Of a DNA stretch of 64,000 nt, positions 1-64,000 are shown in pieces. Position numbers and translations under genes: made by a program. The DNA is from Tetramitus jugosus (Eukaryota; Heterolobosea; Eutetramitea; Acrasida; Vahlkampfiidae): assembly GCA_937625935.1 (NCBI GenBank), contig OW569379.1, positions 124,001-188,000 on the forward strand, given 5' to 3'. Every line of letters starts with the position of its first letter. Position 1 is the first letter of the stretch. Under the pieces are notes generated by a model. The model was not told the DNA's origin. It saw nothing but the letters and a program-made list of their open reading frames with translations, and searched no databases.

Positions 1-1436
1 CTAGCGTGTTGACCATGTTCTGCAACACCACTGTTCGAACTCAACTTCTCATAGAAATCATCTCTCTGATTCCGACTTGAAAAATCAATGTTACTTGCGC
101 TGTTCAACGAACCTCCCACAGTGTTCGTTGTTGCTGCCAACACATGTGAATGCTGTTCTGCATCTTCCACCATGACAGATGGATGAGTACCATCATTGTG
201 ATGATTACTAATTAAAACTTGAGAAGATGCAGAATGGATACTACTACTGCTATTGCTTGTTGTTTTGGTTGGATTGTCTTGCATAGATGCACTCTGATGA
301 TGGTGATAACCACCATTGGTACTATTGCCACTACCACTTGTCAATTGATGTTGTTGATTCCTAGGTGTCAACAATCCACCCATTCTTCTGGGAGTCAACG
401 CTTGAATCAATCGCACAGCTCTACTGTTTGATGAGTTTTGCTTGTTGGAAGGGGAAGTGGACAGGGATGGCATATTCTCTGGTTGATAGTGAACAGAGTC
501 CAGTGGTATCCGATCCAACTCGATGGCACTCTCCATGTGATGACTATTGCTCTTGCGTTTCCTGTTGTTAGAGGCACTAAAAATAGAACGACGGTTCTTG
601 CCAATGGTAATGCTTGGTGATGTGGTGTTGCTATTGTTGCTATTGTTGTTGTTGTTGTGATAGCTATCATTTTTGATGGGTTGATAGCTTTGATGGCTGA
701 GCTGTTCAACAACTGCTTTTGAGCTATCATGTTGAGTCAACGCAAAAATGTTGTGCAGCGATGTGCTTCTTCTCTGGGTTTTTGAGAGTGACGCATGATC
801 GTCATTGAAATCTTGTACTGCACTGATACCAGAGCTACTATTGTTGCTATTGTTGTTGTTGCTTAGAAAGCTACTCTTGGATGGCGAACTGCTAAACTGT
901 AGACTGCTTCGCTTGTTCCGCGTGTTCGTATGATTGTAATGTTTGAGCGGAGAATCAAGGTCGTCCAACGTCGTTTTTTTTAGTTTGGCGGGAGCGGACT
1001 TGACATCCACGTCGGATTGTGCATTGCTGCTCAGCGTGTCTGTGTCATTATTGTTGTGTGCGCTATAGTACGAAGAAGTATTGTTATTATGATGATTCGA
1101 GCTCGAGTTTGCATCATCGTCATTCATCATACTGTGATGATGATGATGATTAGTGCCGTGATGTGGTCCAACATCGGACGAATGACGCTTAATTTTACTC
1201 GGGTGATGCAATGAAGTTGGCGCTGGTTTGTTGTTGTTGGACTTTTCGGTCGATGACTTACTCGTACTACTGCTACTGCTACTGCCATTGGATTTACTTT
1301 GTTTTCGGATGCGAGAGAATGCAGAGCCCAATCGTTTTTTGAGGGATGGTGAGGAAGTTGTTGATGATGAAGATGGGCTGCTCAGCAAGTGATCATGATG
1401 CTGATGATGGTTCAATAGTACAGTTTGTTGTGACAT
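1..1436 (-). CDS. Asn/Ser/His-rich low-complexity protein, 3' part beyond window
   Basis: I read the frame codon by codon from the ATG at 1436 to about 661 and again near the left edge without meeting a stop, so at least 478 residues are coded here and the C-terminus lies outside the window. The protein is dominated by Ser, Asn and His runs, with scattered basic patches such as KKRLGSAFSRIRKQSK near residue 35 and TPRRMGG further on. No catalytic domain is visible. Many S/T-P and basic-Ser contexts would suit a phosphorylated, disordered regulatory protein, but that is only inference. I do not recognise the family, and the diagnostic part may lie outside the window. Confidence 0.6.
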   Translation of the reverse strand, partial: MSQQTVLLNHHQHHDHLLSSPSSSSTTSSPSLKKRLGSAFSRIRKQSKSNGSSSSSSTSKSSTEKSNNNKPAPTSLHHPSKIKRHSSDVGPHHGTNHHHHHSMMNDDDANSSSNHHNNNTSSYYSAHNNNDTDTLSSNAQSDVDVKSAPAKLKKTTLDDLDSPLKHYNHTNTRNKRSSLQFSSSPSKSSFLSNNNNSNNSSSGISAVQDFNDDHASLSKTQRRSTSLHNIFALTQHDSSKAVVEQLSHQSYQPIKNDSYHNNNNNSNNSNTTSPSITIGKNRRSIFSASNNRKRKSNSHHMESAIELDRIPLDSVHYQPENMPSLSTSPSNKQNSSNSRAVRLIQALTPRRMGGLLTPRNQQHQLTSGSGNSTNGGYHHHQSASMQDNPTKTTSNSSSSIHSASSQVLISNHHNDGTHPSVMVEDAEQHSHVLAATTNTVGGSLNSASNIDFSSRNQRDDFYEKLSSNSGVAEHGQHA

Positions 1437-1814
1437 GTTTCAATAGAAGAGAGATGGATATGCTTTTTCTGATTTGTGCTCACCTAAACTTGGATGGACA
1501 AGTTGGCAACAATGGAAGGAGGAGTAACGGTGGTGCTAGAATCGATGGTTTTTCGGTTTGTTTGTTTCTGGATGTTTGATGCTTTGAAGGTTGAAATGGG
1601 TGTTTCTGGGTGCGTTTCGACAAAGGTTTCAAACGTCAACGGTAAAGAAAATCGCCGCTGTACGTCAAGGCCTTTGTGATGCGAGTTCCTCCGACGTTTG
1701 AAACTCAGCTCAAGTCAGAAAAAGCCATGCCGCGCCTAGAAAGGATGAGAAAAGCCAAAGTGGTGCCCTTACAATGGAGTTCGTCTATATCACATTCCGA
1801 AAATCGATTGTTTT
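1437..1814. other. Intergenic region
   Basis: This 378-bp gap lies upstream of the partial gene at 1-1436 and downstream of the gene at 1815-3968, both on the minus strand. It should hold the promoter of the first and the 3' end of the second. I see no open frame with convincing composition, no tRNA-like box and no repeat. Confidence 0.4.
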
Positions 1815-3968
1815 TTACAGGGATGCCAGAGATGTCCTATTCCTAATATTTATCATTTGGATAAATCCATTCGACTGAAGCAGGCATGCCAAACTAACTC
1901 GCAAAAGCATATGAAGGGATGATTGCTTGCTCCGGAGAGCTGAGGATGTAACTGTTGAAGGTATAGTTCTGTGTTTCACCATCCATGCATAACGATCCAA
2001 CTGTTGCGAGCTACTTAGCAGTTGTTCCAATATTCGATTGACTTTGAATTGAGATCCTCTGTAGCGAGAAATGAGGTGACACAAGGAAACAGTTTGCATG
2101 ATATATTTCCGTGTGGCATATGTTAGAACGGAGCGTAAGCTCTTATCATTTCTTTCCAGGAGCAAGTTTTTGCGTTTGTCAATCTCACTGGCGAGCATGT
2201 GAGCAGCATCGACTAATGTGTATTTGATGATACCATTAATTACAAGTTCATCAAACGTACGGTCAGAGATCGTGGCCATCAGAGGATAGTGCACATCTGA
2301 TCGCTCGATAAAGCGTGATATGACAGTAGCGAGAATGCTGTTACTACTGTTTGACATTGAGATATTGTTCAGTGTGTCCAATGAACCATTCGTCTTCAAC
2401 AAGATTTGATAGAAAGAATCCATAAGTCTAACTTGTGTGCGAATCAAAGACTCTTGACTCTCATATTCTTCGTCTGTGTCGTACAAGACGATTTGCAAGT
2501 TGGAAATATTGGATTTTATCGATATGGCGATCGTGGACATGTACGATAGTATATCTTTCCTAACAAATGATTCATATAGTGCGGGAGAGCTAGATTGAAT
2601 TTGAGGCAGTACCAGTGCAGACATATTCGCTAGATGTCTCATCATTTGGTACAATCTCTTCATCGTTCGTACGTCCGATTGTGTAGCAGTATGTTCGGTC
2701 AATATTCGTATCGACGCAAACATATCACTTATCAACTCTAATAGTTGCTCAGACTCCTCCTGCTTCATCAAAGAATCCAAACTAAATATCGATTTCCTAC
2801 TTTTCTTGTTCTTCTTTTTCTTCTTGTTCTTCTTTCCTTTCGTGTCTGTTGTAGCTTTGCTCGCTTGTTCTCGCATAATTCTCAACTTCTTCGCAAAAGA
2901 TTTCACATCTCCATCATTAAATAGTTCATGCGTCATTACTAATGTTCCATAAACATTCGATATAATTCTGCTAATATTACCCGCTTCGCTCACATTCGTC
3001 ACTTTCTTAATCAAACTTGTAATACACCTCGAGCAAGAACGTACGCTGTTGATGCACAACATGACTCCAATGGATGCATCTTCGGCCCTCGAAGGTATCT
3101 GCTCCTCAATTTGTGGCATTTCACTTCGGGTTAAGAATTCCACTGGCTCCAACAGTGCCACCCACTCATAATCCTTTGACCAATCTTGCTTGTACTTGAT
3201 CATTGTCTTTTTGGCTATTTTCCTCTTTTCTGTATCGAAACTGTCATTTAACACTGGTAAATAAAAGGCACGGATGGCCCATAACCTCACACTCGTATTC
3301 AACAAGGGGAAAACCTTCTCCAGTGCTTCTAGAATAAACTTTTGTAACTTGGTTACCAACGATGCAAAATAACAATTAAAAAACACTTGGAGCGAGTACA
3401 AGTTTGAAGTCGCTTGAATCGAACTACCTCCACTCTCCCACTCTCCATTCCTTCTCTTCTTGTAACTATCGTCATCGTCTCCATTCCCATGTTCACTATC
3501 CATACTCTGCATCTGACATATCGGAATCACAATTCTGTTCAAAAACTCAAACAACTCACTGCCTGACTGTGCAAACGACAAGGACGACGATTTGGAGGCC
3601 ACAGCAGAAGCAAAATGCTCTTGCAACAACTGAATAAACTCCATTGTAAATGAACTGCACGGTTCCACATCCTCCTTCATTTCCATAAACGGTAAAACTA
3701 ACTGTTCAATCATAATTTGTTGAGTCACTGGATCCACTCTCTCTCGCATCAACAAAAAATCATCTTCGCTCTCTTCATCTGCACCCTTACGGTTATTTTC
3801 ATCCAAAGTCATCTCTCGATCATGAGTCATTTGCATGACGAGTTGCATTTGAATTTGAGCAACAAGAGATTGAAACGGAATGGCCAAGCACTTCTCACAT
3901 AGCTTATCACATTGAACAAACAATTGTTTGATCTCTTTGGGTAATACTAATTTGGAGTCGGATGACAT
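1815..3968 (-). CDS. Large helical protein of unknown function
   Basis: A 717-residue single-exon protein read from the ATG at 3968; the longer frame begins at a GTG three codons upstream, so the ATG is preferred. The sequence is mostly amphipathic helix with many Leu/Ile heptads, an acidic stretch near residue 65 (EESEDD) and one lysine-rich tract near residue 385 (KKNKKKKKNKK) that resembles a nuclear or nucleolar signal. No signal peptide or membrane segment is seen. The look is that of a HEAT-like or tethering-complex scaffold, but no family motif is recognised and I assign no function. It lies 98 bp downstream of the phospholipase D gene on the same strand. Confidence 0.7.
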   Translation of the reverse strand: MSSDSKLVLPKEIKQLFVQCDKLCEKCLAIPFQSLVAQIQMQLVMQMTHDREMTLDENNRKGADEESEDDFLLMRERVDPVTQQIMIEQLVLPFMEMKEDVEPCSSFTMEFIQLLQEHFASAVASKSSSLSFAQSGSELFEFLNRIVIPICQMQSMDSEHGNGDDDDSYKKRRNGEWESGGSSIQATSNLYSLQVFFNCYFASLVTKLQKFILEALEKVFPLLNTSVRLWAIRAFYLPVLNDSFDTEKRKIAKKTMIKYKQDWSKDYEWVALLEPVEFLTRSEMPQIEEQIPSRAEDASIGVMLCINSVRSCSRCITSLIKKVTNVSEAGNISRIISNVYGTLVMTHELFNDGDVKSFAKKLRIMREQASKATTDTKGKKNKKKKKNKKSRKSIFSLDSLMKQEESEQLLELISDMFASIRILTEHTATQSDVRTMKRLYQMMRHLANMSALVLPQIQSSSPALYESFVRKDILSYMSTIAISIKSNISNLQIVLYDTDEEYESQESLIRTQVRLMDSFYQILLKTNGSLDTLNNISMSNSSNSILATVISRFIERSDVHYPLMATISDRTFDELVINGIIKYTLVDAAHMLASEIDKRKNLLLERNDKSLRSVLTYATRKYIMQTVSLCHLISRYRGSQFKVNRILEQLLSSSQQLDRYAWMVKHRTIPSTVTSSALRSKQSSLHMLLRVSLACLLQSNGFIQMINIRNRTSLASL

Positions 3969-4066
3969 GTTGAGCACATCAAAATGAAGAATGATCGATT
4001 TGTGTGTTTGAAAAGTTGTGAATTCAAGTTTTGAAAGGAAGGATTTATTTCTTTGCCGAGAGCCGA

Positions 4067-7000
4067 TCAGAAGAAAACAGATTCATCCACGACTTTGAGT
4101 CTTGTGTCCTTTTTGAACTGGTCGTGAATCAACCAGTCTCTCGGGTATAAGACAGTGTGTCCAATGATCTGATTCATGCGCTTTTTGTCCTCTTCTGTTG
4201 CTTTGAAAGTTCCCTCTTTTACACCCTTCACGTAATTCTCCATGTCGTGTTTGTACTCTGCCAGTGTCACATGTCTCTTGGATGGATAGTGAGGAAATAT
4301 TTGTTCATAGAGAGCTGAATTTTGTTTTGCTCTCTCCACCGCTGCGTGAAACACTGCATTCGATGTTGGATCCTTGGATTGAGCGTAGAACATGTCCGTT
4401 TTCGATATGTTTTTGTGGGCAGGTGCTGCAATACGAAGAGCTGCCAACCGATTCAATGTTGGATCCCCCATAAAGTGCTCTCTCCATAGCTTCTTACGCA
4501 TTCTCTTTATACTTTTGCCTGTTTTGACTCGATGACCGTTGAAAATGGACATTGTGGTGTCGAGATCCTCGACTATAACCGCAATTTCACTGTCTCGACT
4601 TCCAATGAGAGATCTGTCATTGATATTGGCAGAACCAATGACTAAAGTACGGTCATCAGTAATCAATACTTTTGCATGAACATAAATTTGACTAAAGTGA
4701 GGAACGCCATGGATGAATCCTTTCTGTGCGAGAGAAAAGAAGACAATATAATCTCCAATATTGGCATGAGGGAATTGTTGCTGCAAAGTGGCAAATATTC
4801 CTTCGATCGTTGCTCGTTGCCATTTCATCACTTGGTGCGTCGATGGATCATAAATATCTCCACTGTGATGCATGGGAAGAACAACAATAACTCTGAAAAC
4901 TTCATTGTTGGTAATGGCTTTTGAGATACGGGCTATGATAGCCTCAGCCACACCATTTTCGACCTTATCACTATACATGGTTTTGCTAATAAAGTACTGA
5001 TTTTCAATATAAACGTAGTATTGTGCGTTACGAATGACCTCAACAATGGCTCTATGTATACTCTGTTCTGTTCTCAATGAACCTGACCAGAGAGACAAGG
5101 AACGGAGCGCTTGAACTCTCACGTGGGTCATTGGAACATCTTCGAGATAAAACTGCAGATTGGGCAAGGGTTCGCTCAGTGTTAGAGACTTGCGGTAGTA
5201 ATTGACTTCCTCAATGGCTTGGTCTCCACGATCGACTCGATTGTGATGATTCCAGCGAGAAATAAAATTAGAGGCAACATCGGATGCAATCGTACCTGCC
5301 AATACACAGTGAACATCATGCCATGGCAAACGGGGAAACATGTCTCGATCTAGCTGGTCACGAAATGCATCAGTCTTCAGTTTCATTGGCTTACCGGAGC
5401 CCAATCTAGCCAAAGTATCGTTTGTATAATCCATTCCAGGCCACTTGGTATGCAAGTGATTGTAGTCCGATAATGAATGATTGTGATTGTCCCACCTGCC
5501 CAATGCAATATCTAACCCTCCAACAAAAGCAATGGTTTGATCCACGACAATGATTTTTTGATGGTGAGACCACGAGAAGGGAAGATTTCTCGGATGGACA
5601 ATACATCTAATGTTTGGATGCAAATCAACTAGATGCTGCCGAATCATGTTTGTACTGAGATTCATTCCAGCCATGGCAAACTCGTGCCACATGATGATGT
5701 ATATCTCAACATTTTGTTTTGCAATTGCTAATAATATGTTGTCCAATCGGTAATCTGCCATATCTTCGTCGGAATGACTGTCTCGTCTCAGATATATAAA
5801 TGGATTGACTGACCACCCAGCAATAAACACTTGTTTCTTGGCTTTGAGTAACATCTTGGACATCATGGCATATGTTTCCTCTCCGTCAATCAGTGGATGG
5901 AACCATGTTTGATCAGCGGACCTCATTGGAGAGAACGCATCAAATCGATTATCAATCTGTGAAACAAAGTACAAGAGAAGGCACATTAAACAAAGACGAC
6001 AAACGTCGATATTCTCTGCCATATACCGTGTACACTTGGATCCGAGTTGTATAGTGAACGTGTTGCCCTCTGTAAAAATATTCTTGATTTTGTTGATGGG
6101 AATTTCTCGTTGGATGTGTCTTGTGTTTGGATCACAGTGGAAGATACTACCATCCCTGATCTCGACCCATGCCACCTTAGAATCACATTGCATGATTGCA
6201 CCTTGGTGGAATCGATCTGGTCTGTGCAGAAACTCGGAGACATCTTGAGCCACATTCTGATAAAAAATGTAGTCATAGAGACCCAATCCCTCAGCCAAGT
6301 GCCGGTTCATTTTGGAAACGGCCACATAGTTCTCAAAGTTCATTTCAGGTACGTGGAAGAAGAATCGTTCCAATAGCGCCTCGATATCCATATCAGACAA
6401 TGTGATACATGGGTTATTGTCGACAGCACCAGGGTCAAACACTGGTGCATTCTGGTCTTGGTATGTTGGTGCTGCCATCATTTGTTGTTGAGCAGCTCCT
6501 GATCCATTGATTTCAATGTCTGGATTGTCTCTTCTCACATTGACCAAGCTTCGCATCTTTACCAGGCTCACCTCCTCACTGACCACATCACCTCGTGTTC
6601 TCAGTGTCTGCAACGGTGTGCTCAATCTGAGGACACCAATGCTGTTCAAGATGCGAATGTACTGTCGCATTTCATCCTTGGTCAACACGCCGTCTCCATT
6701 CAGGTCATACAGCCGAAAAGACAGAGCCAACTTTTCTTCAAAGGTACCATGCACCGCACAGCTCGTTGCTAAAGCTAATTCAGTGAAACTAACGTAGCCA
6801 TCACCATCTGTGTTGACAGCATTGAACACGGCATCCAAAATGAATTCATGTGCCGGTGTGAATTGAAATTGAGGATTGTTCATGAGCAATTTTCGGAAGA
6901 AAATGTGTCTACAATCCTCTCTGGTGGCCACCAAGCGATTTGGATCGGAACAGTGACCCGCAAACAGAATCTTCATAATTTTCAGCTCCACTGGTGAAAA

Positions 7001-7180
7001 ATGAGTCTGGGAAGTCAATAACTGCAGATCAAACTCACCTTGTTTTTTGCTGTCCTCTGGATAGGCAACAACAAGGCGTTGTTTGGAACTTTTTCGACGA
7101 TGGAGGTGATGGTGGACTGATACTTTGTTTCGAACCGTTCGTTTCGTTCTCTTTAGCTCATAGGTAATTTTGTTGCCCAT
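4067..7180 (-). CDS. EF-hand phospholipase D with predicted N-myristoylation
   Basis: The 1037-residue protein carries both catalytic HxKxxxxD motifs of phospholipase D: HHQKIIVVD near residue 540 and HAKVLITDD near residue 836, each followed by the usual Gly-Gly or Gly-Ser-Ala-Asn block. Such enzymes hydrolyse phosphatidylcholine to phosphatidic acid and choline. Two canonical EF-hands precede them (NTDGDGYVSFTE near 120 and DLNGDGVLTKDE near 158), followed by a PH-like region near 340-400. The longer frame opens with a TTG; the first ATG, at 7180, gives MGNKIT, which fits the myristoylation consensus with Gly2 and Thr6. Calcium control and membrane anchoring are inferred from these motifs. 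Catalytic residues are intact, so an active enzyme is expected. Confidence 0.92.
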   Translation of the reverse strand: MGNKITYELKRTKRTVRNKVSVHHHLHRRKSSKQRLVVAYPEDSKKQGEFDLQLLTSQTHFSPVELKIMKILFAGHCSDPNRLVATREDCRHIFFRKLLMNNPQFQFTPAHEFILDAVFNAVNTDGDGYVSFTELALATSCAVHGTFEEKLALSFRLYDLNGDGVLTKDEMRQYIRILNSIGVLRLSTPLQTLRTRGDVVSEEVSLVKMRSLVNVRRDNPDIEINGSGAAQQQMMAAPTYQDQNAPVFDPGAVDNNPCITLSDMDIEALLERFFFHVPEMNFENYVAVSKMNRHLAEGLGLYDYIFYQNVAQDVSEFLHRPDRFHQGAIMQCDSKVAWVEIRDGSIFHCDPNTRHIQREIPINKIKNIFTEGNTFTIQLGSKCTRYMAENIDVCRLCLMCLLLYFVSQIDNRFDAFSPMRSADQTWFHPLIDGEETYAMMSKMLLKAKKQVFIAGWSVNPFIYLRRDSHSDEDMADYRLDNILLAIAKQNVEIYIIMWHEFAMAGMNLSTNMIRQHLVDLHPNIRCIVHPRNLPFSWSHHQKIIVVDQTIAFVGGLDIALGRWDNHNHSLSDYNHLHTKWPGMDYTNDTLARLGSGKPMKLKTDAFRDQLDRDMFPRLPWHDVHCVLAGTIASDVASNFISRWNHHNRVDRGDQAIEEVNYYRKSLTLSEPLPNLQFYLEDVPMTHVRVQALRSLSLWSGSLRTEQSIHRAIVEVIRNAQYYVYIENQYFISKTMYSDKVENGVAEAIIARISKAITNNEVFRVIVVLPMHHSGDIYDPSTHQVMKWQRATIEGIFATLQQQFPHANIGDYIVFFSLAQKGFIHGVPHFSQIYVHAKVLITDDRTLVIGSANINDRSLIGSRDSEIAVIVEDLDTTMSIFNGHRVKTGKSIKRMRKKLWREHFMGDPTLNRLAALRIAAPAHKNISKTDMFYAQSKDPTSNAVFHAAVERAKQNSALYEQIFPHYPSKRHVTLAEYKHDMENYVKGVKEGTFKATEEDKKRMNQIIGHTVLYPRDWLIHDQFKKDTRLKVVDESVFF

Positions 7181-7447
7181 TTTCAAGTGTCACCTCTTCT
7201 TGTTCTTCTTTGTTGTCTTCTGGTTGCTTGCTGGAACAGAACAGAAGTGAAATCAACGACCCGATCATTGAATCAGCAGATCTCTCCTCTTTCGGTTGAT
7301 GTGTCGACTGTTCCTCGGAATATTTACTAAATTTATCCAAGGCCGGATCCGATAAAAAAATACGCGTATTTTGTTCCGATCCTGATGTCTTACAATGGTA
7401 CCATAAAAATGACCTTGCCAAAAGTCTGATACTGAGAGATAGATTTC

Positions 7448-8488
7448 TCATAGTATCGTACAACCACCTCTCTTTGTTGGTATAATGTATTCTGCAGCAG
7501 GACGTCGATTCCTTATTTGAATCACAGCACATTGAAATGTTTCAGTGACATTTCGTTTCTCCCGCACCGAAAGATCAATCCACGGTACACTCCACTTTTT
7601 TGCAAAGGACTCAATGTGTTCATATGGTGTTGTCACACTACACTCACTACTGTCATCCACACTCACACAACTGTCATCGACTGCACCATGGTAAGAAGAT
7701 GAATAGTGATAATCACTGGTGGTGTGTTCAGATGACTTGTTTGCAGCCAACACAATCGCAGGTCTCATCATATCTCTCTTCACAGAACTCATTAACCAGT
7801 GCATTGTTTGTTCAACTTGATGAAACGATTGTTCAAAATCTGTAATGTCAAACATGATGATAAAACCGTCGGCTTCTCTCAGTGCTCTATCTCTAATCTC
7901 TGCATATTGACTGTCATCTTCACCACTCGTATTGGGAGCATGATGATGATGGTGATGATGATGAATATTATTATTAGAATTGTCTTGTTGGATGACAAGA
8001 CCACATAAATCAATCAACTCCAAGTGACATATTCCCTCTTCCATTCTCATTCGCGTCCGGAACCGATTCATCATATTTCTCTTCTTTTTACTACCATTCA
8101 CTCCATTCTTCCTCTTGTTGTTATTCAACTGTTGTTGTTGTTGTTGTAATGATGATGATGAATAATTTCTCATTCTTGCACCACCACTACCACCACCATC
8201 CATCATCAAAATATTAGATGTCGTAGTAGTTGTTGGACTAGTGGCAGCACTCGTACTCGCCGCATAAAAATCACTTACAAATCGATTACAAACAAACTGA
8301 TAACAGAGACTTGTTTTGCCAGAGTAACATGGACCGAGTATGACAATACGATAATCTTCTACTTGGTCGAATATGGGTTCAGGACCGAGACATGTCGTTA
8401 CACATGGACTATGATGGTGGTGATGACGATGATGATGGTGATGGTGATGGGTGTTGTTGCTATGGTTGGACATGAATGGTGTTTCCAT
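7448..8488 (-). CDS. Ras-like small GTPase with His/Asn-rich inserts and CaaX box
   Basis: This 346-residue protein has a Ras-type P-loop (GPCYSGKTS near residue 53), a DxxG switch II (DLCG near 162), a degenerate G4 motif NKSS in place of NKxD near 249, and a plausible G5 stretch (DLSVREKRN). It ends in CTIL, a CaaX box whose final Leu favours geranylgeranylation, so a membrane-bound GTPase is inferred. It is about twice the usual Ras length because of a His-rich N-terminus and Asn/Gln/His insertions between P-loop and switch II. The frame opens at a GTG 20 codons upstream; the ATG at 8488 is chosen. Loss of the G4 Asp may weaken guanine specificity. Confidence 0.8.
   Translation of the reverse strand: METPFMSNHSNNTHHHHHHHRHHHHHSPCVTTCLGPEPIFDQVEDYRIVILGPCYSGKTSLCYQFVCNRFVSDFYAASTSAATSPTTTTTSNILMMDGGGSGGARMRNYSSSSLQQQQQQLNNNKRKNGVNGSKKKRNMMNRFRTRMRMEEGICHLELIDLCGLVIQQDNSNNNIHHHHHHHHAPNTSGEDDSQYAEIRDRALREADGFIIMFDITDFEQSFHQVEQTMHWLMSSVKRDMMRPAIVLAANKSSEHTTSDYHYSSSYHGAVDDSCVSVDDSSECSVTTPYEHIESFAKKWSVPWIDLSVREKRNVTETFQCAVIQIRNRRPAAEYIIPTKRGGCTIL
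8407..8455 (-). repeat. Histidine-codon microsatellite
   Basis: An imperfect CAT/CAC trinucleotide run (read on the minus strand) codes the poly-His segment at the N-terminus of the Ras-like GTPase. Similar runs recur at 7938-7965 in the same gene and at about 11556-11577 in the RCC1 gene, so His-tract expansion seems common in this genome. Confidence 0.7.
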
Positions 8489-8839
8489 TGTTATTTGAAT
8501 ATCTGATGTTTTTTTGTTTTTGGGATTACACGTGTTGTTGTGTTTCACACCAGACGGACGACAATATTCGCTGTTGGGACAAATTTATTGTTTGGTGATT
8601 ATATTTATTGGAGTGAGGAATGGACGGACAGTCCAACCGGGTTGCTGGAACTTTTTTCTGGAAGTGTTTTTTCGATCGGGGAAACATTGCAGCAAAAGAA
8701 ACGCGACATTCAACAAGCATGAAGAGCTTCAATCTCACTTGAAGAATTTTTTTCACGTGCGGAGAAAACTTTAACCACACAGAAACCATAACAACAGCAA
8801 CAGCAACAACACTTTACACAACAACAACAACTATAACAA
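8489..8839. promoter_or_regulatory. Divergent intergenic region between GTPase and NOP53
   Basis: This 351-bp gap separates two genes transcribed away from each other and must hold both promoters. AT-rich TTATATTTATT-like sequence lies near 8595-8612. The leader just before the NOP53 ATG is made of CAACAA repeats, a leader type also seen before other genes in the window. No discrete binding site can be named. Confidence 0.45.
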
Positions 8840-10150
8840 ATGCCAAACAAAAGAAGCCGTAGAAAGTCATCCAACAGACAAAAGAGAGATAGAATCAATC
8901 AAGCTATTGCCGACACATCTCGTCTCGCTTCCGTCAAAAGAGGCATTGCTCTCGCCTCCAACAAAACACTGTTTATGGATGACAAGATTCTCGAAAAGCC
9001 AAAGAATGTAGAAGACTTGTCCAACTACAAGAAGGAAAAACGGAAGTTTATGACTGAGAATTTTAAGGATGGACTCGATCGATTGAACGAAAGAGTCATG
9101 AGACCAGATTTGACGGAGATTTGTGTAAAGCCTTCATTTATTCCGACAAAATCCTTGGAGGAGAAAAATGTGGATGCCATGGTGCGTGAGCTACAAAAGC
9201 TAAAGGAACAAGAAGCTTTAACGTCATCAAACAAGAAGAATAACAATAACACAAAACAACAACAACAACCATCACAAAAACAACAAGATGTCAATCCAAA
9301 GAAACGAAAGGCCTCCACAGCTCTCCTCTCCTTCTGGGACGACAATCAAGTCAAGAAGAAGAAGCAAGAAGATGAAGAGTTGCTCAAGACATCATTCATA
9401 TCTGATCTATTGGTTCAACAAGGCAAGGTTGAGACTCTGAAGAAGAGTGCAATTGCAAAGCGATGCAAGAAGCCATTGAACAGAGCAAAGGTGATTCTAC
9501 CATTGGCTGGTCAATCGTATAACCCTGATCCAAAGGCACTTGAATCTGCATTGGAATTGGCTCATTTGCAAGAAGCAAGATTGGCACTCAAGGCTGAACA
9601 AATTACAGAGTCATTGACTGTGAGAGATGAAGAGGCGTTGGCTGCCGTAGGTAATGATGAATTGGATGGTTTGTTGGCACGTGAGAGACCAGTGGAAGAA
9701 CAAGATCCATCCACGATTCAATACCCACAACAAACATCAAGAAACAGAAAGCAAAAGTTGAACAAGAAGAAGTCTGTGCACAAGGCACTTGAAAGATTGA
9801 ACCAGAACCGTAGAGAAATGAGAAAGCAAGCCATGGAAGAGACAAAGACGATCAAACAAGTCGCTGAGCGAATTGCTGCCAGACAAAAGAGAAGAGAACA
9901 GTTGAGAGGCATGAAGAAGTCCATTAGACAAGAAAAGATTCGATTGCAAAAGCAAATGGAAGAAATGCCTGTCAAGAGTGTCATGGATGTTCAATTGCCT
10001 GACCAAATTACTGGAAGTCTCAGAAAGCAACAAGGTAATTCCTGGGCATTGTGGTATGATCGTTTGGGTGCTCACCATCGATCAAAGGTTATCGAAATTA
10101 ATTCATTGAAGAAGGGTAACATTCGTGTCAATTCATTGGTTGTTGAATAA
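8840..10150 (+). CDS. NOP53: Ribosome biogenesis protein NOP53 (GLTSCR2/PICT1 family)
   Basis: The 436-residue basic protein carries the family signature PLAGQSYNPDPKALESAL near residue 222, where a Pro-Gly-Gln-Ser-Tyr-Asn-Pro block is followed by an acidic helix. Its C-terminus is rich in Arg/Lys/Gln coiled coil and ends in the ITGSLRKQQGN segment typical of the family. NOP53 is a nucleolar factor for late 60S assembly that links pre-60S particles to the exosome helicase for ITS2 trimming. The N-terminus (NKRSRRKSSNRQKRDR) is a likely nucleolar signal. Length and domain order match the family. The start is the first ATG after a CAACAA-rich leader. Confidence 0.87.
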   Translation: MPNKRSRRKSSNRQKRDRINQAIADTSRLASVKRGIALASNKTLFMDDKILEKPKNVEDLSNYKKEKRKFMTENFKDGLDRLNERVMRPDLTEICVKPSFIPTKSLEEKNVDAMVRELQKLKEQEALTSSNKKNNNNTKQQQQPSQKQQDVNPKKRKASTALLSFWDDNQVKKKKQEDEELLKTSFISDLLVQQGKVETLKKSAIAKRCKKPLNRAKVILPLAGQSYNPDPKALESALELAHLQEARLALKAEQITESLTVRDEEALAAVGNDELDGLLARERPVEEQDPSTIQYPQQTSRNRKQKLNKKKSVHKALERLNQNRREMRKQAMEETKTIKQVAERIAARQKRREQLRGMKKSIRQEKIRLQKQMEEMPVKSVMDVQLPDQITGSLRKQQGNSWALWYDRLGAHHRSKVIEINSLKKGNIRVNSLVVE

Positions 10151-10213
10151 ACATTTGACTACTACTACTTTACAAAATGCAAGAGCCTGTTATTTGTTAT
10201 GAATGATTGTTTT

Positions 10214-11821
10214 TCAGTGCAGGCAAATGACATCGACATCCTTGAATCCAGAGGAAGCATTGGATGAATGCTTGGATATGGTTGATTTCATGCAAGAGAA
10301 ATGTCTCGAGATTGAACTTTCCTCCCGATGTAAGTAAATCACAGTAAAGGCCTCTCCACAAGCTACCGATAGACGCTTGCCAGTTCTTCTCTTTTCTTCA
10401 AGTAGCCAATCTGGCAGAGGTACATGTCTCAGTTGCGACACTGACGCGCTCGATTCATAACCACACTGACAGTCCGTGTTCGATCCAGATGAATAAACAC
10501 TATCATTTAGTATACAAATGGTGTGCCAGCTACCACAGATCACATCTCTCACTGGCGTCTCAGGCAATTGTATTTCAGTGAATTGATTCCTATCTACACT
10601 GTCTCCCAATGCTAATCTTCCGTCACTGTTGCATCCAACACTATACAAACGACCACTGCTCGTTTGCACAATCGTATGATTATTACCTGTCCACACTCCA
10701 TTAAACGTTGGTGTCTGTGGGAGCGATGAAACATCAAACACAATCTTTGTCGGTATTGTGTTGACAGAATTGGACGATCCCGTTCCATTCTGTCCCAAGT
10801 TATTACCACCAAAGGACCACAATTCTCCACTCTCCGTTATCGCTAGACTGTGATTGTATCCCGCCGATATCGAAGCAACTCTCTGATTAGAGCCGATAGT
10901 GACTCTCCTTGGAACGTACCGCACTTGATCTTCGATGCCATACCCCAGTTGACCATAGTCATTCGAACCGCAACTCCACAAAGCACCACTCACAGTCAAA
11001 ATGAGCGAATGACTGGCACCACACGAAACATCTCTCACCGGTTCATTACTCGGCAATTGAAGCCTTGTCGGAACACGCACATGATGCCTATCACCACTAC
11101 TACCACTACTACCACCACCACCAAAACCACTCTTGATTTTCGCTAATCCACACGCACCTCCCGTATTATCACCCGTGACAAACACATTACCGCACCTTGT
11201 CAACCAATAGGCACTCAAATAGCCCGCTCGAACACAAACAACAGGATCTCTCAACCGTTCGTAATCTCTTGTAAAATAGGGAACAATGGACAAAAAGTGA
11301 TCCACATGAGACGACAATGTTACTTCTTCTTCTTCTTGCGCTTCTACTATACTATTGTTGGCACGATCATTTGTGGTTGTATCATTCGAATCATCATCTC
11401 TCTGCTGTTGTTCTTGTTGTTCTCTTTTTCGTTCTTCACCAAATGGATCATCAATACCCAAGATACCTCGTTCATTGTTACCACATGCGAAAATGACATT
11501 ATCATATTGATCAAATCGATGACTACCATTACTACTACTATTATTACTCAAGTTCAAATGGTGATGATGATGATGATTAGAGTATGTCATGAGTTGAGTG
11601 TCCATGATGAACCAGACTTGTTCCGGACCACAATGCACTGATTTCACTGGAAACGCAGTATTATTGGTGTTGTTATGGATGCTACTAGTACTGTTAGTTG
11701 TAGTAGTAGTAGTGCTTGATGTTGTTGCTGTTGCTGTGAATGGTTTCCATTGAGTAATGGATGATTCGTCTAGTGGGGATATAGAATTCTTTAGATTGCG
11801 ACCAATGACAACAATGGACAT
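10214..11821 (-). CDS. RCC1-repeat (beta-propeller) protein
   Basis: The 535-residue protein contains a run of RCC1-type blades, each recognisable by a W/F-x-x-G-x-N-x-x-G-x-x-G core: VFACGNNERGILG, VFVTGDNTGGACG, LWSCGSNDYGQLG, LWSFGGNNLGQNG, LYSVGCNSDGRLA and VYSSGSNTDCQCG. This predicts a six- or seven-bladed propeller, the fold used by exchange factors for Ran and Arf and by several ubiquitin ligases. Asn/Thr/His tracts lie near the N-terminus and a Glu/Gln tract between the first blades. No RING, HECT or other catalytic domain is attached. The start ATG at 11821 is immediate. Whether it is an exchange factor cannot be told; the Ran-specific RCC1 loop is not recognisable. Confidence 0.85.
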   Translation of the reverse strand: MSIVVIGRNLKNSISPLDESSITQWKPFTATATTSSTTTTTTNSTSSIHNNTNNTAFPVKSVHCGPEQVWFIMDTQLMTYSNHHHHHHLNLSNNSSSNGSHRFDQYDNVIFACGNNERGILGIDDPFGEERKREQQEQQQRDDDSNDTTTNDRANNSIVEAQEEEEVTLSSHVDHFLSIVPYFTRDYERLRDPVVCVRAGYLSAYWLTRCGNVFVTGDNTGGACGLAKIKSGFGGGGSSGSSGDRHHVRVPTRLQLPSNEPVRDVSCGASHSLILTVSGALWSCGSNDYGQLGYGIEDQVRYVPRRVTIGSNQRVASISAGYNHSLAITESGELWSFGGNNLGQNGTGSSNSVNTIPTKIVFDVSSLPQTPTFNGVWTGNNHTIVQTSSGRLYSVGCNSDGRLALGDSVDRNQFTEIQLPETPVRDVICGSWHTICILNDSVYSSGSNTDCQCGYESSASVSQLRHVPLPDWLLEEKRRTGKRLSVACGEAFTVIYLHREESSISRHFSCMKSTISKHSSNASSGFKDVDVICLH

Positions 11822-12077
11822 GATTCATATAGTAATATTGTTGTTGACGATGATTGATATTTCAAGTTTTCTCAGTTGATTGGTTGTTTTCTGGTGCATT
11901 GCGGCCAATCTTGGGAACTTTCATCTAAGAATAGAACAGCAATTCTTCGATACCGACTACAGTAGCTCTGACGGTTAACTTTCACGGGAAAAAGCTTGAG
12001 CAGCAAAATAAGAATCAATCACATAATCTGCGTAAAAATCAACTCACACGAATCAGTATTTGTTTTTGGAAGAGAAA

Positions 12078-14102
12078 ATGGATGACAAAACAATTGCAAC
12101 AAGCGACAAAGCAATGATTGACGAAGAAGAAGAATTTGATCAAACAATCAATGGTCGTGTTGGTAGTGATCACATGATGTCATCATCATCGTCATCTCAT
12201 GATGATGAAAGCTTTTCAGAGTCGAACAATCACAATAAGCGCAGAAGAAGAAGAAGAACATTTGATCAGTTCATGAACACTGATGACTCATTGTCATCTG
12301 ATGATAATGATGATGATGATTTGTATGATGATGATGATGACGCATACTGGAACACAATGAGTGATGATGATGATGCGAGAAACAAGTTGAGAGTGAAACG
12401 ACACAAATTTGACAATGATGATTTTCGATTGAAAAAGAAGAGAAGATTTTTGAGTCATAATGGGTATGATGATACTCGTGGTTCATCATCACCGATTATG
12501 GTCCAGAAAAACCCTATCAAGTTGAGTAATAATGAAACAATGGATAATGTTGATGGATATGGGAGTGAAGAAACAGTGGATCATCGCCATTTTGATGATA
12601 GTGAAATGAATGATGAGTCCTATGATGAAAATGATCGTTATGAGAAGAGACCGAGTCGCACGCGAGTTGATAATGATCGTTTGGAAGAGACCAATCGTGC
12701 AAATGTGAAAAAATGGGCAAATAACGACAGTGGCACGTCCTCCATGATGGATTCCTCGTCACACAGGAGTAATACTCGCGGCCGGGCGAATAGACATCTT
12801 CGTTCCATTAATCATGCGAAAAATGACCAATATGATGCCCAACCAGGAAGAAACAGAGATCAAAGAAATCCACATCTAGGCCGAGAGCCTATTACTTTGT
12901 CTGGTGCTGATTTCTCCATCACAGTGTCACAAGGTCCTCAACCTGCAAGTTCTCAGCTTCCTGTCTCACCATCACGCAGCGCGCATCGGATGAGAAGGAG
13001 GAAGAGTAAGCAGTCACCCATCATTGATGATGAGGAGCAACCAAATGATTCATCGAATCGCTCATTGATCAGTAAAATAGGATTGGAACTTGTGAGAATT
13101 ATTTTGGTCGCTCTATCAGTAGCAGTGTTGCTAATTGGTGTATCTAGGCTTCATACACATGAAAAAGAAAGAGTGGAACAAATCTCTACATCGAATGATG
13201 GACAAGCGAACTCTACTCTGATCCCTTCCTCAAGAAATTCCAACAAAAGTGTCTCTGATTTGATTCCTCTCTTATTGAAAAAGAACACTGATCCCATACT
13301 TCCTGTACGTGAGAACACTACCGAGATATTCGAACAGCTGTTGAGAGCTCATGGCATTCTTGGAGTAAAGGATGAGATGGAGCTTTTGAGGAATCAGATT
13401 GAAGGTCAGACAAAGGTCTATACACAACTCCAGCAACATTTAACTCAATTGTTTCAAAACCAGAAGGAGCTTAATGACTACATAAGTAAGAATGATGCAT
13501 CAAACCAACCACTCTTGGAGACAGATGTGCAGAAAATGATTGATCACTCACTCAACATCTACTCTGCAGATAGGATTAGCAAAGTAGATTTTGCTCAAAA
13601 GGGACTTGGATCTCTTGTTGTGTCTCATTCACCTAGCTATGATTGCTTGCATTGCAACTGGAGAACCTTCCCAACAAATGTTCACCGATATCTCTTCCAA
13701 AAGTTTACTTCACCAGACATTCTATTGGATCCTGATGTCACACTAGGTAAATGCTGGGCCATGAGAGGTCAATCTGGATACGTAACAATCAAATTGCCGT
13801 ATGAGATTATTCCGAATGGCTTCTCAATTGAGCACGTATCACAATCCGTCACACCAGACATTTCCTCTGCTCCCAAAAACATTACTGTGTATGTCCACCG
13901 TTCCGAAGAGCAACAAGAGAAGATTGCAGAGTACATTTATGACAGAGAAAGGGAAGGTGTACAAACATTCCCATTGATCCAGGCTTATCAAGGTACGCTA
14001 GAATCATTCCAGTTCTACACTCTTCGAGTGAATGACAACTACGGTAATCAAAACTTCACATGTCTGTATCGATTTAGAATTCACGGTAAGAAAACAGAAT
14101 AA
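12078..14102 (+). CDS. SUN-domain inner nuclear membrane protein
   Basis: The C-terminal 170 residues of this 674-residue protein form a SUN (Sad1/UNC-84) domain: the DPDVTLGKCWAMRGQSGYV segment, KLPYEIIPNGFSIEHVS, then ITVYVH and the closing YRFRIHG strand. A single membrane segment lies near 338-358 (IILVALSVAVLLIG), followed by a coiled coil near 430-500, the usual SUN topology with the SUN domain in the perinuclear space. The N-terminal 330 residues are an acidic and basic disordered nucleoplasmic tail with Asp/Ser tracts. SUN proteins pair with KASH proteins to link the nucleus to the cytoskeleton. The longer frame starts at a TTG; the ATG at 12078 lies in a better context. Confidence 0.9.
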   Translation: MDDKTIATSDKAMIDEEEEFDQTINGRVGSDHMMSSSSSSHDDESFSESNNHNKRRRRRRTFDQFMNTDDSLSSDDNDDDDLYDDDDDAYWNTMSDDDDARNKLRVKRHKFDNDDFRLKKKRRFLSHNGYDDTRGSSSPIMVQKNPIKLSNNETMDNVDGYGSEETVDHRHFDDSEMNDESYDENDRYEKRPSRTRVDNDRLEETNRANVKKWANNDSGTSSMMDSSSHRSNTRGRANRHLRSINHAKNDQYDAQPGRNRDQRNPHLGREPITLSGADFSITVSQGPQPASSQLPVSPSRSAHRMRRRKSKQSPIIDDEEQPNDSSNRSLISKIGLELVRIILVALSVAVLLIGVSRLHTHEKERVEQISTSNDGQANSTLIPSSRNSNKSVSDLIPLLLKKNTDPILPVRENTTEIFEQLLRAHGILGVKDEMELLRNQIEGQTKVYTQLQQHLTQLFQNQKELNDYISKNDASNQPLLETDVQKMIDHSLNIYSADRISKVDFAQKGLGSLVVSHSPSYDCLHCNWRTFPTNVHRYLFQKFTSPDILLDPDVTLGKCWAMRGQSGYVTIKLPYEIIPNGFSIEHVSQSVTPDISSAPKNITVYVHRSEEQQEKIAEYIYDREREGVQTFPLIQAYQGTLESFQFYTLRVNDNYGNQNFTCLYRFRIHGKKTE

Positions 14103-14639
14103 AAACTTGCAATACCTCAAATGGTCAAGAGATTCGATCCTTTTTCAAGTGGCTGATATCAAACTCATTTCTCAACTCTTCCTTAGCCCAAAATTATGGG
14201 ATCTTTTAGACCTGGACACAGTGTTGTCTTGAACTTCGACATCAAAAATAAAAAGAAAGAAAGAAAATGAAGAATATTTGTGATACGGATATGGCCATCG
14301 CAACTGCTATCGATTTTCCTTGCTATGGAGAAGAAGGCCTTAAAGGTCCACAGAAGTTTCAGAGAATGAAATGCAAAGAGACGAGGAATTATCAAGAACC
14401 GAGAAGAACATGGTTGACTGTGATGTTACAAGTTTCTTGACAGACGACAAAGATGAAGGAGATGAAGAAGACGATGATGCATGAAAAATTCTACGTTGCA
14501 AACGAAGAAAGAAACACAATTCTTCTTCATTTTGGTGGTTTGATCCACAGCTACTTTCGATCAAGCCTCAAGTCTAGATAGAGAACAATGTGTCATCTAC
14601 TGCTCCAGCTCTACTCCGTTCAGAAAAGCCACTGCTCTC
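14103..14639. other. Intergenic region with a possible micro-ORF
   Basis: This 537-bp gap separates two plus-strand genes. It holds an ATG-initiated frame at 14371-14484 coding 37 residues with an acidic end (DDKDEGDEEDDDA), and an overlapping 57-codon frame from 14267. The acidic frame has codon texture like neighbouring genes and may be an exon, but no partner exon with good splice sites was found. No RNA gene or repeat is seen. Confidence 0.3.
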
Positions 14640-16868
14640 ATGAACTCGCCGGTTGGAAAAAAAAGAACGAAAGGGTTTTTAGTTTTGGTTGACCAAAAAT
14701 ACACGATATTTGAGAGAATGAAAATTAATACCTTCGCAAAACGAATGCTTTGGCTTCCAACAAACATAAAACTTGATCACGGACAACCTCAACCAAGGGT
14801 AGTTCTTTTTTCCTTGTCAATGAGTAACAATTCAATTTTTGTAATCGGCTTAGTTTTAATGCTGGGTGTGGTAATACTCGCAGCAGACAATTTCAACTAT
14901 CAACCCCATCACCACCCTGCAAACTCAGGACGGAATTTGAATGAACGTCAAAATTCCTTTGATTTTTCTGCTACTCAAGGGGTTCCATTCGAGCCCAACA
15001 TCAACCCAATGAATCGCGAACGACCAAGAATGAGAGAAAGAGAAACTGGGCAGGACTCTCAGTTTTCCAATGCTCGATTCAAGGACAGGAACGTTCCCCT
15101 TGCAGACTCACCAATGGCCACTGAAAGCATGTGGACACGAATGTTGCGTCACTTGCCTGAAAATCAACTCATGAAACTGCATGAAACAAAGTGTCTCCTC
15201 GAGTCAATTGATCAATTGGAACGCGAAGGTTTCTTGTTCATGACTCCAGAAGCTACGAAATGGAGAAGAAAGCAAGCTCTCAGGGAATTGGAGTATATTC
15301 TCTCACAACCCATGTCGGCTCGAGGAAATGACAACTTCAATACAAGAACCGTTGTAACGGAGGATATGCTTAGAGAATTGGAACTATCGGACTTTTTTTT
15401 CAGATTTAAAGGAGTTGAGCCTTCATTCGAATCAAACTTTCCAGGAGATTTATCTCCTACTTCTCCCTCATTTCGGACCAATGGCGTCATTCCTGGAACC
15501 AGAGCATCCGTTGAAATGGAAGCAGAGTTTCAAAACAGAAGAAATACGAGCGAAGACTCCTTTGTTGTACAGGCACAATTCTCTGACGGATCCTTTGTTA
15601 CCTTCCTTAACACCAAATGGATTGAGGCAATGATGATTTTCATTGTCATCATGACAACAATTGCAAACAATTTACTACTACCGAAACTGTCACTGGGAGA
15701 GTGGGACAGTAAGAGGATCAAATCATTTGTTTTCACTTCGTCATTCGTCTGCCCAGTGGTAATGAGAATCATATTGCCCAATCAGACTGAAAGAGGAGTG
15801 AGCGAACTCTTCACCATCATCTCTATTATTGGTATGCTTCAGGTGTATGTCCAGACAGCTGCACCTCTGCCACGAAACACTTCTGATCGAGGAATGTGGG
15901 AACGCTGGAAAGGCCGAGGTCTATCTGAAACCTTGCACTATTGTTCATGTATATGGACATGGGTAGCAGTGCTGTTTCACTCGTACTTGATTGGTTCTGC
16001 AGCGGTTCTCTCCATCGCAACGACCATGGTTTCAGATGATGTCGGTCTCATTGATAGTTTACTATCAACCAAGTTGCGACAACTGACCCGCATTGAACCC
16101 CAGTTGTTCCAACTCATTTATCCCAGAAAGTCGGTGATGGCCAATGAGGGAGAGCGAGATGTTGTACCTAATCTGTTGGTTTCATCTCTAAACTTGCTCC
16201 TCATGTACACGGTATGCATTCTCGTTCGAAAGGTATTGGGTGTTCCATACTTGTTGGTTCTCGAGAGACCCTTCATTTTCTTCTGTTGTGTCTTGTACTA
16301 TGGAACCGCTTTAGTAGCATCGACAAAGTGGTACATGCACAGAAAAGCGTCCGTAAGACCAAAGGGTCCACCTGTTCATTCTGAGGAACAGGTTACCCAG
16401 ATGAGTGAACAAGGACTGTCAACAAAGAAAGAAGAAACAACTCTGAGACATACTGTCAAAGACACTCCGCCTACAGCATCCACTTCTCGAACAGCAGCGA
16501 GCGCAGCTTCAAGTTTTTCAGAAGAAACTCGTGCACACACTGGTCGCACTAAGAAGAGTGGCAAAGAGAATTGGAATGAGATCTACATGAGAACGAACCT
16601 GGTTGCCGTCGGTTCCAGTTCATTCTTCCTCCTGATCGCCTACTTTTTCCATGTCAACTTCCTATTCACTCTCACTGGTTACTTCATCATTCTCCTTATT
16701 CATACCAAGTATTTGGAAACCTTCTGGAAGAGAGAGAACATGGTCTGGGTTATGTTGGGATGGGTTGCAATTATGTATGGCTCTTATCTGATTATTCGAT
16801 CTCTTCCTGCTCTGTACAATCCAGTTGAGAAATTGATTGAGTATAGTTGGATCTTGCTGAACTGGTAA
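14640..16868 (+). CDS. Large multipass membrane protein of unknown function
   Basis: The 742-residue frame has one hydrophobic segment near residues 66-82 (FVIGLVLMLGVVILAA), a polar region to about 325, then roughly eight membrane segments to the C-terminus, broken by a Ser/Thr-rich loop near 580-640. If translation starts at the in-frame ATG at 14820 (MSNNSIFVIGLVL), the first segment becomes a signal peptide and the polar region would lie outside the cytosol. That start is attractive because the preceding 60 residues look unstructured. I recognise no transporter or channel signature. The gene is a single exon and ends 79 bp before the convergent gene at 16948. Confidence 0.75.
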   Translation: MNSPVGKKRTKGFLVLVDQKYTIFERMKINTFAKRMLWLPTNIKLDHGQPQPRVVLFSLSMSNNSIFVIGLVLMLGVVILAADNFNYQPHHHPANSGRNLNERQNSFDFSATQGVPFEPNINPMNRERPRMRERETGQDSQFSNARFKDRNVPLADSPMATESMWTRMLRHLPENQLMKLHETKCLLESIDQLEREGFLFMTPEATKWRRKQALRELEYILSQPMSARGNDNFNTRTVVTEDMLRELELSDFFFRFKGVEPSFESNFPGDLSPTSPSFRTNGVIPGTRASVEMEAEFQNRRNTSEDSFVVQAQFSDGSFVTFLNTKWIEAMMIFIVIMTTIANNLLLPKLSLGEWDSKRIKSFVFTSSFVCPVVMRIILPNQTERGVSELFTIISIIGMLQVYVQTAAPLPRNTSDRGMWERWKGRGLSETLHYCSCIWTWVAVLFHSYLIGSAAVLSIATTMVSDDVGLIDSLLSTKLRQLTRIEPQLFQLIYPRKSVMANEGERDVVPNLLVSSLNLLLMYTVCILVRKVLGVPYLLVLERPFIFFCCVLYYGTALVASTKWYMHRKASVRPKGPPVHSEEQVTQMSEQGLSTKKEETTLRHTVKDTPPTASTSRTAASAASSFSEETRAHTGRTKKSGKENWNEIYMRTNLVAVGSSSFFLLIAYFFHVNFLFTLTGYFIILLIHTKYLETFWKRENMVWVMLGWVAIMYGSYLIIRSLPALYNPVEKLIEYSWILLNW

Positions 16869-16947
16869 CGCAGTATCATTTTGTAAACAATATGTTTATT
16901 ATTATACACATACCCTACCGACTCTTCAGTGAAGAGAAAACCGTTCT

Positions 16948-17922
16948 CTATTCTTCTAATTCTTTTTCAACCTTTTGCCAAGATGGCATGTAACTGAAGA
17001 CATACTGAGCTCCACCAACAATCGCCCCACTTCCCTTGACGCTATAATCTTTACAAGTGTCCCAACAATATGATGAGCCATCTTTTAGTTTCTCATAAGG
17101 GATTGGAATCACAGGAACATAGCGATATGTACTCTTTGCAGCATCAACCACTGCCGTACCTCCTCCTACAACCAGGTCTTTGCTAACATTCCAAGAATAC
17201 CAGGCTGCATTGGCTGTTATATTGCCTCCTTTAATTGCCACGTCTTTGCCAACATCGGCAACGGACAAAGCTCCTGGAACGATAGATACAAGGTAGTAGG
17301 GATCATAGAAGTTAAAGAGACCCGTTGTGGATTTTGCTCCCGTACTCTGGAACCACGAGAGCCAAGAATTAGCTTGGACCGTTCCTTTATAGCTCCTCAT
17401 CCACTCTGCAGCAGGTGAGTTTTTCTCAATCCCCAAAACCGAAAATCCTATTTGCCCTATCAAGTACACAGCACCTTTCTCAACAATCAGTGGAAGTCCA
17501 AGCACAAGTAAACTCTTTCCTAGTGGTGTGTGTAGAAAGGCGTAGGTATTCCACATGATGTTCTTCAGAGCATTCATACCTTGAGATGATTGGTCCTCTT
17601 GAGAATCAGACAAATCAACCAGGTACACTCGGTCAAAACCAAACTTTGCTTCACTGGTAACCAATGAGCGTAACACACCGGACGGGGCGACCAAGGAAGG
17701 AGTGACAGGATCTGCTAACTGAGTATTTGTCGCTAACTGGCCGAGAACAGAGGAACTGGGGTCATGGAAGATGCTCATTTCCTGTGATCTTGGAATGAAC
17801 TCTTTTTTACAACTTTTGTTTTGGTTTTCGGGATTTCGTGCAAATCTATTCTTGGGAATAAAAAGGAGGCATTTCTTGCCGTTAGGCATCGCAGACACCA
17901 TCCTGAGTATCGAGTGTCTCAT
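16948..17922 (-). CDS. Unknown protein, longer member of a tandem pair
   Basis: A 324-residue protein; the ATG at 17778 (MSIFHDPSSS) may be the true start, because the neighbouring paralogue begins with an equivalent sequence. It has one hydrophobic stretch (SLLVLGLPLIVEKGAVYLIG) near residue 140 and two Gly/Ala-rich repeats of similar design, KDVAIKGGNITANAAWYSW and KDLVVGGGTAVVDAA, then KDYSVKGSGAIVGGAQYV. This K-D-x-x-V-x-G-G pattern, repeated about every 30 residues, suggests amphipathic lipid-associating repeats, but that is speculative. The family is not recognised. Its C-terminal 60 residues and N-terminal 20 are shared with the gene at 17951-18247. Confidence 0.7.
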   Translation of the reverse strand: MRHSILRMVSAMPNGKKCLLFIPKNRFARNPENQNKSCKKEFIPRSQEMSIFHDPSSSVLGQLATNTQLADPVTPSLVAPSGVLRSLVTSEAKFGFDRVYLVDLSDSQEDQSSQGMNALKNIMWNTYAFLHTPLGKSLLVLGLPLIVEKGAVYLIGQIGFSVLGIEKNSPAAEWMRSYKGTVQANSWLSWFQSTGAKSTTGLFNFYDPYYLVSIVPGALSVADVGKDVAIKGGNITANAAWYSWNVSKDLVVGGGTAVVDAAKSTYRYVPVIPIPYEKLKDGSSYCWDTCKDYSVKGSGAIVGGAQYVFSYMPSWQKVEKELEE

Positions 17923-17950
17923 CTTTCAGTGAAGGGATAAGGTAGTGTCT

Positions 17951-18247
17951 CTATTCCTGTGATTCTTTTTTCTCTAATTCTTTCCCGTCTGTTTGCCAAG
18001 ATGGAATGTAGTTCATGACATATTGAGCCCCACCAACAATCGCCTCACTTCCTTTGTTGCTATAGTCCTTACAAGAGTCCCAACAATACGACGTGCCCTC
18101 TTTCAATCCTTCTACAGACAATTTCTCAGGGATTAGAATCACAGGAATATAACGAGTTGGAGACCATTTAACTTTTGTCGGGTGAGTGTTGGGCAACAAC
18201 AAGCCGAGAGCAGAAGAACTAGAGGAGTTTCGTGGGATTGAGCTCAT
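17951..18247 (-). CDS. Shortened tandem paralogue of the gene at 16948
   Basis: This 98-residue protein lies 28 bp upstream of the longer gene on the same strand. Its first 22 residues (MSSIPRNSSSSSALGLLLPN) parallel MSIFHDPSSSVLGQLATN of the neighbour. Its last 65 parallel the neighbour's C-terminus: GTSYCWDSCKDYSNKGSEAI against GSSYCWDTCKDYSVKGSGAI, then IVGGAQYV and PSWQ in both. The middle of about 200 residues, including the hydrophobic stretch, is missing. The simplest reading is tandem duplication followed by an internal deletion that kept the frame. It may be a functional microprotein or a decaying copy. Confidence 0.65.
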   Translation of the reverse strand: MSSIPRNSSSSSALGLLLPNTHPTKVKWSPTRYIPVILIPEKLSVEGLKEGTSYCWDSCKDYSNKGSEAIVGGAQYVMNYIPSWQTDGKELEKKESQE

Positions 18248-18373
18248 CCTTGTTTTCTTGTTTTTACAAAATGATTTTTTTTATTTTGACGGGGTTGTCT
18301 TCTATTCTTAGGAATGAGAAAACTCGTGCTGTTGGTGGAACTTTTTTCTCTCTTCACACAGAATTCAAAAAAA

Positions 18374-19631
18374 ATGGAAGCAAGCAATGATCAATGGACA
18401 AACGAAGAAGCACCATCACTTCAAAAAGAAAATGAGGAGAGTGATGATTTGAATCAACCTGGATTCAAGTCGTGTGACTCTGTTGAAAACTACGAGTTCT
18501 TGAATCAAATTGGCCAAGGAGTCTACGGTGTCGTATGTAAGTATCGGTCGCTTTCGAAAGCTTTGCGAAAAAAGTTGCTTGTTTTTATAGTGTGAACTTG
18601 TTTTTGTTTGATTTCCGTTGTTCTTTTATACACACAACAATCTAAAACTTTACAATAAAAATTTGACATGCACACGCGCAGCAAGGGCACAATGCAAGAG
18701 AACCAATGAAATTGTAGCTCTAAAGAGAGTAAAGCTAAACAAGGAATTGGTGAGAGAAGGATTTCCCACAAGTGCACTCAGAGAAGTATCACTCTTGTTG
18801 CAACTCAAGCATGAAAATATTGTCAATGTGAGAGAAGTGGTCATGGGTAGTGACTTGAACAAGATTTTTGTAGTTATGGACTACATGGACCATACACTGT
18901 ATGATTTGAATGAACAGAGACCGAGACCATTCTCCATCTCGGAAGTCAAGTGCCTGATGATTCAAATTCTGAGTGGAATCATGTATTTGCACCGTAATTG
19001 GGTGATTCATCGAGATTTGAAAACATCAAACATTCTCATGGACAATAGAGGCAATTTGAAGCTTTGTGATTTTGGTATGGCGCGAAAGTATGGCTCTCCT
19101 TTGCGGCCATACACTCCTGTCGTAGTTACACTATGGTACAGAGCACCGGAAGTGCTTCTGGGATCGACAACTTATGGTCCACCTCTCGATATGTGGTCCG
19201 TCGGTTGTATATTTGCAGAATTGTTGACAAAACAAGTTCTGTTCCCTGGTGAAGGTGAGATTGATCAACTCAGACGTATATTTCAAGAGTTGGGCGTGCC
19301 AGATGACAAGAAATGGAAAGGATATTCCAAATTGCCTGCCGTACAGCGTTTCAAGTTCTCTGGACCTCCTCACAGCAGTCTCGCTGATCGATTCCAAAAA
19401 GTTTCTGCTGTGAATCCTGAGCCTCTCTTGTCAGATCTAGGTATGGATCTCCTGAGTCGAATGTTAGAGTACGATCCAGAACAGAGAATAACAGCGGAAG
19501 AAGCATTGGAACATCCTTACTTTTCAGAGTGTCCTTTACCAAAAAATAGACATGCAATGCCAACATTTCCCAGTGACATCCATGAAACAGGCAACCGGAA
19601 GAGACGGAGATTAAATGAAGGAGATTCTTAA
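18374..19631 (+). CDS. CDK10/CDK11-like cyclin-dependent kinase, two exons
   Basis: Coding exons are 18374-18536 and 18682-19631, giving 370 residues; the 145-bp intron runs from GTAAGT to GCAG. All kinase hallmarks are present: IGQGVYGVV glycine loop, VALKRV lysine, HRDLKTSN catalytic loop, DFGMAR and the WYRAPE block. The activation segment GSPLRPYTPVVVT and a C-terminal PTFPS follow CDK11 (PITSLRE) kinases closely, and the C-helix reads PTSALRE in place of PITSLRE. CDK11 and CDK10 act in transcription, splicing and cell-cycle control. The ATG at 18374 is preferred over 18314, whose extension is hydrophobic and absent from the family. Confidence 0.88.
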
Positions 19632-20006
19632 TAACATATGACATCTTAGTTTTGAAGTTCATTGTATTTGATCAAGTATTTATTTTTTTTGTTTTATTTA
19701 TTTGAGAATTAAGGTTGTTGTTGTTGTACAATATTGACGTGCGTGTGTGGTAGCGATTGTAACCATCCACTCTCTTGTGTATGTGCATGTAGCTAGCGTG
19801 TACCCAAAAGGCTCATCATCGTCATTGACATTTGCCGCACCAAATGAAAAATATTCTTTGCATGCGTGCGCACAATCATGCGTAAGTGTGGTGAGTGGGT
19901 AGTTGGTTGGTTGGTTGGTACAATCAATTGGGATGAATAACAAAAAAGATGGGGCATGCCCTGTAGGAGGAGGTGTGATGATTGATGAACCTGCCTGCCT
20001 ACCCTC
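19632..20006. other. Convergent intergenic region with TTGG repeat
   Basis: Two genes converge here, so this 375-bp gap should hold both 3' ends. A perfect TTGG tetranucleotide repeat (four units) lies at 19903-19918, and T-rich and GTTGTTGTTG stretches lie near 19683-19725. No open frame of credible composition or RNA gene is seen. Confidence 0.45.
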
Positions 20007-20954
20007 CTACTTTTCATAGTCCACGAGAACACTAGGATCCAAAATGTTCTTCTTCATCTCCAAAAAGGCCCAAACAATCATCAAATTGTTAAATGAGACA
20101 AAGAGAGCCAATGGCACAGAAGGGAGCAACAATCCAGAGAACATGAGCCAAACAGTCAAGCAAACCCAAACAATTCTACCCAACATCTCATGAGCATACA
20201 CAATCATGTGGCAATTCTTGCTTCTGGCTTGCTTGTACACGAAAAAGAGTGTCAATAGCTGAAGGAAGCCATACCAACGAATGTATAGCTCAACGAGTGG
20301 AGGTGATCTCTGATTGAGCAGGGAGCACCACATGTTGGGCACCAAGAGACATCCAATCGCCTCTGCCAATCCCACAGAGACACTCAATGTCGAAAATACA
20401 ATGCTCAACGGCTTCACGTTAGACAATTGAATTTTCTTTGGTAGCGGCTCGCCTTGTGCTCTCGCGCCAAAATAACCGTTTTTGTAAAGTACCATGAACA
20501 GCGCCAAAATACACCATAGCACTTCGAAGAGACCAAGAGTCAAAACCAAGGTGAAGCTCGCATGTCTCAAAACGAACACAACTAGCGCATAAAATGCCAC
20601 ACCAACCAATCTACTGAAAATAATGGACCTATACATCATGTCATACTTTAACACGTATGTAATCACATAGGGAATGCCTTGAATCATGAGAGCTACACCA
20701 ACCATGTGTGGCCAAGGACCACCATGGTCCTTGATACGATCATAACGATCATGGAAGGAAGTCAATCGAAGGAACCAACTTGGACTGATTGCTAACAGCA
20801 GACCCATACTGAACTGGTACAATGCAAAGATGAGTAACAATGGTTGACGACTCAGTAAATCAAACCGTGAAATCAAGCGTTGAACATCTGTCGTTCCTGC
20901 TCCATTCTTTAGAGAAAATGATTTTAATTGTTGTTGTTTGTTGTTATTGGTCAT
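20007..20954 (-). CDS. Multipass membrane protein of unknown function
   Basis: From the ATG at 20954 the protein has 315 residues and about seven or eight hydrophobic segments, for example LLIFALYQFSMGLLLAISP, MVGVALMIQGIPYVITYVL, FTLVLTLGLFEVLWCILALF and IVWVCLTVWLMFSGLLLP. An upstream in-frame ATG at 21107 would add 51 residues that look like translated CAA/ACA-repeat leader, so the shorter start is preferred. Loops are short, with a Gly-Arg-rich cytosolic-type loop near 180. No transporter family motif is recognised. The C-terminus ends in DPSVLVDYEK. Confidence 0.7.
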   Translation of the reverse strand: MTNNNKQQQLKSFSLKNGAGTTDVQRLISRFDLLSRQPLLLIFALYQFSMGLLLAISPSWFLRLTSFHDRYDRIKDHGGPWPHMVGVALMIQGIPYVITYVLKYDMMYRSIIFSRLVGVAFYALVVFVLRHASFTLVLTLGLFEVLWCILALFMVLYKNGYFGARAQGEPLPKKIQLSNVKPLSIVFSTLSVSVGLAEAIGCLLVPNMWCSLLNQRSPPLVELYIRWYGFLQLLTLFFVYKQARSKNCHMIVYAHEMLGRIVWVCLTVWLMFSGLLLPSVPLALFVSFNNLMIVWAFLEMKKNILDPSVLVDYEK

Positions 20955-21459
20955 TTCTCTCTCTTCTCTTGTTGTTGTATGAGTGATGATGACGGTTGTT
21001 GTTTGTTGTTGAGTGTTGTTTGCTTTGAGGTGATTGTGTTTTGAGGTGTCTGGAATTTGACATGTGGCGAAAAACAACAATTTTGTGTGAAGCGGCCCAA
21101 CAGACATGTTGTGTATATTTTGACATGCGAGCCTTTGGGGACTTTTGACATGTGACGGGAAGTGAAGTGTGAAGAGAAAATGACGAGAGAAATGGGCAGG
21201 TGCAAAGATTGGTGAATTCCTCGTAACCCCTCAATCTCACATATGGAAATGTCGGACACCTGTTTAGAATGACTACAGAGATTTCTTTGGTGTCAAACAC
21301 TACGACCGTCATTATGCCTAGAGGTGTGTATGAAGTTCTCCGTGGTTGGTTGAAATTCGAAAGGAAATGGCAAAACAATCCACCATGCAAACGACAATAG
21401 TTATACCAAAAAACGTTTCTCACACATCACCAATAAAATAGTAGAATTATTTTTGCAGT
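20955..21459. other. Intergenic region and possible 5' leader
   Basis: These 505 bp lie upstream of the membrane protein gene and downstream of eIF3i, both on the minus strand. The part nearest 20955 is a run of CAA/ACA-type repeats on the coding strand and is probably untranslated leader. No RNA gene, repeat unit longer than a trinucleotide, or convincing extra gene is seen. Confidence 0.35.
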
Positions 21460-22839
21460 TTATTTGTTGATTGCAGTGAGAGAGTTGACACCGTCATCCA
21501 TGTTCAAATAAGCCTTGTCAAACTTGTGTAATCGCACATAACCGTCCTCACCACCAGATGCGAAACCAAGACCATCAGGAGTGTAGGCCAAAATGTGAAT
21601 AGGACCAAAATGACCTCTCACCTTACCAATCTCCTCCTCAAACACCATGTGGAAGAATCGTATATCGAAATAAGTACTCTTACCAAGTGTAGTGGTCACA
21701 TCTCTCGAGTCTGTACCTCCTCCAAGAATGACATGCATCTTATTTGGTGAGATGGCTGCGCTGTTCACTGGTTCAGTAGACTTGTAAGTCTTGATCAATT
21801 CCAATGTTGTGGTGTGGAACAATTTTGCAGTGTTATCAGTGGATGAACTGATAAAGAGCAACTTGTCCTTGGAGAGAGAAATCTTTGTGACAGCCAATCT
21901 GTGTTCCTTGACTTGACCCAAGCATTGACCAGAGTTGGTATCGTAGAGACGAACGGAACCGTCGTCACAACCGCAGACAATCTTTTCGTTCAATGGACCC
22001 CACATGGCACATGTAATCTTTTCATTTTGTTGTATCTTAAGAGAGGCAATGTGGCCTATTGTTGGTTATTGTTATTATTAGTATTAGTATTAGTATTATT
22101 GGTGATTATGATATTATTGATGATTAATTCATTTGTTTTCACACGCAATGCGTCCAAAAAAAAGCATTTTTAAATCGATTGATCAATGAAAAAACATGTT
22201 AGCTCTTGTTGTCAATAATCACATAAAAACAACATAATCATTCTGAAAACATACGTTTTCCACGATCATCATAATCATTGTCTTCCATGGCAGCTTGTGG
22301 AATATTGAAAATGTGAATAGCAGGAGTGTTTCTATAGGAAGAATCAGTGACGCACAAAAATTGACGATCGCCTTCAGCAAATTGAATGGCTCTCACAGGT
22401 GTATCCAATTGAAATTCAGTAATCTTCTTTCCAGACATCACATCCCATAGTACACACTTGTGATCTGCATTGGCAGAGATCATTCTAGTAGAGTCAGCTA
22501 TAAGTATATATACATATGATCGTGTGGTGTTTCATTTTGAAAGAGATCAACTTGAGTCAGTCTTCATGTTCAACAAGTTGCACTGTAGAGTGCGAAAAAA
22601 AAGGCGCGAAAAAAAGCTTTTTGATTGAAACATGAAATAAACAAAAATCAAAGCATACCTGAAACGTCCAGGCATGTGACAGCACCAGAGTTTTTGTATG
22701 ATCCCAACAATTGACCATCAGAGACTCTCCAAACGGTGCAGAGGGAATCCTTTGAGGAAACAAAGAGCAAATCACCCTCTCTGTTAAATTTCAACCACGT
22801 GATTGGGTTCATGTGGGCGTGCAATAAGAATGGCTTCAT
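21460..22839 (-). CDS. EIF3I: Translation initiation factor eIF3 subunit I, three exons
   Basis: Coding exons on the minus strand are 22839-22659, 22497-22255 and 22055-21460, giving 339 residues. The introns (161 and 199 bp) run GTATGC..TATAG and GTATGT..AATAG. The protein follows eIF3i throughout: MKPFLLHAHMNPITWLKFNR at the start, then LFVSSKDSLCTVW, KITCAMWGP, DNTAKLFHTTTLE, PVNSAAISPN, GGEDGYVRLHKFD at the end. It is a seven-bladed WD40 propeller that sits in the yeast-core eIF3 complex with subunits b and g and helps scanning on the 40S subunit. Both splice pairs restore the family alignment with no gap, which supports them strongly. Confidence 0.9.
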
Positions 22840-23041
22840 TTTTTCGTATTAATTCGTGTAAGTGTTGTTGATGTTGATGATGTTTTTGTTGTTCTTTGAT
22901 TTTTTGTGTGTAAAAAGAAATTTTTTTCTTCTTCAACAAAGGCGGGGAAAAAGAGGGACAATCTCGCATGCCAGTTTCACGTCTGAGATTGAGAGTTAGA
23001 TCTCAGAAAAGTTGGTGGTGAATTTTCATCTTTGATTCTCT

Positions 23042-23338
23042 TTAGCTCTTTATTCGTGTCGCATCAGAATCTTTGGATCTTTCTTTTCTGGATCGAAGTA
23101 GTTGAAGAGCTGTGCTCGAATTCAAACCATCTTGGAGGCGATACAGTCGTATGATTTGCACCTTCTCCTTGTGTTCCGGAAGCAATCGGAATTCACCATT
23201 GGTCAGATCAGATGAACAGCTGCAAAATGCCACCAGGCTTTCTCTTTGGAGTGATGACGTCAGCCCATTTTCCGCCTTACAATGAAAAAAAACTAAATTT
23301 TACCTCTTGTGAAATTCTCCTCTCTGCTTTGGTGGCAT
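23042..23338 (-). CDS. Two-exon 70-residue basic protein of unknown function
   Basis: Exon 23338-23304 codes MPPKQRGEFHK plus two bases; an 84-bp intron (GTAAAA..TTTTGCAG) follows, and exon 23219-23042 completes the frame. The predicted product has 70 residues, with a helical centre (KEKVQIIRLYRLQDGLNSSTALQLL) and a basic Ser-rich tail. Without splicing the second exon has no good ATG context, and the joined frame reads cleanly, so a real small gene is likely. An ATG two codons earlier (23344) is possible. The start lies 66 bp from the divergent SRP receptor gene. No family is recognised. Confidence 0.5.
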
Positions 23339-23403
23339 GAACATAAGAAACTCTTCCAACACATAGTTCACACAAAAAACAAAACAACAACAACCGAACA
23401 ACA

Positions 23404-25386
23404 ATGATTGATAACGTGACAATTGTGACCAAGGGTGGTCTCGTACTCTGGAGTCACACAACTCATCCATTGACTGGCAACCCAGTGAACGCACTCATTA
23501 GAAACGTGTTGCTCGAATCAAGATCCTCCGAAAAGAGCTACAACTATGACAAGTACGTTCTGAAATGGTCACTCGAAAATGACCTCGATCTCCTGTTTAT
23601 CGTCGCTTATCAAAAAATGATTCCATTGCTCTATGTCGATGAATTGTTGGCACTTGTCAAGCAACAATTTTTGAACAATTTTAAAGATGTGTTGAGTGGT
23701 GCCAAAAAGTCATCTTCATCTTCACAACAATCATCAAACAATAGCAATGGTAGCTCAACAACACAAACACTCAGTCATTATAATTTCTCCGAATTTACGG
23801 AAGAGTACAAGAATATTTTGAGAGCAGTAGAAATGAGAGACAGAGAGAATCGAGCACTCAAGAAACAAGGCGCTTTCCAAAAGCAAACCGTGTCGGAGCG
23901 ATTGAGAAGTGAAAAACAAATTCAAAAAGAAAAGGAAAAAAAATTGGCGCGAGATCAGAGACGACGAACAAACAACAATAATAGTGAAGAAGAAGAAGAA
24001 GAGGAGAATAGTGATGAAGACAATGATAGTGACAATAGCAATTCGGATAGTGAGTCACCAACGACGCCTACTCATCAACAAACAAACAATAGAGACAGTT
24101 TGGATGCACAGTCATTGTCTCCATCTGTTCGTAGATCAGGCAGCAAGAGAGAAATGAAAACATTTTCGAAAAAGGATAGTCCAGCGACTGGTAGCAACAG
24201 CAGTGGTAGTAAACCAGTGAAAAAGGCAACCAAGTGGGACGATATGAAGTATACAAAGGCAGCTGCAGATGCGTTGAATGCAAACAAGAAGAATACCAGT
24301 TCGGAGGATGATCAAGTCAATGCATTCATGAATCGATACATGCCAGATCGCAATGCAAGAACCAATATCGATGATGATGATGATGAAAGCAGTTTCAATG
24401 CCAATGATTACAAGTTGCAGGAGAAGGAGGAGAAGAAGACTGGAATCTTTGGATCGTTCTTCAACAATTTGGCCAACGGAAAAACCATTGAAAAGGAAGA
24501 GTTGGGGCCTCTCATGCAAAAGTTTAAGGAGTCATTGATATCAAAGAATGTGGCTGCTGAGATTGCAGAAAAGATTTGTGAGTCTGTTGCTGAAGATTTG
24601 CAGGGAAAGAAGATTGGTGCATTTACGCGATTGCAATCCGAAGTGATACGATCACTGGAGGAGACAATGACTCGAATTCTCACACCAAAGCGCAACATTG
24701 ACATGCTGCGTGATATTATGGCAGCTAGAGAACAGAATAGACCGTATGTGATCACGTTCTGCGGTGTTAACGGTGTCGGCAAGTCAACCAGTCTTTCCAA
24801 GATTTGCTTCTGGTTATTGCAAAACAATCTCAAGTGTCTGATTGCTGCTTGTGATACGTTCCGTTCGGGCGCTGTCGAACAATTGAATGTTCATGCCAAG
24901 TGTCTCAATGTACCAGTATATGATCGCGGTTACGGCAAGGATATCTCTATCGTGGCCAAGGAGGCAATCAACGAAGCAAAACGAAAGAATTATGACGTAG
25001 TGTTGGTTGATACTGCAGGAAGAATGCAAGACAATGAACCACTCATGAAATCATTAACCAAATTAATTTATTTGAACAATCCTGACATGGTATTGTTCGT
25101 AGGTGAAGCTCTCGTTGGTAACGACGGCATCGATCAACTAATGAAATTCAATGATGCACTAAAAAACATTTCCATGGGTGAGAATGCCGCAGCTGTGGCA
25201 CCTGCTAGAGATTTGATCGATGGTATCGTGCTCACAAAGTTTGATACGATTGATGACAAGGTGGGAGCTGCTATATCCATGGTGTACAAGACTGGACATC
25301 CAATCGTGTTTGTTGGTGTTGGTCAGACATATACCGATCTCAAGAAACTGTCCATCAAGTCTGTCGTGAGGTCACTGCTCAACTAA
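23404..25386 (+). CDS. SRPRA: Signal recognition particle receptor subunit alpha
   Basis: The 660-residue protein begins with a longin-type SRX domain (MIDNVTIVTKGGLVLWSHTT) that binds the beta subunit. Residues 100-330 form a charged linker with Ser, Glu and Asp tracts. The NG domain of SRP GTPases follows: GVNGVGKST P-loop near 455, DTFRSGAVEQL, DTAGRMQDN near 537, GEALVGND, LTKFDTIDDKVG near 610, and the closing GVGQTYTDLK. It docks ribosome-bound SRP at the endoplasmic reticulum membrane and hydrolyses GTP with SRP54. All GTPase motifs are intact. It is one exon, and length is close to the animal protein. Confidence 0.95.
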   Translation: MIDNVTIVTKGGLVLWSHTTHPLTGNPVNALIRNVLLESRSSEKSYNYDKYVLKWSLENDLDLLFIVAYQKMIPLLYVDELLALVKQQFLNNFKDVLSGAKKSSSSSQQSSNNSNGSSTTQTLSHYNFSEFTEEYKNILRAVEMRDRENRALKKQGAFQKQTVSERLRSEKQIQKEKEKKLARDQRRRTNNNNSEEEEEEENSDEDNDSDNSNSDSESPTTPTHQQTNNRDSLDAQSLSPSVRRSGSKREMKTFSKKDSPATGSNSSGSKPVKKATKWDDMKYTKAAADALNANKKNTSSEDDQVNAFMNRYMPDRNARTNIDDDDDESSFNANDYKLQEKEEKKTGIFGSFFNNLANGKTIEKEELGPLMQKFKESLISKNVAAEIAEKICESVAEDLQGKKIGAFTRLQSEVIRSLEETMTRILTPKRNIDMLRDIMAAREQNRPYVITFCGVNGVGKSTSLSKICFWLLQNNLKCLIAACDTFRSGAVEQLNVHAKCLNVPVYDRGYGKDISIVAKEAINEAKRKNYDVVLVDTAGRMQDNEPLMKSLTKLIYLNNPDMVLFVGEALVGNDGIDQLMKFNDALKNISMGENAAAVAPARDLIDGIVLTKFDTIDDKVGAAISMVYKTGHPIVFVGVGQTYTDLKKLSIKSVVRSLLN

Positions 25387-25561
25387 GTCTCTGTAGATAA
25401 AAAATAAAACTGTATTCTCCTTCGTATTCTGATTACTTCATGAGGAACCATCACCCTCCAAACATCCGACATCCAGATTGGCTACCGTCAAAATCAATCA
25501 ACAACAAGAAACAGAAAAAGAATTCAAAAACAACCAACCCAAAAACAAACTCCACCCTCTC

Positions 25562-26899
25562 ATGTCATCCAATCATAACAGACCTTATCGTCTCCTCATT
25601 GAACAAGCATCCCAACTGGTTACCATTACCTCGGATCCCTCTCTACGCTTGAAAAAAGGCAAAGATCAAAATTCGATTCAAATCATTGAGAATGGATCGA
25701 TGATTGTAGGTCAGAATGGAACCATTGTAGCGATTGGTACACATGAGGATCTCCTTCAAGAACATCCGTTCATTAAGGATCACTCTCAGTTCGAAACAGT
25801 GATCAATGCACGTGGCAAGAGTGTGGTGCCTGGATTGGTCGATGGTCACACACATCCAGTGTGGTCCGGTGATCGAACACACGAGTTTAGTATGAAGTTG
25901 AGTGGTGCAACGTACATGGACATTCATAAGATGGGTGGTGGAATTGCGTTTACGGTGAGACACACGAGACAGTCGTCCGAAGAGGAGTTGAGTCACTTGT
26001 TGCAAAAGAGGTTGAGAACCATGTTGCGCAACGGTTCTACTGTTGTGGAAGCCAAGAGTGGTTATGGATTGAATACGGAGACTGAGATGAAAATGCTAAA
26101 GGTAATCCATGCGGTCAACCAAAAGTATGCTGATCGTTTGCCGCACATGATTGCCAATTATTTGGGTGCTCATTCGGTTCCCAAGGCAGACAGTGTGACA
26201 ATGACCGAATATACTCAAATGGTTATTGAAGAACAGATACCAGAGTTGATTCGGTTGAGAGATCAGGGCTTGATTGATCCCAAGTTTATTGACGTGTTCC
26301 ATGAGGAAGGTGTCTTCGATACGGAGAGCACAAGACAGATTCTGTTAGCCGGTAGAGAAAAGGCCAACCTCAAGATTAATTTCCATGGTGACGAGTTGCA
26401 CGCAATGAAGAGTGCAGAGTTGGGTGCTGAGATTGGTGCACTCGGAATCAGTCACTTGGAGATGATTAGTGAAGAGGGAACCAGGCTCATGGCAGAGAAG
26501 GAAATTTGTGCTGTTCTGTTGCCAACAACTGCCTATGTTTTGAGAATTGAATACCCTCCTGCACGTAAGCTCATTGACAGCGGTGTTCCTGTTGTTGTGG
26601 CATCTGATTTCAATCCAAATGCCCATTGCATGAGTTTGCCATTTGTCATGAATCTCAGTTGTGTCAACATGAGAATGACCATGCAAGAGGCATTGGTTGC
26701 TTGTACACTGAATGCTGCTGCCTCCTTGGACTGTAGCGACAAGTATGGCTCACTCACTCGTGGTAAATTTGGAGATTGTGTCATTGTGAACTCTGCCAAC
26801 TGGGAGCACTTGATTTATGAGATTGGAAATTCATCAGACTCTGTCATTAGCAAAGTGATCAAGCATGGCTGTGTTGTCGTCGATAATCCAGAGCTCTAA
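25562..26899 (+). CDS. hutI: Imidazolonepropionase
   Basis: From the ATG at 25562 the product has 445 residues and follows HutI/AMDHD1 along its length. Recognisable blocks are the metal-binding VDGHTHPVWSGDR, the MGGGIAFTVRHTR loop, VEAKSGYGL, a FHGDELH histidine, GALGISHLE, the LLPTTAY block and SDFNPN. The enzyme hydrolyses imidazolone-5-propionate to N-formimino-glutamate in histidine breakdown. The frame extends upstream only through a TTG, and the extra residues are low-complexity, so the ATG giving MSSNHNRPYRLLIEQASQ is chosen; animal homologues start similarly. Catalytic His, Glu and Asp residues appear present. No other histidine-utilisation gene is nearby, as expected in a eukaryote. 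Confidence 0.93.
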   Translation: MSSNHNRPYRLLIEQASQLVTITSDPSLRLKKGKDQNSIQIIENGSMIVGQNGTIVAIGTHEDLLQEHPFIKDHSQFETVINARGKSVVPGLVDGHTHPVWSGDRTHEFSMKLSGATYMDIHKMGGGIAFTVRHTRQSSEEELSHLLQKRLRTMLRNGSTVVEAKSGYGLNTETEMKMLKVIHAVNQKYADRLPHMIANYLGAHSVPKADSVTMTEYTQMVIEEQIPELIRLRDQGLIDPKFIDVFHEEGVFDTESTRQILLAGREKANLKINFHGDELHAMKSAELGAEIGALGISHLEMISEEGTRLMAEKEICAVLLPTTAYVLRIEYPPARKLIDSGVPVVVASDFNPNAHCMSLPFVMNLSCVNMRMTMQEALVACTLNAAASLDCSDKYGSLTRGKFGDCVIVNSANWEHLIYEIGNSSDSVISKVIKHGCVVVDNPEL

Positions 26900-26995
26900 C
26901 ACTTCATTTCGTAAAATTAAAGTCATTGTTTTTTGTGCTCACTCATCATCTCTTCACACAATAATAATCAAACATTTTTCTCCAAGAACTAAAGA

Positions 26996-27856
26996 CTACT
27001 TTGTGAACCATGAAGGTTCCAACACTGGTGTCTTTGGTTTCATATCAGTCAACGGAGGGCTCACCAATCCGTCCACATGATGAAAATCATACACATCGTC
27101 CACTCTCTTCAACAATCCATCTCTCTCCCACTTGCGCAACTCGTGATCCTTTGTCGCATTCATCGTAATCATCAACTGATTTCGTTCCGCATTCGAATAA
27201 ACTGTTCTAAATCTCTCCTCTAACTGAGTCAATGGAACTTCCAACTTTGCTCCCGTTCTCAAATTGGTTCGTTGAACAGGATCCACCGAAGCAATATACA
27301 CTTGCTTCACGTGCTTTGGTTTTTTTGTAAAGATGGCGCGCGCTTTTATGGCGGGAAACGTATAAGGTGCATCATTGGGATAAGGAATGTAGTGATGCTG
27401 ATAGGACATGGTTCGATCATCACCACTCAAAATCCTTGAGCCAACCATCTTTGATGATGAGCTTTGTGCAGAGGCAGCAGTCACAGATCTCAATCGATAC
27501 TGCTCCATATCACTGGGAGGAGTGAAATAATGAGGTCTTTCACCAAAGTAGGGACTATGGCTCGTAGCAAACGACGTTGGCAGTGAATCACCACGACTTT
27601 TTGTTGATTCACTGATTGTGGATCCTTCATCTGCTGCCAGCAGTTGTTTGCTCTCTGGTGATGATGGTAAGCTACGTGCTTGTGATAGCTTCTTTCGTCT
27701 TGTTGCTTCATTTTGTCGTTGCTTGGCAACGGACCATTGAGCTACAATGTCCCAGACGAGCATGGGTAGAGGCCTGTTGCTCAAGCTACGTTGTCTGTTG
27801 TGCCATTGAGCGCCAAGAAGAGCAGCGATTGCCAACAAGATTGTTTGACCGATCAT
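26996..27856 (-). CDS. Membrane-anchored protein of unknown function
   Basis: From the first ATG at 27856 the protein has 286 residues and opens with one hydrophobic segment (MIGQTILLAIAALLGAQW), a likely uncleaved anchor or mitochondrial signal-anchor. Arg/Lys-rich, Ser-rich sequence follows to about residue 150. The C-terminal half (VKQVYIASVDPVQRTNLRTG, then EERFRTVYSNAERNQLM) looks folded and ends in FTK. The longer frame begins at a TTG and is not used. No family is recognised. It converges on the imidazolonepropionase gene, 96 bp away, and is divergent from ribosomal protein L7. Confidence 0.65.
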   Translation of the reverse strand: MIGQTILLAIAALLGAQWHNRQRSLSNRPLPMLVWDIVAQWSVAKQRQNEATRRKKLSQARSLPSSPESKQLLAADEGSTISESTKSRGDSLPTSFATSHSPYFGERPHYFTPPSDMEQYRLRSVTAASAQSSSSKMVGSRILSGDDRTMSYQHHYIPYPNDAPYTFPAIKARAIFTKKPKHVKQVYIASVDPVQRTNLRTGAKLEVPLTQLEERFRTVYSNAERNQLMITMNATKDHELRKWERDGLLKRVDDVYDFHHVDGLVSPPLTDMKPKTPVLEPSWFTK

Positions 27857-28075
27857 CTCATACTTCTGTGGATCAAGACACAACAATGACAAGAGAAAAG
27901 TTTTTGGTCTCGTCGGTGTATTAGCAAGTTCATTGAAAAATCTGAAGCTTTAATTTTTTTGTTGAACCCAACCATTTTTCGGGTCAACCAGGTAAAAAGT
28001 CACAAATTTTTGACAAACAAAAAATCAATCACAAACCTCATTACCCATAACAGCCATAACACTTTTATATTCAAA

Positions 28076-28822
28076 ATGGTAAAGACAGTCGCCGATGTTA
28101 CACCAGTCGTCAAGGCTCCAGAAACCTTGTTGAACAGAAGAAACAGAAACGCCGAAGCTGCAAAGCAAAGAGCTGAGAAGGAAGCTTCCATCAAGAAGAA
28201 GACTAGACAAAACAGAAAGGTTATCGCCAAGCGTGCTGAAAAGTATGCCAAGGAATACCAAACTGAACAAAACAGAGTTGCTCAATTCAAGAGACAAGCT
28301 GCTGCTCACGGAAACATCTTTGTTGAGGGTGAAGCTAAGCTCGCTTTCGTCATCAGAACTAGAGGTTTGAAGAGTGTCAGCCCAAAGGCTAGAAAGGCTC
28401 TTCAATTGTTGAGACTCAGACAAATCAACAACGGTGTCTTCGTTAGATTGAACAAGGCTACCATCAACATGTTGAGACTTGTCGAACCATACATCTCATA
28501 CGGTTACCCAGACCAAAAGTCTGTCTCCGACTTGGTTTACAAGAGAGGTTATGCTAAGGTCAACGGCCAAAGAATCCCAATCACAAGCAATGCTATCATT
28601 GAAGAACAACTCGGCAAATTCGACATTTTGTGCGTTGAAGATTTGATTCACGAAATCTACACTGTCGGTCCACACTTCAAGGAAGCCTCCAACTTCTTGT
28701 GGCCATTCAAGCTGACTCACCCAACTGGTGGTTATGAGTCAATCAAGAAGCACTTTGTTTTGGGTGGTTCTTTCGGTAACCGTGAACAATACATGGTCGA
28801 CCTCATCCAAAAGATGCTCTAA
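28076..28822 (+). CDS. RPL7: 60S ribosomal protein L7 (uL30)
   Basis: The 248-residue product matches eukaryotic uL30: a basic N-terminal helix (RRNRNAEAAKQRAEKEASIKK), LAFVIRTRGLKSVSPKARK, LRLRQINNGVFVRLNKA, VEPYISYGYPDQKSV, LVYKRGYAKVNGQRIPITSN and the closing EQYMVDLIQKML. It binds 25S/28S rRNA in the large subunit. The frame runs upstream to 27959, but the ATG at 28076 in the context AAAATGG gives the family N-terminus. Codon use is strongly skewed to C-ending codons (GTC, AAC, CTC, ACC), unlike neighbours, as expected for a very highly expressed gene. Confidence 0.96.
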   Translation: MVKTVADVTPVVKAPETLLNRRNRNAEAAKQRAEKEASIKKKTRQNRKVIAKRAEKYAKEYQTEQNRVAQFKRQAAAHGNIFVEGEAKLAFVIRTRGLKSVSPKARKALQLLRLRQINNGVFVRLNKATINMLRLVEPYISYGYPDQKSVSDLVYKRGYAKVNGQRIPITSNAIIEEQLGKFDILCVEDLIHEIYTVGPHFKEASNFLWPFKLTHPTGGYESIKKHFVLGGSFGNREQYMVDLIQKML

Positions 28823-28884
28823 ATTTGAAGTCTATAAAATGTCATGTTTGTTCTTTCAGTTTTTCGCTCTTTTGACAAATTTAT

Positions 28885-31063
28885 TCAATTTTCATGCAAA
28901 ACAAAAGGTAATTCGCACAATGGCTTGAGGTTTTGGAAGAGATGGGTAGTAATGGACGGCTTGACTAACACAGCATCCTGCTTGTAATACTTTGAGATGA
29001 TTGGCATAAATCTGCGCGAGAATAGTACTGCCAAACTCCTGTGTAGAATCTTGTAGCTGCATGATTCACCAAATCAGTGAGTGGAAAGGAACAATCAAAT
29101 GACAAACAAAAAAAATTCACAAGCATCCACATACTTGAGACAGTAGCACACAAAACTGTTAAACTTTTTTGTACTCAACTCGTCCTTGCTCAAAATCGAG
29201 TACCTCCTTGAATTCACAAGTTCATTGATCGTTTGTACCATACCACTCAGATCATAACTATTTGTTATACTCTGTTGGATATCTGTTGCATTAGCACAGA
29301 ACTCAATGACACTCCAGAAGTGAGAAACACAGCCAGGTGTGAATCTGACGAACCATCCATCGTTTTGATTGAGACCGCAAGATAGCATTTTGAGTAGAAG
29401 GGGACAGAGTATATTCCTGATCAATTGACCTATTCCTGGATTTTGTAATTCATCTCCAATGTCCTCCTATGTCAGCGAAAGTTGGGTTAGTGCCATGACA
29501 TACTTCAAGTACATGTTAGTGCTTGTTACTTACTGCGTCACAACCCATGGAGTCTGTTTTCGAGGCAAAGTAATCCGTAATTGTCTTGACCTGTTTGGTG
29601 AGATCAAGGTTGAGCTTTGCTATCTCCGGACTAAGAAGATTCTCCAAACCAACTGAGTTAGTTCGTGATTTTGAGAAACCAAAATCAAATGAAAAGGAGT
29701 GTTGAATGAATGTGAGGATAGAGAGAATAGAGTCCTTGTGTTGATGAGAGAGCATGAGGGATCCTTCTTCATAACATTCCTCTCGATACAGATCACAACT
29801 TAGTAAGTCTGCGGTCAACTTATGCAAGTATCTCATTTCAAGCAAAAATTTTAGAAACAGTGTACACTTGTGCTCCGTAGAGTGATTTTTGTTTGATAAG
29901 AGTAATCTAACCTCTATTGTAACATGTTAAGAATAAGATATGAGATACAAGAACATACACCGATTGGACATACCCTCTGTGGATTCAAATTCATTGATGA
30001 TGTCCATTCTTTCTATAATTTCAAGGGACTCAAATATTGAATAGAGATTCTTCTGACCTCCCATAAAAGAAGAAACGGGTCTGTTTACGAGTATTGCCTT
30101 GATTCCATACAAGATGGTGTCTACATCGGGAGTTTCTCTACTGAGAATCAATATATGATGATCTAGGGGATTGTCTGGAAACTGGATACATAGTTGATGT
30201 TGCATTAGCTTTAGTAAGTCTTTTCTAAATTCCTTCAGTAGTGGATGATCCATTAATGGAATTCTAGACTCAATGATCTCCAACTGATGAATTTTGTGGA
30301 TACTAGTAGACTCTTGGACTTCGTTTGCTACTGCTTTTGTTGAAGAACAAGTTTCATTAACAAAGTCATTTTCATCGCCAGAACTGGCTTCATTCGATAC
30401 TTGTACGGAGGGAACGCTAAGGTTATTGCTTACAAGATCATCTGTATGACTATCTTCGTGATACTCATCGTACTCTTCGTGGTCATCGGTTCTCAGAGGA
30501 GGTTCAATCTTATTACTATCATGTAAAGAAGTTCTATCAAATTTGTTGTTTTCTTCATACTCTTCATTTTTATCGGGACTGTCACTTGGTACAATCCGAT
30601 CAGATACATCATCCTCGTCGTCATACTCTTCGTACTCTTCCACCTCATCGACATGAACAACATCATCTGTAGTAATATTAGACTTCATTGGAATTTCTTT
30701 CACTATTTCTGCATTCAAAATATGATTGAGTTCATTTCTCTCTACTCGAAACATTGTTTCACCCTCGATGGAACTCAAATTGTTCATGGCCATGGTTTCT
30801 ACATCAATGATCTTAGAATATTTAGCTCTAAATTTCTCAGAGTTGTATCCGACACGAAGTTGATACATAAATTTTAGATAACTCTCTGATTCTTTCCACC
30901 TCTTCAAGTGTTCCGCTTTGTCTTTCAACTCATGTTCCATATTGAACATGTAGTAACCAAGTTCCGAACAATCTTTGAAAGTTTCCATCTTCTCAACCCA
31001 AGAGTTGACACTACCAGGATGCAGCACATCAACAGATCGAAGTCTCGAACTCTTAATCGTCAT
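28885..31063 (-). CDS. Four-exon acidic protein of unknown function
   Basis: Coding exons on the minus strand are 31063-29974, 29913-29534, 29466-29135 and 29056-28885, giving 657 residues. The three introns are 60, 67 and 78 bp, with donors GTATGT, GTAAGT and GTATGT. Every junction keeps the frame, and a stop followed by ATAAA ends the gene. Residues 130-225 are very acidic with Glu-Tyr-Asp repeats (EVEEYEEYDDEDD). The rest is predicted mainly helical, including LLSNKNHSTEHKCTLFLKF and SVIEFCANATD. No catalytic motif, signal peptide or membrane segment is seen and no family is recognised. It is the most intron-rich gene in the window. Confidence 0.72.
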
Positions 31064-31172
31064 CACTTTATCCCGTTTTTTCTGTAAATCCTTCCCGATT
31101 TCCCGCTAATTCACACCGATTGAACCTTCTTCAAAAAATCAAACAAAGCAAAAACAATAACAACAAAAAATC

Positions 31173-32603
31173 ATGTTTCATCACTTGATGCGATGCAACA
31201 ACAAGAGCATCATCCACACTCACTCCAAACTATTTCCATTCCTGAATCGATACATTGACTTTTCCTATGCCACTCGCATCTCCAATGCATCTGCAACAAC
31301 AACAATAACGAAAGCGAACATTGATGAAAGTAGTGAAAAGATCTTCAAGCAACAGGTAGGTGCAAAAATGACTCGTTCATCATCATCATCAGAAGAAGAA
31401 GCTCAATCTATAACAAGAGTGAATGTGCTTACTGCAGTAAGCAAAGAAGCAGAAGAAAAGAAGAAGAATACGATGAGGAGGAGGAATATGGTTGGTGGTC
31501 AGGAGGAGTTGAATACTGGGGGAGAAACGAAATCGTTTGATGATTATTTTCAACTCAGTGAAAAAGACCGCCAAAAAGAAATTTCCCGATTGAAGAAACA
31601 AACTCCGACACGCACTACGGAAAATGAAGATGGCGTGATTGAAAATGGTTCTCTTGTGGAAAATGAAGATGGCGAAGAAGAAGACAGTGCTGGTGACAAG
31701 ATACGACTCAATAGGTACTTGGCTCGAATGGGCATGTGCTCCAGGAGACAAGCTGATGAATTGATACAGAATGGTGCAATCAAAGTGAATCAAAAGCCAA
31801 TGACTAACATTGGATGCAAGGTTTCTTCCACTGATATCATCCATATCAACGGTCAATTGATTTCAAGTGAAAAAATGCATGAAAAGCTATTGGAACCAAA
31901 GCTCTATGCATTCAACAAGCCACGTGGGATGCTGTGCAGTCGTATCGATGAAACAAACACCAATCGATTGACCATGTATGATCAATTGTATCGAATGGGA
32001 TTTGGTCATTTGATGAGTGTAGGTCGGTTGGATTACAATAGTGAAGGGCTTCTCCTGTTGACCAATGATGGTGATTTGAAGAGGTATTTGGAGTTGCCTG
32101 ATTCTCACTTGGAGAGAGAGTATTTGGTGCGTGTGCATGGCTATGTGACGCAAGAGCACTTGGATCAGTTTAGGAGAGGTGCATTCAATGTGGATGGAAG
32201 GACCTATGGTGCAATCAAGGCTGAGATTCGATCGCAGACCAATGATCGAACCACGTGGTTGCGTGTCAGCATGTTTGAAGGAAAGAATCGTGAGATTAGA
32301 AAAGTGTTTCAACACTTTAATATGGCGGTGAGTCGGTTGATTCGAATTCGATATGGTCCCTATGATCTAGGTGACATGCAGAAGAGTACATTGAAGACTC
32401 TAAAGGTGAAGCCAGAGTTTGTGAGACACTGCAGCAAGCAGTTTGCTAACATTTTTGAAAAGAAAGAGCAAACAGTGGAAGATGATTCTCGTAGTGATAG
32501 TGGCGAGTTCCAAGAATATTCCACAAGGAAGACAAAGAGTTCATCTCCACCAAGGAATGATAACAACAAAACCTATGATCGAAGGAATAAACGATCACGT
32601 TAA
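31173..32603 (+). CDS. RsuA/RluB-family pseudouridine synthase, probably mitochondrial
   Basis: In this 476-residue protein an S4 RNA-binding domain (RLNRYLARMGMCSRRQADEL near residue 182) precedes the synthase domain. That domain has the AFNKPRGMLCS block and the catalytic GRLDYNSEGLLLLTNDG motif near residue 284, whose Asp attacks uridine, followed by EYLVRVHG and EGKNREIRK. This is the bacterial RsuA/RluB/RluE/RluF type, acting on ribosomal RNA. The N-terminal 45 residues lack acidic residues until DFSY and contain several Arg, Lys and His, suiting a mitochondrial presequence, so an organellar rRNA target is inferred. The C-terminus is a charged tail. Catalytic residues are intact. Confidence 0.9.
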   Translation: MFHHLMRCNNKSIIHTHSKLFPFLNRYIDFSYATRISNASATTTITKANIDESSEKIFKQQVGAKMTRSSSSSEEEAQSITRVNVLTAVSKEAEEKKKNTMRRRNMVGGQEELNTGGETKSFDDYFQLSEKDRQKEISRLKKQTPTRTTENEDGVIENGSLVENEDGEEEDSAGDKIRLNRYLARMGMCSRRQADELIQNGAIKVNQKPMTNIGCKVSSTDIIHINGQLISSEKMHEKLLEPKLYAFNKPRGMLCSRIDETNTNRLTMYDQLYRMGFGHLMSVGRLDYNSEGLLLLTNDGDLKRYLELPDSHLEREYLVRVHGYVTQEHLDQFRRGAFNVDGRTYGAIKAEIRSQTNDRTTWLRVSMFEGKNREIRKVFQHFNMAVSRLIRIRYGPYDLGDMQKSTLKTLKVKPEFVRHCSKQFANIFEKKEQTVEDDSRSDSGEFQEYSTRKTKSSSPPRNDNNKTYDRRNKRSR

Positions 32604-32843
32604 ATTATCTTGAACCATAATTCAGTGTTCGTTTTTTTAAGTCCATCTTATTTAGTTGCTGTCTCGCTAACGAAGTCAATTTGAGCATTTCATGTCACTT
32701 CTTGTGACTCAAGTTTTTGGTGAAAGTTGTAACACCTCCAACGAAAGAAGACAACTGCTCACAGGAAAGCTACGTTCTTATGACCCTAACGAAACAAGCA
32801 GTCATTCTTAGGGACAGATACGCGTAGGACATTCACTGTTTTA
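32604..32843. other. Convergent intergenic region
   Basis: These 240 bp hold the 3' ends of two converging genes. No coding frame or RNA gene is supported. A short imperfect inverted motif (ATTTCATGTCACTTCTTGTG) near 32687 was noted but is not convincing. Confidence 0.35.
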
Positions 32844-35800
32844 TTATTGCAAAATACAAACTTTTGACTCAGACTGAGACACATCTGCAGAGCTGGCCTT
32901 CTTTTTCTTCTTGTCTATAGACTTAGTTTCTTCATCATGCTTGGGCTCGTGACTCTTCTCCTTCTTGGCGTTCTTGTCTTTACGGTCCTTCTCCTTTTTA
33001 TCCTTCTTGTCCTTCTTTTCTTTCTTATCCTTCTCTTTCTTTTCTTTCTTGTCCTTTGTTGTCGTTCCAGCAATTCTCAATATCCATTGATGATTAGGAG
33101 CGGAAGGTGAGGGAGTCCATAAGAAAGGTGATTGAAACTTTTCATCTAGATGCGTCGTGGCACCAACATTCGAGTCCAATGCAAGAGAATTGTGAACGTT
33201 AACAATGACGAATTCTCCAGGTGTTCCAGTAGGGTCCAATCTCCATTGATGATTGGGTTGATTTGTGGGAGTCCATAGAAATGGAACAGGATACGCATTA
33301 TGGTGCTGCAACACGAAGGTATTCCCATCAAGACACATTTCAGAGCCCAAATATTTCGTCTGAATAGAATAATTACCAGTTGATTGTCCTTTGAACATCC
33401 ATCTTTGACTAGGGGATGTTTCAGACAATGTGTTCAGGAACACACGTGGATGATTGTCGGATAGTTGGGCGATCGTCTTCGCATCAGCATCGAGAGCTTG
33501 ACCAGAACTCTTACTGATGATAAAGTATTCAACATGAGCAATGGGGAACTTATTCATAAGTCTTTCTCTCTTAAATTTTTTCCTCTGAGCGTTTAGATGA
33601 CCATCAAAGTCATCTTCATCTTCAGAGTCCGAGTCATCAGATGGAATATACACCAAACCCTTCTTCTCATATCGCAGTCTTCTTTCCTCGCGCAGTGCCT
33701 GCTTTTTCTCCTTTTTCTTCTGATTCATTTCAATCTTTCTCTGTCTCATATCTTCCAACTCAATCTTCAATCGGTTGTTCTCTTCAACGAGGTTGGCATT
33801 CTCAGCCAAGAGATGCTCTGTTTGTATTTGAGTCTCATGTGATTGTTGGAGGGTATAGGGATTGGATCCAAAGCCTGCAAAATCAGAGGATAGAGGAAAT
33901 GATGTGGATTGAGTAAGTGATGTTGATGTTTGACTGGGTTGATAAGACTTTCCTGCTCGATTAGCAGCTTCTCGATCAAAGAAAGGATCATTGTTCTCGT
34001 TCAAGACGAAGAAGGGATCAACTCTGGATAATTCATATACTTCTCTCATACGATGCACAGAACTAGCAAATGTGTCTTCAGACCACTCAGTCTCCCAACC
34101 AACAGATTCGTTACGCACCAAGACAGTCACAATATGGGTTATTGGATCAAACTTGAGCTCAAAGTCTGTGTCTACCTTCATCTGATTACTAATAAAGTTG
34201 ACCTCATTAATGAGGGGAATAAGTCGGATGAAGACATCGTTGATATTGATAGCACCCATGGACTTCTGTACGACATCATTCAATACTCTTTTCTCTTCTT
34301 CCAACTCTGCCTGGTGTTGCTGTCCTCTCAAAGAATACTTTTCTATCTTGGCTACTTCTCTCTTTTTAGCCGCTTCAACTTCAGCTACTAAGAGCTTCAT
34401 TTGTTCTTCCAGTCTCTGTTTTTCGGCTGCATCTTGTTCGTTGAGTTCAGCCATTCTCTTCGTAATCTCAGCTTCCTTCTTCTTCATTTCTTCTTCCTTT
34501 AATCTAACAGCATCTTTTTCTAGTTGGAGCTTTTGTTCCATCTCAAGTTTCTGTTGTGCAATTCTCTTTTCGAATTCCTCAACCTTAAGTTGCTGATCTT
34601 GTTCCATTCGAGCCTTTTGTTGTTGAAGTTCTTGATATTTCAATCTCTCTTCTTCGAGTTTCTTCTTATAGTCATCTTCCTTGAGTTTCATTTCTTCAGC
34701 ATTCCTCTGTTCTCTGAGGGACAGTTCTTCCTTTCGAGATTTAATGAATTCTAATTCATTCTCTAACTTCAATCGTACGGGGGTATCTTGTTGTGGTAAT
34801 TGTTGAATGTGACGTTGAAGTTCTGCTTCCTTGTTTTTCAACACTTCTCTTTCCTTTTGTATTGTTGAGTCTAACTCCGCCTTTTGTTGAGCCAGTTTAT
34901 CTTCAAATTCCTTCAACTGCTTCTGTTGCTCTTGTTCTTCATGCTCCTTCTCCATAGTTCTAATTTTGAATGCCTTTTCTTGAGCTAAATTCTCAGCTAA
35001 TTCTTGTATTGCCATTCGCCAGTCAATTTGCTGAGCCGTGTCCGAAAGATTAGAAGGATCAGGAATAACGATTCTAAAAAAGTGATTCATTCCTAGTACT
35101 ACTCTATCTGCATGTTTCACTTCTGTCTTACCCGAGATAAGAGCACCATTAATATACACTGTAAACTCAGGTCCAGCAGGTTCGATGAATAATTGTACTC
35201 CCTTGTTGTCTTTTTCTTTCTCATAGTACTCGAAGTTTGTGATGAAGAAAGTGGCGTGAAGTTTTCCAATACCGAGTCCTGATAGAGGAACATCTGGGTT
35301 ATTTTCTTCATTCGTCGCAGCTCCTACAGTTGTTTTCTCTTTGAGCAATGGATAGATAAGCTGATCACACATCTGAGGATCTTCATTCAAATTTACAATG
35401 TGAATATGTTTCAACCTATCGAGCTTGGCTGCGGTTGAATCAGATCCGAGACCATATTTCTTCAAAGCGTCATTTCTTTCTTGTTCGAGTTGTAGTGTTC
35501 TCTTTTCTTTCTCTTCGACTGTCATACTCAATTCTGCAATAATCTTCTGTGATTGATCTAGAGAGAGGTGTAACCGTTTTGTTTCTTCGTCACTCACACC
35601 AGTGCTAGGTCCAGATGCAGGTGATTCCCCATCTAATTGAATCTTTAGCTTCTCGATTTCTGCTTTGAGTTCCTTGATCAATTTCACATTTGGGTCTTCG
35701 TTTACAATAGCAACATTTTGAATCTTCTTTGCTCTGTCAGCATACCTGAGTGTACTCAAACTTTCATCATAGTTGATGGATGCCGGTGAAATAGCAGCAA

Positions 35801-36831
35801 TCATAATGGTTTTAGAATTACCTCCTAAACTTTCCTTCATAATAAAGGTCAGTACAGAGTTTCTGTATGGTACAAACACACCAGATTTACCAGAGGACTT
35901 GTCTGCCAGAGCAGATATAACATTTCCTAGACTTGTCAAAGACAAGTTAATATTAATTCCTTCTTTCATTGTTTGTCCCTTGGCACCTGTTGCAGAGAGT
36001 TTTTCACTACCAGCCAAATCGACAAGATTGATTCTACTGACTCTGTCATGCTTATTTCCATTGGTTTCATTGACAGTTGATTGAGTAAAAATGAGAGTAA
36101 ACAACGTGTGGGCTCTGGAGCTAGTTTTGTTCATGTTGGTTGAGGCTACAGTTCTAGCAGCGGTACCCTTTGCCATTAAGCTGTCCACTTCCTGATAGTT
36201 GTTGACAAGGATTGGTGTTAGTCCTTCGACATAGGGTCCTGTCTTGGGATGATCTCTCACTTTTAAGCCACCAGGAGGATTCTTTTGAGGATTGAACAAA
36301 TCTCTGACTTCCTCATTATAAATTTCCATCATTGTACACTCGACTTGGTATTGGATCGTTGATCCAGCAGTCTTTGCTGCCTCAATTCTTTGGAAAATGG
36401 TGTCACAAACCTTTGGAATGATACCTTTATCCTCTCCATAACCAACCATACTATAACTCTTGCCACTACCCGTTTGGCCATATGCGAACAAGGAAGTATT
36501 GTATCCCTCGAATGCATTGTCCAAAACAAGAACTCCCAAGTCATTAAACACCTTATTGTTGTCCTGTTCGTTTCAACATAAAATGAGTTACTAACTGTGC
36601 GTAAAATTAAGGTAAATTTCGAATTAGTCAACATACAGCAAAATGGGCATCTTCACTATTGTGAGACCAATAACTGTAATCAAAGGTGAAAGTTTGTGGC
36701 TTATCTGAGGCAGAAGCACCTTGAAGGGTGGTGCCTGCACCCTGCATCGTAACAATACATGTAGAATTAGCTGTCTTCTCACGGTCGTTGAATGGACGTA
36801 CTCTTACTGCAACCTTGACTGCGCTCGACAT
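32844..36831 (-). CDS. Kinesin-3 motor with FHA, coiled coil, beta-trefoil tail and CaaX box
   Basis: Coding exons are 36831-36637 and 36563-32844 (intron 73 bp, GTATGT..ACAG), 1304 residues. The motor domain is N-terminal: VAVRVRPFNDRE, the FAYGQTGSGKSYSM P-loop near 95, SSRAHTLF, NLVDLAGSE. FHA-like sequence (GLGIGKLHATFF) near 490-570 places it with KIF1/kinesin-3 transporters. Long Glu/Lys/Gln coiled coil covers about 575-850. Near 1075-1232 a ricin-type beta-trefoil shows three QxW-like repeats (SQRWMF, NHQWRL, NHQWIL), an unusual kinesin tail. A lysine-rich stretch and a terminal CILQ follow; CaaX ending in Gln favours farnesylation. No PH domain is seen, so lipidation or the trefoil may bind the cargo membrane. 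Confidence 0.9.
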
Positions 36832-37009
36832 TGTGTTGGTTTTATTAATGTTTGTGGTTGTTGATTGTTCTGCGAGTGGAAAAAATCAAAGTTGTAGAAC
36901 CATCATTTCCATAACCGTCACACAACCAAGTTGTAGATCAAACTTGGCTAACCGATGATGGTTTGTCGGAGTTAAATAATTAGCAGTACTGTTCGCGAAA
37001 GAACAGTAA

Positions 37010-37966
37010 TCAGAGAGTTCCATGTGTAGTTCCGTCAGATAGCAGAGCGCGTTTCCTATACCGCTCTTGAACTTCTTCTTGTTGCGCATGTTCTTCGTCC
37101 AATTGCTTCGTCCGATTGTAGAAGTCACGAGCATTGAACGAGTCAGAGGATGATGACATATCCCACAATGACGCTTTCGAGCTAGAGTTCAGGTTTTCAT
37201 AGCCACAAGTTTGCTTGTAGCTATTGAATTCCTCTACTCCTTCTCTGCCTGCCTCAAAAACCAACAATTCCGTGGTTGTCAATCTCTTTGTAGCTTCTGA
37301 GTAGTTGTGAGAAGTGGCATTCTGTGCCTCATTCAGAATCTTCAAGAATCGTTTCTTGAATGCAGGTGTCAACACTTGACTCATTCGTTCACCAAATTGA
37401 CGATACTTGGCTGATGATCCAGCAACAGTCAACAACTCTGACACTTGCGAACCAAACACAAAGTAATACTTGTTCATTCCTCTGGCATTGCACGTTGTTG
37501 CCTCAGCTTCCAATTGCTCCAATGTTGAGAAGCATTTGGGTGGCATGACAGAGACGTGACCCTGTTGTGTCAGCACTGCACTCAGCCACAATGGAAGCTC
37601 CATTCTCGAGTTTTTCTTGATGCGATCAAACTTTTGCTTGTCTGGAACAGACCCTTGTTGCTGTTGACCATTGCCATTCAACACTGAACTCTCAACAGAA
37701 AATTCCGAGTTGGAAGTTTGACTCACAGAGTCATCGTCATACATGGAAGACGATGGTTGACTCATCGATGAGGTTTGCGACTGTGAGTCCGGTATGAACA
37801 GAGGCACTTGACCAGCAGAGAAGAAGGGATTGACAAAGTAGACGTTGCTTTGGAAGGAGACTGGCATTAGCTCCTGTTCAGAAATAATGTCATCAATGTT
37901 AAAGTAGTCACTTGAGAAGAAGGATTGTTCCTCTTGTTGTTGTTCGTCTTCTTCCGTCCCTGACAT
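37010..37966 (-). CDS. PSF3: DNA replication complex GINS subunit PSF3
   Basis: The 318-residue protein contains the PSF3 core: a short beta region with NIDDIISEQELMPVSF at the N-terminus, then RMELPLWLSAVLTQQGHVSV followed by PPKCF, and helices ending near the C-terminus. PSF3 is one of four GINS subunits that, with CDC45 and MCM2-7, form the replicative helicase. It is longer than the usual 200 residues because of a Ser/Gln-rich insertion (about residues 65-135) and a C-terminal Ser/Glu/Arg tail. The frame opens upstream at a TTG; the ATG at 37966 gives MSGTEEDEQQQ. The core motif makes the call firm. Confidence 0.85.
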   Translation of the reverse strand: MSGTEEDEQQQEEQSFFSSDYFNIDDIISEQELMPVSFQSNVYFVNPFFSAGQVPLFIPDSQSQTSSMSQPSSSMYDDDSVSQTSNSEFSVESSVLNGNGQQQQGSVPDKQKFDRIKKNSRMELPLWLSAVLTQQGHVSVMPPKCFSTLEQLEAEATTCNARGMNKYYFVFGSQVSELLTVAGSSAKYRQFGERMSQVLTPAFKKRFLKILNEAQNATSHNYSEATKRLTTTELLVFEAGREGVEEFNSYKQTCGYENLNSSSKASLWDMSSSSDSFNARDFYNRTKQLDEEHAQQEEVQERYRKRALLSDGTTHGTL

Positions 37967-38171
37967 GTTGGTTTTTGTTGCGATATTTTTTGGCGCGAAA
38001 GAAGAAAACGATAAAATTTGGAGGGAAAAAGTGTTGTCAATATTGTCTGTTTGATTCAATCATACCCTTTGTTCGTTGGGACTGTTGAAGGAGTTGATTC
38101 AAATTTGGAAGAAAACTCCGAAAAGGAATCGAGCTATACCTATCAATACAATGAAAGGAGGTTGTTTGTTG

Positions 38172-38179
38172 TATAAAAA
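38172..38179 (+). promoter_or_regulatory. TATA-like element of the Cys-rich gene
   Basis: The sequence TATAAAAA stands 24-31 bp before the ATG at 38203. The short distance implies a very short leader if it is a true TATA box. It is the clearest TATA-like site noticed in front of a gene in this window. Confidence 0.35.
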
Positions 38180-38202
38180 GTGACAATCTCAAGTACCTGG
38201 AA

Positions 38203-38439
38203 ATGAAACAATCAAACACAGGAACCTTCCAATGCGCCTCTTCTGATGCATGTTGCCACAACATTATTGGCGCGTATTGGGATGTCTGTTATTCCACCGC
38301 CACTCACGTTTGCAACGCAGATCTATACAATCCATCGTATAATTGTCTCTGCGGGATTCGCGATGCTTGCTGCAATGGTGTTTGCTTCGACAAGTATCTC
38401 TACAAGTGCAGTTATGGAAAAGTTGTTCAATTGAAGTAA
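38203..38439 (+). CDS. Small cysteine-rich protein, galaxin-like repeats
   Basis: The 78-residue product has ten or more Cys residues, several in CC or C-x-C pairs: SSDACCHNIIG, then ATHVCNADLYNPSYNCLCG and RDACCNGVCFDKYLYKCSYG. The spacing C-x4-Y-x4-Y-x-C followed by a CC-G block resembles the repeat of galaxin and related secreted Cys-rich proteins. No signal peptide is present at this start, and an upstream signal exon was looked for without success. Such proteins are normally extracellular and disulphide-bonded, so an undetected N-terminal exon is possible. The frame is short, but Cys spacing is too regular for chance. Confidence 0.5.
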   Translation: MKQSNTGTFQCASSDACCHNIIGAYWDVCYSTATHVCNADLYNPSYNCLCGIRDACCNGVCFDKYLYKCSYGKVVQLK

Positions 38440-38526
38440 TTCTCGTATAAATCAAATAAGTGTCTTCAAAGGGAATATTTGACTAGTTGGCAACGTTTTG
38501 TTTGGTTCAGAAGTAAGAGTGCAAAA

Positions 38527-38645
38527 GCCTACATTACTGAGGGTTCTCGAGTAGTCTCCTATCTCAATACTAACTCAGCCAGATGGTGCTTAACTTCTCT
38601 ATTCGAAATGGGAAGAGGTGGTTCCACCATTGTATGAACGTAGAC
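38527..38645 (-). rRNA. 5S ribosomal RNA, copy 1
   Basis: On the minus strand this 119-nt stretch has the 5S hallmarks: terminal GTCTACG pairing with GTAGGC, the CCCATTTCGAA block and GAAGTTAAGC of the internal control region. It is followed by CTTTTGC, an RNA polymerase III terminator. It is identical to the copy at 41181-41299. It lies between unrelated protein genes, not in an rDNA repeat. Confidence 0.92.
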
Positions 38646-38688
38646 ATTCTTTATGAAAATTGGAGCAATCTCCGCGTTTTGGTGCTGA

Positions 38689-38871
38689 GCGGAATGTGCC
38701 CTCGAGGTGCATGATCGGTTCGAAGTCGCATCATATGTTGAGCATCATGATTGCCAGATGAGAAACTGTCAAAGTAATCTGATTGGAGAGCATAGAACCT
38801 GGTGGTTAATGGACTCAGGGGCAGAAAAGAAAGCAAGAACATATGTGAACAGTGTGAAACAACAGCAATGA
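38689..38871 (+). pseudogene. C-terminal remnant of a retrotransposon reverse-transcriptase ORF
   Basis: Sixty codons are open from the stop at 38686 to TGA at 38869-38871. The end reads AEKKARTYVNSVKQQQ, which parallels AEKRARTFVNMVKRRC at 60075-60272 (10 of the first 13 residues identical) and HRKARSFVCWVKSRC of the larger copy. At DNA level about 33 of 42 bases agree over this stretch. No ATG precedes the frame usefully, and the RT core is absent, so this is a truncated copy. Confidence 0.55.
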
Positions 38872-38907
38872 CGCTCTGCGTGAATTAAAGAGGTGACCTA
38901 GAGCCAC

Positions 38908-38920
38908 CGCTCTGCGAGCG
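38908..38920 (+). repeat. Retrotransposon 3' stem-loop CGCTCTGCGAGCG
   Basis: A five-base-pair stem with a TGC loop, extended by flanking GCCAC/ATGGC to nearly ten pairs. The same 13 bases, in the same sense, follow the stop codon of the larger retrotransposon copy (60276-60296, minus strand). It is probably the 3' element recognised by the reverse transcriptase. Confidence 0.5.
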
Positions 38921-38949
38921 ATGGCAGAAGAAAACAACAGACAATAAGT

Positions 38950-38980
38950 GAGCAACCGAAATGGTTGTATTAAAAAAAAA
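38950..38980 (+). repeat. GAGCAACC hairpin with A-tail, copy 1
   Basis: GAGCAACC, a short loop, GGTTGTATT and an A-run. The same module occurs at 60006-60032, also preceded on the same strand by a CGCTC-NNN-GAGCG stem-loop. It looks like the extreme 3' end of a retrotransposon family. Confidence 0.5.
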
Positions 38981-39348
38981 TGTTGCTTAACGGAATCCTG
39001 ACCCGCAGCAGTGTACTGAATTATTATTCAAGGCAACAATTGTTGTATGGAAAACAAAATCCGGTTTTGAGGATTCAGGTGTTGAAACAGGTGGCCTAGT
39101 CTTCTCAAACTCAAAGGTGACGATGTCCCGTTCGTGACCCAAAAAAAGAGGGAGCATGAGAGACTACAAGGGTGAACAAGTTTCAGCATATAAAGTGACC
39201 TTCGGGTTGCAATGATTTGAAGATGGAGAGTACTGGAATAAGGTGATCTTGTCCGCTGAAACAATCGGGAAAATTCGAACTGTTGTGCCAAGTTCTGATC
39301 GCTGGGACCATCACAAAAGCCAAGAAACTTGCTCAAGGACCAACAACA
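38981..39348. other. Intergenic region upstream of Arf paralogue
   Basis: No supported gene in these 368 bp. A 102-codon frame on the minus strand (39028-39336) opens at a non-ATG codon and shows no family motif, so it is not called. Confidence 0.3.
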
Positions 39349-39903
39349 ATGGGAAATTTTATCACATCTCTTTTTAGTGGCATGTGGGAGAACAAGAAGG
39401 CAAGAATCCTTGTTCTGGGGTTAGATGCAGCAGGCAAGACAACCATACTTTATATGCTGAAACTTGGTGAGGATGTGGTGACTATCCCGACCATCGGATT
39501 CAATGTTGAAACTGTTAAATACAAGAATATTGACTTTACCATGTGGGATGTAGGTTGTAATGAGCGAATTCGCTCTCTGTGTTTTAAACATTACCTTGAG
39601 GGTACAGATGCTCTAATTTATGTCGTAGATAGCGATGATCGGGACAGAATATCTGAAGCCAGAGATGAACTGCATAAGTATTTATCTAATGAACTGTTAA
39701 CCAATGTTCCAGTATTGATCTTAGCAAACAAACAAGATCTCCCACACTCGTTGTGTGCCGCGGAGGTTCGGCAGCAAATGAACATGCACGAACTTTTACA
39801 AAAGAACTGGATTGTTCAACCCACGTGTGCAAAGTCTGGAGAGGGATTAACTCAAGGGTTAGACTGGTTGGCAAATCAACTGCATGATAATTCTGTTGTT
39901 TAG
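39349..39903 (+). CDS. Arf-family GTPase with altered switch II
   Basis: The 184-residue protein is Arf1-like: [13 protein letters not shown] with myristoylatable Gly2, the [16 protein letters not shown]-loop, [10 protein letters not shown] switch I, ANKQDL G4 and [10 protein letters not shown]5. Switch II departs sharply. DVGGQDKIRPLW of Arf is here [19 protein letters not shown], so the catalytic Gln71 is Asn, the preceding Gly is Cys, and the conserved Trp is lost. GTP hydrolysis and effector or coat contacts should differ; an Arf-like protein locked in one state or a recent paralogue in decay are both possible. The frame is intact and extends upstream from a non-ATG codon, so the ATG at 39349 is the start. 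The first 69 residues are otherwise near-perfect Arf. Confidence 0.9.
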
Positions 39904-40174
39904 GATAAAGGAAATGGGACAGCAACTCGGAATAGAGCGCGATCCCACGAGCCACTTTGTGACTCTGAACTGTGAAGGCTTAAAACGATATGCTTGGAAG
40001 TGTTTGGAATAAAATTCTTGCTCCATTCACAACATCTTAAATCCTTGACAAACACCAACTTCCCCCACAAAGCGAGTATGGGTTTTATGATTTTTCACCA
40101 TTGAATCAAACCGCGCCAAAAAGAGTTCCAGAATTTCGGAGAACAACCACCAGCAACCCAAATCCAAAAAAATT

Positions 40175-41077
40175 ATGAAGAGGAGAAGAACAAGTTCCTT
40201 GGTGGCACCAACACAAACTCCAAATGGCAGACACAAATTTCAAACCTTTCCAAGTGAATTAATCGGCGCCATCATGGACTACATCCCAGAATACGAGGAG
40301 GAAGAAGTCAATAATGATGATGATGATGATGAGGAAAATGTTGAATCTACCACTGCCACTACTGTGCTTTCACCCATTGTCAGTTTTGGAGTCACCTGCC
40401 AAGCGTTTTACAAGGTTTTTCAGAATCATCCCAGAAGCTTTTATTTCCAGTTGAGGAACCGTTTGCCAGAAGTGATCGAGTATCACCAAAATTCGATCAC
40501 CTATGTCAAATCACTAAAAAAACTGATCAAGAAACATGAGAATCAACTGTTTTTACAGAGTGAACTCGATAAGAAGAGAGAGGAATGGAATGAATGGATG
40601 AACGTGCTTGGTGAGGAGGATAGGAGCAGAAGAATTGTTCTTTGTGACATTGATATGAAGAGATTGAATCAATCAGTGAGACAACTCGTATGGGACCAGG
40701 TGTTCCAAAAGGTGAGCTACAGCTGTATCAAGATCAGTAGAGCGGATTATCACTGCAATTATGATGCAACTGTTGAGGTTGGAGGCCTTGTGATCACACA
40801 TTGGTCCTATGATGACCAAGGATGCAGTACTCAATGGAATGTATCGGTTCGAAGTAGAACACAACAAGATATCAAGCGTGTCCTTAGTTTTGAAGATGAT
40901 GTTCTTTCATACTCTAGGAACGCATTGCAATTCATTCGATCTCATTTGGAGTTGGACAAATGTAAGCTATCAGATAAAGAGCTCCTGAAAATAGTGGTAT
41001 TGGCTCTTCCTTGGAAGTGGGGAAGAAACTGTGTTTTTATGACTGATGAAATGGAAGCATACGACGAATTACCATAA
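40175..41077 (+). CDS. Probable F-box-like protein
   Basis: This 300-residue protein starts with a basic segment (MKRRRTSS) followed by FQTFPSELIGAIMDYIPEYE. That segment and the later SFGVTCQAFYKVF resemble an F-box interrupted by an Asp/Glu tract (residues 40-58). The middle is a charged helix (KKLIKKHENQLFLQ), and the C-terminal 130 residues look globular with several Trp residues (ITHWSYDDQG, LALPWKWGRN) but match no family I know. If the F-box is real the protein would recruit a substrate to an SCF ubiquitin ligase. The 5S copy 2 lies 104 bp downstream in opposite orientation. Confidence 0.55.
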   Translation: MKRRRTSSLVAPTQTPNGRHKFQTFPSELIGAIMDYIPEYEEEEVNNDDDDDEENVESTTATTVLSPIVSFGVTCQAFYKVFQNHPRSFYFQLRNRLPEVIEYHQNSITYVKSLKKLIKKHENQLFLQSELDKKREEWNEWMNVLGEEDRSRRIVLCDIDMKRLNQSVRQLVWDQVFQKVSYSCIKISRADYHCNYDATVEVGGLVITHWSYDDQGCSTQWNVSVRSRTQQDIKRVLSFEDDVLSYSRNALQFIRSHLELDKCKLSDKELLKIVVLALPWKWGRNCVFMTDEMEAYDELP

Positions 41078-41180
41078 ATACAATCAAAATACGAACACTC
41101 CCCACAATCAAACTAGAACACCACTCCCAAACATATCACACTCGCACATGCAGAGACAAACGACAACAAGACTGGCAAAA

Positions 41181-41299
41181 GCCTACATTACTGAGGGTTC
41201 TCGAGTAGTCTCCTATCTCAATACTAACTCAGCCAGATGGTGCTTAACTTCTCTATTCGAAATGGGAAGAGGTGGTTCCACCATTGTATGAACGTAGAC
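41181..41299 (-). rRNA. 5S ribosomal RNA, copy 2
   Basis: Identical over all 119 nt to the copy at 38527-38645, with the same CTTTTGC terminator but otherwise unrelated flanks. On the minus strand it reads GTCTACG at the 5' end, with the TTCGAA and GAAGTTAAGC conserved blocks. It lies in the 375-bp gap between two protein genes. Confidence 0.92.
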
Positions 41300-41452
41300 A
41301 GTCATGACGTATTCTTGCAATTTTTGGCGCCGGTGCGCCCGTCATTTGTTGGCCCTAGACGCTCTGTTCGACGAATTGCGCTATTACTTGGTTTGTGATA
41401 AAAGCAATAGACTCTTGCGTTTAAGTCGCGTTGCTTATTTGTTCCGATTTAT

Positions 41453-41869
41453 TCAGAAAACATTCATACTTTGTCTCAATCGCTCTTGAGCCGTATGACA
41501 ATACTCTTGCTTAAAAAAATTGTATCCTTCTGGCATCAATTCATTCATCTTGTTTTTTGCGTCTTCCACAGTCATAGTTCCACTGTATGACTTTCCAGTT
41601 TTCTGCTTTGTCCAAGTATGACCATTGCACCAAATGTCCTCATAGCCATCATAAGTTTTGAGTACAGTGTATGTTACTGGAATTGCATGTGCTCCACCTC
41701 CAGTAATCTTCTTTGTGTACTCAATAAGGTAGTAGTGTTGGTCTCTAGTTCGAACGAGAATACCAGAGTGAGCAAAGTGACCCAGGTGATGCGGAGACAT
41801 GTCCAAATCTCTTCGGATTACGTAAACGTGTTCAATTTGACTCATAAATGCGGAAACGACGAGTATCAT
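41453..41869 (-). CDS. Possible permuted papain-fold (LRAT/NlpC-like) protein
   Basis: From the ATG at 41869 the product has 138 residues. HLGHFAHSGILVRTRDQHYY places a His before a Gly-Ile strand, and the C-terminal EYCHTAQERLRQ places a Cys at the head of a helix. His first and Cys later is the order of circularly permuted papain-like families such as LRAT and PPPDE, so a thiol hydrolase or acyltransferase is conceivable. The family call is tentative. The frame opens further upstream at a TTG; the ATGs at 41869 and 41845 are both plausible, and an upstream exon is not excluded. Confidence 0.5.
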   Translation of the reverse strand: MILVVSAFMSQIEHVYVIRRDLDMSPHHLGHFAHSGILVRTRDQHYYLIEYTKKITGGGAHAIPVTYTVLKTYDGYEDIWCNGHTWTKQKTGKSYSGTMTVEDAKNKMNELMPEGYNFFKQEYCHTAQERLRQSMNVF

Positions 41870-42124
41870 CGCTTTGACTTGTATGTTGCTTTGTTGGTGT
41901 AAGCCCGAAGCCGATAGATCACTTGGCACTGTCGTCAATTCTAAAAATTACGATACAAAGAGATCCTGGTATACTGCGGACACACAACAAAACAAAGTTT
42001 GTATGAGAAAGGACTCATTGCGGAGATCCTGGTTGTATTTCCACAAACATCAAGTTTTAATTCTCCTTAGTAAACAAAGTTCCACAAAGAAGAAACAAGA
42101 AGAAATTTCGATTGTACAACAAGA

Positions 42125-42355
42125 ATGACGAAGAAAAAACCAAGTACGGCTCATGTGGAATCATCAAAGGCTGAACCAGGAAGTGAACCTGTTTATTGTT
42201 TTTGCAGACAGGTGTCATACGGTCAAATGATTGCCTGTGATCATGAGAGTTGCGAAAGAGAATGGTTTCATTTTGGTTGTGTTGGGTTGACTGATGCACC
42301 CAAGGGCAAATGGTACTGTCCTGATTGTTGCAAACTCATGACGGACAAGAAATAG
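42125..42355 (+). CDS. Stand-alone PHD finger of the ING type
   Basis: The 76-residue protein is almost entirely a C4-H-C3 PHD finger: [39 protein letters not shown]. The aromatic YCFCRQ..GQMIACD and W residues match ING-family fingers, which read histone H3 trimethylated at Lys4. ING proteins normally carry an N-terminal helical ING domain and a linker; both are missing here. Either this is a genuine free finger or the ING domain lies on an upstream exon I could not identify. The finger itself is intact. Confidence 0.75.
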
Positions 42356-42712
42356 GTAGATGAAAATGTGTTGCATGTAACTATCATCTTGTACGTAAAG
42401 CAATTCCGCCAGAAATTATTCGCCATAGTTCTTTTGTTCACAGCGTCCTTGTTCGTTTCTGATGGGAAACTGTAGTGGATGACTTCCACAACTAATCTGA
42501 GCGTGGTAACCAGAATCAGGTTCAACTTCTAACAAATCAGATGTTTTAATCCATTTGGGAACCGGAACGAGCACGTGGTCCTAAACATCTGGGACACGTG
42601 GTTGAACTCCCGACCCGAGGACAATCAGAACATCTGAACTTTAGCCGTGGGACAAATCGAAAAGACAGAAAACCAACAAAATCAAAGTTGTATCCCTTCC
42701 CTCTACACAACA

Positions 42713-43888
42713 ATGATGAAAGCTCAAATAATTGAAGACTACTGCGAAACCCCAAATTTCATACTCAAAGATGTCGAAAAGCCAACTGAACTGGATGAGA
42801 ATCAAATTCTCGTAAATATGAAAGTAGCTGCACTGAACCAAGGTGATGCCATCATTAGAAAAGGAAATGCAAAGCTGATTTTCAAATTAAAAATGCCATG
42901 TATACTAGGTTTGGAAGGTAGTGGTACAGTGGAGATGATTGGATCCAAAGTGACAAAGTTCAAAGTCGGTGACGATGTCATTGGGCTCTATCAGAACAAT
43001 AAGACCGGCACATGTGCGGAATATGCGGTGTTTGAAGAAGAGGAAGTTGTGTTGAAGCCAAGCGAAATGTCATATCAACAAGCGAGTGTGATACCAACAG
43101 TTGGATGCACAGCCTTGACTATGTTTAGAAAACATGCTCTAATCAAAGAGGTCATAGATAGAGAAGTTGAACATTCATTGCAGCATGGCAAGTTAACAGA
43201 TGGACTTGCAGAGAATGATCGTCCAAATTTGAAGATTCTTGTCATTGGAGCATCTGGAGGATGTGGAACTGCTGCAATTGTATTTGCCAAGGGATTTCTA
43301 ACTCGATACTTTAACGTCAAAGTTTATGCAGTTTGTTCAGAAAGAAATACCCAGGTAGTTTCGTCCCTTGGTGCGGATGTAGTAATTGACTATACCAAAA
43401 CGACCGCAAACTCTGGTGCACACACAATGCATCCCAAAGACGATCCATCAAGTGGTCCAAGCATCTGTGAAGTCGTCAAAGAGCATGGCGACAATTATGT
43501 AGATATTGTTCTAGATTGTGTTGGAGGATACTACTTCTATGACGATGTTTGTAGGAACCTATGTACAGAAGGAGTAAATCAAGTAGTATACTCTTGCATA
43601 GCTCCACCAGGTCCTTTAGAAGTGAATCTGAAGACACTTGTGCAATTGGGATCATACATTGTATATAACAAAGTGAAGTCATACTTTTCTGGATACCCGA
43701 GTTACTATTTTGCGGAAATGAAGCCTAATGGAAAGGATTTGTATTTTGTAACTCATCATGCTCTGATGGAAAAGAATTGTTATGAAATGATTCCTATAGT
43801 TCCTTTCTCATTCACGGATATTAATGGAGCACATTTGCTTCTGGAATCAAAACGAACTGTTGGAAAGATTGCTCTCGATATTCAATAA
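42713..43888 (+). CDS. Medium-chain dehydrogenase/reductase (quinone oxidoreductase-like)
   Basis: From the ATG at 42713 the protein has 391 residues. The GroES-like half shows AALNQGDAIIRKG, PCILGLEGSGTV and VGDDVIGLY; the Rossmann half shows ILVIGASGGCGTAAIVFAKG as nucleotide-binding loop, SLGADVVIDYT and DIVLDCVGG. The catalytic zinc Cys/His of alcohol dehydrogenases are absent, which places it with NADPH quinone reductases and RTN4IP1-type proteins. It carries an insert of about 25 residues before the Rossmann fold (REVEHSLQHGKLTDGLAEN). No targeting peptide is evident. The substrate cannot be predicted. The frame extends upstream only to a GTG, so the ATG pair at 42713 is used. Confidence 0.88.
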   Translation: MMKAQIIEDYCETPNFILKDVEKPTELDENQILVNMKVAALNQGDAIIRKGNAKLIFKLKMPCILGLEGSGTVEMIGSKVTKFKVGDDVIGLYQNNKTGTCAEYAVFEEEEVVLKPSEMSYQQASVIPTVGCTALTMFRKHALIKEVIDREVEHSLQHGKLTDGLAENDRPNLKILVIGASGGCGTAAIVFAKGFLTRYFNVKVYAVCSERNTQVVSSLGADVVIDYTKTTANSGAHTMHPKDDPSSGPSICEVVKEHGDNYVDIVLDCVGGYYFYDDVCRNLCTEGVNQVVYSCIAPPGPLEVNLKTLVQLGSYIVYNKVKSYFSGYPSYYFAEMKPNGKDLYFVTHHALMEKNCYEMIPIVPFSFTDINGAHLLLESKRTVGKIALDIQ

Positions 43889-43983
43889 ATCCTGATTTGC
43901 CCAGATCGTAAGCAGTTTTTTGAATGATCTTTCATCTTTTCCTAAAGTAAAAACTCAACACTGAAGGAATGGATACTGTAGAT

Positions 43984-46452
43984 TTATTGAATGGATGCTG
44001 GCTTCAAATCTTGATATTGCAACAGGGTTGGAATGACAGTATCAGCATTTAAGCTGAGAGAGTCAATTCCTTCCTTGATCAAGAATTCTGCAAGATCTGG
44101 GAAATCACTTGGTCCCTGACCACAGATACCAATCTTCCTCTTGTTTCTCTTAGCACCTCGAATTGCGAGTTCTAGCATCTTTAACACAGCCTCATTTCTC
44201 TCATCGAACAGTGGAGCTACCAGATGCGAGTCTCTGTCGACAGCGAGGGTTGTTTGAGTCAAATCGTTGGAACCGATAGAGAATCCATCGAAGATGGCAG
44301 CAAAACTATCAATCAGAATGACATTTGATGGAATTTCAACCATCATATACAATTCGAGATCGTGTTCACCCTGTTTCAACCCACATTCTCTCATTATCTG
44401 AACAACCTTTCTTCCCTCTTCTACTGTTCTGACAAATGGAATCATGAGTTTCGTGTTCGTTAAACCATACTCTTCGCGAATCTTCTTCATCGCTAGACAT
44501 TCTAATACAAACGCTTCCTTGTACATTTCATGATAGTATCTAGATGCTCCTCTGAACCCAATCATAGCATTTGATTCATGTGGTTCAAAATACTTTCCAC
44601 AAAGAAGAGATCTGTACTCTGAACTCTTGAAATCAGACATTCTGATGATAACTGGCTTTGGATAGAAAGCAGCAGCGATAGTACCAGCTTCCTGTGCCAA
44701 CTTGTCAACGAAGAATTGCTTTGGATCGTTGATGTACTTATCTCCATTGTAGCATAGCAATGATCGAACAGCCTCCTGATCCTTCTTCTCAGTCACTCTT
44801 TCTGGATGAATGAGTGCCATTGGATGTACTTGAATGGCATTGTTAATAATAAACTCCATACGAGCCAAACCAACACCATCGTTTGGTATTCTAGCAGTTG
44901 CAAAAGCTTCATCTGGATTGGCAATGTTAATCATCACACCAAAGGCCCGATTCTCATGAATGTCAATTTCTTGTCTTGTAACAGTGAAATTAAGTTCTCC
45001 TTCAAAAATGTACCCAATATCACCATTGTGACAATCAACTGTCACTGGTGAATTGTCAGGAATGAGTTGAACAGCTCTTTCTGCTCCCACTATGGCTGGA
45101 ATTCCTAATTCTCTACAAATGATTGCAGCGTGACAAGTTCTACCACCTTTTTGGGTGACAATAGCAGAAGCCATACACATAAAAGGTTCCATATCCGGAT
45201 CTGTGCTGTCTGTAACCAGAACCAATCCCTTCTTCATCTTCTTTTTCATCTCATCCAAATTTTTGCACACGCAGGCAACACCAGATGCAATCTTGCTTCC
45301 AATGCTCTTTCCTTGTGCCAGCACAGTGGCACCTCCACATTTCAAGTGATAGGTTTCCAGAACATTTGATGATTTCCTGTTGCTTTGAACTGTCTCTGGT
45401 CTAGCTTGAACAATGTACAATTCTCCAGTCTTGCCACACTTGGCCCATTCGATATCCATTGGACAGGATGAGCCCTTGATCTTGCTGTAATGCTCTTCGA
45501 TCAACACAGCATGTCTGGCCAATTGTAAAATTTCATCGTCAGAGAGCGAATATTGTGATCTCAATACTTCGTCTGTATCCATGTTTGTAGTCTGAACAAC
45601 CTTGCTAACAGTTGGCTCGATCATACCTGCACCATTGTTCTTGTACCCCATGGTCAACTCCTTGCTACCTAATCTCTTCTTCAACAAGGGCTTGAATCCC
45701 TGCTTGAGCGTTGGCTTATGTACATAGAACTCATCGGGATTCACTGTACCCTGTACCACATTCTCACCGAGACCATAGGAAGATGTAATAAAGATTGCTT
45801 CATCGAATCCAGACTCAGTGTCCAAAGTAAACATGACACCGGAGCATGCAAGGTCGGAACGAACCATTTTCTGTACACCAATCGAAAGTGCAATCTGTAC
45901 ATGATCATAATTCTTGTCCATTCGATAACTGATGGCTCTATTGGTGAACAAGGAGGCATATGTGTGCAGAATTGCTTCGAGCAACTGCTCCACACCACAA
46001 ATGTTCAAGTAAGTGTCTTGTTGACCTGCAAAACTGGCATCAGGCAAGTCTTCTGCGGTAGCAGAGCTTCTCACTGCAACATCAATATCCTGTTGCTTGT
46101 ATTCTCTCTCCATGGAGTGATAGGAGTCAACGATTGCCCGATTCAAATCAGAAGGAATCTTGGATTGAATAATTGAGGAACGAATTTCTTGACCAATCTC
46201 TTCCAAATTCTCCTTTTCATGTGTGACTCGATTGACCTTGATCTTGGACAAGAGCTGTTCAATCTTCTCTGTGAGATGGTTCTGTCTCATAAAGTGAAAG
46301 TACGCATCAGATGTGATGGCAAATCCGCCCGGGACGTTGCAACCTGGTAAGTTGGAAATCATTTCACCCAGAGAGGCGTTCTTTCCTCCTACAGAGTCGA
46401 TATCTTTAATTCCTACAGTGTTTAATGGCTTGACAAAAGTTACGGCTTGCAT
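43984..46452 (-). CDS. ppsA: Phosphoenolpyruvate synthase (pyruvate, water dikinase)
   Basis: The 822-residue protein has the three domains in order: an ATP-grasp nucleotide domain (SVGGKNASLGEM at the start, VAVRSSATAEDLPDASFAGQ near 125), a phosphohistidine domain with GGRTCHAAIICRELG (His441), and a C-terminal PEP-binding TIM barrel (GFRGASRYYHEMYKEAF, SIGSNDLTQ, GICGQGPSDFPD with the active-site Cys). Loop details follow PpsA more than pyruvate phosphate dikinase. It interconverts pyruvate and PEP using ATP to AMP and phosphate, entering gluconeogenesis. The family is bacterial and archaeal, with scattered protist members, so an old transfer is likely. The gene is full length and without introns. 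Confidence 0.93.
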   Translation of the reverse strand: MQAVTFVKPLNTVGIKDIDSVGGKNASLGEMISNLPGCNVPGGFAITSDAYFHFMRQNHLTEKIEQLLSKIKVNRVTHEKENLEEIGQEIRSSIIQSKIPSDLNRAIVDSYHSMEREYKQQDIDVAVRSSATAEDLPDASFAGQQDTYLNICGVEQLLEAILHTYASLFTNRAISYRMDKNYDHVQIALSIGVQKMVRSDLACSGVMFTLDTESGFDEAIFITSSYGLGENVVQGTVNPDEFYVHKPTLKQGFKPLLKKRLGSKELTMGYKNNGAGMIEPTVSKVVQTTNMDTDEVLRSQYSLSDDEILQLARHAVLIEEHYSKIKGSSCPMDIEWAKCGKTGELYIVQARPETVQSNRKSSNVLETYHLKCGGATVLAQGKSIGSKIASGVACVCKNLDEMKKKMKKGLVLVTDSTDPDMEPFMCMASAIVTQKGGRTCHAAIICRELGIPAIVGAERAVQLIPDNSPVTVDCHNGDIGYIFEGELNFTVTRQEIDIHENRAFGVMINIANPDEAFATARIPNDGVGLARMEFIINNAIQVHPMALIHPERVTEKKDQEAVRSLLCYNGDKYINDPKQFFVDKLAQEAGTIAAAFYPKPVIIRMSDFKSSEYRSLLCGKYFEPHESNAMIGFRGASRYYHEMYKEAFVLECLAMKKIREEYGLTNTKLMIPFVRTVEEGRKVVQIMRECGLKQGEHDLELYMMVEIPSNVILIDSFAAIFDGFSIGSNDLTQTTLAVDRDSHLVAPLFDERNEAVLKMLELAIRGAKRNKRKIGICGQGPSDFPDLAEFLIKEGIDSLSLNADTVIPTLLQYQDLKPASIQ

Positions 46453-47042
46453 TCTCTCTTGAAACTATGGTATGAGGTGTATATTTACGGACTTGTATAT
46501 AAATTACTTGCTTATTGTTTGGTACAATGGTATGATATGATACAAATTACAAGAGGAAGTTATAAGGAGAGCAGCGTATTGGAGAAGCAAGACCAGAGTT
46601 ATCCTTCGTAAGGTAGTATTCTTTGTTGTTTTGTTGTTGTTGTAGTTGCCAAGAGACACAAGCTCCTGAATTTAAAGGCTCGTAGCAGAGATCTCGCTAA
46701 TCCGCAGAAGATCAATCAAAATACCAGCCCCACAAAAGTAATGATTCAACTCATACTCTGCCCAGACCTCATTTTAGTCCTCACTTGCCAGCTTGTTGAT
46801 TGAACCAGATTGCGCACCTGGTGGTCGTTCCGCAAGTGAACAAAAATAAAACACTACAGTGGCGCATACTCAAGTTTCCGCAGCGATTCTCAGAAACAGC
46901 ATGAACGGGTAACCCAACAGCAACAACGACTTCCAAACGCTAAATTCTCCACCAAAGATGCCTCTTTTTGATTGCTCAGTCAAAAGGAGATTATCTTGAT
47001 TGCTCGGCAACTTTTTTTTACAGTTTGAGTTTTTTAGTTTGT
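46453..47042. other. Intergenic region between PEP synthase and the CH/DUSP gene
   Basis: These 590 bp lie upstream of the PEP synthase gene and downstream of another minus-strand gene. AT-rich sequence with TATATAAATTA near 46495 could hold the promoter. A GTTGTTGTTG run lies near 46633. I see no coding frame with supported composition and no recognisable RNA gene, although the size leaves room for one. Confidence 0.35.
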
Positions 47043-48548
47043 TTACACTCTCAAAATACCTGCATCCGCGGCGTCATCTTCCATATCCAGATCGAAATCT
47101 TCGAGTTGTTCCATGAAGCCTGAATTTGGTTTGGTTTTTGGCCACTTGGTCTTCACACGATCCATGGCCGTGTCCAGTGTCATTTGATGCTCTCTCATCA
47201 GATATCCAATCATCACAGTTGGAGCCAGAGATGTTCCATTCTTGCAGTACAACAAAATCTTGTTGCTTGGATTCTTTCTGACGACTTGGATATAGTCCGC
47301 AATCGGGTCAAACAGATCATACACTTCAAACTTTGTTGTGTCTTGTGCGGTCCAGACCTTGTAAGTGAAACTGGATCGGAATGGCTCAGAATTGTAATAA
47401 CCAGATTCTGACATACAAATCACATGAGTAATACCAATGGTTTGCTGCTTTTCCAAATTGTGAGACACAAGGTCATCACCCAAGAACACATTGGACACAA
47501 TTTCACTGTAGCTCGTGTCAATGGCTGAACCACCTGTAGTAGGACCTCCTCTGCGTCTTCTTCTTGTACCTGCTTCGACCACAATAGGAACAGCATCAGT
47601 AAAGACAGCTCCTCGAATTGTTCCAGCAGATGATGCTGTAGTTGAACTGCTACTACTGGTGCTACTTGACGAAGAAGACAAGCTCAAATCTCTGGTAGAT
47701 TTGATCAAGTCAGATGTGCTGCGCTCTTCTTCCTTCTTCCACAAGTCTTGTTTCACAGGAGGAGGGGTAGCCGCAGCAGATGAAGAAGAACCATAAGTTG
47801 TCTTTTTAGCTGCAGTCGACGATGAGGATGACGACGATACAGGAGAGGAATAAGAAGAGGAAGTAGTCGTCGTCGTAGTCCTAGCAGTCGAAGTAAGCTT
47901 GGGTTCCGTTTTGGCCGCAGGAGAAGAAACAGCAGGAGAAGAGCTACTCTGTAGCTTTCTGTTCTTTTCCGACGCAGCAATCAACGCATCAATCGAATCC
48001 CCAGAAGAGCTGCTCTGCACCGTAGATTTTGCTCTTCGGTTGCTTGTCCGACCTAATTGTCCGTTATAGTACTTGTACAGTTGAGACATGTACAGGAGAA
48101 CACTCTTGTCATCAGGTCTCTTCTCATTGATGTCCTCTGGTTCTAAATAACGCTCCACACCAAGGTTTTCAGCTGTTGTGAATGCCCAATCGAGTCTGTC
48201 CAATCGATTCATGTCTCTCATGGTCGAATCAAAATCGCCCTCTAATAACTCCGGATTGTGAGAGTGTACGATGGCGGCAAAGCCATAGCCATCGGCGAAA
48301 CTGCCGGAGAAATCAGAAATGCGAACGCTAGAGTAGCTTGCTGTGACGTTTTGTGCCCATGCAAGGATGATTTGCTTTGCCATATTTTCTGAGTATGAAT
48401 TGCAATTTGGTGTGTTGTTGTTTTCAAGAAATGGGATGCTGGATTGTTTGTTTTGCTTTTTTGTTTTGGTGGATCCTTCTGTGCCACCAATTTGACAGGT
48501 GACAAGGAGGAATGACAGAAGAAGGACGAATTGCGAGCCGTAGAACAT
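47043..48548 (-). CDS. Calponin-homology protein with phosphatase-like domain lacking catalytic Arg
   Basis: The 501-residue frame contains a CH domain (ILAWAQNVTASY, ISDFSGSFADGYGFAAIVHS, near residues 60-165), a long Ser/Thr/Ala linker, and a C-terminal dual-specificity phosphatase fold (SNVFLGDDLVSHN, ITHVICMSESGYY). The signature loop reads LLYCKNGTSLAPTVMIGYLM: Cys is kept, but the His before it is Tyr and the Arg of CX5R is Leu, so catalysis is unlikely. CH domains usually bind actin or microtubules, so a cytoskeletal pseudophosphatase scaffold is inferred. The first 25 residues (FVLLLSFLLVTC) look like a signal peptide, odd for a CH protein; the ATG at 48383 (MAKQIILAW) may be the real start. 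Confidence 0.78.
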   Translation of the reverse strand: MFYGSQFVLLLSFLLVTCQIGGTEGSTKTKKQNKQSSIPFLENNNTPNCNSYSENMAKQIILAWAQNVTASYSSVRISDFSGSFADGYGFAAIVHSHNPELLEGDFDSTMRDMNRLDRLDWAFTTAENLGVERYLEPEDINEKRPDDKSVLLYMSQLYKYYNGQLGRTSNRRAKSTVQSSSSGDSIDALIAASEKNRKLQSSSSPAVSSPAAKTEPKLTSTARTTTTTTSSSYSSPVSSSSSSSTAAKKTTYGSSSSAAATPPPVKQDLWKKEEERSTSDLIKSTRDLSLSSSSSSTSSSSSTTASSAGTIRGAVFTDAVPIVVEAGTRRRRRGGPTTGGSAIDTSYSEIVSNVFLGDDLVSHNLEKQQTIGITHVICMSESGYYNSEPFRSSFTYKVWTAQDTTKFEVYDLFDPIADYIQVVRKNPSNKILLYCKNGTSLAPTVMIGYLMREHQMTLDTAMDRVKTKWPKTKPNSGFMEQLEDFDLDMEDDAADAGILRV

Positions 48549-48633
48549 ACCGGTGTCGGAGATAAATCACCAATAATTGTGCGCCATTAGAAAGAAGGAA
48601 AAGAAGGTTTTCTTCAGAAAGTACTTTATGAAT

Positions 48634-50103
48634 TTACAACTTAATGCTCTTGTATCTCTCGTCATCAATTGCCTCTCTCAAGATACCATAAGGTGAGAAG
48701 TCTTCTCCGTTGATCACAGCCTTAAGCAGGGATGGAGAGAAGCCAGCCAACATTGCAACACCTTGCTCGTTAGACTTGGCGGCAAAGTCAGTGGTGTTGG
48801 CACGCACATTCCAGTACACGATCTGAGGCATGTCGTATCCAGCCTTTGCAAACTTCTCAACAATCACCTCGTGATTTGTCTTGTAGCCGCGAGCAGCGGA
48901 GTCAAACTGCATATCAGAGATAATGTACAATCTGGTTGGCATGTCTTCTGGACGAACATTGCCTTGCTTGGCTCTGGTCAAGATCAAATCAAATGTCTTT
49001 TGAAGGTTGGTAGATCCACCCCATGGAGCAGCGATCAACTCAGCCACACGAGACTTTAGAGTCTTTCCCTTAAGCTCGAAAAAGTTTGGATTCTCATCAA
49101 AAGTCAACACTTGATTGGTAAATGGTGCCAATGAGAACTTGCTGATCAAGATGCCCAACGCAATACTGACTTCCATTGGTGTTCCACTCATGGAACCAGA
49201 CACATCGCTCACAACAATGGAATGTGACATATTGCCCATCTTTTCGACACGCTTCTCAATCTCCTTCCATTGTTCTTCAATAATGGTGTCCTCAGGAGTG
49301 TTTCCATGCATGTACTGTCTGCACAAGTCATGAGGCTCAACAGTGGTAGCATTGACCTTGACTGTCTTATCACCAGACTTCAACTTGTCTTGATACTCCT
49401 GGAATCTCTCAGGGTCATTCTTGGTGAAAGCCTTCTTGAGCTTGTTCATGGCTTGACCAGGCACCTTGGAGTAATCAATCTTGTCCCATTGCTTGGCACA
49501 CATGAACACTTCAATCACCTTGAGATATGCTCTCAATGGTTGCAAATACTCCTTTCTGTATTGCTTCTTGGCGTCCTTGCCGTCCAATCCCAAGGCCTTG
49601 CAAATCTTCTTGACTGCACTAACCTTCTTGTCAAAGTGGCAGTGTTCAGTTGGGCACCACTTGGCACACAAGGTGACTGGCTTTCCCTCATTCATTGCAC
49701 TCAAGTCCTCCTTCAACTGGTTGGCAATGACTTGAGCAACAGCCTCATCGACTTGATCGTTTCCAGTGGCCAAGAACTGCAAGAGATCACTCCAACGACC
49801 AAAGGTTGGAATCAAGCTCAAATTGCTCAAGAAGCTCTGTGTGTGATTTTCAATCACCCACTTCATTCCTGTAAAGAAAATGGCGCGCTCGCCCTTTCCG
49901 CCGCGGCAATCACGGGTATAAAAGAGGAGTTTTAGGGTGTCGAGCGCATCTTCTGCCCAGGCTTGTTCCAACAATGGAAGCAAGTTTTGTTCAGTGATAC
50001 CTCTGACAGTCTTAAAGAACAAATCAAGTCTCTTGTTGGTGGTTGTTGAGAGACTAGGTGCTCCCTTTTCAGTAGTAGTCATAATGTTGGTATTATCGCT
50101 CAT
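48634..50103 (-). CDS. DUF2828 protein with von Willebrand A domain
   Basis: The 489-residue protein has the DUF2828 layout: an N-terminal helical region with LDTLKLLFYTRDCRGGKGER, then KWCPTEHCHFDKK, and a C-terminal vWA domain with the metal-site motif VVSDVSGSMSG (DxSxS). It continues with APWGGSTNLQKTFDLIL and YIISDMQFD. The family occurs in plants, fungi, amoebae and some giant viruses of amoebae, and has a remote likeness to the TROVE/Ro fold; its function is not known. The MIDAS residues are intact. It is one exon with codon use biased to C-ending codons, suggesting high expression. Confidence 0.88.
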   Translation of the reverse strand: MSDNTNIMTTTEKGAPSLSTTTNKRLDLFFKTVRGITEQNLLPLLEQAWAEDALDTLKLLFYTRDCRGGKGERAIFFTGMKWVIENHTQSFLSNLSLIPTFGRWSDLLQFLATGNDQVDEAVAQVIANQLKEDLSAMNEGKPVTLCAKWCPTEHCHFDKKVSAVKKICKALGLDGKDAKKQYRKEYLQPLRAYLKVIEVFMCAKQWDKIDYSKVPGQAMNKLKKAFTKNDPERFQEYQDKLKSGDKTVKVNATTVEPHDLCRQYMHGNTPEDTIIEEQWKEIEKRVEKMGNMSHSIVVSDVSGSMSGTPMEVSIALGILISKFSLAPFTNQVLTFDENPNFFELKGKTLKSRVAELIAAPWGGSTNLQKTFDLILTRAKQGNVRPEDMPTRLYIISDMQFDSAARGYKTNHEVIVEKFAKAGYDMPQIVYWNVRANTTDFAAKSNEQGVAMLAGFSPSLLKAVINGEDFSPYGILREAIDDERYKSIKL

Positions 50104-50451
50104 TGTAGATGACAGTGAATTATATGTGTTGGTTTACAAGTAATGGGTTGCTATATTAAAATAGTTGCTGTGGAATTCACTCAAGTTTCTTTGTTGTTTT
50201 TGTGTAGTTGTGGAACAGCAAAGTGCGTTTTTAAAGGGCCAGGGATGGAGAACTTCACAAAGGAACATGATGCCTCACTAGAAAAAACTAATTCAACTGA
50301 TCGCGTGAGGCTTCAACAAGTTTAGTTACTCCGGTCTTTCAGCTGAAAGGAAGTGGATCACATCTACGGCAGCGAGAGAGTGGTGAAGCGTCAATCACAA
50401 GTGAAACAAATACAAAGACAAAAAGATCTCCAGTTCTATTGTGTTTTTAAT
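50104..50451. other. Intergenic region
   Basis: 348 bp between two minus-strand genes, expected to carry the DUF2828 gene promoter and the 3' end of the methyltransferase gene is on its right. A 60-codon plus-strand frame here has no recognisable content. Nothing else is seen. Confidence 0.35.
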
Positions 50452-51615
50452 TTATCGGTCCATATGATTGCAAAACTCTGAAAGCATTTCATAATATTCA
50501 GCAGTGTACCTCCGTTTCTCAGTCTGTGGTTCCTTTGATCCCTTGGGCACAGGCTTCGTATAGATACTAAACTCTATGCTGCTGTAATCCTCTGATTCTG
50601 CTCCCTTGTCTTCCTGTGTCATCGATGGCAAATCCCCGACCTTGCACTGATAAATATGTCGAATGACATGTGTCTCAGGATTGTCCCTAATGATCATCAA
50701 CTCGACCAAACTCAACCCACAAGCTCTCATATCTCTCATCACCTGCTCATGGTCTCTCGACGGAAAAATAAAACAAAATTTTCCGCCATCGGGATTTAAT
50801 ATCATTCGAACACTCGAAAACAAATCGCTCAGTGTCATACTACAGTCGGAGACCAAATGTCGCGCGACTTTTCTCTTGTGTCCACCCTTGTTCAACATGG
50901 CTTCATGCGTATCTGGAGTCAGAGCTGAAATAAAATACGGCGGCGCACACGTAATGAGATTATACTTGTAAAAACCGTCATCCGTCTCAGTCGGAGAATT
51001 ATTTGCCGCCTCTGAGCTTAGCTGAGAGCTATATTGTTGAATGGGAATGTGATGAACGGTAATACGTTCTCTCCACTCTTCACTAAATTGTTGCAAATTG
51101 ATTTTGCACTGATGAATCGCATCCGAGTCCACATCAATCACATCCAAATGCATCTTCATCATATCACTATTGTTACTATTATTCTCTTGTCCAAGAGGAA
51201 AATAATGTTGGGCGAGCATCATTGAAATGAGTCCACTGCCACAACCAATATCAAGCAAACGATTAGGAATGACATTCAACTGTTTTTTTGTCATATTCTT
51301 TTTTTCTTCTTCATTTTCATTTTCATTGTTATTGTTATTGTTATTATTGGTGGTGGTGGTGGAAGAAGAAGATGATGATGATGATGATGGAGAAAAGAGA
51401 GAAGAGGCGTAACCACCGAGTAAGACACCATCAGTGCCCACTTTCATTGCACACAAGTTGTGATAAATGGTAAAGTGATTGAACACAAAGTAGTCCTTGT
51501 TTCGGCGAGATGATGATTTCTTTGGTTGATTTGGTTCTTGTTCAACTATTGTTGTTGTTGTTGTTGTTGAAGTGAGTGGAGTGATGTCATTGTCGTTTGT
51601 TTGTTGTTGTTGCAT
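50452..51615 (-). CDS. TrmN6/YfiC-like methyltransferase
   Basis: From the ATG at 51615 the protein has 387 residues. It matches the bacterial tRNA(Val) A37-N6 methyltransferase family: NHFTIYHNLCAMKVGTDGVL, then LLDIGCGSGLISMMLAQ as the SAM-binding loop near residue 122, VIDVDSDAI, and PPYFISALTPD near 222. The catalytic NPPY motif reads APPY here, so the amino-group-binding Asn is replaced by Ala. Asn, Ser and Glu tracts are inserted between CAMKVGTDG and the SAM motif, and the N-terminus is Gln/Thr-rich. The longer frame begins at a GTG. A tRNA or other RNA target is inferred; loss of the Asn raises doubt about adenine N6 chemistry. Confidence 0.83.
   Translation of the reverse strand: MQQQQTNDNDITPLTSTTTTTTIVEQEPNQPKKSSSRRNKDYFVFNHFTIYHNLCAMKVGTDGVLLGGYASSLFSPSSSSSSSSSTTTTNNNNNNNNENENEEEKKNMTKKQLNVIPNRLLDIGCGSGLISMMLAQHYFPLGQENNSNNSDMMKMHLDVIDVDSDAIHQCKINLQQFSEEWRERITVHHIPIQQYSSQLSSEAANNSPTETDDGFYKYNLITCAPPYFISALTPDTHEAMLNKGGHKRKVARHLVSDCSMTLSDLFSSVRMILNPDGGKFCFIFPSRDHEQVMRDMRACGLSLVELMIIRDNPETHVIRHIYQCKVGDLPSMTQEDKGAESEDYSSIEFSIYTKPVPKGSKEPQTEKRRYTAEYYEMLSEFCNHMDR
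51352..51390 (-). repeat. Compound trinucleotide microsatellite in the methyltransferase gene
   Basis: GGT, GAA and GAT repeats on the plus strand, coding Thr, Ser and Ser/Pro runs on the minus strand. The repeat separates the N-terminal motif from the SAM-binding motif of a conserved enzyme, so it must form a tolerated surface loop. Confidence 0.7.
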
Positions 51616-51674
51616 GTTTGTTGGTGGTTTACTTTTTTTCACATACCAAAATCAGTTTTGGGACTTTTGTGCGT

Positions 51675-51681
51675 GCAATTT
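51675..51681 (+). repeat. Candidate target-site duplication, left (GCAATTT)
   Basis: GCAATTT directly precedes the G-run that starts the element at 51682. The same seven bases lie at 56671-56677, just past the other end. Removing the element and one copy leaves a continuous GTGCGTGCAATTTGCAAG junction. Confidence 0.6.
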
Positions 51682-51692
51682 GGGGGGGGTCA
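51682..51692 (+). repeat. Left terminal inverted repeat (G8TCA)
   Basis: GGGGGGGGTCA, the exact inverse of 56658-56668. Past this the ends share TGTGA after a five-base insertion on the left (TCA-CGAGA-TGTGA against TCA-TGTGA). Runs of eight G are rare in this AT-rich sequence. Confidence 0.65.
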
Positions 51693-51949
51693 CGAGATGT
51701 GAATTACTGTGGTTTCTGCGTGAAGAGAAGTGAAGAAAGCAACATACTAGTAATTGTGATTGCATCAACAATAATTAATGGACCGATTGAATTCGCAGCA
51801 CGTAAAGGGTATATGTTACTGTCATTGATTAGTTGCGTGGTCGTACGTGTGGACCGTATCTTCGAATCTAGTCCATTTTCCCGTGAGGTTGTCGTGTTCA
51901 CAGCACTTGACGCTCGTCACGACAAGCGAAAAAACCAAAAACCACAACG

Positions 51950-54900
51950 ATGAGTGATGATGTGCCACAATACATATGTTCAAACCTTTTGCATCACAGT
52001 GACGCGAAGCAGTACTACAGTTTGAACAGAATGGTATGTTTGAAGTGTGAACAAGACCGACTGAAGACAGGAAAGAGCCATCAACCATATGGATTGAAGA
52101 AATATTGTGAGGAGTGCAAGAAGTATATATCTGCATGTAACTTTTCAAGACCTGATCGACACAAGTGCTTCAAGAAGCCAGCAGTTCTTGTTGATGAATC
52201 ATCCAGCATTCCACTTCAGTCAATGGATGACACCACACGACATGAGAACAAGTACGATTACTTGAAAGAATTTCTGCAGCATGTGAAGGATGAGGTATCA
52301 CAGCACCAATTTGTGTTGTGGTCTGGCTTCAAAACCAAGTACATAGATCTGATAACATCACCCATTTGGAATACAACTGACCTGAGAAATACTATAACGA
52401 AGAATACTCTACTAGGAGTTGACATTACATTTCTGCTGTATGACGGAATGTACTATGTGTGTCACAGAACAGTTTCTGCAGAATTTATCTCAGCTGTTGT
52501 CAAGTCTCTCGTAAATATGCCTGCAGTGGGCAGTGGAAGCGATCACAGTCACAACTGTAGTCACACTGATGTAGTACATGTAAAAGTTGATCAGAGTAAC
52601 AGCATAACTCAGAAGGAATGTCCTGGGTTCACACCATCTAAATTTGCCAAACAGTATTGCAGTGTACATAGCTGTTTGGTATTAATGACCGGAGTGATAG
52701 CTACTCAAATAAATAGCACAGATCAGTATAGATCTAAGTGGTGTAAGATGTTCGTGACTGGAAAGCAACAGACTTGTTCAATGTGCTCGAGTGCAAAGAA
52801 GACTCTTGATCAACGCGGTACAAGAGCTCAGAATGCAGTCGACACTGGAAGCATCATGGGACGAAATGCATACTCTACAAACACCACGGCACTGATGCTA
52901 GCTAAGGTTAATGCTTTACAATCAAGTTTGTATAGTGCTAATCGTAAGGTCAAAGAGTTGCAAGATGAGGTTGATCAATTATTTCATCTGAATGCAGATG
53001 GCAAAGATGTTGATCAAAAGAAGCAATTGTTTCTCAAGGTGTGTAAAGCACTACACCAAGCTGATGGATATCCATTCTTCTTCCAGCTGTATGAGAGTCA
53101 AATGGACAACTTTGTCAAGGAGACCCGGTTCCTCCACAGATATGATGATACAATTAAGCACTTCTGGAAACATTTTAGACATGTTGCTGGACCAAAGGCT
53201 ATTGATGTTCTCAGAGGAGTACAGAGTGAGAATGCAGGTTTGGAGTACAATATGTTCATTCCAAGTAATAGTACATTGGATAGAATAGAGGATATTGGAT
53301 CGTATGGAGCTCCTCCTCAACTGAGAGTTGACGAGATACACATTTTATTAGAAGATCACGTGAAACAGACTGGTTGCAAAGAATACATCATCAGCTTTGA
53401 TGGCATTATAGTTATACCTAGGTACAAATACTCTGAAGGTTTAGACAAGGTACTTGGAGGAGAGGTTGCTCTTACCCCAGAAGAATATGTATCGCGGTCA
53501 AAAGAAGATCTGGATGATGATCTTGGGAACGAAGTTATTCAGTTTTTGATTCACAGTATTGACGGAGATGTCACAATACGTGCAGGTCATTGGGTGAAGC
53601 CTGACAAGTCAAATGGTGTGAAGTTTATCACATCAAAACTCAAAACTCTTGTAGAGTTGTTCTATAAGAAGGATGTATGTGAGTTAATTGCATCCTGCAG
53701 TGATGGCGATTTATGTAACGATGCAGTGCAGAGTTATATGGAGAAGTATATGAGAGACAAGTATGGTACTCCGTGGTTTCACTTGTTTGACTTCAGCCAT
53801 CTACTGAAGGCTCTGAGAAATGCCCTGCTGAACAGAGTGCTGGAACCTGGTGGACACCAGATACATATGAATTTACTGATTGATCTGTGTAATAAGAGTC
53901 CTAGTGATGGAGTTTTAAGCTTTATCAAAGACAGTTGGTTGAATCCTCCAGACATCATGAAAATGCTTCCATGTTTAGAGATCACATCAGAGAGAGTGCA
54001 AACAGCACTTAAGAGCTTACCAGAAGATATGTACTCTGAGCAAGAACGCAGCTCAGCGCTCGAGCTATCACAATACTTGGGTCAAATCCGAAGCTTGTAT
54101 GATTGCTTTATGGATGTAGACATGCTTCAAGACAAAGCTCTTACACGATTGTATGGTAAATCCAAACCAAGTGAGACAGTCACAGAGGACAGTCTAATGA
54201 GTTATATATGTGGGTGGAATGCATCAGAAAAATCTGCTCAGTTTAAGCTGGCATCACAGACCAGTCGCCATGTTACCACTACTGTCAATAATTTGTACAA
54301 GCTTGTACAATATCTGAATGAGAGACAGGTATCATACTACCTAAAGAGATCGGCATTGTCAACGCTCGCAGTTGAGCTGACATTTTGTGTCACTCGTGGG
54401 ATGCAAGCGTATGTAACTGCTTGCGAATTTAGTACACTATCTGGTAGATCAGAGTGGGATCAACGTATAATTTGTACAGATCCAACAATTCGTCGATGGT
54501 CTTTACCATCAGATGTCCAACAACCATCCAAGTACTACAACGCTTGTATTATACACTATGATACCATGCCAGCTCTGAAACCAAAGAATGATTCCAAAGA
54601 GAAGAGACTGTTGCATTCCGACGATGTAATGAAGGACATGAGATTGAAACTTGCCTCACAGGGAGAGACTACAGGTCACAAGAAAACCAGATCACACTGC
54701 AACACTAGTCACAAGAAGCACTGGTTTCAGTGTGGACAGTGCAATCGACGACCTTATCATTATCCAACAGCTCTTGAAACTCACCTAGGGAAAGTACATA
54801 AGTTGTCTACAGAAGCAGCTGCAGCAGTAGTTAAAGACATGAAGGTCGCAATTATGAAAGAAATCATTGCAGAGCGATCTACTGAACGTAGACAGGCTGC

Positions 54901-56518
54901 TCAAAATGCAGGGATTAGAGAGCCTGCTATAGAGGATGGTGTCGTCACTGAATGGACAGATGAGCATGAGTTGAACTTATTAGACGCTCTAGTCAGAAGC
55001 CACGAAGAACCTACTGAAGAGAGCGATAAATCCATCAGTAATGCTGCAGGAGACAACATATTTCCCATCAGTGACGAGCTGTTAGACTATGTCAAGGACC
55101 TAGAAGACATATTCCAGTTTGTACAGATGGAGATTACTGGTGAGTTAAGTACTACAGATTCGTCCCAGACAGAATTCGCTTTGGATCAGACAAAGCCAGT
55201 GTTGGTATCTTTTGTAGATTGTGAAACAATCAACCTACAGAAATACCCTCACGGTGGTCCATGTGAGATTGCTGTACGAACGGAAGGTATGCCACCAGGT
55301 ACGATACTTTGTACTAGGTTGAATCCATTCCCATTAAGCACATCTTTCTGGAGTGATGACAGTATTTCGATACATGGTATTACACCAGAAGATGTAATTG
55401 GGCAGCCTTTGCTTGAGAAAGGTATTCAGGCCTTCTACAGATTAGTCACTTGTGACAGGAGATGTAGAGCCATCTGTGTTGCTTTCAACTCAGCATTCGA
55501 TGATTCCAGGATTACAAGTTGTAGTGAACTGGTACCAGAGTTTGATGAGTATGATGTTGTATGGGTGGATGCTAGGAAGCTTATTGGGGAAGAGTTTGTG
55601 TGTGATGATGAAGGTAGGATCATTGACAGGGTTGGCAAGCTTGCGGATATATTCAATCACCGACTAAAGCAGGTAGAACAGATAGATGAGTCAAAGATCC
55701 ATGGTGCTAGGTATGATACACATATGATGTACAGTCTGTTGGTACATAAGTACGGATCTGAAGAGAAGGTCAGAGAAGAAGTGATTAAACTTTCTCGTCA
55801 GAGGAAAGGTGTTGGATGTAACTGTACTGGTGGATGTGTATCATGCTCTTGTACTGTGGAAGGTTCTGCTGGCTGTACATTAGCCTGCGACTGCTTTGGA
55901 TGTGCTAACCCAATTCAACGTCGTGCTGCGTATGATCTTCTAGTGACGTTTGAAGATTTGACGGAAACAGCAATCAATAAGATGAAGAAGAATGAGCTGA
56001 AGATCATGCTGCATCACAGGAATTACGATATTCGTGGTACTAAGGACGATCTGAAATCTAGATTGTTGTCTGTTTTGAAAGGCAGTGGTGACTCAGTTCT
56101 GAAGTTTGGAAATAAGCAACCAGTGATTACAGATGATCAGGAATTGACCAGAGAGATGGTCTTGAAGATGTCTAAAGATGTACTGATTACTCAACTCTCG
56201 AAGAGATATAATGTTAGTGCGAACAAACATTCAACTGTTGGCGCTCTCATATATAAACTGTTGCAGGCAGCAAAGCTTGATCAAGAAGGAGATGAAGTGA
56301 TGACTGCGCCTAGGAAGAAGAAAAGAAACGCAAAGAGCAGCAAGCTGTCTACACAACCTTCTGTCTCTTCCAAGAAGAGAAAGTCTCCACCTGACAAAGA
56401 CTCTCAACAACCAACAAAGAAGAAGAAAGTTTCCACTAGTAAGAAACGTGATGCAGATGTATTAGACAGCTCTCAAGCATCTCCACAGAAACGAACTAAG
56501 AAGCATGATGCTTTATGA
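51950..56518 (+). CDS. Giant transposase: P-element-like core, C2H2, DEDDh exonuclease, CXC and SAP
   Basis: The 1522-residue protein, one exon, has in order: Cys pairs at 30-75 (CLKC, YCEECKKY), a CSMC cluster near 280, a coiled coil near 318-350, and a core like P-element/THAP9 transposases: SFDG with Asp484, SDGDLCND with Asp585, and HLFDFSHLLKALRN with Asp614. A C2H2 finger lies near 925-950. A full DEDDh exonuclease site follows: Asp1090/Glu1092 in FVDCET, HGIT at 1142, Asp1184 in NSAFDD, and His1251..Asp1256. Then come a CXC-like Cys-rich module (1290-1318), a SAP motif (about 1343-1377) and a basic nuclear tail. The core presumably cuts and joins DNA; the exonuclease may trim ends or gaps, which is inference. 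The third acidic residue of the core was not identified. Confidence 0.75.
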   Translation: MSDDVPQYICSNLLHHSDAKQYYSLNRMVCLKCEQDRLKTGKSHQPYGLKKYCEECKKYISACNFSRPDRHKCFKKPAVLVDESSSIPLQSMDDTTRHENKYDYLKEFLQHVKDEVSQHQFVLWSGFKTKYIDLITSPIWNTTDLRNTITKNTLLGVDITFLLYDGMYYVCHRTVSAEFISAVVKSLVNMPAVGSGSDHSHNCSHTDVVHVKVDQSNSITQKECPGFTPSKFAKQYCSVHSCLVLMTGVIATQINSTDQYRSKWCKMFVTGKQQTCSMCSSAKKTLDQRGTRAQNAVDTGSIMGRNAYSTNTTALMLAKVNALQSSLYSANRKVKELQDEVDQLFHLNADGKDVDQKKQLFLKVCKALHQADGYPFFFQLYESQMDNFVKETRFLHRYDDTIKHFWKHFRHVAGPKAIDVLRGVQSENAGLEYNMFIPSNSTLDRIEDIGSYGAPPQLRVDEIHILLEDHVKQTGCKEYIISFDGIIVIPRYKYSEGLDKVLGGEVALTPEEYVSRSKEDLDDDLGNEVIQFLIHSIDGDVTIRAGHWVKPDKSNGVKFITSKLKTLVELFYKKDVCELIASCSDGDLCNDAVQSYMEKYMRDKYGTPWFHLFDFSHLLKALRNALLNRVLEPGGHQIHMNLLIDLCNKSPSDGVLSFIKDSWLNPPDIMKMLPCLEITSERVQTALKSLPEDMYSEQERSSALELSQYLGQIRSLYDCFMDVDMLQDKALTRLYGKSKPSETVTEDSLMSYICGWNASEKSAQFKLASQTSRHVTTTVNNLYKLVQYLNERQVSYYLKRSALSTLAVELTFCVTRGMQAYVTACEFSTLSGRSEWDQRIICTDPTIRRWSLPSDVQQPSKYYNACIIHYDTMPALKPKNDSKEKRLLHSDDVMKDMRLKLASQGETTGHKKTRSHCNTSHKKHWFQCGQCNRRPYHYPTALETHLGKVHKLSTEAAAAVVKDMKVAIMKEIIAERSTERRQAAQNAGIREPAIEDGVVTEWTDEHELNLLDALVRSHEEPTEESDKSISNAAGDNIFPISDELLDYVKDLEDIFQFVQMEITGELSTTDSSQTEFALDQTKPVLVSFVDCETINLQKYPHGGPCEIAVRTEGMPPGTILCTRLNPFPLSTSFWSDDSISIHGITPEDVIGQPLLEKGIQAFYRLVTCDRRCRAICVAFNSAFDDSRITSCSELVPEFDEYDVVWVDARKLIGEEFVCDDEGRIIDRVGKLADIFNHRLKQVEQIDESKIHGARYDTHMMYSLLVHKYGSEEKVREEVIKLSRQRKGVGCNCTGGCVSCSCTVEGSAGCTLACDCFGCANPIQRRAAYDLLVTFEDLTETAINKMKKNELKIMLHHRNYDIRGTKDDLKSRLLSVLKGSGDSVLKFGNKQPVITDDQELTREMVLKMSKDVLITQLSKRYNVSANKHSTVGALIYKLLQAAKLDQEGDEVMTAPRKKKRNAKSSKLSTQPSVSSKKRKSPPDKDSQQPTKKKKVSTSKKRDADVLDSSQASPQKRTKKHDAL

Positions 56519-56657
56519 TTAACAAGGTATTGATTATTCGAATCATGCAACAACATGAACCGCTCGCAACACACATATCATAACAATAACAGTAGCATAT
56601 GCTACACAGTCAGTTTCAAGTCATTTGCACAACTTTCCTCACTTCTCTATTGTCACA

Positions 56658-56668
56658 TGACCCCCCCC
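56658..56668 (-). repeat. Right terminal inverted repeat (TGAC8)
   Basis: TGACCCCCCCC on the plus strand, the exact reverse complement of 51682-51692. It lies 140 bp after the transposase stop. Confidence 0.65.
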
Positions 56669-56670
56669 TG

Positions 56671-56677
56671 GCAATTT
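56671..56677 (+). repeat. Candidate target-site duplication, right (GCAATTT)
   Basis: GCAATTT, matching 51675-51681, but separated from the C-run by TG. Either the element ends in TG on this side or a short deletion or mismatch occurred at one end. Confidence 0.55.
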
Positions 56678-56696
56678 GCAAGATGATGTTCGTTGA

Positions 56697-57923
56697 ATGC
56701 TCGATTGGTATTGTGCACTCTTGGTCTTATACTTCTGGCAAGCTCAGATGAACATCAAGAAGTTCCAACAAAAGCTCTCAAAAAAAAATATCACAACAGT
56801 TCGCACTAACAAAATTCAAACCAGAACAATGGCAGTGAAAGCCAGCAGAAAGTATAGCCAGACCGCTTTTGAAGAGCCATTACTTCTCAATATTTTTGAT
56901 TTGTTGCCTTGTGATCTACAATTGTACATTGTGACATACTTGGACCTTCAAGATTTGTTTTACATATCATTGAGTTGCCAACATGGTGCCTTCCTGGTGT
57001 TGAGTCCTGAGAATGATGGATATGTTTGGAAGTCCGTGGCTAATCACGTTGTGTTCAACAATAGCCACGAAGCTATTCAGATATTCAAGCAAGAATCGAA
57101 AGAACAGAAGGTCCATAACGAGAAGGAAGACAGGAAATTGTTTCAAGAGATGTCTCTGTTTGAGGGGGATAGTCACTCAACTCTGAATGCGGAGAGCAGT
57201 GGAATTACAGTTGAGCTTCGAGACAAGGATGAAACACTCACTGATGCTTCTTCACCAACCATGTGGAGAGAATTGGTTCGATCGAACTTGATCAGGTGGG
57301 ATCCAGATACAAGAACACCAGATACTGCCATACATATGCGCAACAGTAACAAGACAATATCTTGTGAGATGAGGGACAGGTGGAGCACTATACGAGCTGA
57401 TAGAAAACTTGAGATAGACAGGGTGCATTGTTGGGAGTACATATTCGATCATCATGACAATTTTGGAGATTACAACGCCTATAGAGTATTTGTTGGAATC
57501 GAGAGAAGTACCTATGCATTTACTGAAGTGGGATTCGACAAGATTATTGGTTTGAACAGTCAAGGAATTAGTTACAATGTTGGTGAACACGCGGTTCACA
57601 GAGATCATTCAGAACATCTCAATGACAGATCTATTCTACATGAAAAGAAATTTGTATTTGGCACAGGCGACACGATTGCCATCAAGCTGGATCTGAAAAG
57701 TTTGAGCAGTTCAAACACTGCTTCCATGTATCTCTTCAAGAACAATGAGTATTTCATGACCATCTCGGACATTCCCACACAAGATATCTTGTACTATCCT
57801 GCCATATCAGTCATTGGTTGTCATACGGTGTCCATTCGAATGAAGAACCCGTCTATTCTCCGTATAGATCGAGTAAAGTTGATAACGGACGATGAGGACT
57901 ATACAACGACACAACGACAGTGA
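56697..57923 (+). CDS. F-box and SPRY domain protein
   Basis: The frame codes 408 residues. LLPCDLQLYIVTYLDLQDLFYISLSCQH near residue 70 is an F-box. The region from about 230 to 395 (REWE-like HCWEYIFDHHDNFGDYNAY, VGIERSTYAF, GTGDTIAIKLDLKS, MYLFKNNEYFMTIS, YYPAISVIG) is a SPRY/B30.2 fold, a substrate-binding module. The protein is therefore a likely SCF ubiquitin-ligase receptor. The ATGs at 56697, 56748 and 56829 are in frame; MAVKASRKY at 56829 follows a CAA/ACA-type leader and may be the true start, since the transposon end lies only 27 bp before 56697. If so, 150 bp of original promoter remain. Confidence 0.8.
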   Translation: MLDWYCALLVLYFWQAQMNIKKFQQKLSKKNITTVRTNKIQTRTMAVKASRKYSQTAFEEPLLLNIFDLLPCDLQLYIVTYLDLQDLFYISLSCQHGAFLVLSPENDGYVWKSVANHVVFNNSHEAIQIFKQESKEQKVHNEKEDRKLFQEMSLFEGDSHSTLNAESSGITVELRDKDETLTDASSPTMWRELVRSNLIRWDPDTRTPDTAIHMRNSNKTISCEMRDRWSTIRADRKLEIDRVHCWEYIFDHHDNFGDYNAYRVFVGIERSTYAFTEVGFDKIIGLNSQGISYNVGEHAVHRDHSEHLNDRSILHEKKFVFGTGDTIAIKLDLKSLSSSNTASMYLFKNNEYFMTISDIPTQDILYYPAISVIGCHTVSIRMKNPSILRIDRVKLITDDEDYTTTQRQ

Positions 57924-57995
57924 TATACGTCACATGTGCGAGCGAAACAAAAAGATAATCAAATTCTGGTAAGTGAATGTAATTTAACGTCTCAT

Positions 57996-59457
57996 CTATC
58001 TCAATCTTCGGCTGGTCCTCGAACCAGCTCGTGATTTCTTTCCTTTAGTTTTATTTCCTAGCAGTTCTATGACTGACATCTCTTCGGTTTCATATGATTC
58101 CTTGTGATCAAAGTATGTTTTCGCACGCCCATCTGAGAGATCATAGTCGGGCAGTGGAAGAAATTCTCGTTCTTTCAAGAACTTAATTAGTTGTTTGTTG
58201 ATTTGTTTGGCTCTCTTGAAGACGAGCAGACCGACTAGCTTATTGGCACCAAAGGAGCAGAAGTTATGAATGTGTAGCTGAGAGAAAACAGTTCTTTGAT
58301 CATCCAGTTTCCGAAGAGTTACCGCTGAAATCATGTACATATCTTTGGCATTCCTAGAACCATTGTAATTTAAAGGAGTGGAACATGTTTTCTGGACCAT
58401 GAGAGCTTCTTGCAGTTCGTCATTATATCTTCCTGAGCACACTTGCATGCTCGAACGACTACCGAACGGGAATCCAAGTTTGACGTGATAATCTAGCACT
58501 GCACAGCTCCTGTTATTCGATATCATCTTGTTTGGAAAGCGCTCTTCGAGGGTGGATGGACACAAGTATTCTAGTGTTTCTACTCCATGTACATTGTCAT
58601 CTAGTTTTACTATGTTCTCGCTGTTGAACAAGTATCTCTCACAGAATTCGAAAGAGAATGGCAAGATCCCCACATACTTGCTACAACTCCCTCCATTGTT
58701 CACCCATTCAACTTTTGGAAAGTAATCTATAATCTTTTTCGACGTAAACGCCATAATGTTCTGCTTCTTGTCTGATCCTACAAGCTTCCAATGATAAACA
58801 TCTTCTGTCAGCAGTTTGTAGAAAAATTCAAGTTCAAAATCATCAATGCATGGATCCCTAAAGTCATCATCCGAGAAGTTCATCTCAATTGCCTTTCTGA
58901 GAGTTCCATGTTGCCTCAAGAAGGCTTCTCCATGAGTATCTATCAAGTTCAACCATTCATCTGACCTAAGGAATCTAGGCAATACATCATAACTCATCTC
59001 TTGCTCCACAATATTCTTAATGGTCATAAATGCCTTGTTCACACACTCAAACGTCATCTCTCCACTGCTTGACGACTTCTTGACTGATTCTACACTCTTC
59101 AACACATTGTTCTTGTCGCGAGCAGAAATGTTCAATTCATGGTCTCCCTCACAAAAGTACTTTTCTACCAAGGTGTCCATCATTCTCAGAATTTTCATCG
59201 GGTCTTTCTCTCGGTTCATGAACCGGTTCAATTCCTCTAGCGACTCTAGGAACAGCAATGATTCTTCATTCCTTTGCTTCTTGAGGTGTAATCTTAGGCA
59301 TTCCCTACAGCTTGGACCTAGGTCACAGTAATAATTTAGGATGTCAGGCAGTGAGCAGTTAACACCCTCAGAAAAGCTTAGACATACCGGTTAAAATATC
59401 TTGAATTGTGAAAATGTATTCCTTGCACAATTGTGCAGCAGTTCTCTTCTTACTCAT
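57996..59457 (-). CDS. RGS-domain protein with START-like C-terminal region, two exons
   Basis: Exon 59457-59388 codes MSKKRTAAQLCKEYIFTIQD and a few more residues. A 70-bp intron (GTATGT..CCTAG) follows, then exon 59317-57996, for 463 residues. LTGPSCRECLRLHLKKQRNE across the junction continues into SLLFLESLEELNRF, the first helices of an RGS domain that runs to about residue 160 and ends with FLRSDEWLNLI. RGS domains speed GTP hydrolysis by G-alpha. Residues 180-420 (YHWKLVGSDKKQNIMAF, FSQLHIHNFC) may be a START-like lipid-binding region, a pairing known in amoebae, but this is less sure. The tail is basic. Splicing is required to remove an in-frame stop after the first exon. Confidence 0.75.
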
Positions 59458-59519
59458 TGTTTCAATTTTGTTGGGGTTGTTTTTGTCGTTGTGGTTGTTG
59501 AGATGATGGATTCCACGAT

Positions 59520-59872
59520 TTATTGACAGAGGATTGCTCTATCCAAAGGAGAAAGGTTCAAATGGAACCGTGAGCTTTTCGCTTCTTCTTTTTTCGATGC
59601 TCCTCCGGAAAGGCCGAATTCCACATTTTTGAACCGAAGCGCCCGAGCTCCGGAACGAGCGGGCAGAAATCTGTTCAGGCTTTCAGATGGTTGAACTGAA
59701 TTCACATACCACCACGGTTTCCGGCTTTTTTTTCCCACACAACTGTAGTTGCCCCTTTAATCAATACAACTGATTTAGTAAAATGCCGCTCTGCGTGGTG
59801 TTTTCTGAGTAGTTCTTTGACACAAAATCTCTTGATATCATCAACCAATCTCCTCAGTTTCTTGATTCCCAT
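59520..59872 (-). pseudogene. Small basic protein gene with frame change at an A8 tract
   Basis: The ATG at 59872 opens MGIKKLRRLVDDIKRFCVKE and reads to a stop after NRGGM. A second frame overlapping from an eight-A run near 59728-59735 continues with WWYVNSVQPSESLNRFLPAR to 59520. A single-base change in the A-run would join them into one protein of about 115 residues. Alternatively a short intron starts at GTATGT within the overlap, though no acceptor at the usual distance was found. The family is not recognised. The gene lies between the RGS gene and the retrotransposon, so decay is possible. Confidence 0.4.
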
Positions 59873-59955
59873 CTTGAGCGACACATCACTTGTTCACTTC
59901 CTATAAGGAAGACACAACAATGAGGCCATTGTTAGAATTATGAAGTGATGGAGGA

Positions 59956-60032
59956 GATAACGCTCTTTGAGCGTTATCCATTGTAAATATTTAGAAAACA
60001 AAACAGAGCAACCAGTTGGTTGTATTAAAAAA
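59956..60032 (+). repeat. Stem-loop plus GAGCAACC hairpin and A-tail, copy 2
   Basis: A 9-10 bp stem GATAACGCTC-TTT-GAGCGTTATC at 59956-59978 is followed, 27 bases on, by GAGCAACC..GGTTGTATTAAAAAA at 60006-60032. Order and spacing match the module at 38908-38980. It is on the strand opposite to the adjoining retrotransposon copies, so it probably marks the 3' end of another, oppositely inserted member. Confidence 0.5.
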
Positions 60033-60074
60033 CGCTTGAAAGGATAGGTAAGGAAGGTGATACAAGGGAAAACA

Positions 60075-60272
60075 TTATACATGAAGGGTTTCGGCGCACC
60101 TCCTTTTCACCATGTTCACAAATGTTCTGGCTCTCTTTTCAGCAATATCTTTCTTGATTCCGTTCTTCCTCATCCCTCTCATTATTTGATCCACTGCTTC
60201 ATTCTCTGTCCTACTTTCTTTTAGTTTCTCGGATCGTCCTTGTGACGCTCGGAGAGCGTCTCCTCTTTCCTG
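60075..60272 (-). pseudogene. Second retrotransposon ORF tail
   Basis: A 65-codon open frame, without a useful start, ends ENEAVDQIMRGMRKNGIKKD, then IAEKRARTFVNMVKRRCAETLHV. This repeats the end of the larger copy next to it (ENGAVDQVADALMKNGMKQE, then VAHRKARSFVCWVKSRCITTLH). It is the remnant of a second, related element in the same orientation. Confidence 0.6.
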
Positions 60273-60275
60273 TTA

Positions 60276-60296
60276 GTAACGCTCGCAGAGCGTTAC
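60276..60296 (-). repeat. 3' stem-loop of the tRNA-linked retrotransposon
   Basis: On the minus strand GTAACGCTC-TGC-GAGCGTTAC, a nine-base-pair stem, begins at the stop codon of the reverse-transcriptase frame. Its core CGCTCTGCGAGCG is identical to 38908-38920. A third such stem (GACGCTC..GAGCGTC) lies at 60244-60260. Confidence 0.55.
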
Positions 60297-62399
60297 TACT
60301 GTTTGCAGTCCTTTGATTGCTGGTAGAGTCTGTGAAGCGTTGTGATGCAGCGACTCTTCACCCAGCACACAAAACTACGGGCCTTTCGATGCGCTACTTC
60401 TTGTTTCATCCCATTTTTCATCAGCGCATCTGCCACCTGGTCGACAGCGCCGTTCTCTAATCCCATCATTCCCATGAGGTACTCTCTGCTCGACTTCCTC
60501 GGCATGGGCCACATGAATCCGTTTCTGAACAGCACTTTGTCAAACCATAGGGAGATGGCGGACTCTCGATGTAATGGAAGTTTGAGCAACTTGTTGTAGA
60601 CTTCCAGGACGAGTCTTCTCCTGGCATCAATTGCGTACTGACACCTGACAAGGCAATGGAGGATTGTATCAGGTTCAGTACCGCATCTCGGGCATAGATT
60701 GGACTCGTCATCATCGTACAAATAGTTACATACCACTCTGGTATGCAACGTACCACTACGTACTTGAGCGTGGAACCATTCCAACCGACGATCAACAACA
60801 AACGGATTCTTGAGAAAGTCGAACTGATTCTTATGTTCCATCGCAGCGACCTGCAACCACCATTGCGGATTCCGACAGATGAACGCCTTACGTTCCTGGA
60901 ACAATTCCTTCAGATCTTCTTTTCCCCTCGCATACTTACCATTGAATCTGATGGTATGTATGAACCCCTTTGTTTGATGCAACTCCAAATTCATGCACTC
61001 TGGCATTGCCATCACCGTGAGGGCCACCTCTTGGTAGGTTTTAGGCCCAAACCCCTTGCCAACCTCGGTTTTTAGTGACTCGAAGCTCTTGATTCTTCCC
61101 TCATGAAGTAGTTGTTGTTTCTGATACAGTCCAGCCCTACTGAGCAGTCTGAGGGACCTAGCTGGCAAGTAATTAGATAATTTGCACCCTTCACAGCGGC
61201 TATGGGAGTCATCAGTGATGATGATTCCCTTCTCGTGCAGCCTCATTGCGCACCATTTCATGAAAGAGTGTTTGACTTCCGTAACTCTGTGGTCCGACTG
61301 GAAGATGTTCTCCGACCGGAACGTGTAGTGTTTCTTGATGTACTCAAGAGTGTCCATCCACAGAACGTTACCTTCTTGATCTCTCTTCCCTCTCATCATG
61401 GATTTCACAAAAAGTGCTGTGCGAGTAGCAACTGCTTCCCAGAAGTTGTCTAGACCAATGGATCCCCACTCGGGGCCGATGTATAGTAACTCCGTGGGAT
61501 ATCTCAACATAGCTGTTGAACCATGTTTGATAAGCCTCTTTCCAACCATATTCACATCATCCATCGATTTCATCGTCCATTTTGTGAATTCACTTGCGTA
61601 CAAAAAGATGGGGTGTACACATGCGTTCACGATACGTGCAACTTGCCTGGGACCCAGATTCAAGACTTTGAGACGTTCAATGACTCTTCTGGCTTTAACC
61701 TTTGCTTGAGCAATCTGCTGATCAGTCTTGCCTTGGAGATTGAGGAATAGTCCGAGTGCACGGAAGTGCACCTTTGGCCCTTTGGCAGGCACTCTGGAGT
61801 TAGCTACCATAATGTCGTGCTCTTCAATATCGTCTCCTGGCTGTCTGACAAAGAGTTCGAGTTTGTTTGGGTGCATCTGCATCCGCAACATCTCCAATAC
61901 CCCACTCATATCATTAGCAATGCGTTCTATATCTTCCTTGGATTCTGACACAATGTTGCAGTCATCAACATACGCAATGTTCCAGATCTTTTGAGAGAGC
62001 GCCTGGTAACCAATTGCTCTACGTTGGGACTGTTCGATGTACCAATACATATGTAGTGGGATACAACGAGTCCCCTTGTCTCGTGCCCTTGTTGATTTTG
62101 AAGGGTCTCGAGAGTTGTCCTGCCAAAACTTGTGCCTCATTGTTCGACACCATATCAGTGACTAACTTGGTGATGTTGTCTGGGTAGCCGAAGAAATCGT
62201 ATACTGCATGTATTGCGTTGTGTGGGACTGAGTCAAAAGCCTTCGAGATGTCTGTTAATAAAAGGTATAGTTGTCTCTGCCTCCTATTCGCGTCATCAAC
62301 AATTCCTCTAATTATTGACAACTTTTCCCTAATATCTCTCATGCGTCCACCTCCTAGCGCTCTTTGCGGTGAAAAATGCCATAGAAGGCTCTCTTCAAG
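60296..62399 (-). pseudogene. Non-LTR retrotransposon reverse transcriptase, 5'-truncated and frameshifted
   Basis: On the minus strand the first frame runs from about 62399 to 62019 and contains RT blocks LLLTDISKAFDSVPHNAI and NKGTRQGDSL. The second, 62140-60296, continues with IAYVDDCNIVSESKEDIE, holding the catalytic YVDD, then thumb and connection sequence. A C-terminal zinc motif CPRCGTEPDTILHCLVRC, the zf-RVT type of LINE elements, ends near residue 540 of this frame. The frames switch once near 62050-62062, so one indel breaks the gene. The endonuclease and gag-like parts are missing. RT homology continues to within about 30 bp of the tRNA gene at 62401. Genes of this kind copy their RNA into a nicked chromosome. 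Confidence 0.85.
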
Positions 62400-62400
62400 A

Positions 62401-62471
62401 GCATCTGTAGTGTAGGGGTATCATGCAGCGTTGCCATCGCTGCGACCCGGGTTCGAATCCCGGCAGATGCA
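62401..62471 (+). tRNA. tRNA-Gly (anticodon GCC)
   Basis: A 71-nt cloverleaf: acceptor GCATCTG pairs with CAGATGC, discriminator A; anticodon stem CAGCG/CGCTG holds the loop TTGCCAT with anticodon GCC; the T-arm has GGGTTCGAATCCC, a perfect B box. There is no intron, and a TTTTT terminator follows at 62473-62477. It lies directly between the truncated retrotransposon and the polymerase eta gene. Confidence 0.95.
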
Positions 62472-62546
62472 TTTTTGTGTTCGCTTCTCTTATTTTGTTC
62501 CAGGCAGAAGTGGAAATTGGCACCAACCACAACAAAACGATCAGAC

Positions 62547-64000
62547 ATGGACTATGATGAAGGATTGCACGATGTAAACACACATGCAAGCAGCTCTTCA
62601 AGCGCAGCCCTCACTAGTCACCAAAGAGTTATTATATGTTTCGATTTGGATTGTTTTTTCGTTCAAGTCGAACAGCACAGAAATCCATCCTTGCTGAAGA
62701 GCCATTCTCTGATCGCAGTGCAGCAACATGACGATTTGATTGCTATTAGTTATGCTGCAAGAAAACGAGGTGTCCAAAAACATGACACACCACAAATTGC
62801 ACTGCAAAAGTGCCCCGAATTGAAGCTCGTGCATGTTCCCATGTTTCCCTCGACATCTAAAGTGACCTATCAACACTATCGATCTCACAGTCAATCAATC
62901 TTTCAGTTTATTGTGCAATATTTGAAAACAGATGCGTTGTTCAAGCGTTTTCATGCTGGTCCAATGGAAAAGGCCAGCATTGATGAAGCGTTTATCGATG
63001 TGACAAAGTTGAGTCATGGACTAGCATCGTGTGTCGATCAGGTGGACCGTATCGATGAACTTTGCGATAGATTGAATTGTGAGACAGTGCCATTGCCAGG
63101 CGAGAAAAAGATTGATTATTGTGAACTGAAAAGGGCAATCATTGCACGGAATAAGCGAAACGCGAATAAGGATCACACAAAATCAGATGAAAGTAGTAAT
63201 AGTGGAAGTGAGAATGATGATGATGGAATTGACCTGTTGCTATCCTGTCTTGAGAGTTCAAGTGAACCACTAGAGACATCTACCAGTCGTGCAGTACACG
63301 ATAACGATTATTTCGATATTGATACCATCTCAGAACATGATGTTTTACTTTTCATGGGTAATATCGTTGCATTAAAGATCAGAGAAGCTGTTAAAGAGAA
63401 GCTTGATTATGAGGCCACCTGTGGTATAGCACCTAATAAGCTACTTGCGAAGTTGGCTTCATCTCTCCAGAAACCGAATAATCAAACTGTCGTATTTATG
63501 CATCAGATAAATGCGATACTCGAAATTACACCAATAGCCAAAATTCCAAAGCTAGCATCACACTTGGGGAGTCAAGACAATATGTTTCGATTTCTGGACA
63601 AGGTCGGAGAAGGTACAAAGTCAATGGCTGATTTACAAAGGTTAAAATTGAATGAACTTGATGATATGGTTGGAGAGAAGGCCAGTAACTTTTTGTTCAA
63701 CTGTGCAAGAGGAATAGACCGAGAATTAGTTGTGCAAAAAGGACCACCCAAGCAAGTTTCCGTCTCAATGAGTTTAACGCCAATTTCAAACGAACACATG
63801 CACGCTGTGAACAAGATTATTGGATTTTTGGCTTTGGAGATTGTGGAACGATTGAAGGAGGACAGAATTGAGTACCAAAGACATCCTTGCTCTATCCACT
63901 GCAAATATAGGTTGGTAGACTGTAAAGAGATATCGACGAACAGTTCGATTCTAAATTCCAAAATATGTGGAGATAAGAACAAAATACAAGAGATGATCTA
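62547..64000 (+). CDS. POLH: DNA polymerase eta (Y family), C-terminus beyond window
   Basis: I read the frame from the ATG at 62547 to the window end (484 codons) with no stop. CFDLDCFFVQVEQ holds the first metal-binding Asp, KASIDEAFIDVT the second acidic pair, and CGIAPNKLLAKLASSLQKPN with NQTVV is the eta-type palm/finger block; the little-finger domain begins near 410. Polymerase eta copies past UV-induced pyrimidine dimers. An insert of about 70 residues, rich in Asp and Ser, lies between DEAFIDVT and CGIAPN, as in other eukaryotic eta enzymes. The zinc finger and PCNA-binding peptide would lie beyond the edge. The gene starts 76 bp after the tRNA. Confidence 0.92.
   Translation, partial: MDYDEGLHDVNTHASSSSSAALTSHQRVIICFDLDCFFVQVEQHRNPSLLKSHSLIAVQQHDDLIAISYAARKRGVQKHDTPQIALQKCPELKLVHVPMFPSTSKVTYQHYRSHSQSIFQFIVQYLKTDALFKRFHAGPMEKASIDEAFIDVTKLSHGLASCVDQVDRIDELCDRLNCETVPLPGEKKIDYCELKRAIIARNKRNANKDHTKSDESSNSGSENDDDGIDLLLSCLESSSEPLETSTSRAVHDNDYFDIDTISEHDVLLFMGNIVALKIREAVKEKLDYEATCGIAPNKLLAKLASSLQKPNNQTVVFMHQINAILEITPIAKIPKLASHLGSQDNMFRFLDKVGEGTKSMADLQRLKLNELDDMVGEKASNFLFNCARGIDRELVVQKGPPKQVSVSMSLTPISNEHMHAVNKIIGFLALEIVERLKEDRIEYQRHPCSIHCKYRLVDCKEISTNSSILNSKICGDKNKIQEMI

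Follow-up and report, generated by a model that had tools for sequence, protein, structure and literature searches.

A DNA transposon of Tetramitus jugosus encoding a P-element-like transposase joined to a predicted DEDDh exonuclease

Described systems and the present locus

The picture of the ancestral P transposase rests largely on animal elements, and the fate of the unusually long 3′ single-stranded ends of P elements on the donor chromosome is, to our knowledge, not settled. A transposase with its own 3′–5′ exonuclease beside a P-type active site would be a direct, testable handle on the fate of these ends and, if such a fusion is ancient, the view of the ancestral P transposase changes.

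Drosophila P and THAP9 possess an N-terminal THAP domain. A review of the P element gives six domains with no exonuclease among them, and the word exonuclease is absent from the available part of its text (PMC7776569), as it is from the available part of the zebrafish THAP9 paper. That a DDE transposase can be combined with a DnaQ-like exonuclease has already been published for two other superfamilies. According to the available parts of the two sources, KolobokD carries a DDE transposase with a DxxH motif and a DEDDh (DnaQ) exonuclease on one DNA transposon (PMC9587614), and Dada, from Laccaria and Ectocarpus, combines a DDE transposase with a DnaQ-like 3′–5′ exonuclease, reported there for two hosts only (PMC3706591). 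PolC/DnaQ epsilon, TREX1/2 and RNase T are likewise DEDDh exonucleases, whereas the domain described here is joined to a transposase within a mobile element.

Here we describe a 4988-bp single-gene element at 51683–56670 of the window (the whole 64,000-nucleotide stretch of Tetramitus jugosus DNA that was analysed), lying between exact 8-bp repeats GCAATTTG. The reading that we favour, and to which we give about an even chance, is that of a P-superfamily DNA transposon moving by cut-and-paste, whose one protein comprises a P-type transposase, a C2H2 finger and a C-terminal DEDDh exonuclease that would trim DNA ends. What is new is the pairing of an exonuclease with the P superfamily, and its depth; in the open-licence PMC literature, Repbase aside, we found no P-superfamily transposon with an exonuclease. 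A first-pass annotation of this DNA had proposed a P-element-like transposase joined to a complete DEDDh exonuclease; its observation is confirmed and its interpretation supported by the present analysis.

Compared with Drosophila P and THAP9, the window protein has additional C2H2-finger, DEDDh exonuclease, CXC-like and SAP-like modules, and it is without a match to the THAP domain (Pfam scan, E up to 1). In the available descriptions Kolobok elements have TTAA 4-bp duplications and 5′-RR termini, whereas the duplications here are of 8 bp (GCAATTTG, and AGAAATCT and GAAAAAGA around the related elements on contigs C14 and C41), and CA stands on five of the six ends of these three elements; at the sixth, the window left end, GG is found, and this would agree with RR. 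Fold and Pfam links, the latter via relatives, lead to P. As far as the available part of the report goes, the Dada exonuclease is of the DEDDy type and lies between the second D and DxxH, whereas the present one is DEDDh and follows E809, and Dada makes 6–7 bp duplications, with small RNA genes as targets, as against 8 bp here (PMC3706591). Kolobok/KolobokD and Dada were both rejected as home family by duplication length, termini and exonuclease position. For KDZ/Zisupton, a Pfam scan of the window protein at E up to 1 had no match to the KDZ transposase model.

The element, its protein and its copies

The first-pass annotation had placed the element at 51682–56670; the right border stood, and the left one was refined to 51683, since 51682 belongs to the duplication. 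The inverted G8TCA ends claimed at the same time hold in substance but needed refining: the window left end, GGGGGGGTCACG, is without the outermost CA that is present at the window right end, at the C18 right end and at both C14 ends. Given the missing CA, the window left end is altered or misassembled, and this copy may for that reason no longer move. The same defect explains why the window site ranked only sixth of 108 in a blind scan for a duplication plus inverted repeat; its borders were accepted on two grounds, an exact duplication and a right end that recurs in another copy (C18).

Table 1. Features of the element and its protein in the window
Feature	Position	Strand	Evidence
Left target site duplication GCAATTTG	51675..51682	.	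exact match to 56671-56678
Left terminal inverted repeat GGGGGGGTCACGAG	51683..51696	+	without outermost CA
Candidate sub-terminal motif GAAGTGAAGAAAG, offset 45 from 5′ end	51727..51739	+	
Single open reading frame, 1522 aa, transposase-exonuclease	51950..56518	+	frame, relatives, alignment
N-terminal Cys-rich region, residues about 8-74	51971..52171	+	sequence; no Pfam match
P-type transposase core, residues 395-876, predicted split RNase H fold with insertion	53132..54577	+	
D484, first catalytic Asp	53399..53401	+	invariant in 14/14 covering rows (17-row alignment)
D585, second catalytic Asp	53702..53704	+	invariant in 17/17 rows
DxxH motif, D614-H617	53789..53800	+	D and H invariant in 17/17 rows
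E809, catalytic Glu	54374..54376	+	invariant in 17/17 rows
C2H2 zinc finger, C928, C931, H945, H950	54731..54799	+	invariant in 13/13 covering rows of 17
Predicted DEDDh 3′–5′ exonuclease domain, residues 1084-1262 (D1090, E1092, D1184, H1251, D1256)	55199..55735	+	alignment, predicted fold
Nine-cysteine CXC-like cluster, residues 1290-1318	55817..55903	+	sequence pattern; no Pfam match
SAP-like motif, residues 1342-1373	55973..56068	+	PF02037 19.3 bits, E 0.00087, cut-off 23.9
Candidate sub-terminal motif GAAGTGAGGAAAG, offset 26 from 3′ end	56633..56645	-	
Right terminal inverted repeat, inward CAGGGGGGGGTCATG	56656..56670	-	same terminus on C18 copy
Right target site duplication GCAATTTG	56671..56678	.	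sequence; exact match to left copy

The reading frame (Table 1), described earlier as uninterrupted, is open over its full 1522 codons, and it is not a chance frame, because relatives cover 92–100% of it (P0001 at 98% identity; P0002–P0004 at 50–52%, with coverage of 92–99%). D484, D585, HLFDFSHLLKALRN (611–624), the four C2H2 residues and the five DEDDh residues all lie where the first-pass annotation had put them; E809 was absent from it. Of the smaller modules it had named, the SAP motif does find PF02037 but under the cut-off, and the CXC-like cluster has its nine-cysteine pattern, invariant in the five A1 sequences, but at E up to 1 no CXC model matches it. DNA binding is suggested by the presence of the C2H2, SAP-like and CXC-like modules, and the N-terminal Cys-rich region may be a further DNA-binding module that holds zinc. 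In each fold search a single domain dominated, in no case the N-terminal, CXC-like or SAP-like part.

The genome searched comprises 26.3 Mb in 56 contigs. A protein search returned 20 matches, grouped by hand into eight places, which is a lower bound. These are the window element itself (contig C36); an intact paralogue on C14, with 51% identity to the window protein; a broken copy on C18, in which four protein pieces are 90–98% identical to the window and the left part and two internal stretches are missing; a decayed copy on C26, with about 90% DNA identity to C14; and older or more distant copies on C19, C38, C43 and C41. A search for further copies with the same ends, as the first-pass annotation had proposed, found the right end on C18, where 148 bp are 100% identical to the window right end and the end reads CAGGGGGGTCATG. 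As genome queries, the 3′ 182 bp of the window element matched itself and C18, and the 5′ 310 bp had no match besides itself. In the C14 element the terminal repeat, CAGGGGGGGGGAGC, matches at 14/14 positions and stands within the duplication AGAAATCT, and the ends of the C41 element are CATAGGGGGGACAC/CACAGGGGGGACAC, within GAAAAAGA. At C42:366490 stands a lone fragment of ~130 bp that has 90% identity to the 3′ end of the C14 element; its terminal 34 bp, the part found by the pattern search described below, are exact.

Close to each of the four ends of the window element and its C14 paralogue stands the motif GAAGTGARGAMAG, at offsets of 45 and 47 (5′) and of 26 and 27 (3′). When the four ends were shuffled 20,000 times, it appeared in 1 of 80,000 end trials and in no case at two ends at once, figures that are only a guide, as the motif was read off these four ends before shuffling. 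Searched genome-wide, the pattern had 11 overlapping matches, which fall at six places, each an end of these elements or the C42 end fragment, and the reversed control gave 0; the motif is absent from the C41 ends. It is a candidate transposase binding site. In having offsets that differ by about 20 bp from one end to the other, these elements resemble the P element, whose transposase sites are, in the available part of the review, spaced differently at the two ends (PMC7776569).

Superfamily placement, relatives and origin of the fusion

The predicted structure of the transposase has a P-type fold, that is, an HTH and an RNase H domain split by a GTP-domain insertion. Both this RNase H fold and the exonuclease fold around residues 1080–1270, on whose presence the first-pass annotation had made its reading depend, are present in the predicted structures. 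The D-D-E triad has DxxH between the second D and E, and the 8-bp target site duplications are exact in the window, C14 and C41 elements, both as in the P superfamily. PF21787 (P-type RNase H) finds no match in the window protein at E up to 1; at E up to 0.1 it is found in seven of the 17 rows of the alignment, and the relatives P0009 (31.9 bits) and P0010 (36.3 bits) exceed the cut-off of 24.6, the window protein being tied in via an hhalign link (1.2e-42). In the Pfam search that had been proposed for the 1522-aa protein, no cut-off was reached by the window protein itself, whereas relatives reach those of PF21787 and RNase_T. Membership in the P superfamily and among the exonucleases comes via relatives, profiles and structure, not via the window protein's own Pfam scores.

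In the exonuclease domain the residues D, E, D, H and D are all invariant in the covering rows, and the predicted DEDDh fold is present in a model that is moderate overall (pLDDT 70.5, pTM 0.62), with averages of 76–94 for the ten-residue blocks of model positions 51–180. RNase_T (cut-off 24) scores 13.8 bits in the window protein and 19.4 in C14, both under the cut-off, which is exceeded in relatives. These residues and this fold predict 3′–5′ exonuclease activity. The transposase and exonuclease domains were computed to be equally conserved. Between C14 and the decayed C26 copy, the exonuclease has dN 0.032 and dS 0.049 (173 codons), which is weak constraint, and all 881 codons together have dN 0.032 and dS 0.092.

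The order transposase, C2H2, DEDDh is also found in the C41/P0005 family, which is linked to the window family by hhalign at 2e-26, and in P0007, P0008 (source label Pompholyxophrys punicea) and P0013. P0012 seems to stop within the exonuclease; P0009–P0011 and P0014 end before it and stand outside the count of fusion carriers. These relatives are a lower bound, as the best 7999 and 8000 candidates by common words were scored in two of the three protein searches. IMG/VR scans for a viral carrier with P0007, A8 and A2 gave 3, 11 and 69 pattern stretches, none of them a relative by tblastn.

A third family in the genome, comprising C8, C11 and the decayed C3, carries a DEDDh-like domain by reading and alignment, and all five C11 exonuclease residues align; RNase_T gives C11 23.9 bits, under the cut-off of 24, and C8 and C3 are without a match at E up to 0.1. 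PF21787 reaches 26.6 bits in C8 and 25.6 in C11 in the genome search, over its cut-off of 24.6, and 23.1 in C8, 22.0 in C11 and 18.7 in C3 in the frame scan, under it, which leaves the Pfam evidence for P-type membership of this family borderline. The family (A7) joins A8 at E 1.4e-13; direct profile comparison with the window family (A2) gave no link (probability 1.2), the two being linked only via A8. C11 has a frame of 1092 aa with a 296-aa frame upstream, and C8 and C3 are each in two frames. The Cys-rich tail of C8 and C11 is PHD-finger-like, with a weak Pfam match in C8 only (15.1 bits, cut-off 27). The ends proposed for C11, with duplication ATGCAGCC and CAGG termini, are weaker, although they rank first among 142 candidates. 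Of the five PF21787 places in the genome search, C18:106970 lies within a frame that by eye reads as a cation-transporting ATPase, and a further one is on C9.

In a transposase tree of 13 rows and an exonuclease tree of 12, built without P0001, P0009–P0011, P0014 and C8, the window clade and the C41 clade both have support of 98–100. The deeper branches of both trees are long and unresolved, and the trees are therefore no proof of a single fusion; a single old fusion is plausible. On a wider proposal, which we hold tentatively and below our main reading, the DEDDh domain would have been fused once to a P-type transposase before deep protist lineages split, would function in the majority of P elements outside animals and would have been lost in animal P/THAP9; DxxH transposases (P, Kolobok, Dada) would then have gained DnaQ-like exonucleases at least three times, and 3′-end trimming would be a general, unrecognised step.

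Possible roles of the exonuclease domain

From the ends, duplications, predicted folds and conserved catalytic residues computed here we infer a course of movement, including its DNA binding, stagger, exonuclease activity, substrate and timing. The protein would bind the repeated sub-terminal motif and pair a long-spacer 5′ end (motif at 45–47) with a short-spacer 3′ end (motif at 26–27), and the D484/D585/E809 site would cut both ends, the staggered cut leaving 3′ single-stranded extensions as in Drosophila P. The tethered exonuclease would trim 3′ ends before host repair, most plausibly transposon-derived overhangs on the donor chromosome, while the strand-transfer 3′ ends would be kept safe in the transpososome; integration would produce the 8-bp duplications. 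In the available part of the review, the 5′ strand of the P element is cleaved 17 bp into the repeat, giving 17-nt 3′ extensions (PMC7776569). By this cut geometry the donor flanks of a P-type cut would carry 3′ overhangs of transposon sequence, and such overhangs fit as substrate for a tethered 3′–5′ exonuclease. In the available parts of their reports, the Dada authors propose that cleaved 3′ ends are processed (PMC3706591) and the KolobokD authors that intermediates are degraded from the 3′ end (PMC9587614). Owing to the cut geometry and these proposals, 3′-end trimming is ranked first, with a probability that we put near one half, and is followed in order by self-limitation, an RNA substrate, a non-catalytic role and a domesticated gene. 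Against the favoured reading stand the Pfam scores of the window protein under their cut-offs, the moderate overall quality of the exonuclease model, the weak constraint between C14 and C26 and the left end without CA; besides, the strand-transfer end could itself be damaged by a 3′–5′ exonuclease, and fly P has no need of one. The presence of two-enzyme transposases in other deep families suggests that DNA-end trimming is part of element movement.

The exonuclease might instead restrain its own element, degrading failed or extrachromosomal copies or over-resecting donor gaps so as to limit or steer transposition, with no step in the reaction itself. KolobokD is likened, in the available part of its report, to TREX, a degrader of retrotransposition intermediates (PMC9587614), and the copy number here is low, with eight places as a lower bound, although low copy number has many causes. 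A domain of this kind would be expected to disappear often from selfish lineages, yet its catalytic residues do not vary even among highly diverged rows, and we regard such self-control as unlikely. Somewhat less probable still is action on other nucleic acids, such as host small RNAs or transposon RNA, by which an ERI1-like activity would blunt silencing. DEDDh enzymes do include RNases, and RNase T is the second-best kind of match for the domain (7.8e-14; ERI1 is weak, at 0.0015 and worse), but the best single match is a DNA polymerase exonuclease (PolC), the covalent join to the transposase places the domain at DNA ends, and the C2H2, SAP-like and CXC-like modules point towards DNA. It is highly improbable that the domain, like Exuperantia, binds DNA or RNA without catalysis and is kept for targeting, since the invariant catalytic residues would be needless for binding alone.

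We give equally little credence to the window copy being a domesticated host gene with fossil ends. Its left end without CA would suit a resident gene, as would the finding of only one intact copy of the window subfamily, the C18 copy being broken; the exact 8-bp duplication around it, the intact paralogue C14, whose ends are perfect and which has a duplication of its own, and the decayed pieces on C18, C26 and C42 speak against it.

On either side of the window element a frame reads away from it, with its ATG at a distance of 67 bp (51615, -) or 26 bp (56697, +), and these codons would be about 85 bp apart if the element were removed; by eye, the two frames read like a methyltransferase and an F-box gene. 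The C14 and C11 elements also lie between divergent starts and the C41 element does not; three of four elements, on mechanical frames, is too small a number for a claim of promoter targeting. Of the eight places, three are within about 21 kb of a contig end (C14:16.6–21.0 kb, C18:518–520 kb of 525 kb, C26:8–11 kb), perhaps a subtelomeric bias. In the C41 element (reverse-strand 3007–7945) the coding frame is split into frames of 362 and 830 aa, the related P0005 being one protein of 1161 aa, and a second frame of 96 aa stands between the transposase stop and the right end; it encodes a RING-H2 finger (zf-RING_2 39.4 bits, cut-off 27.3), a possible ubiquitin-ligase cargo.
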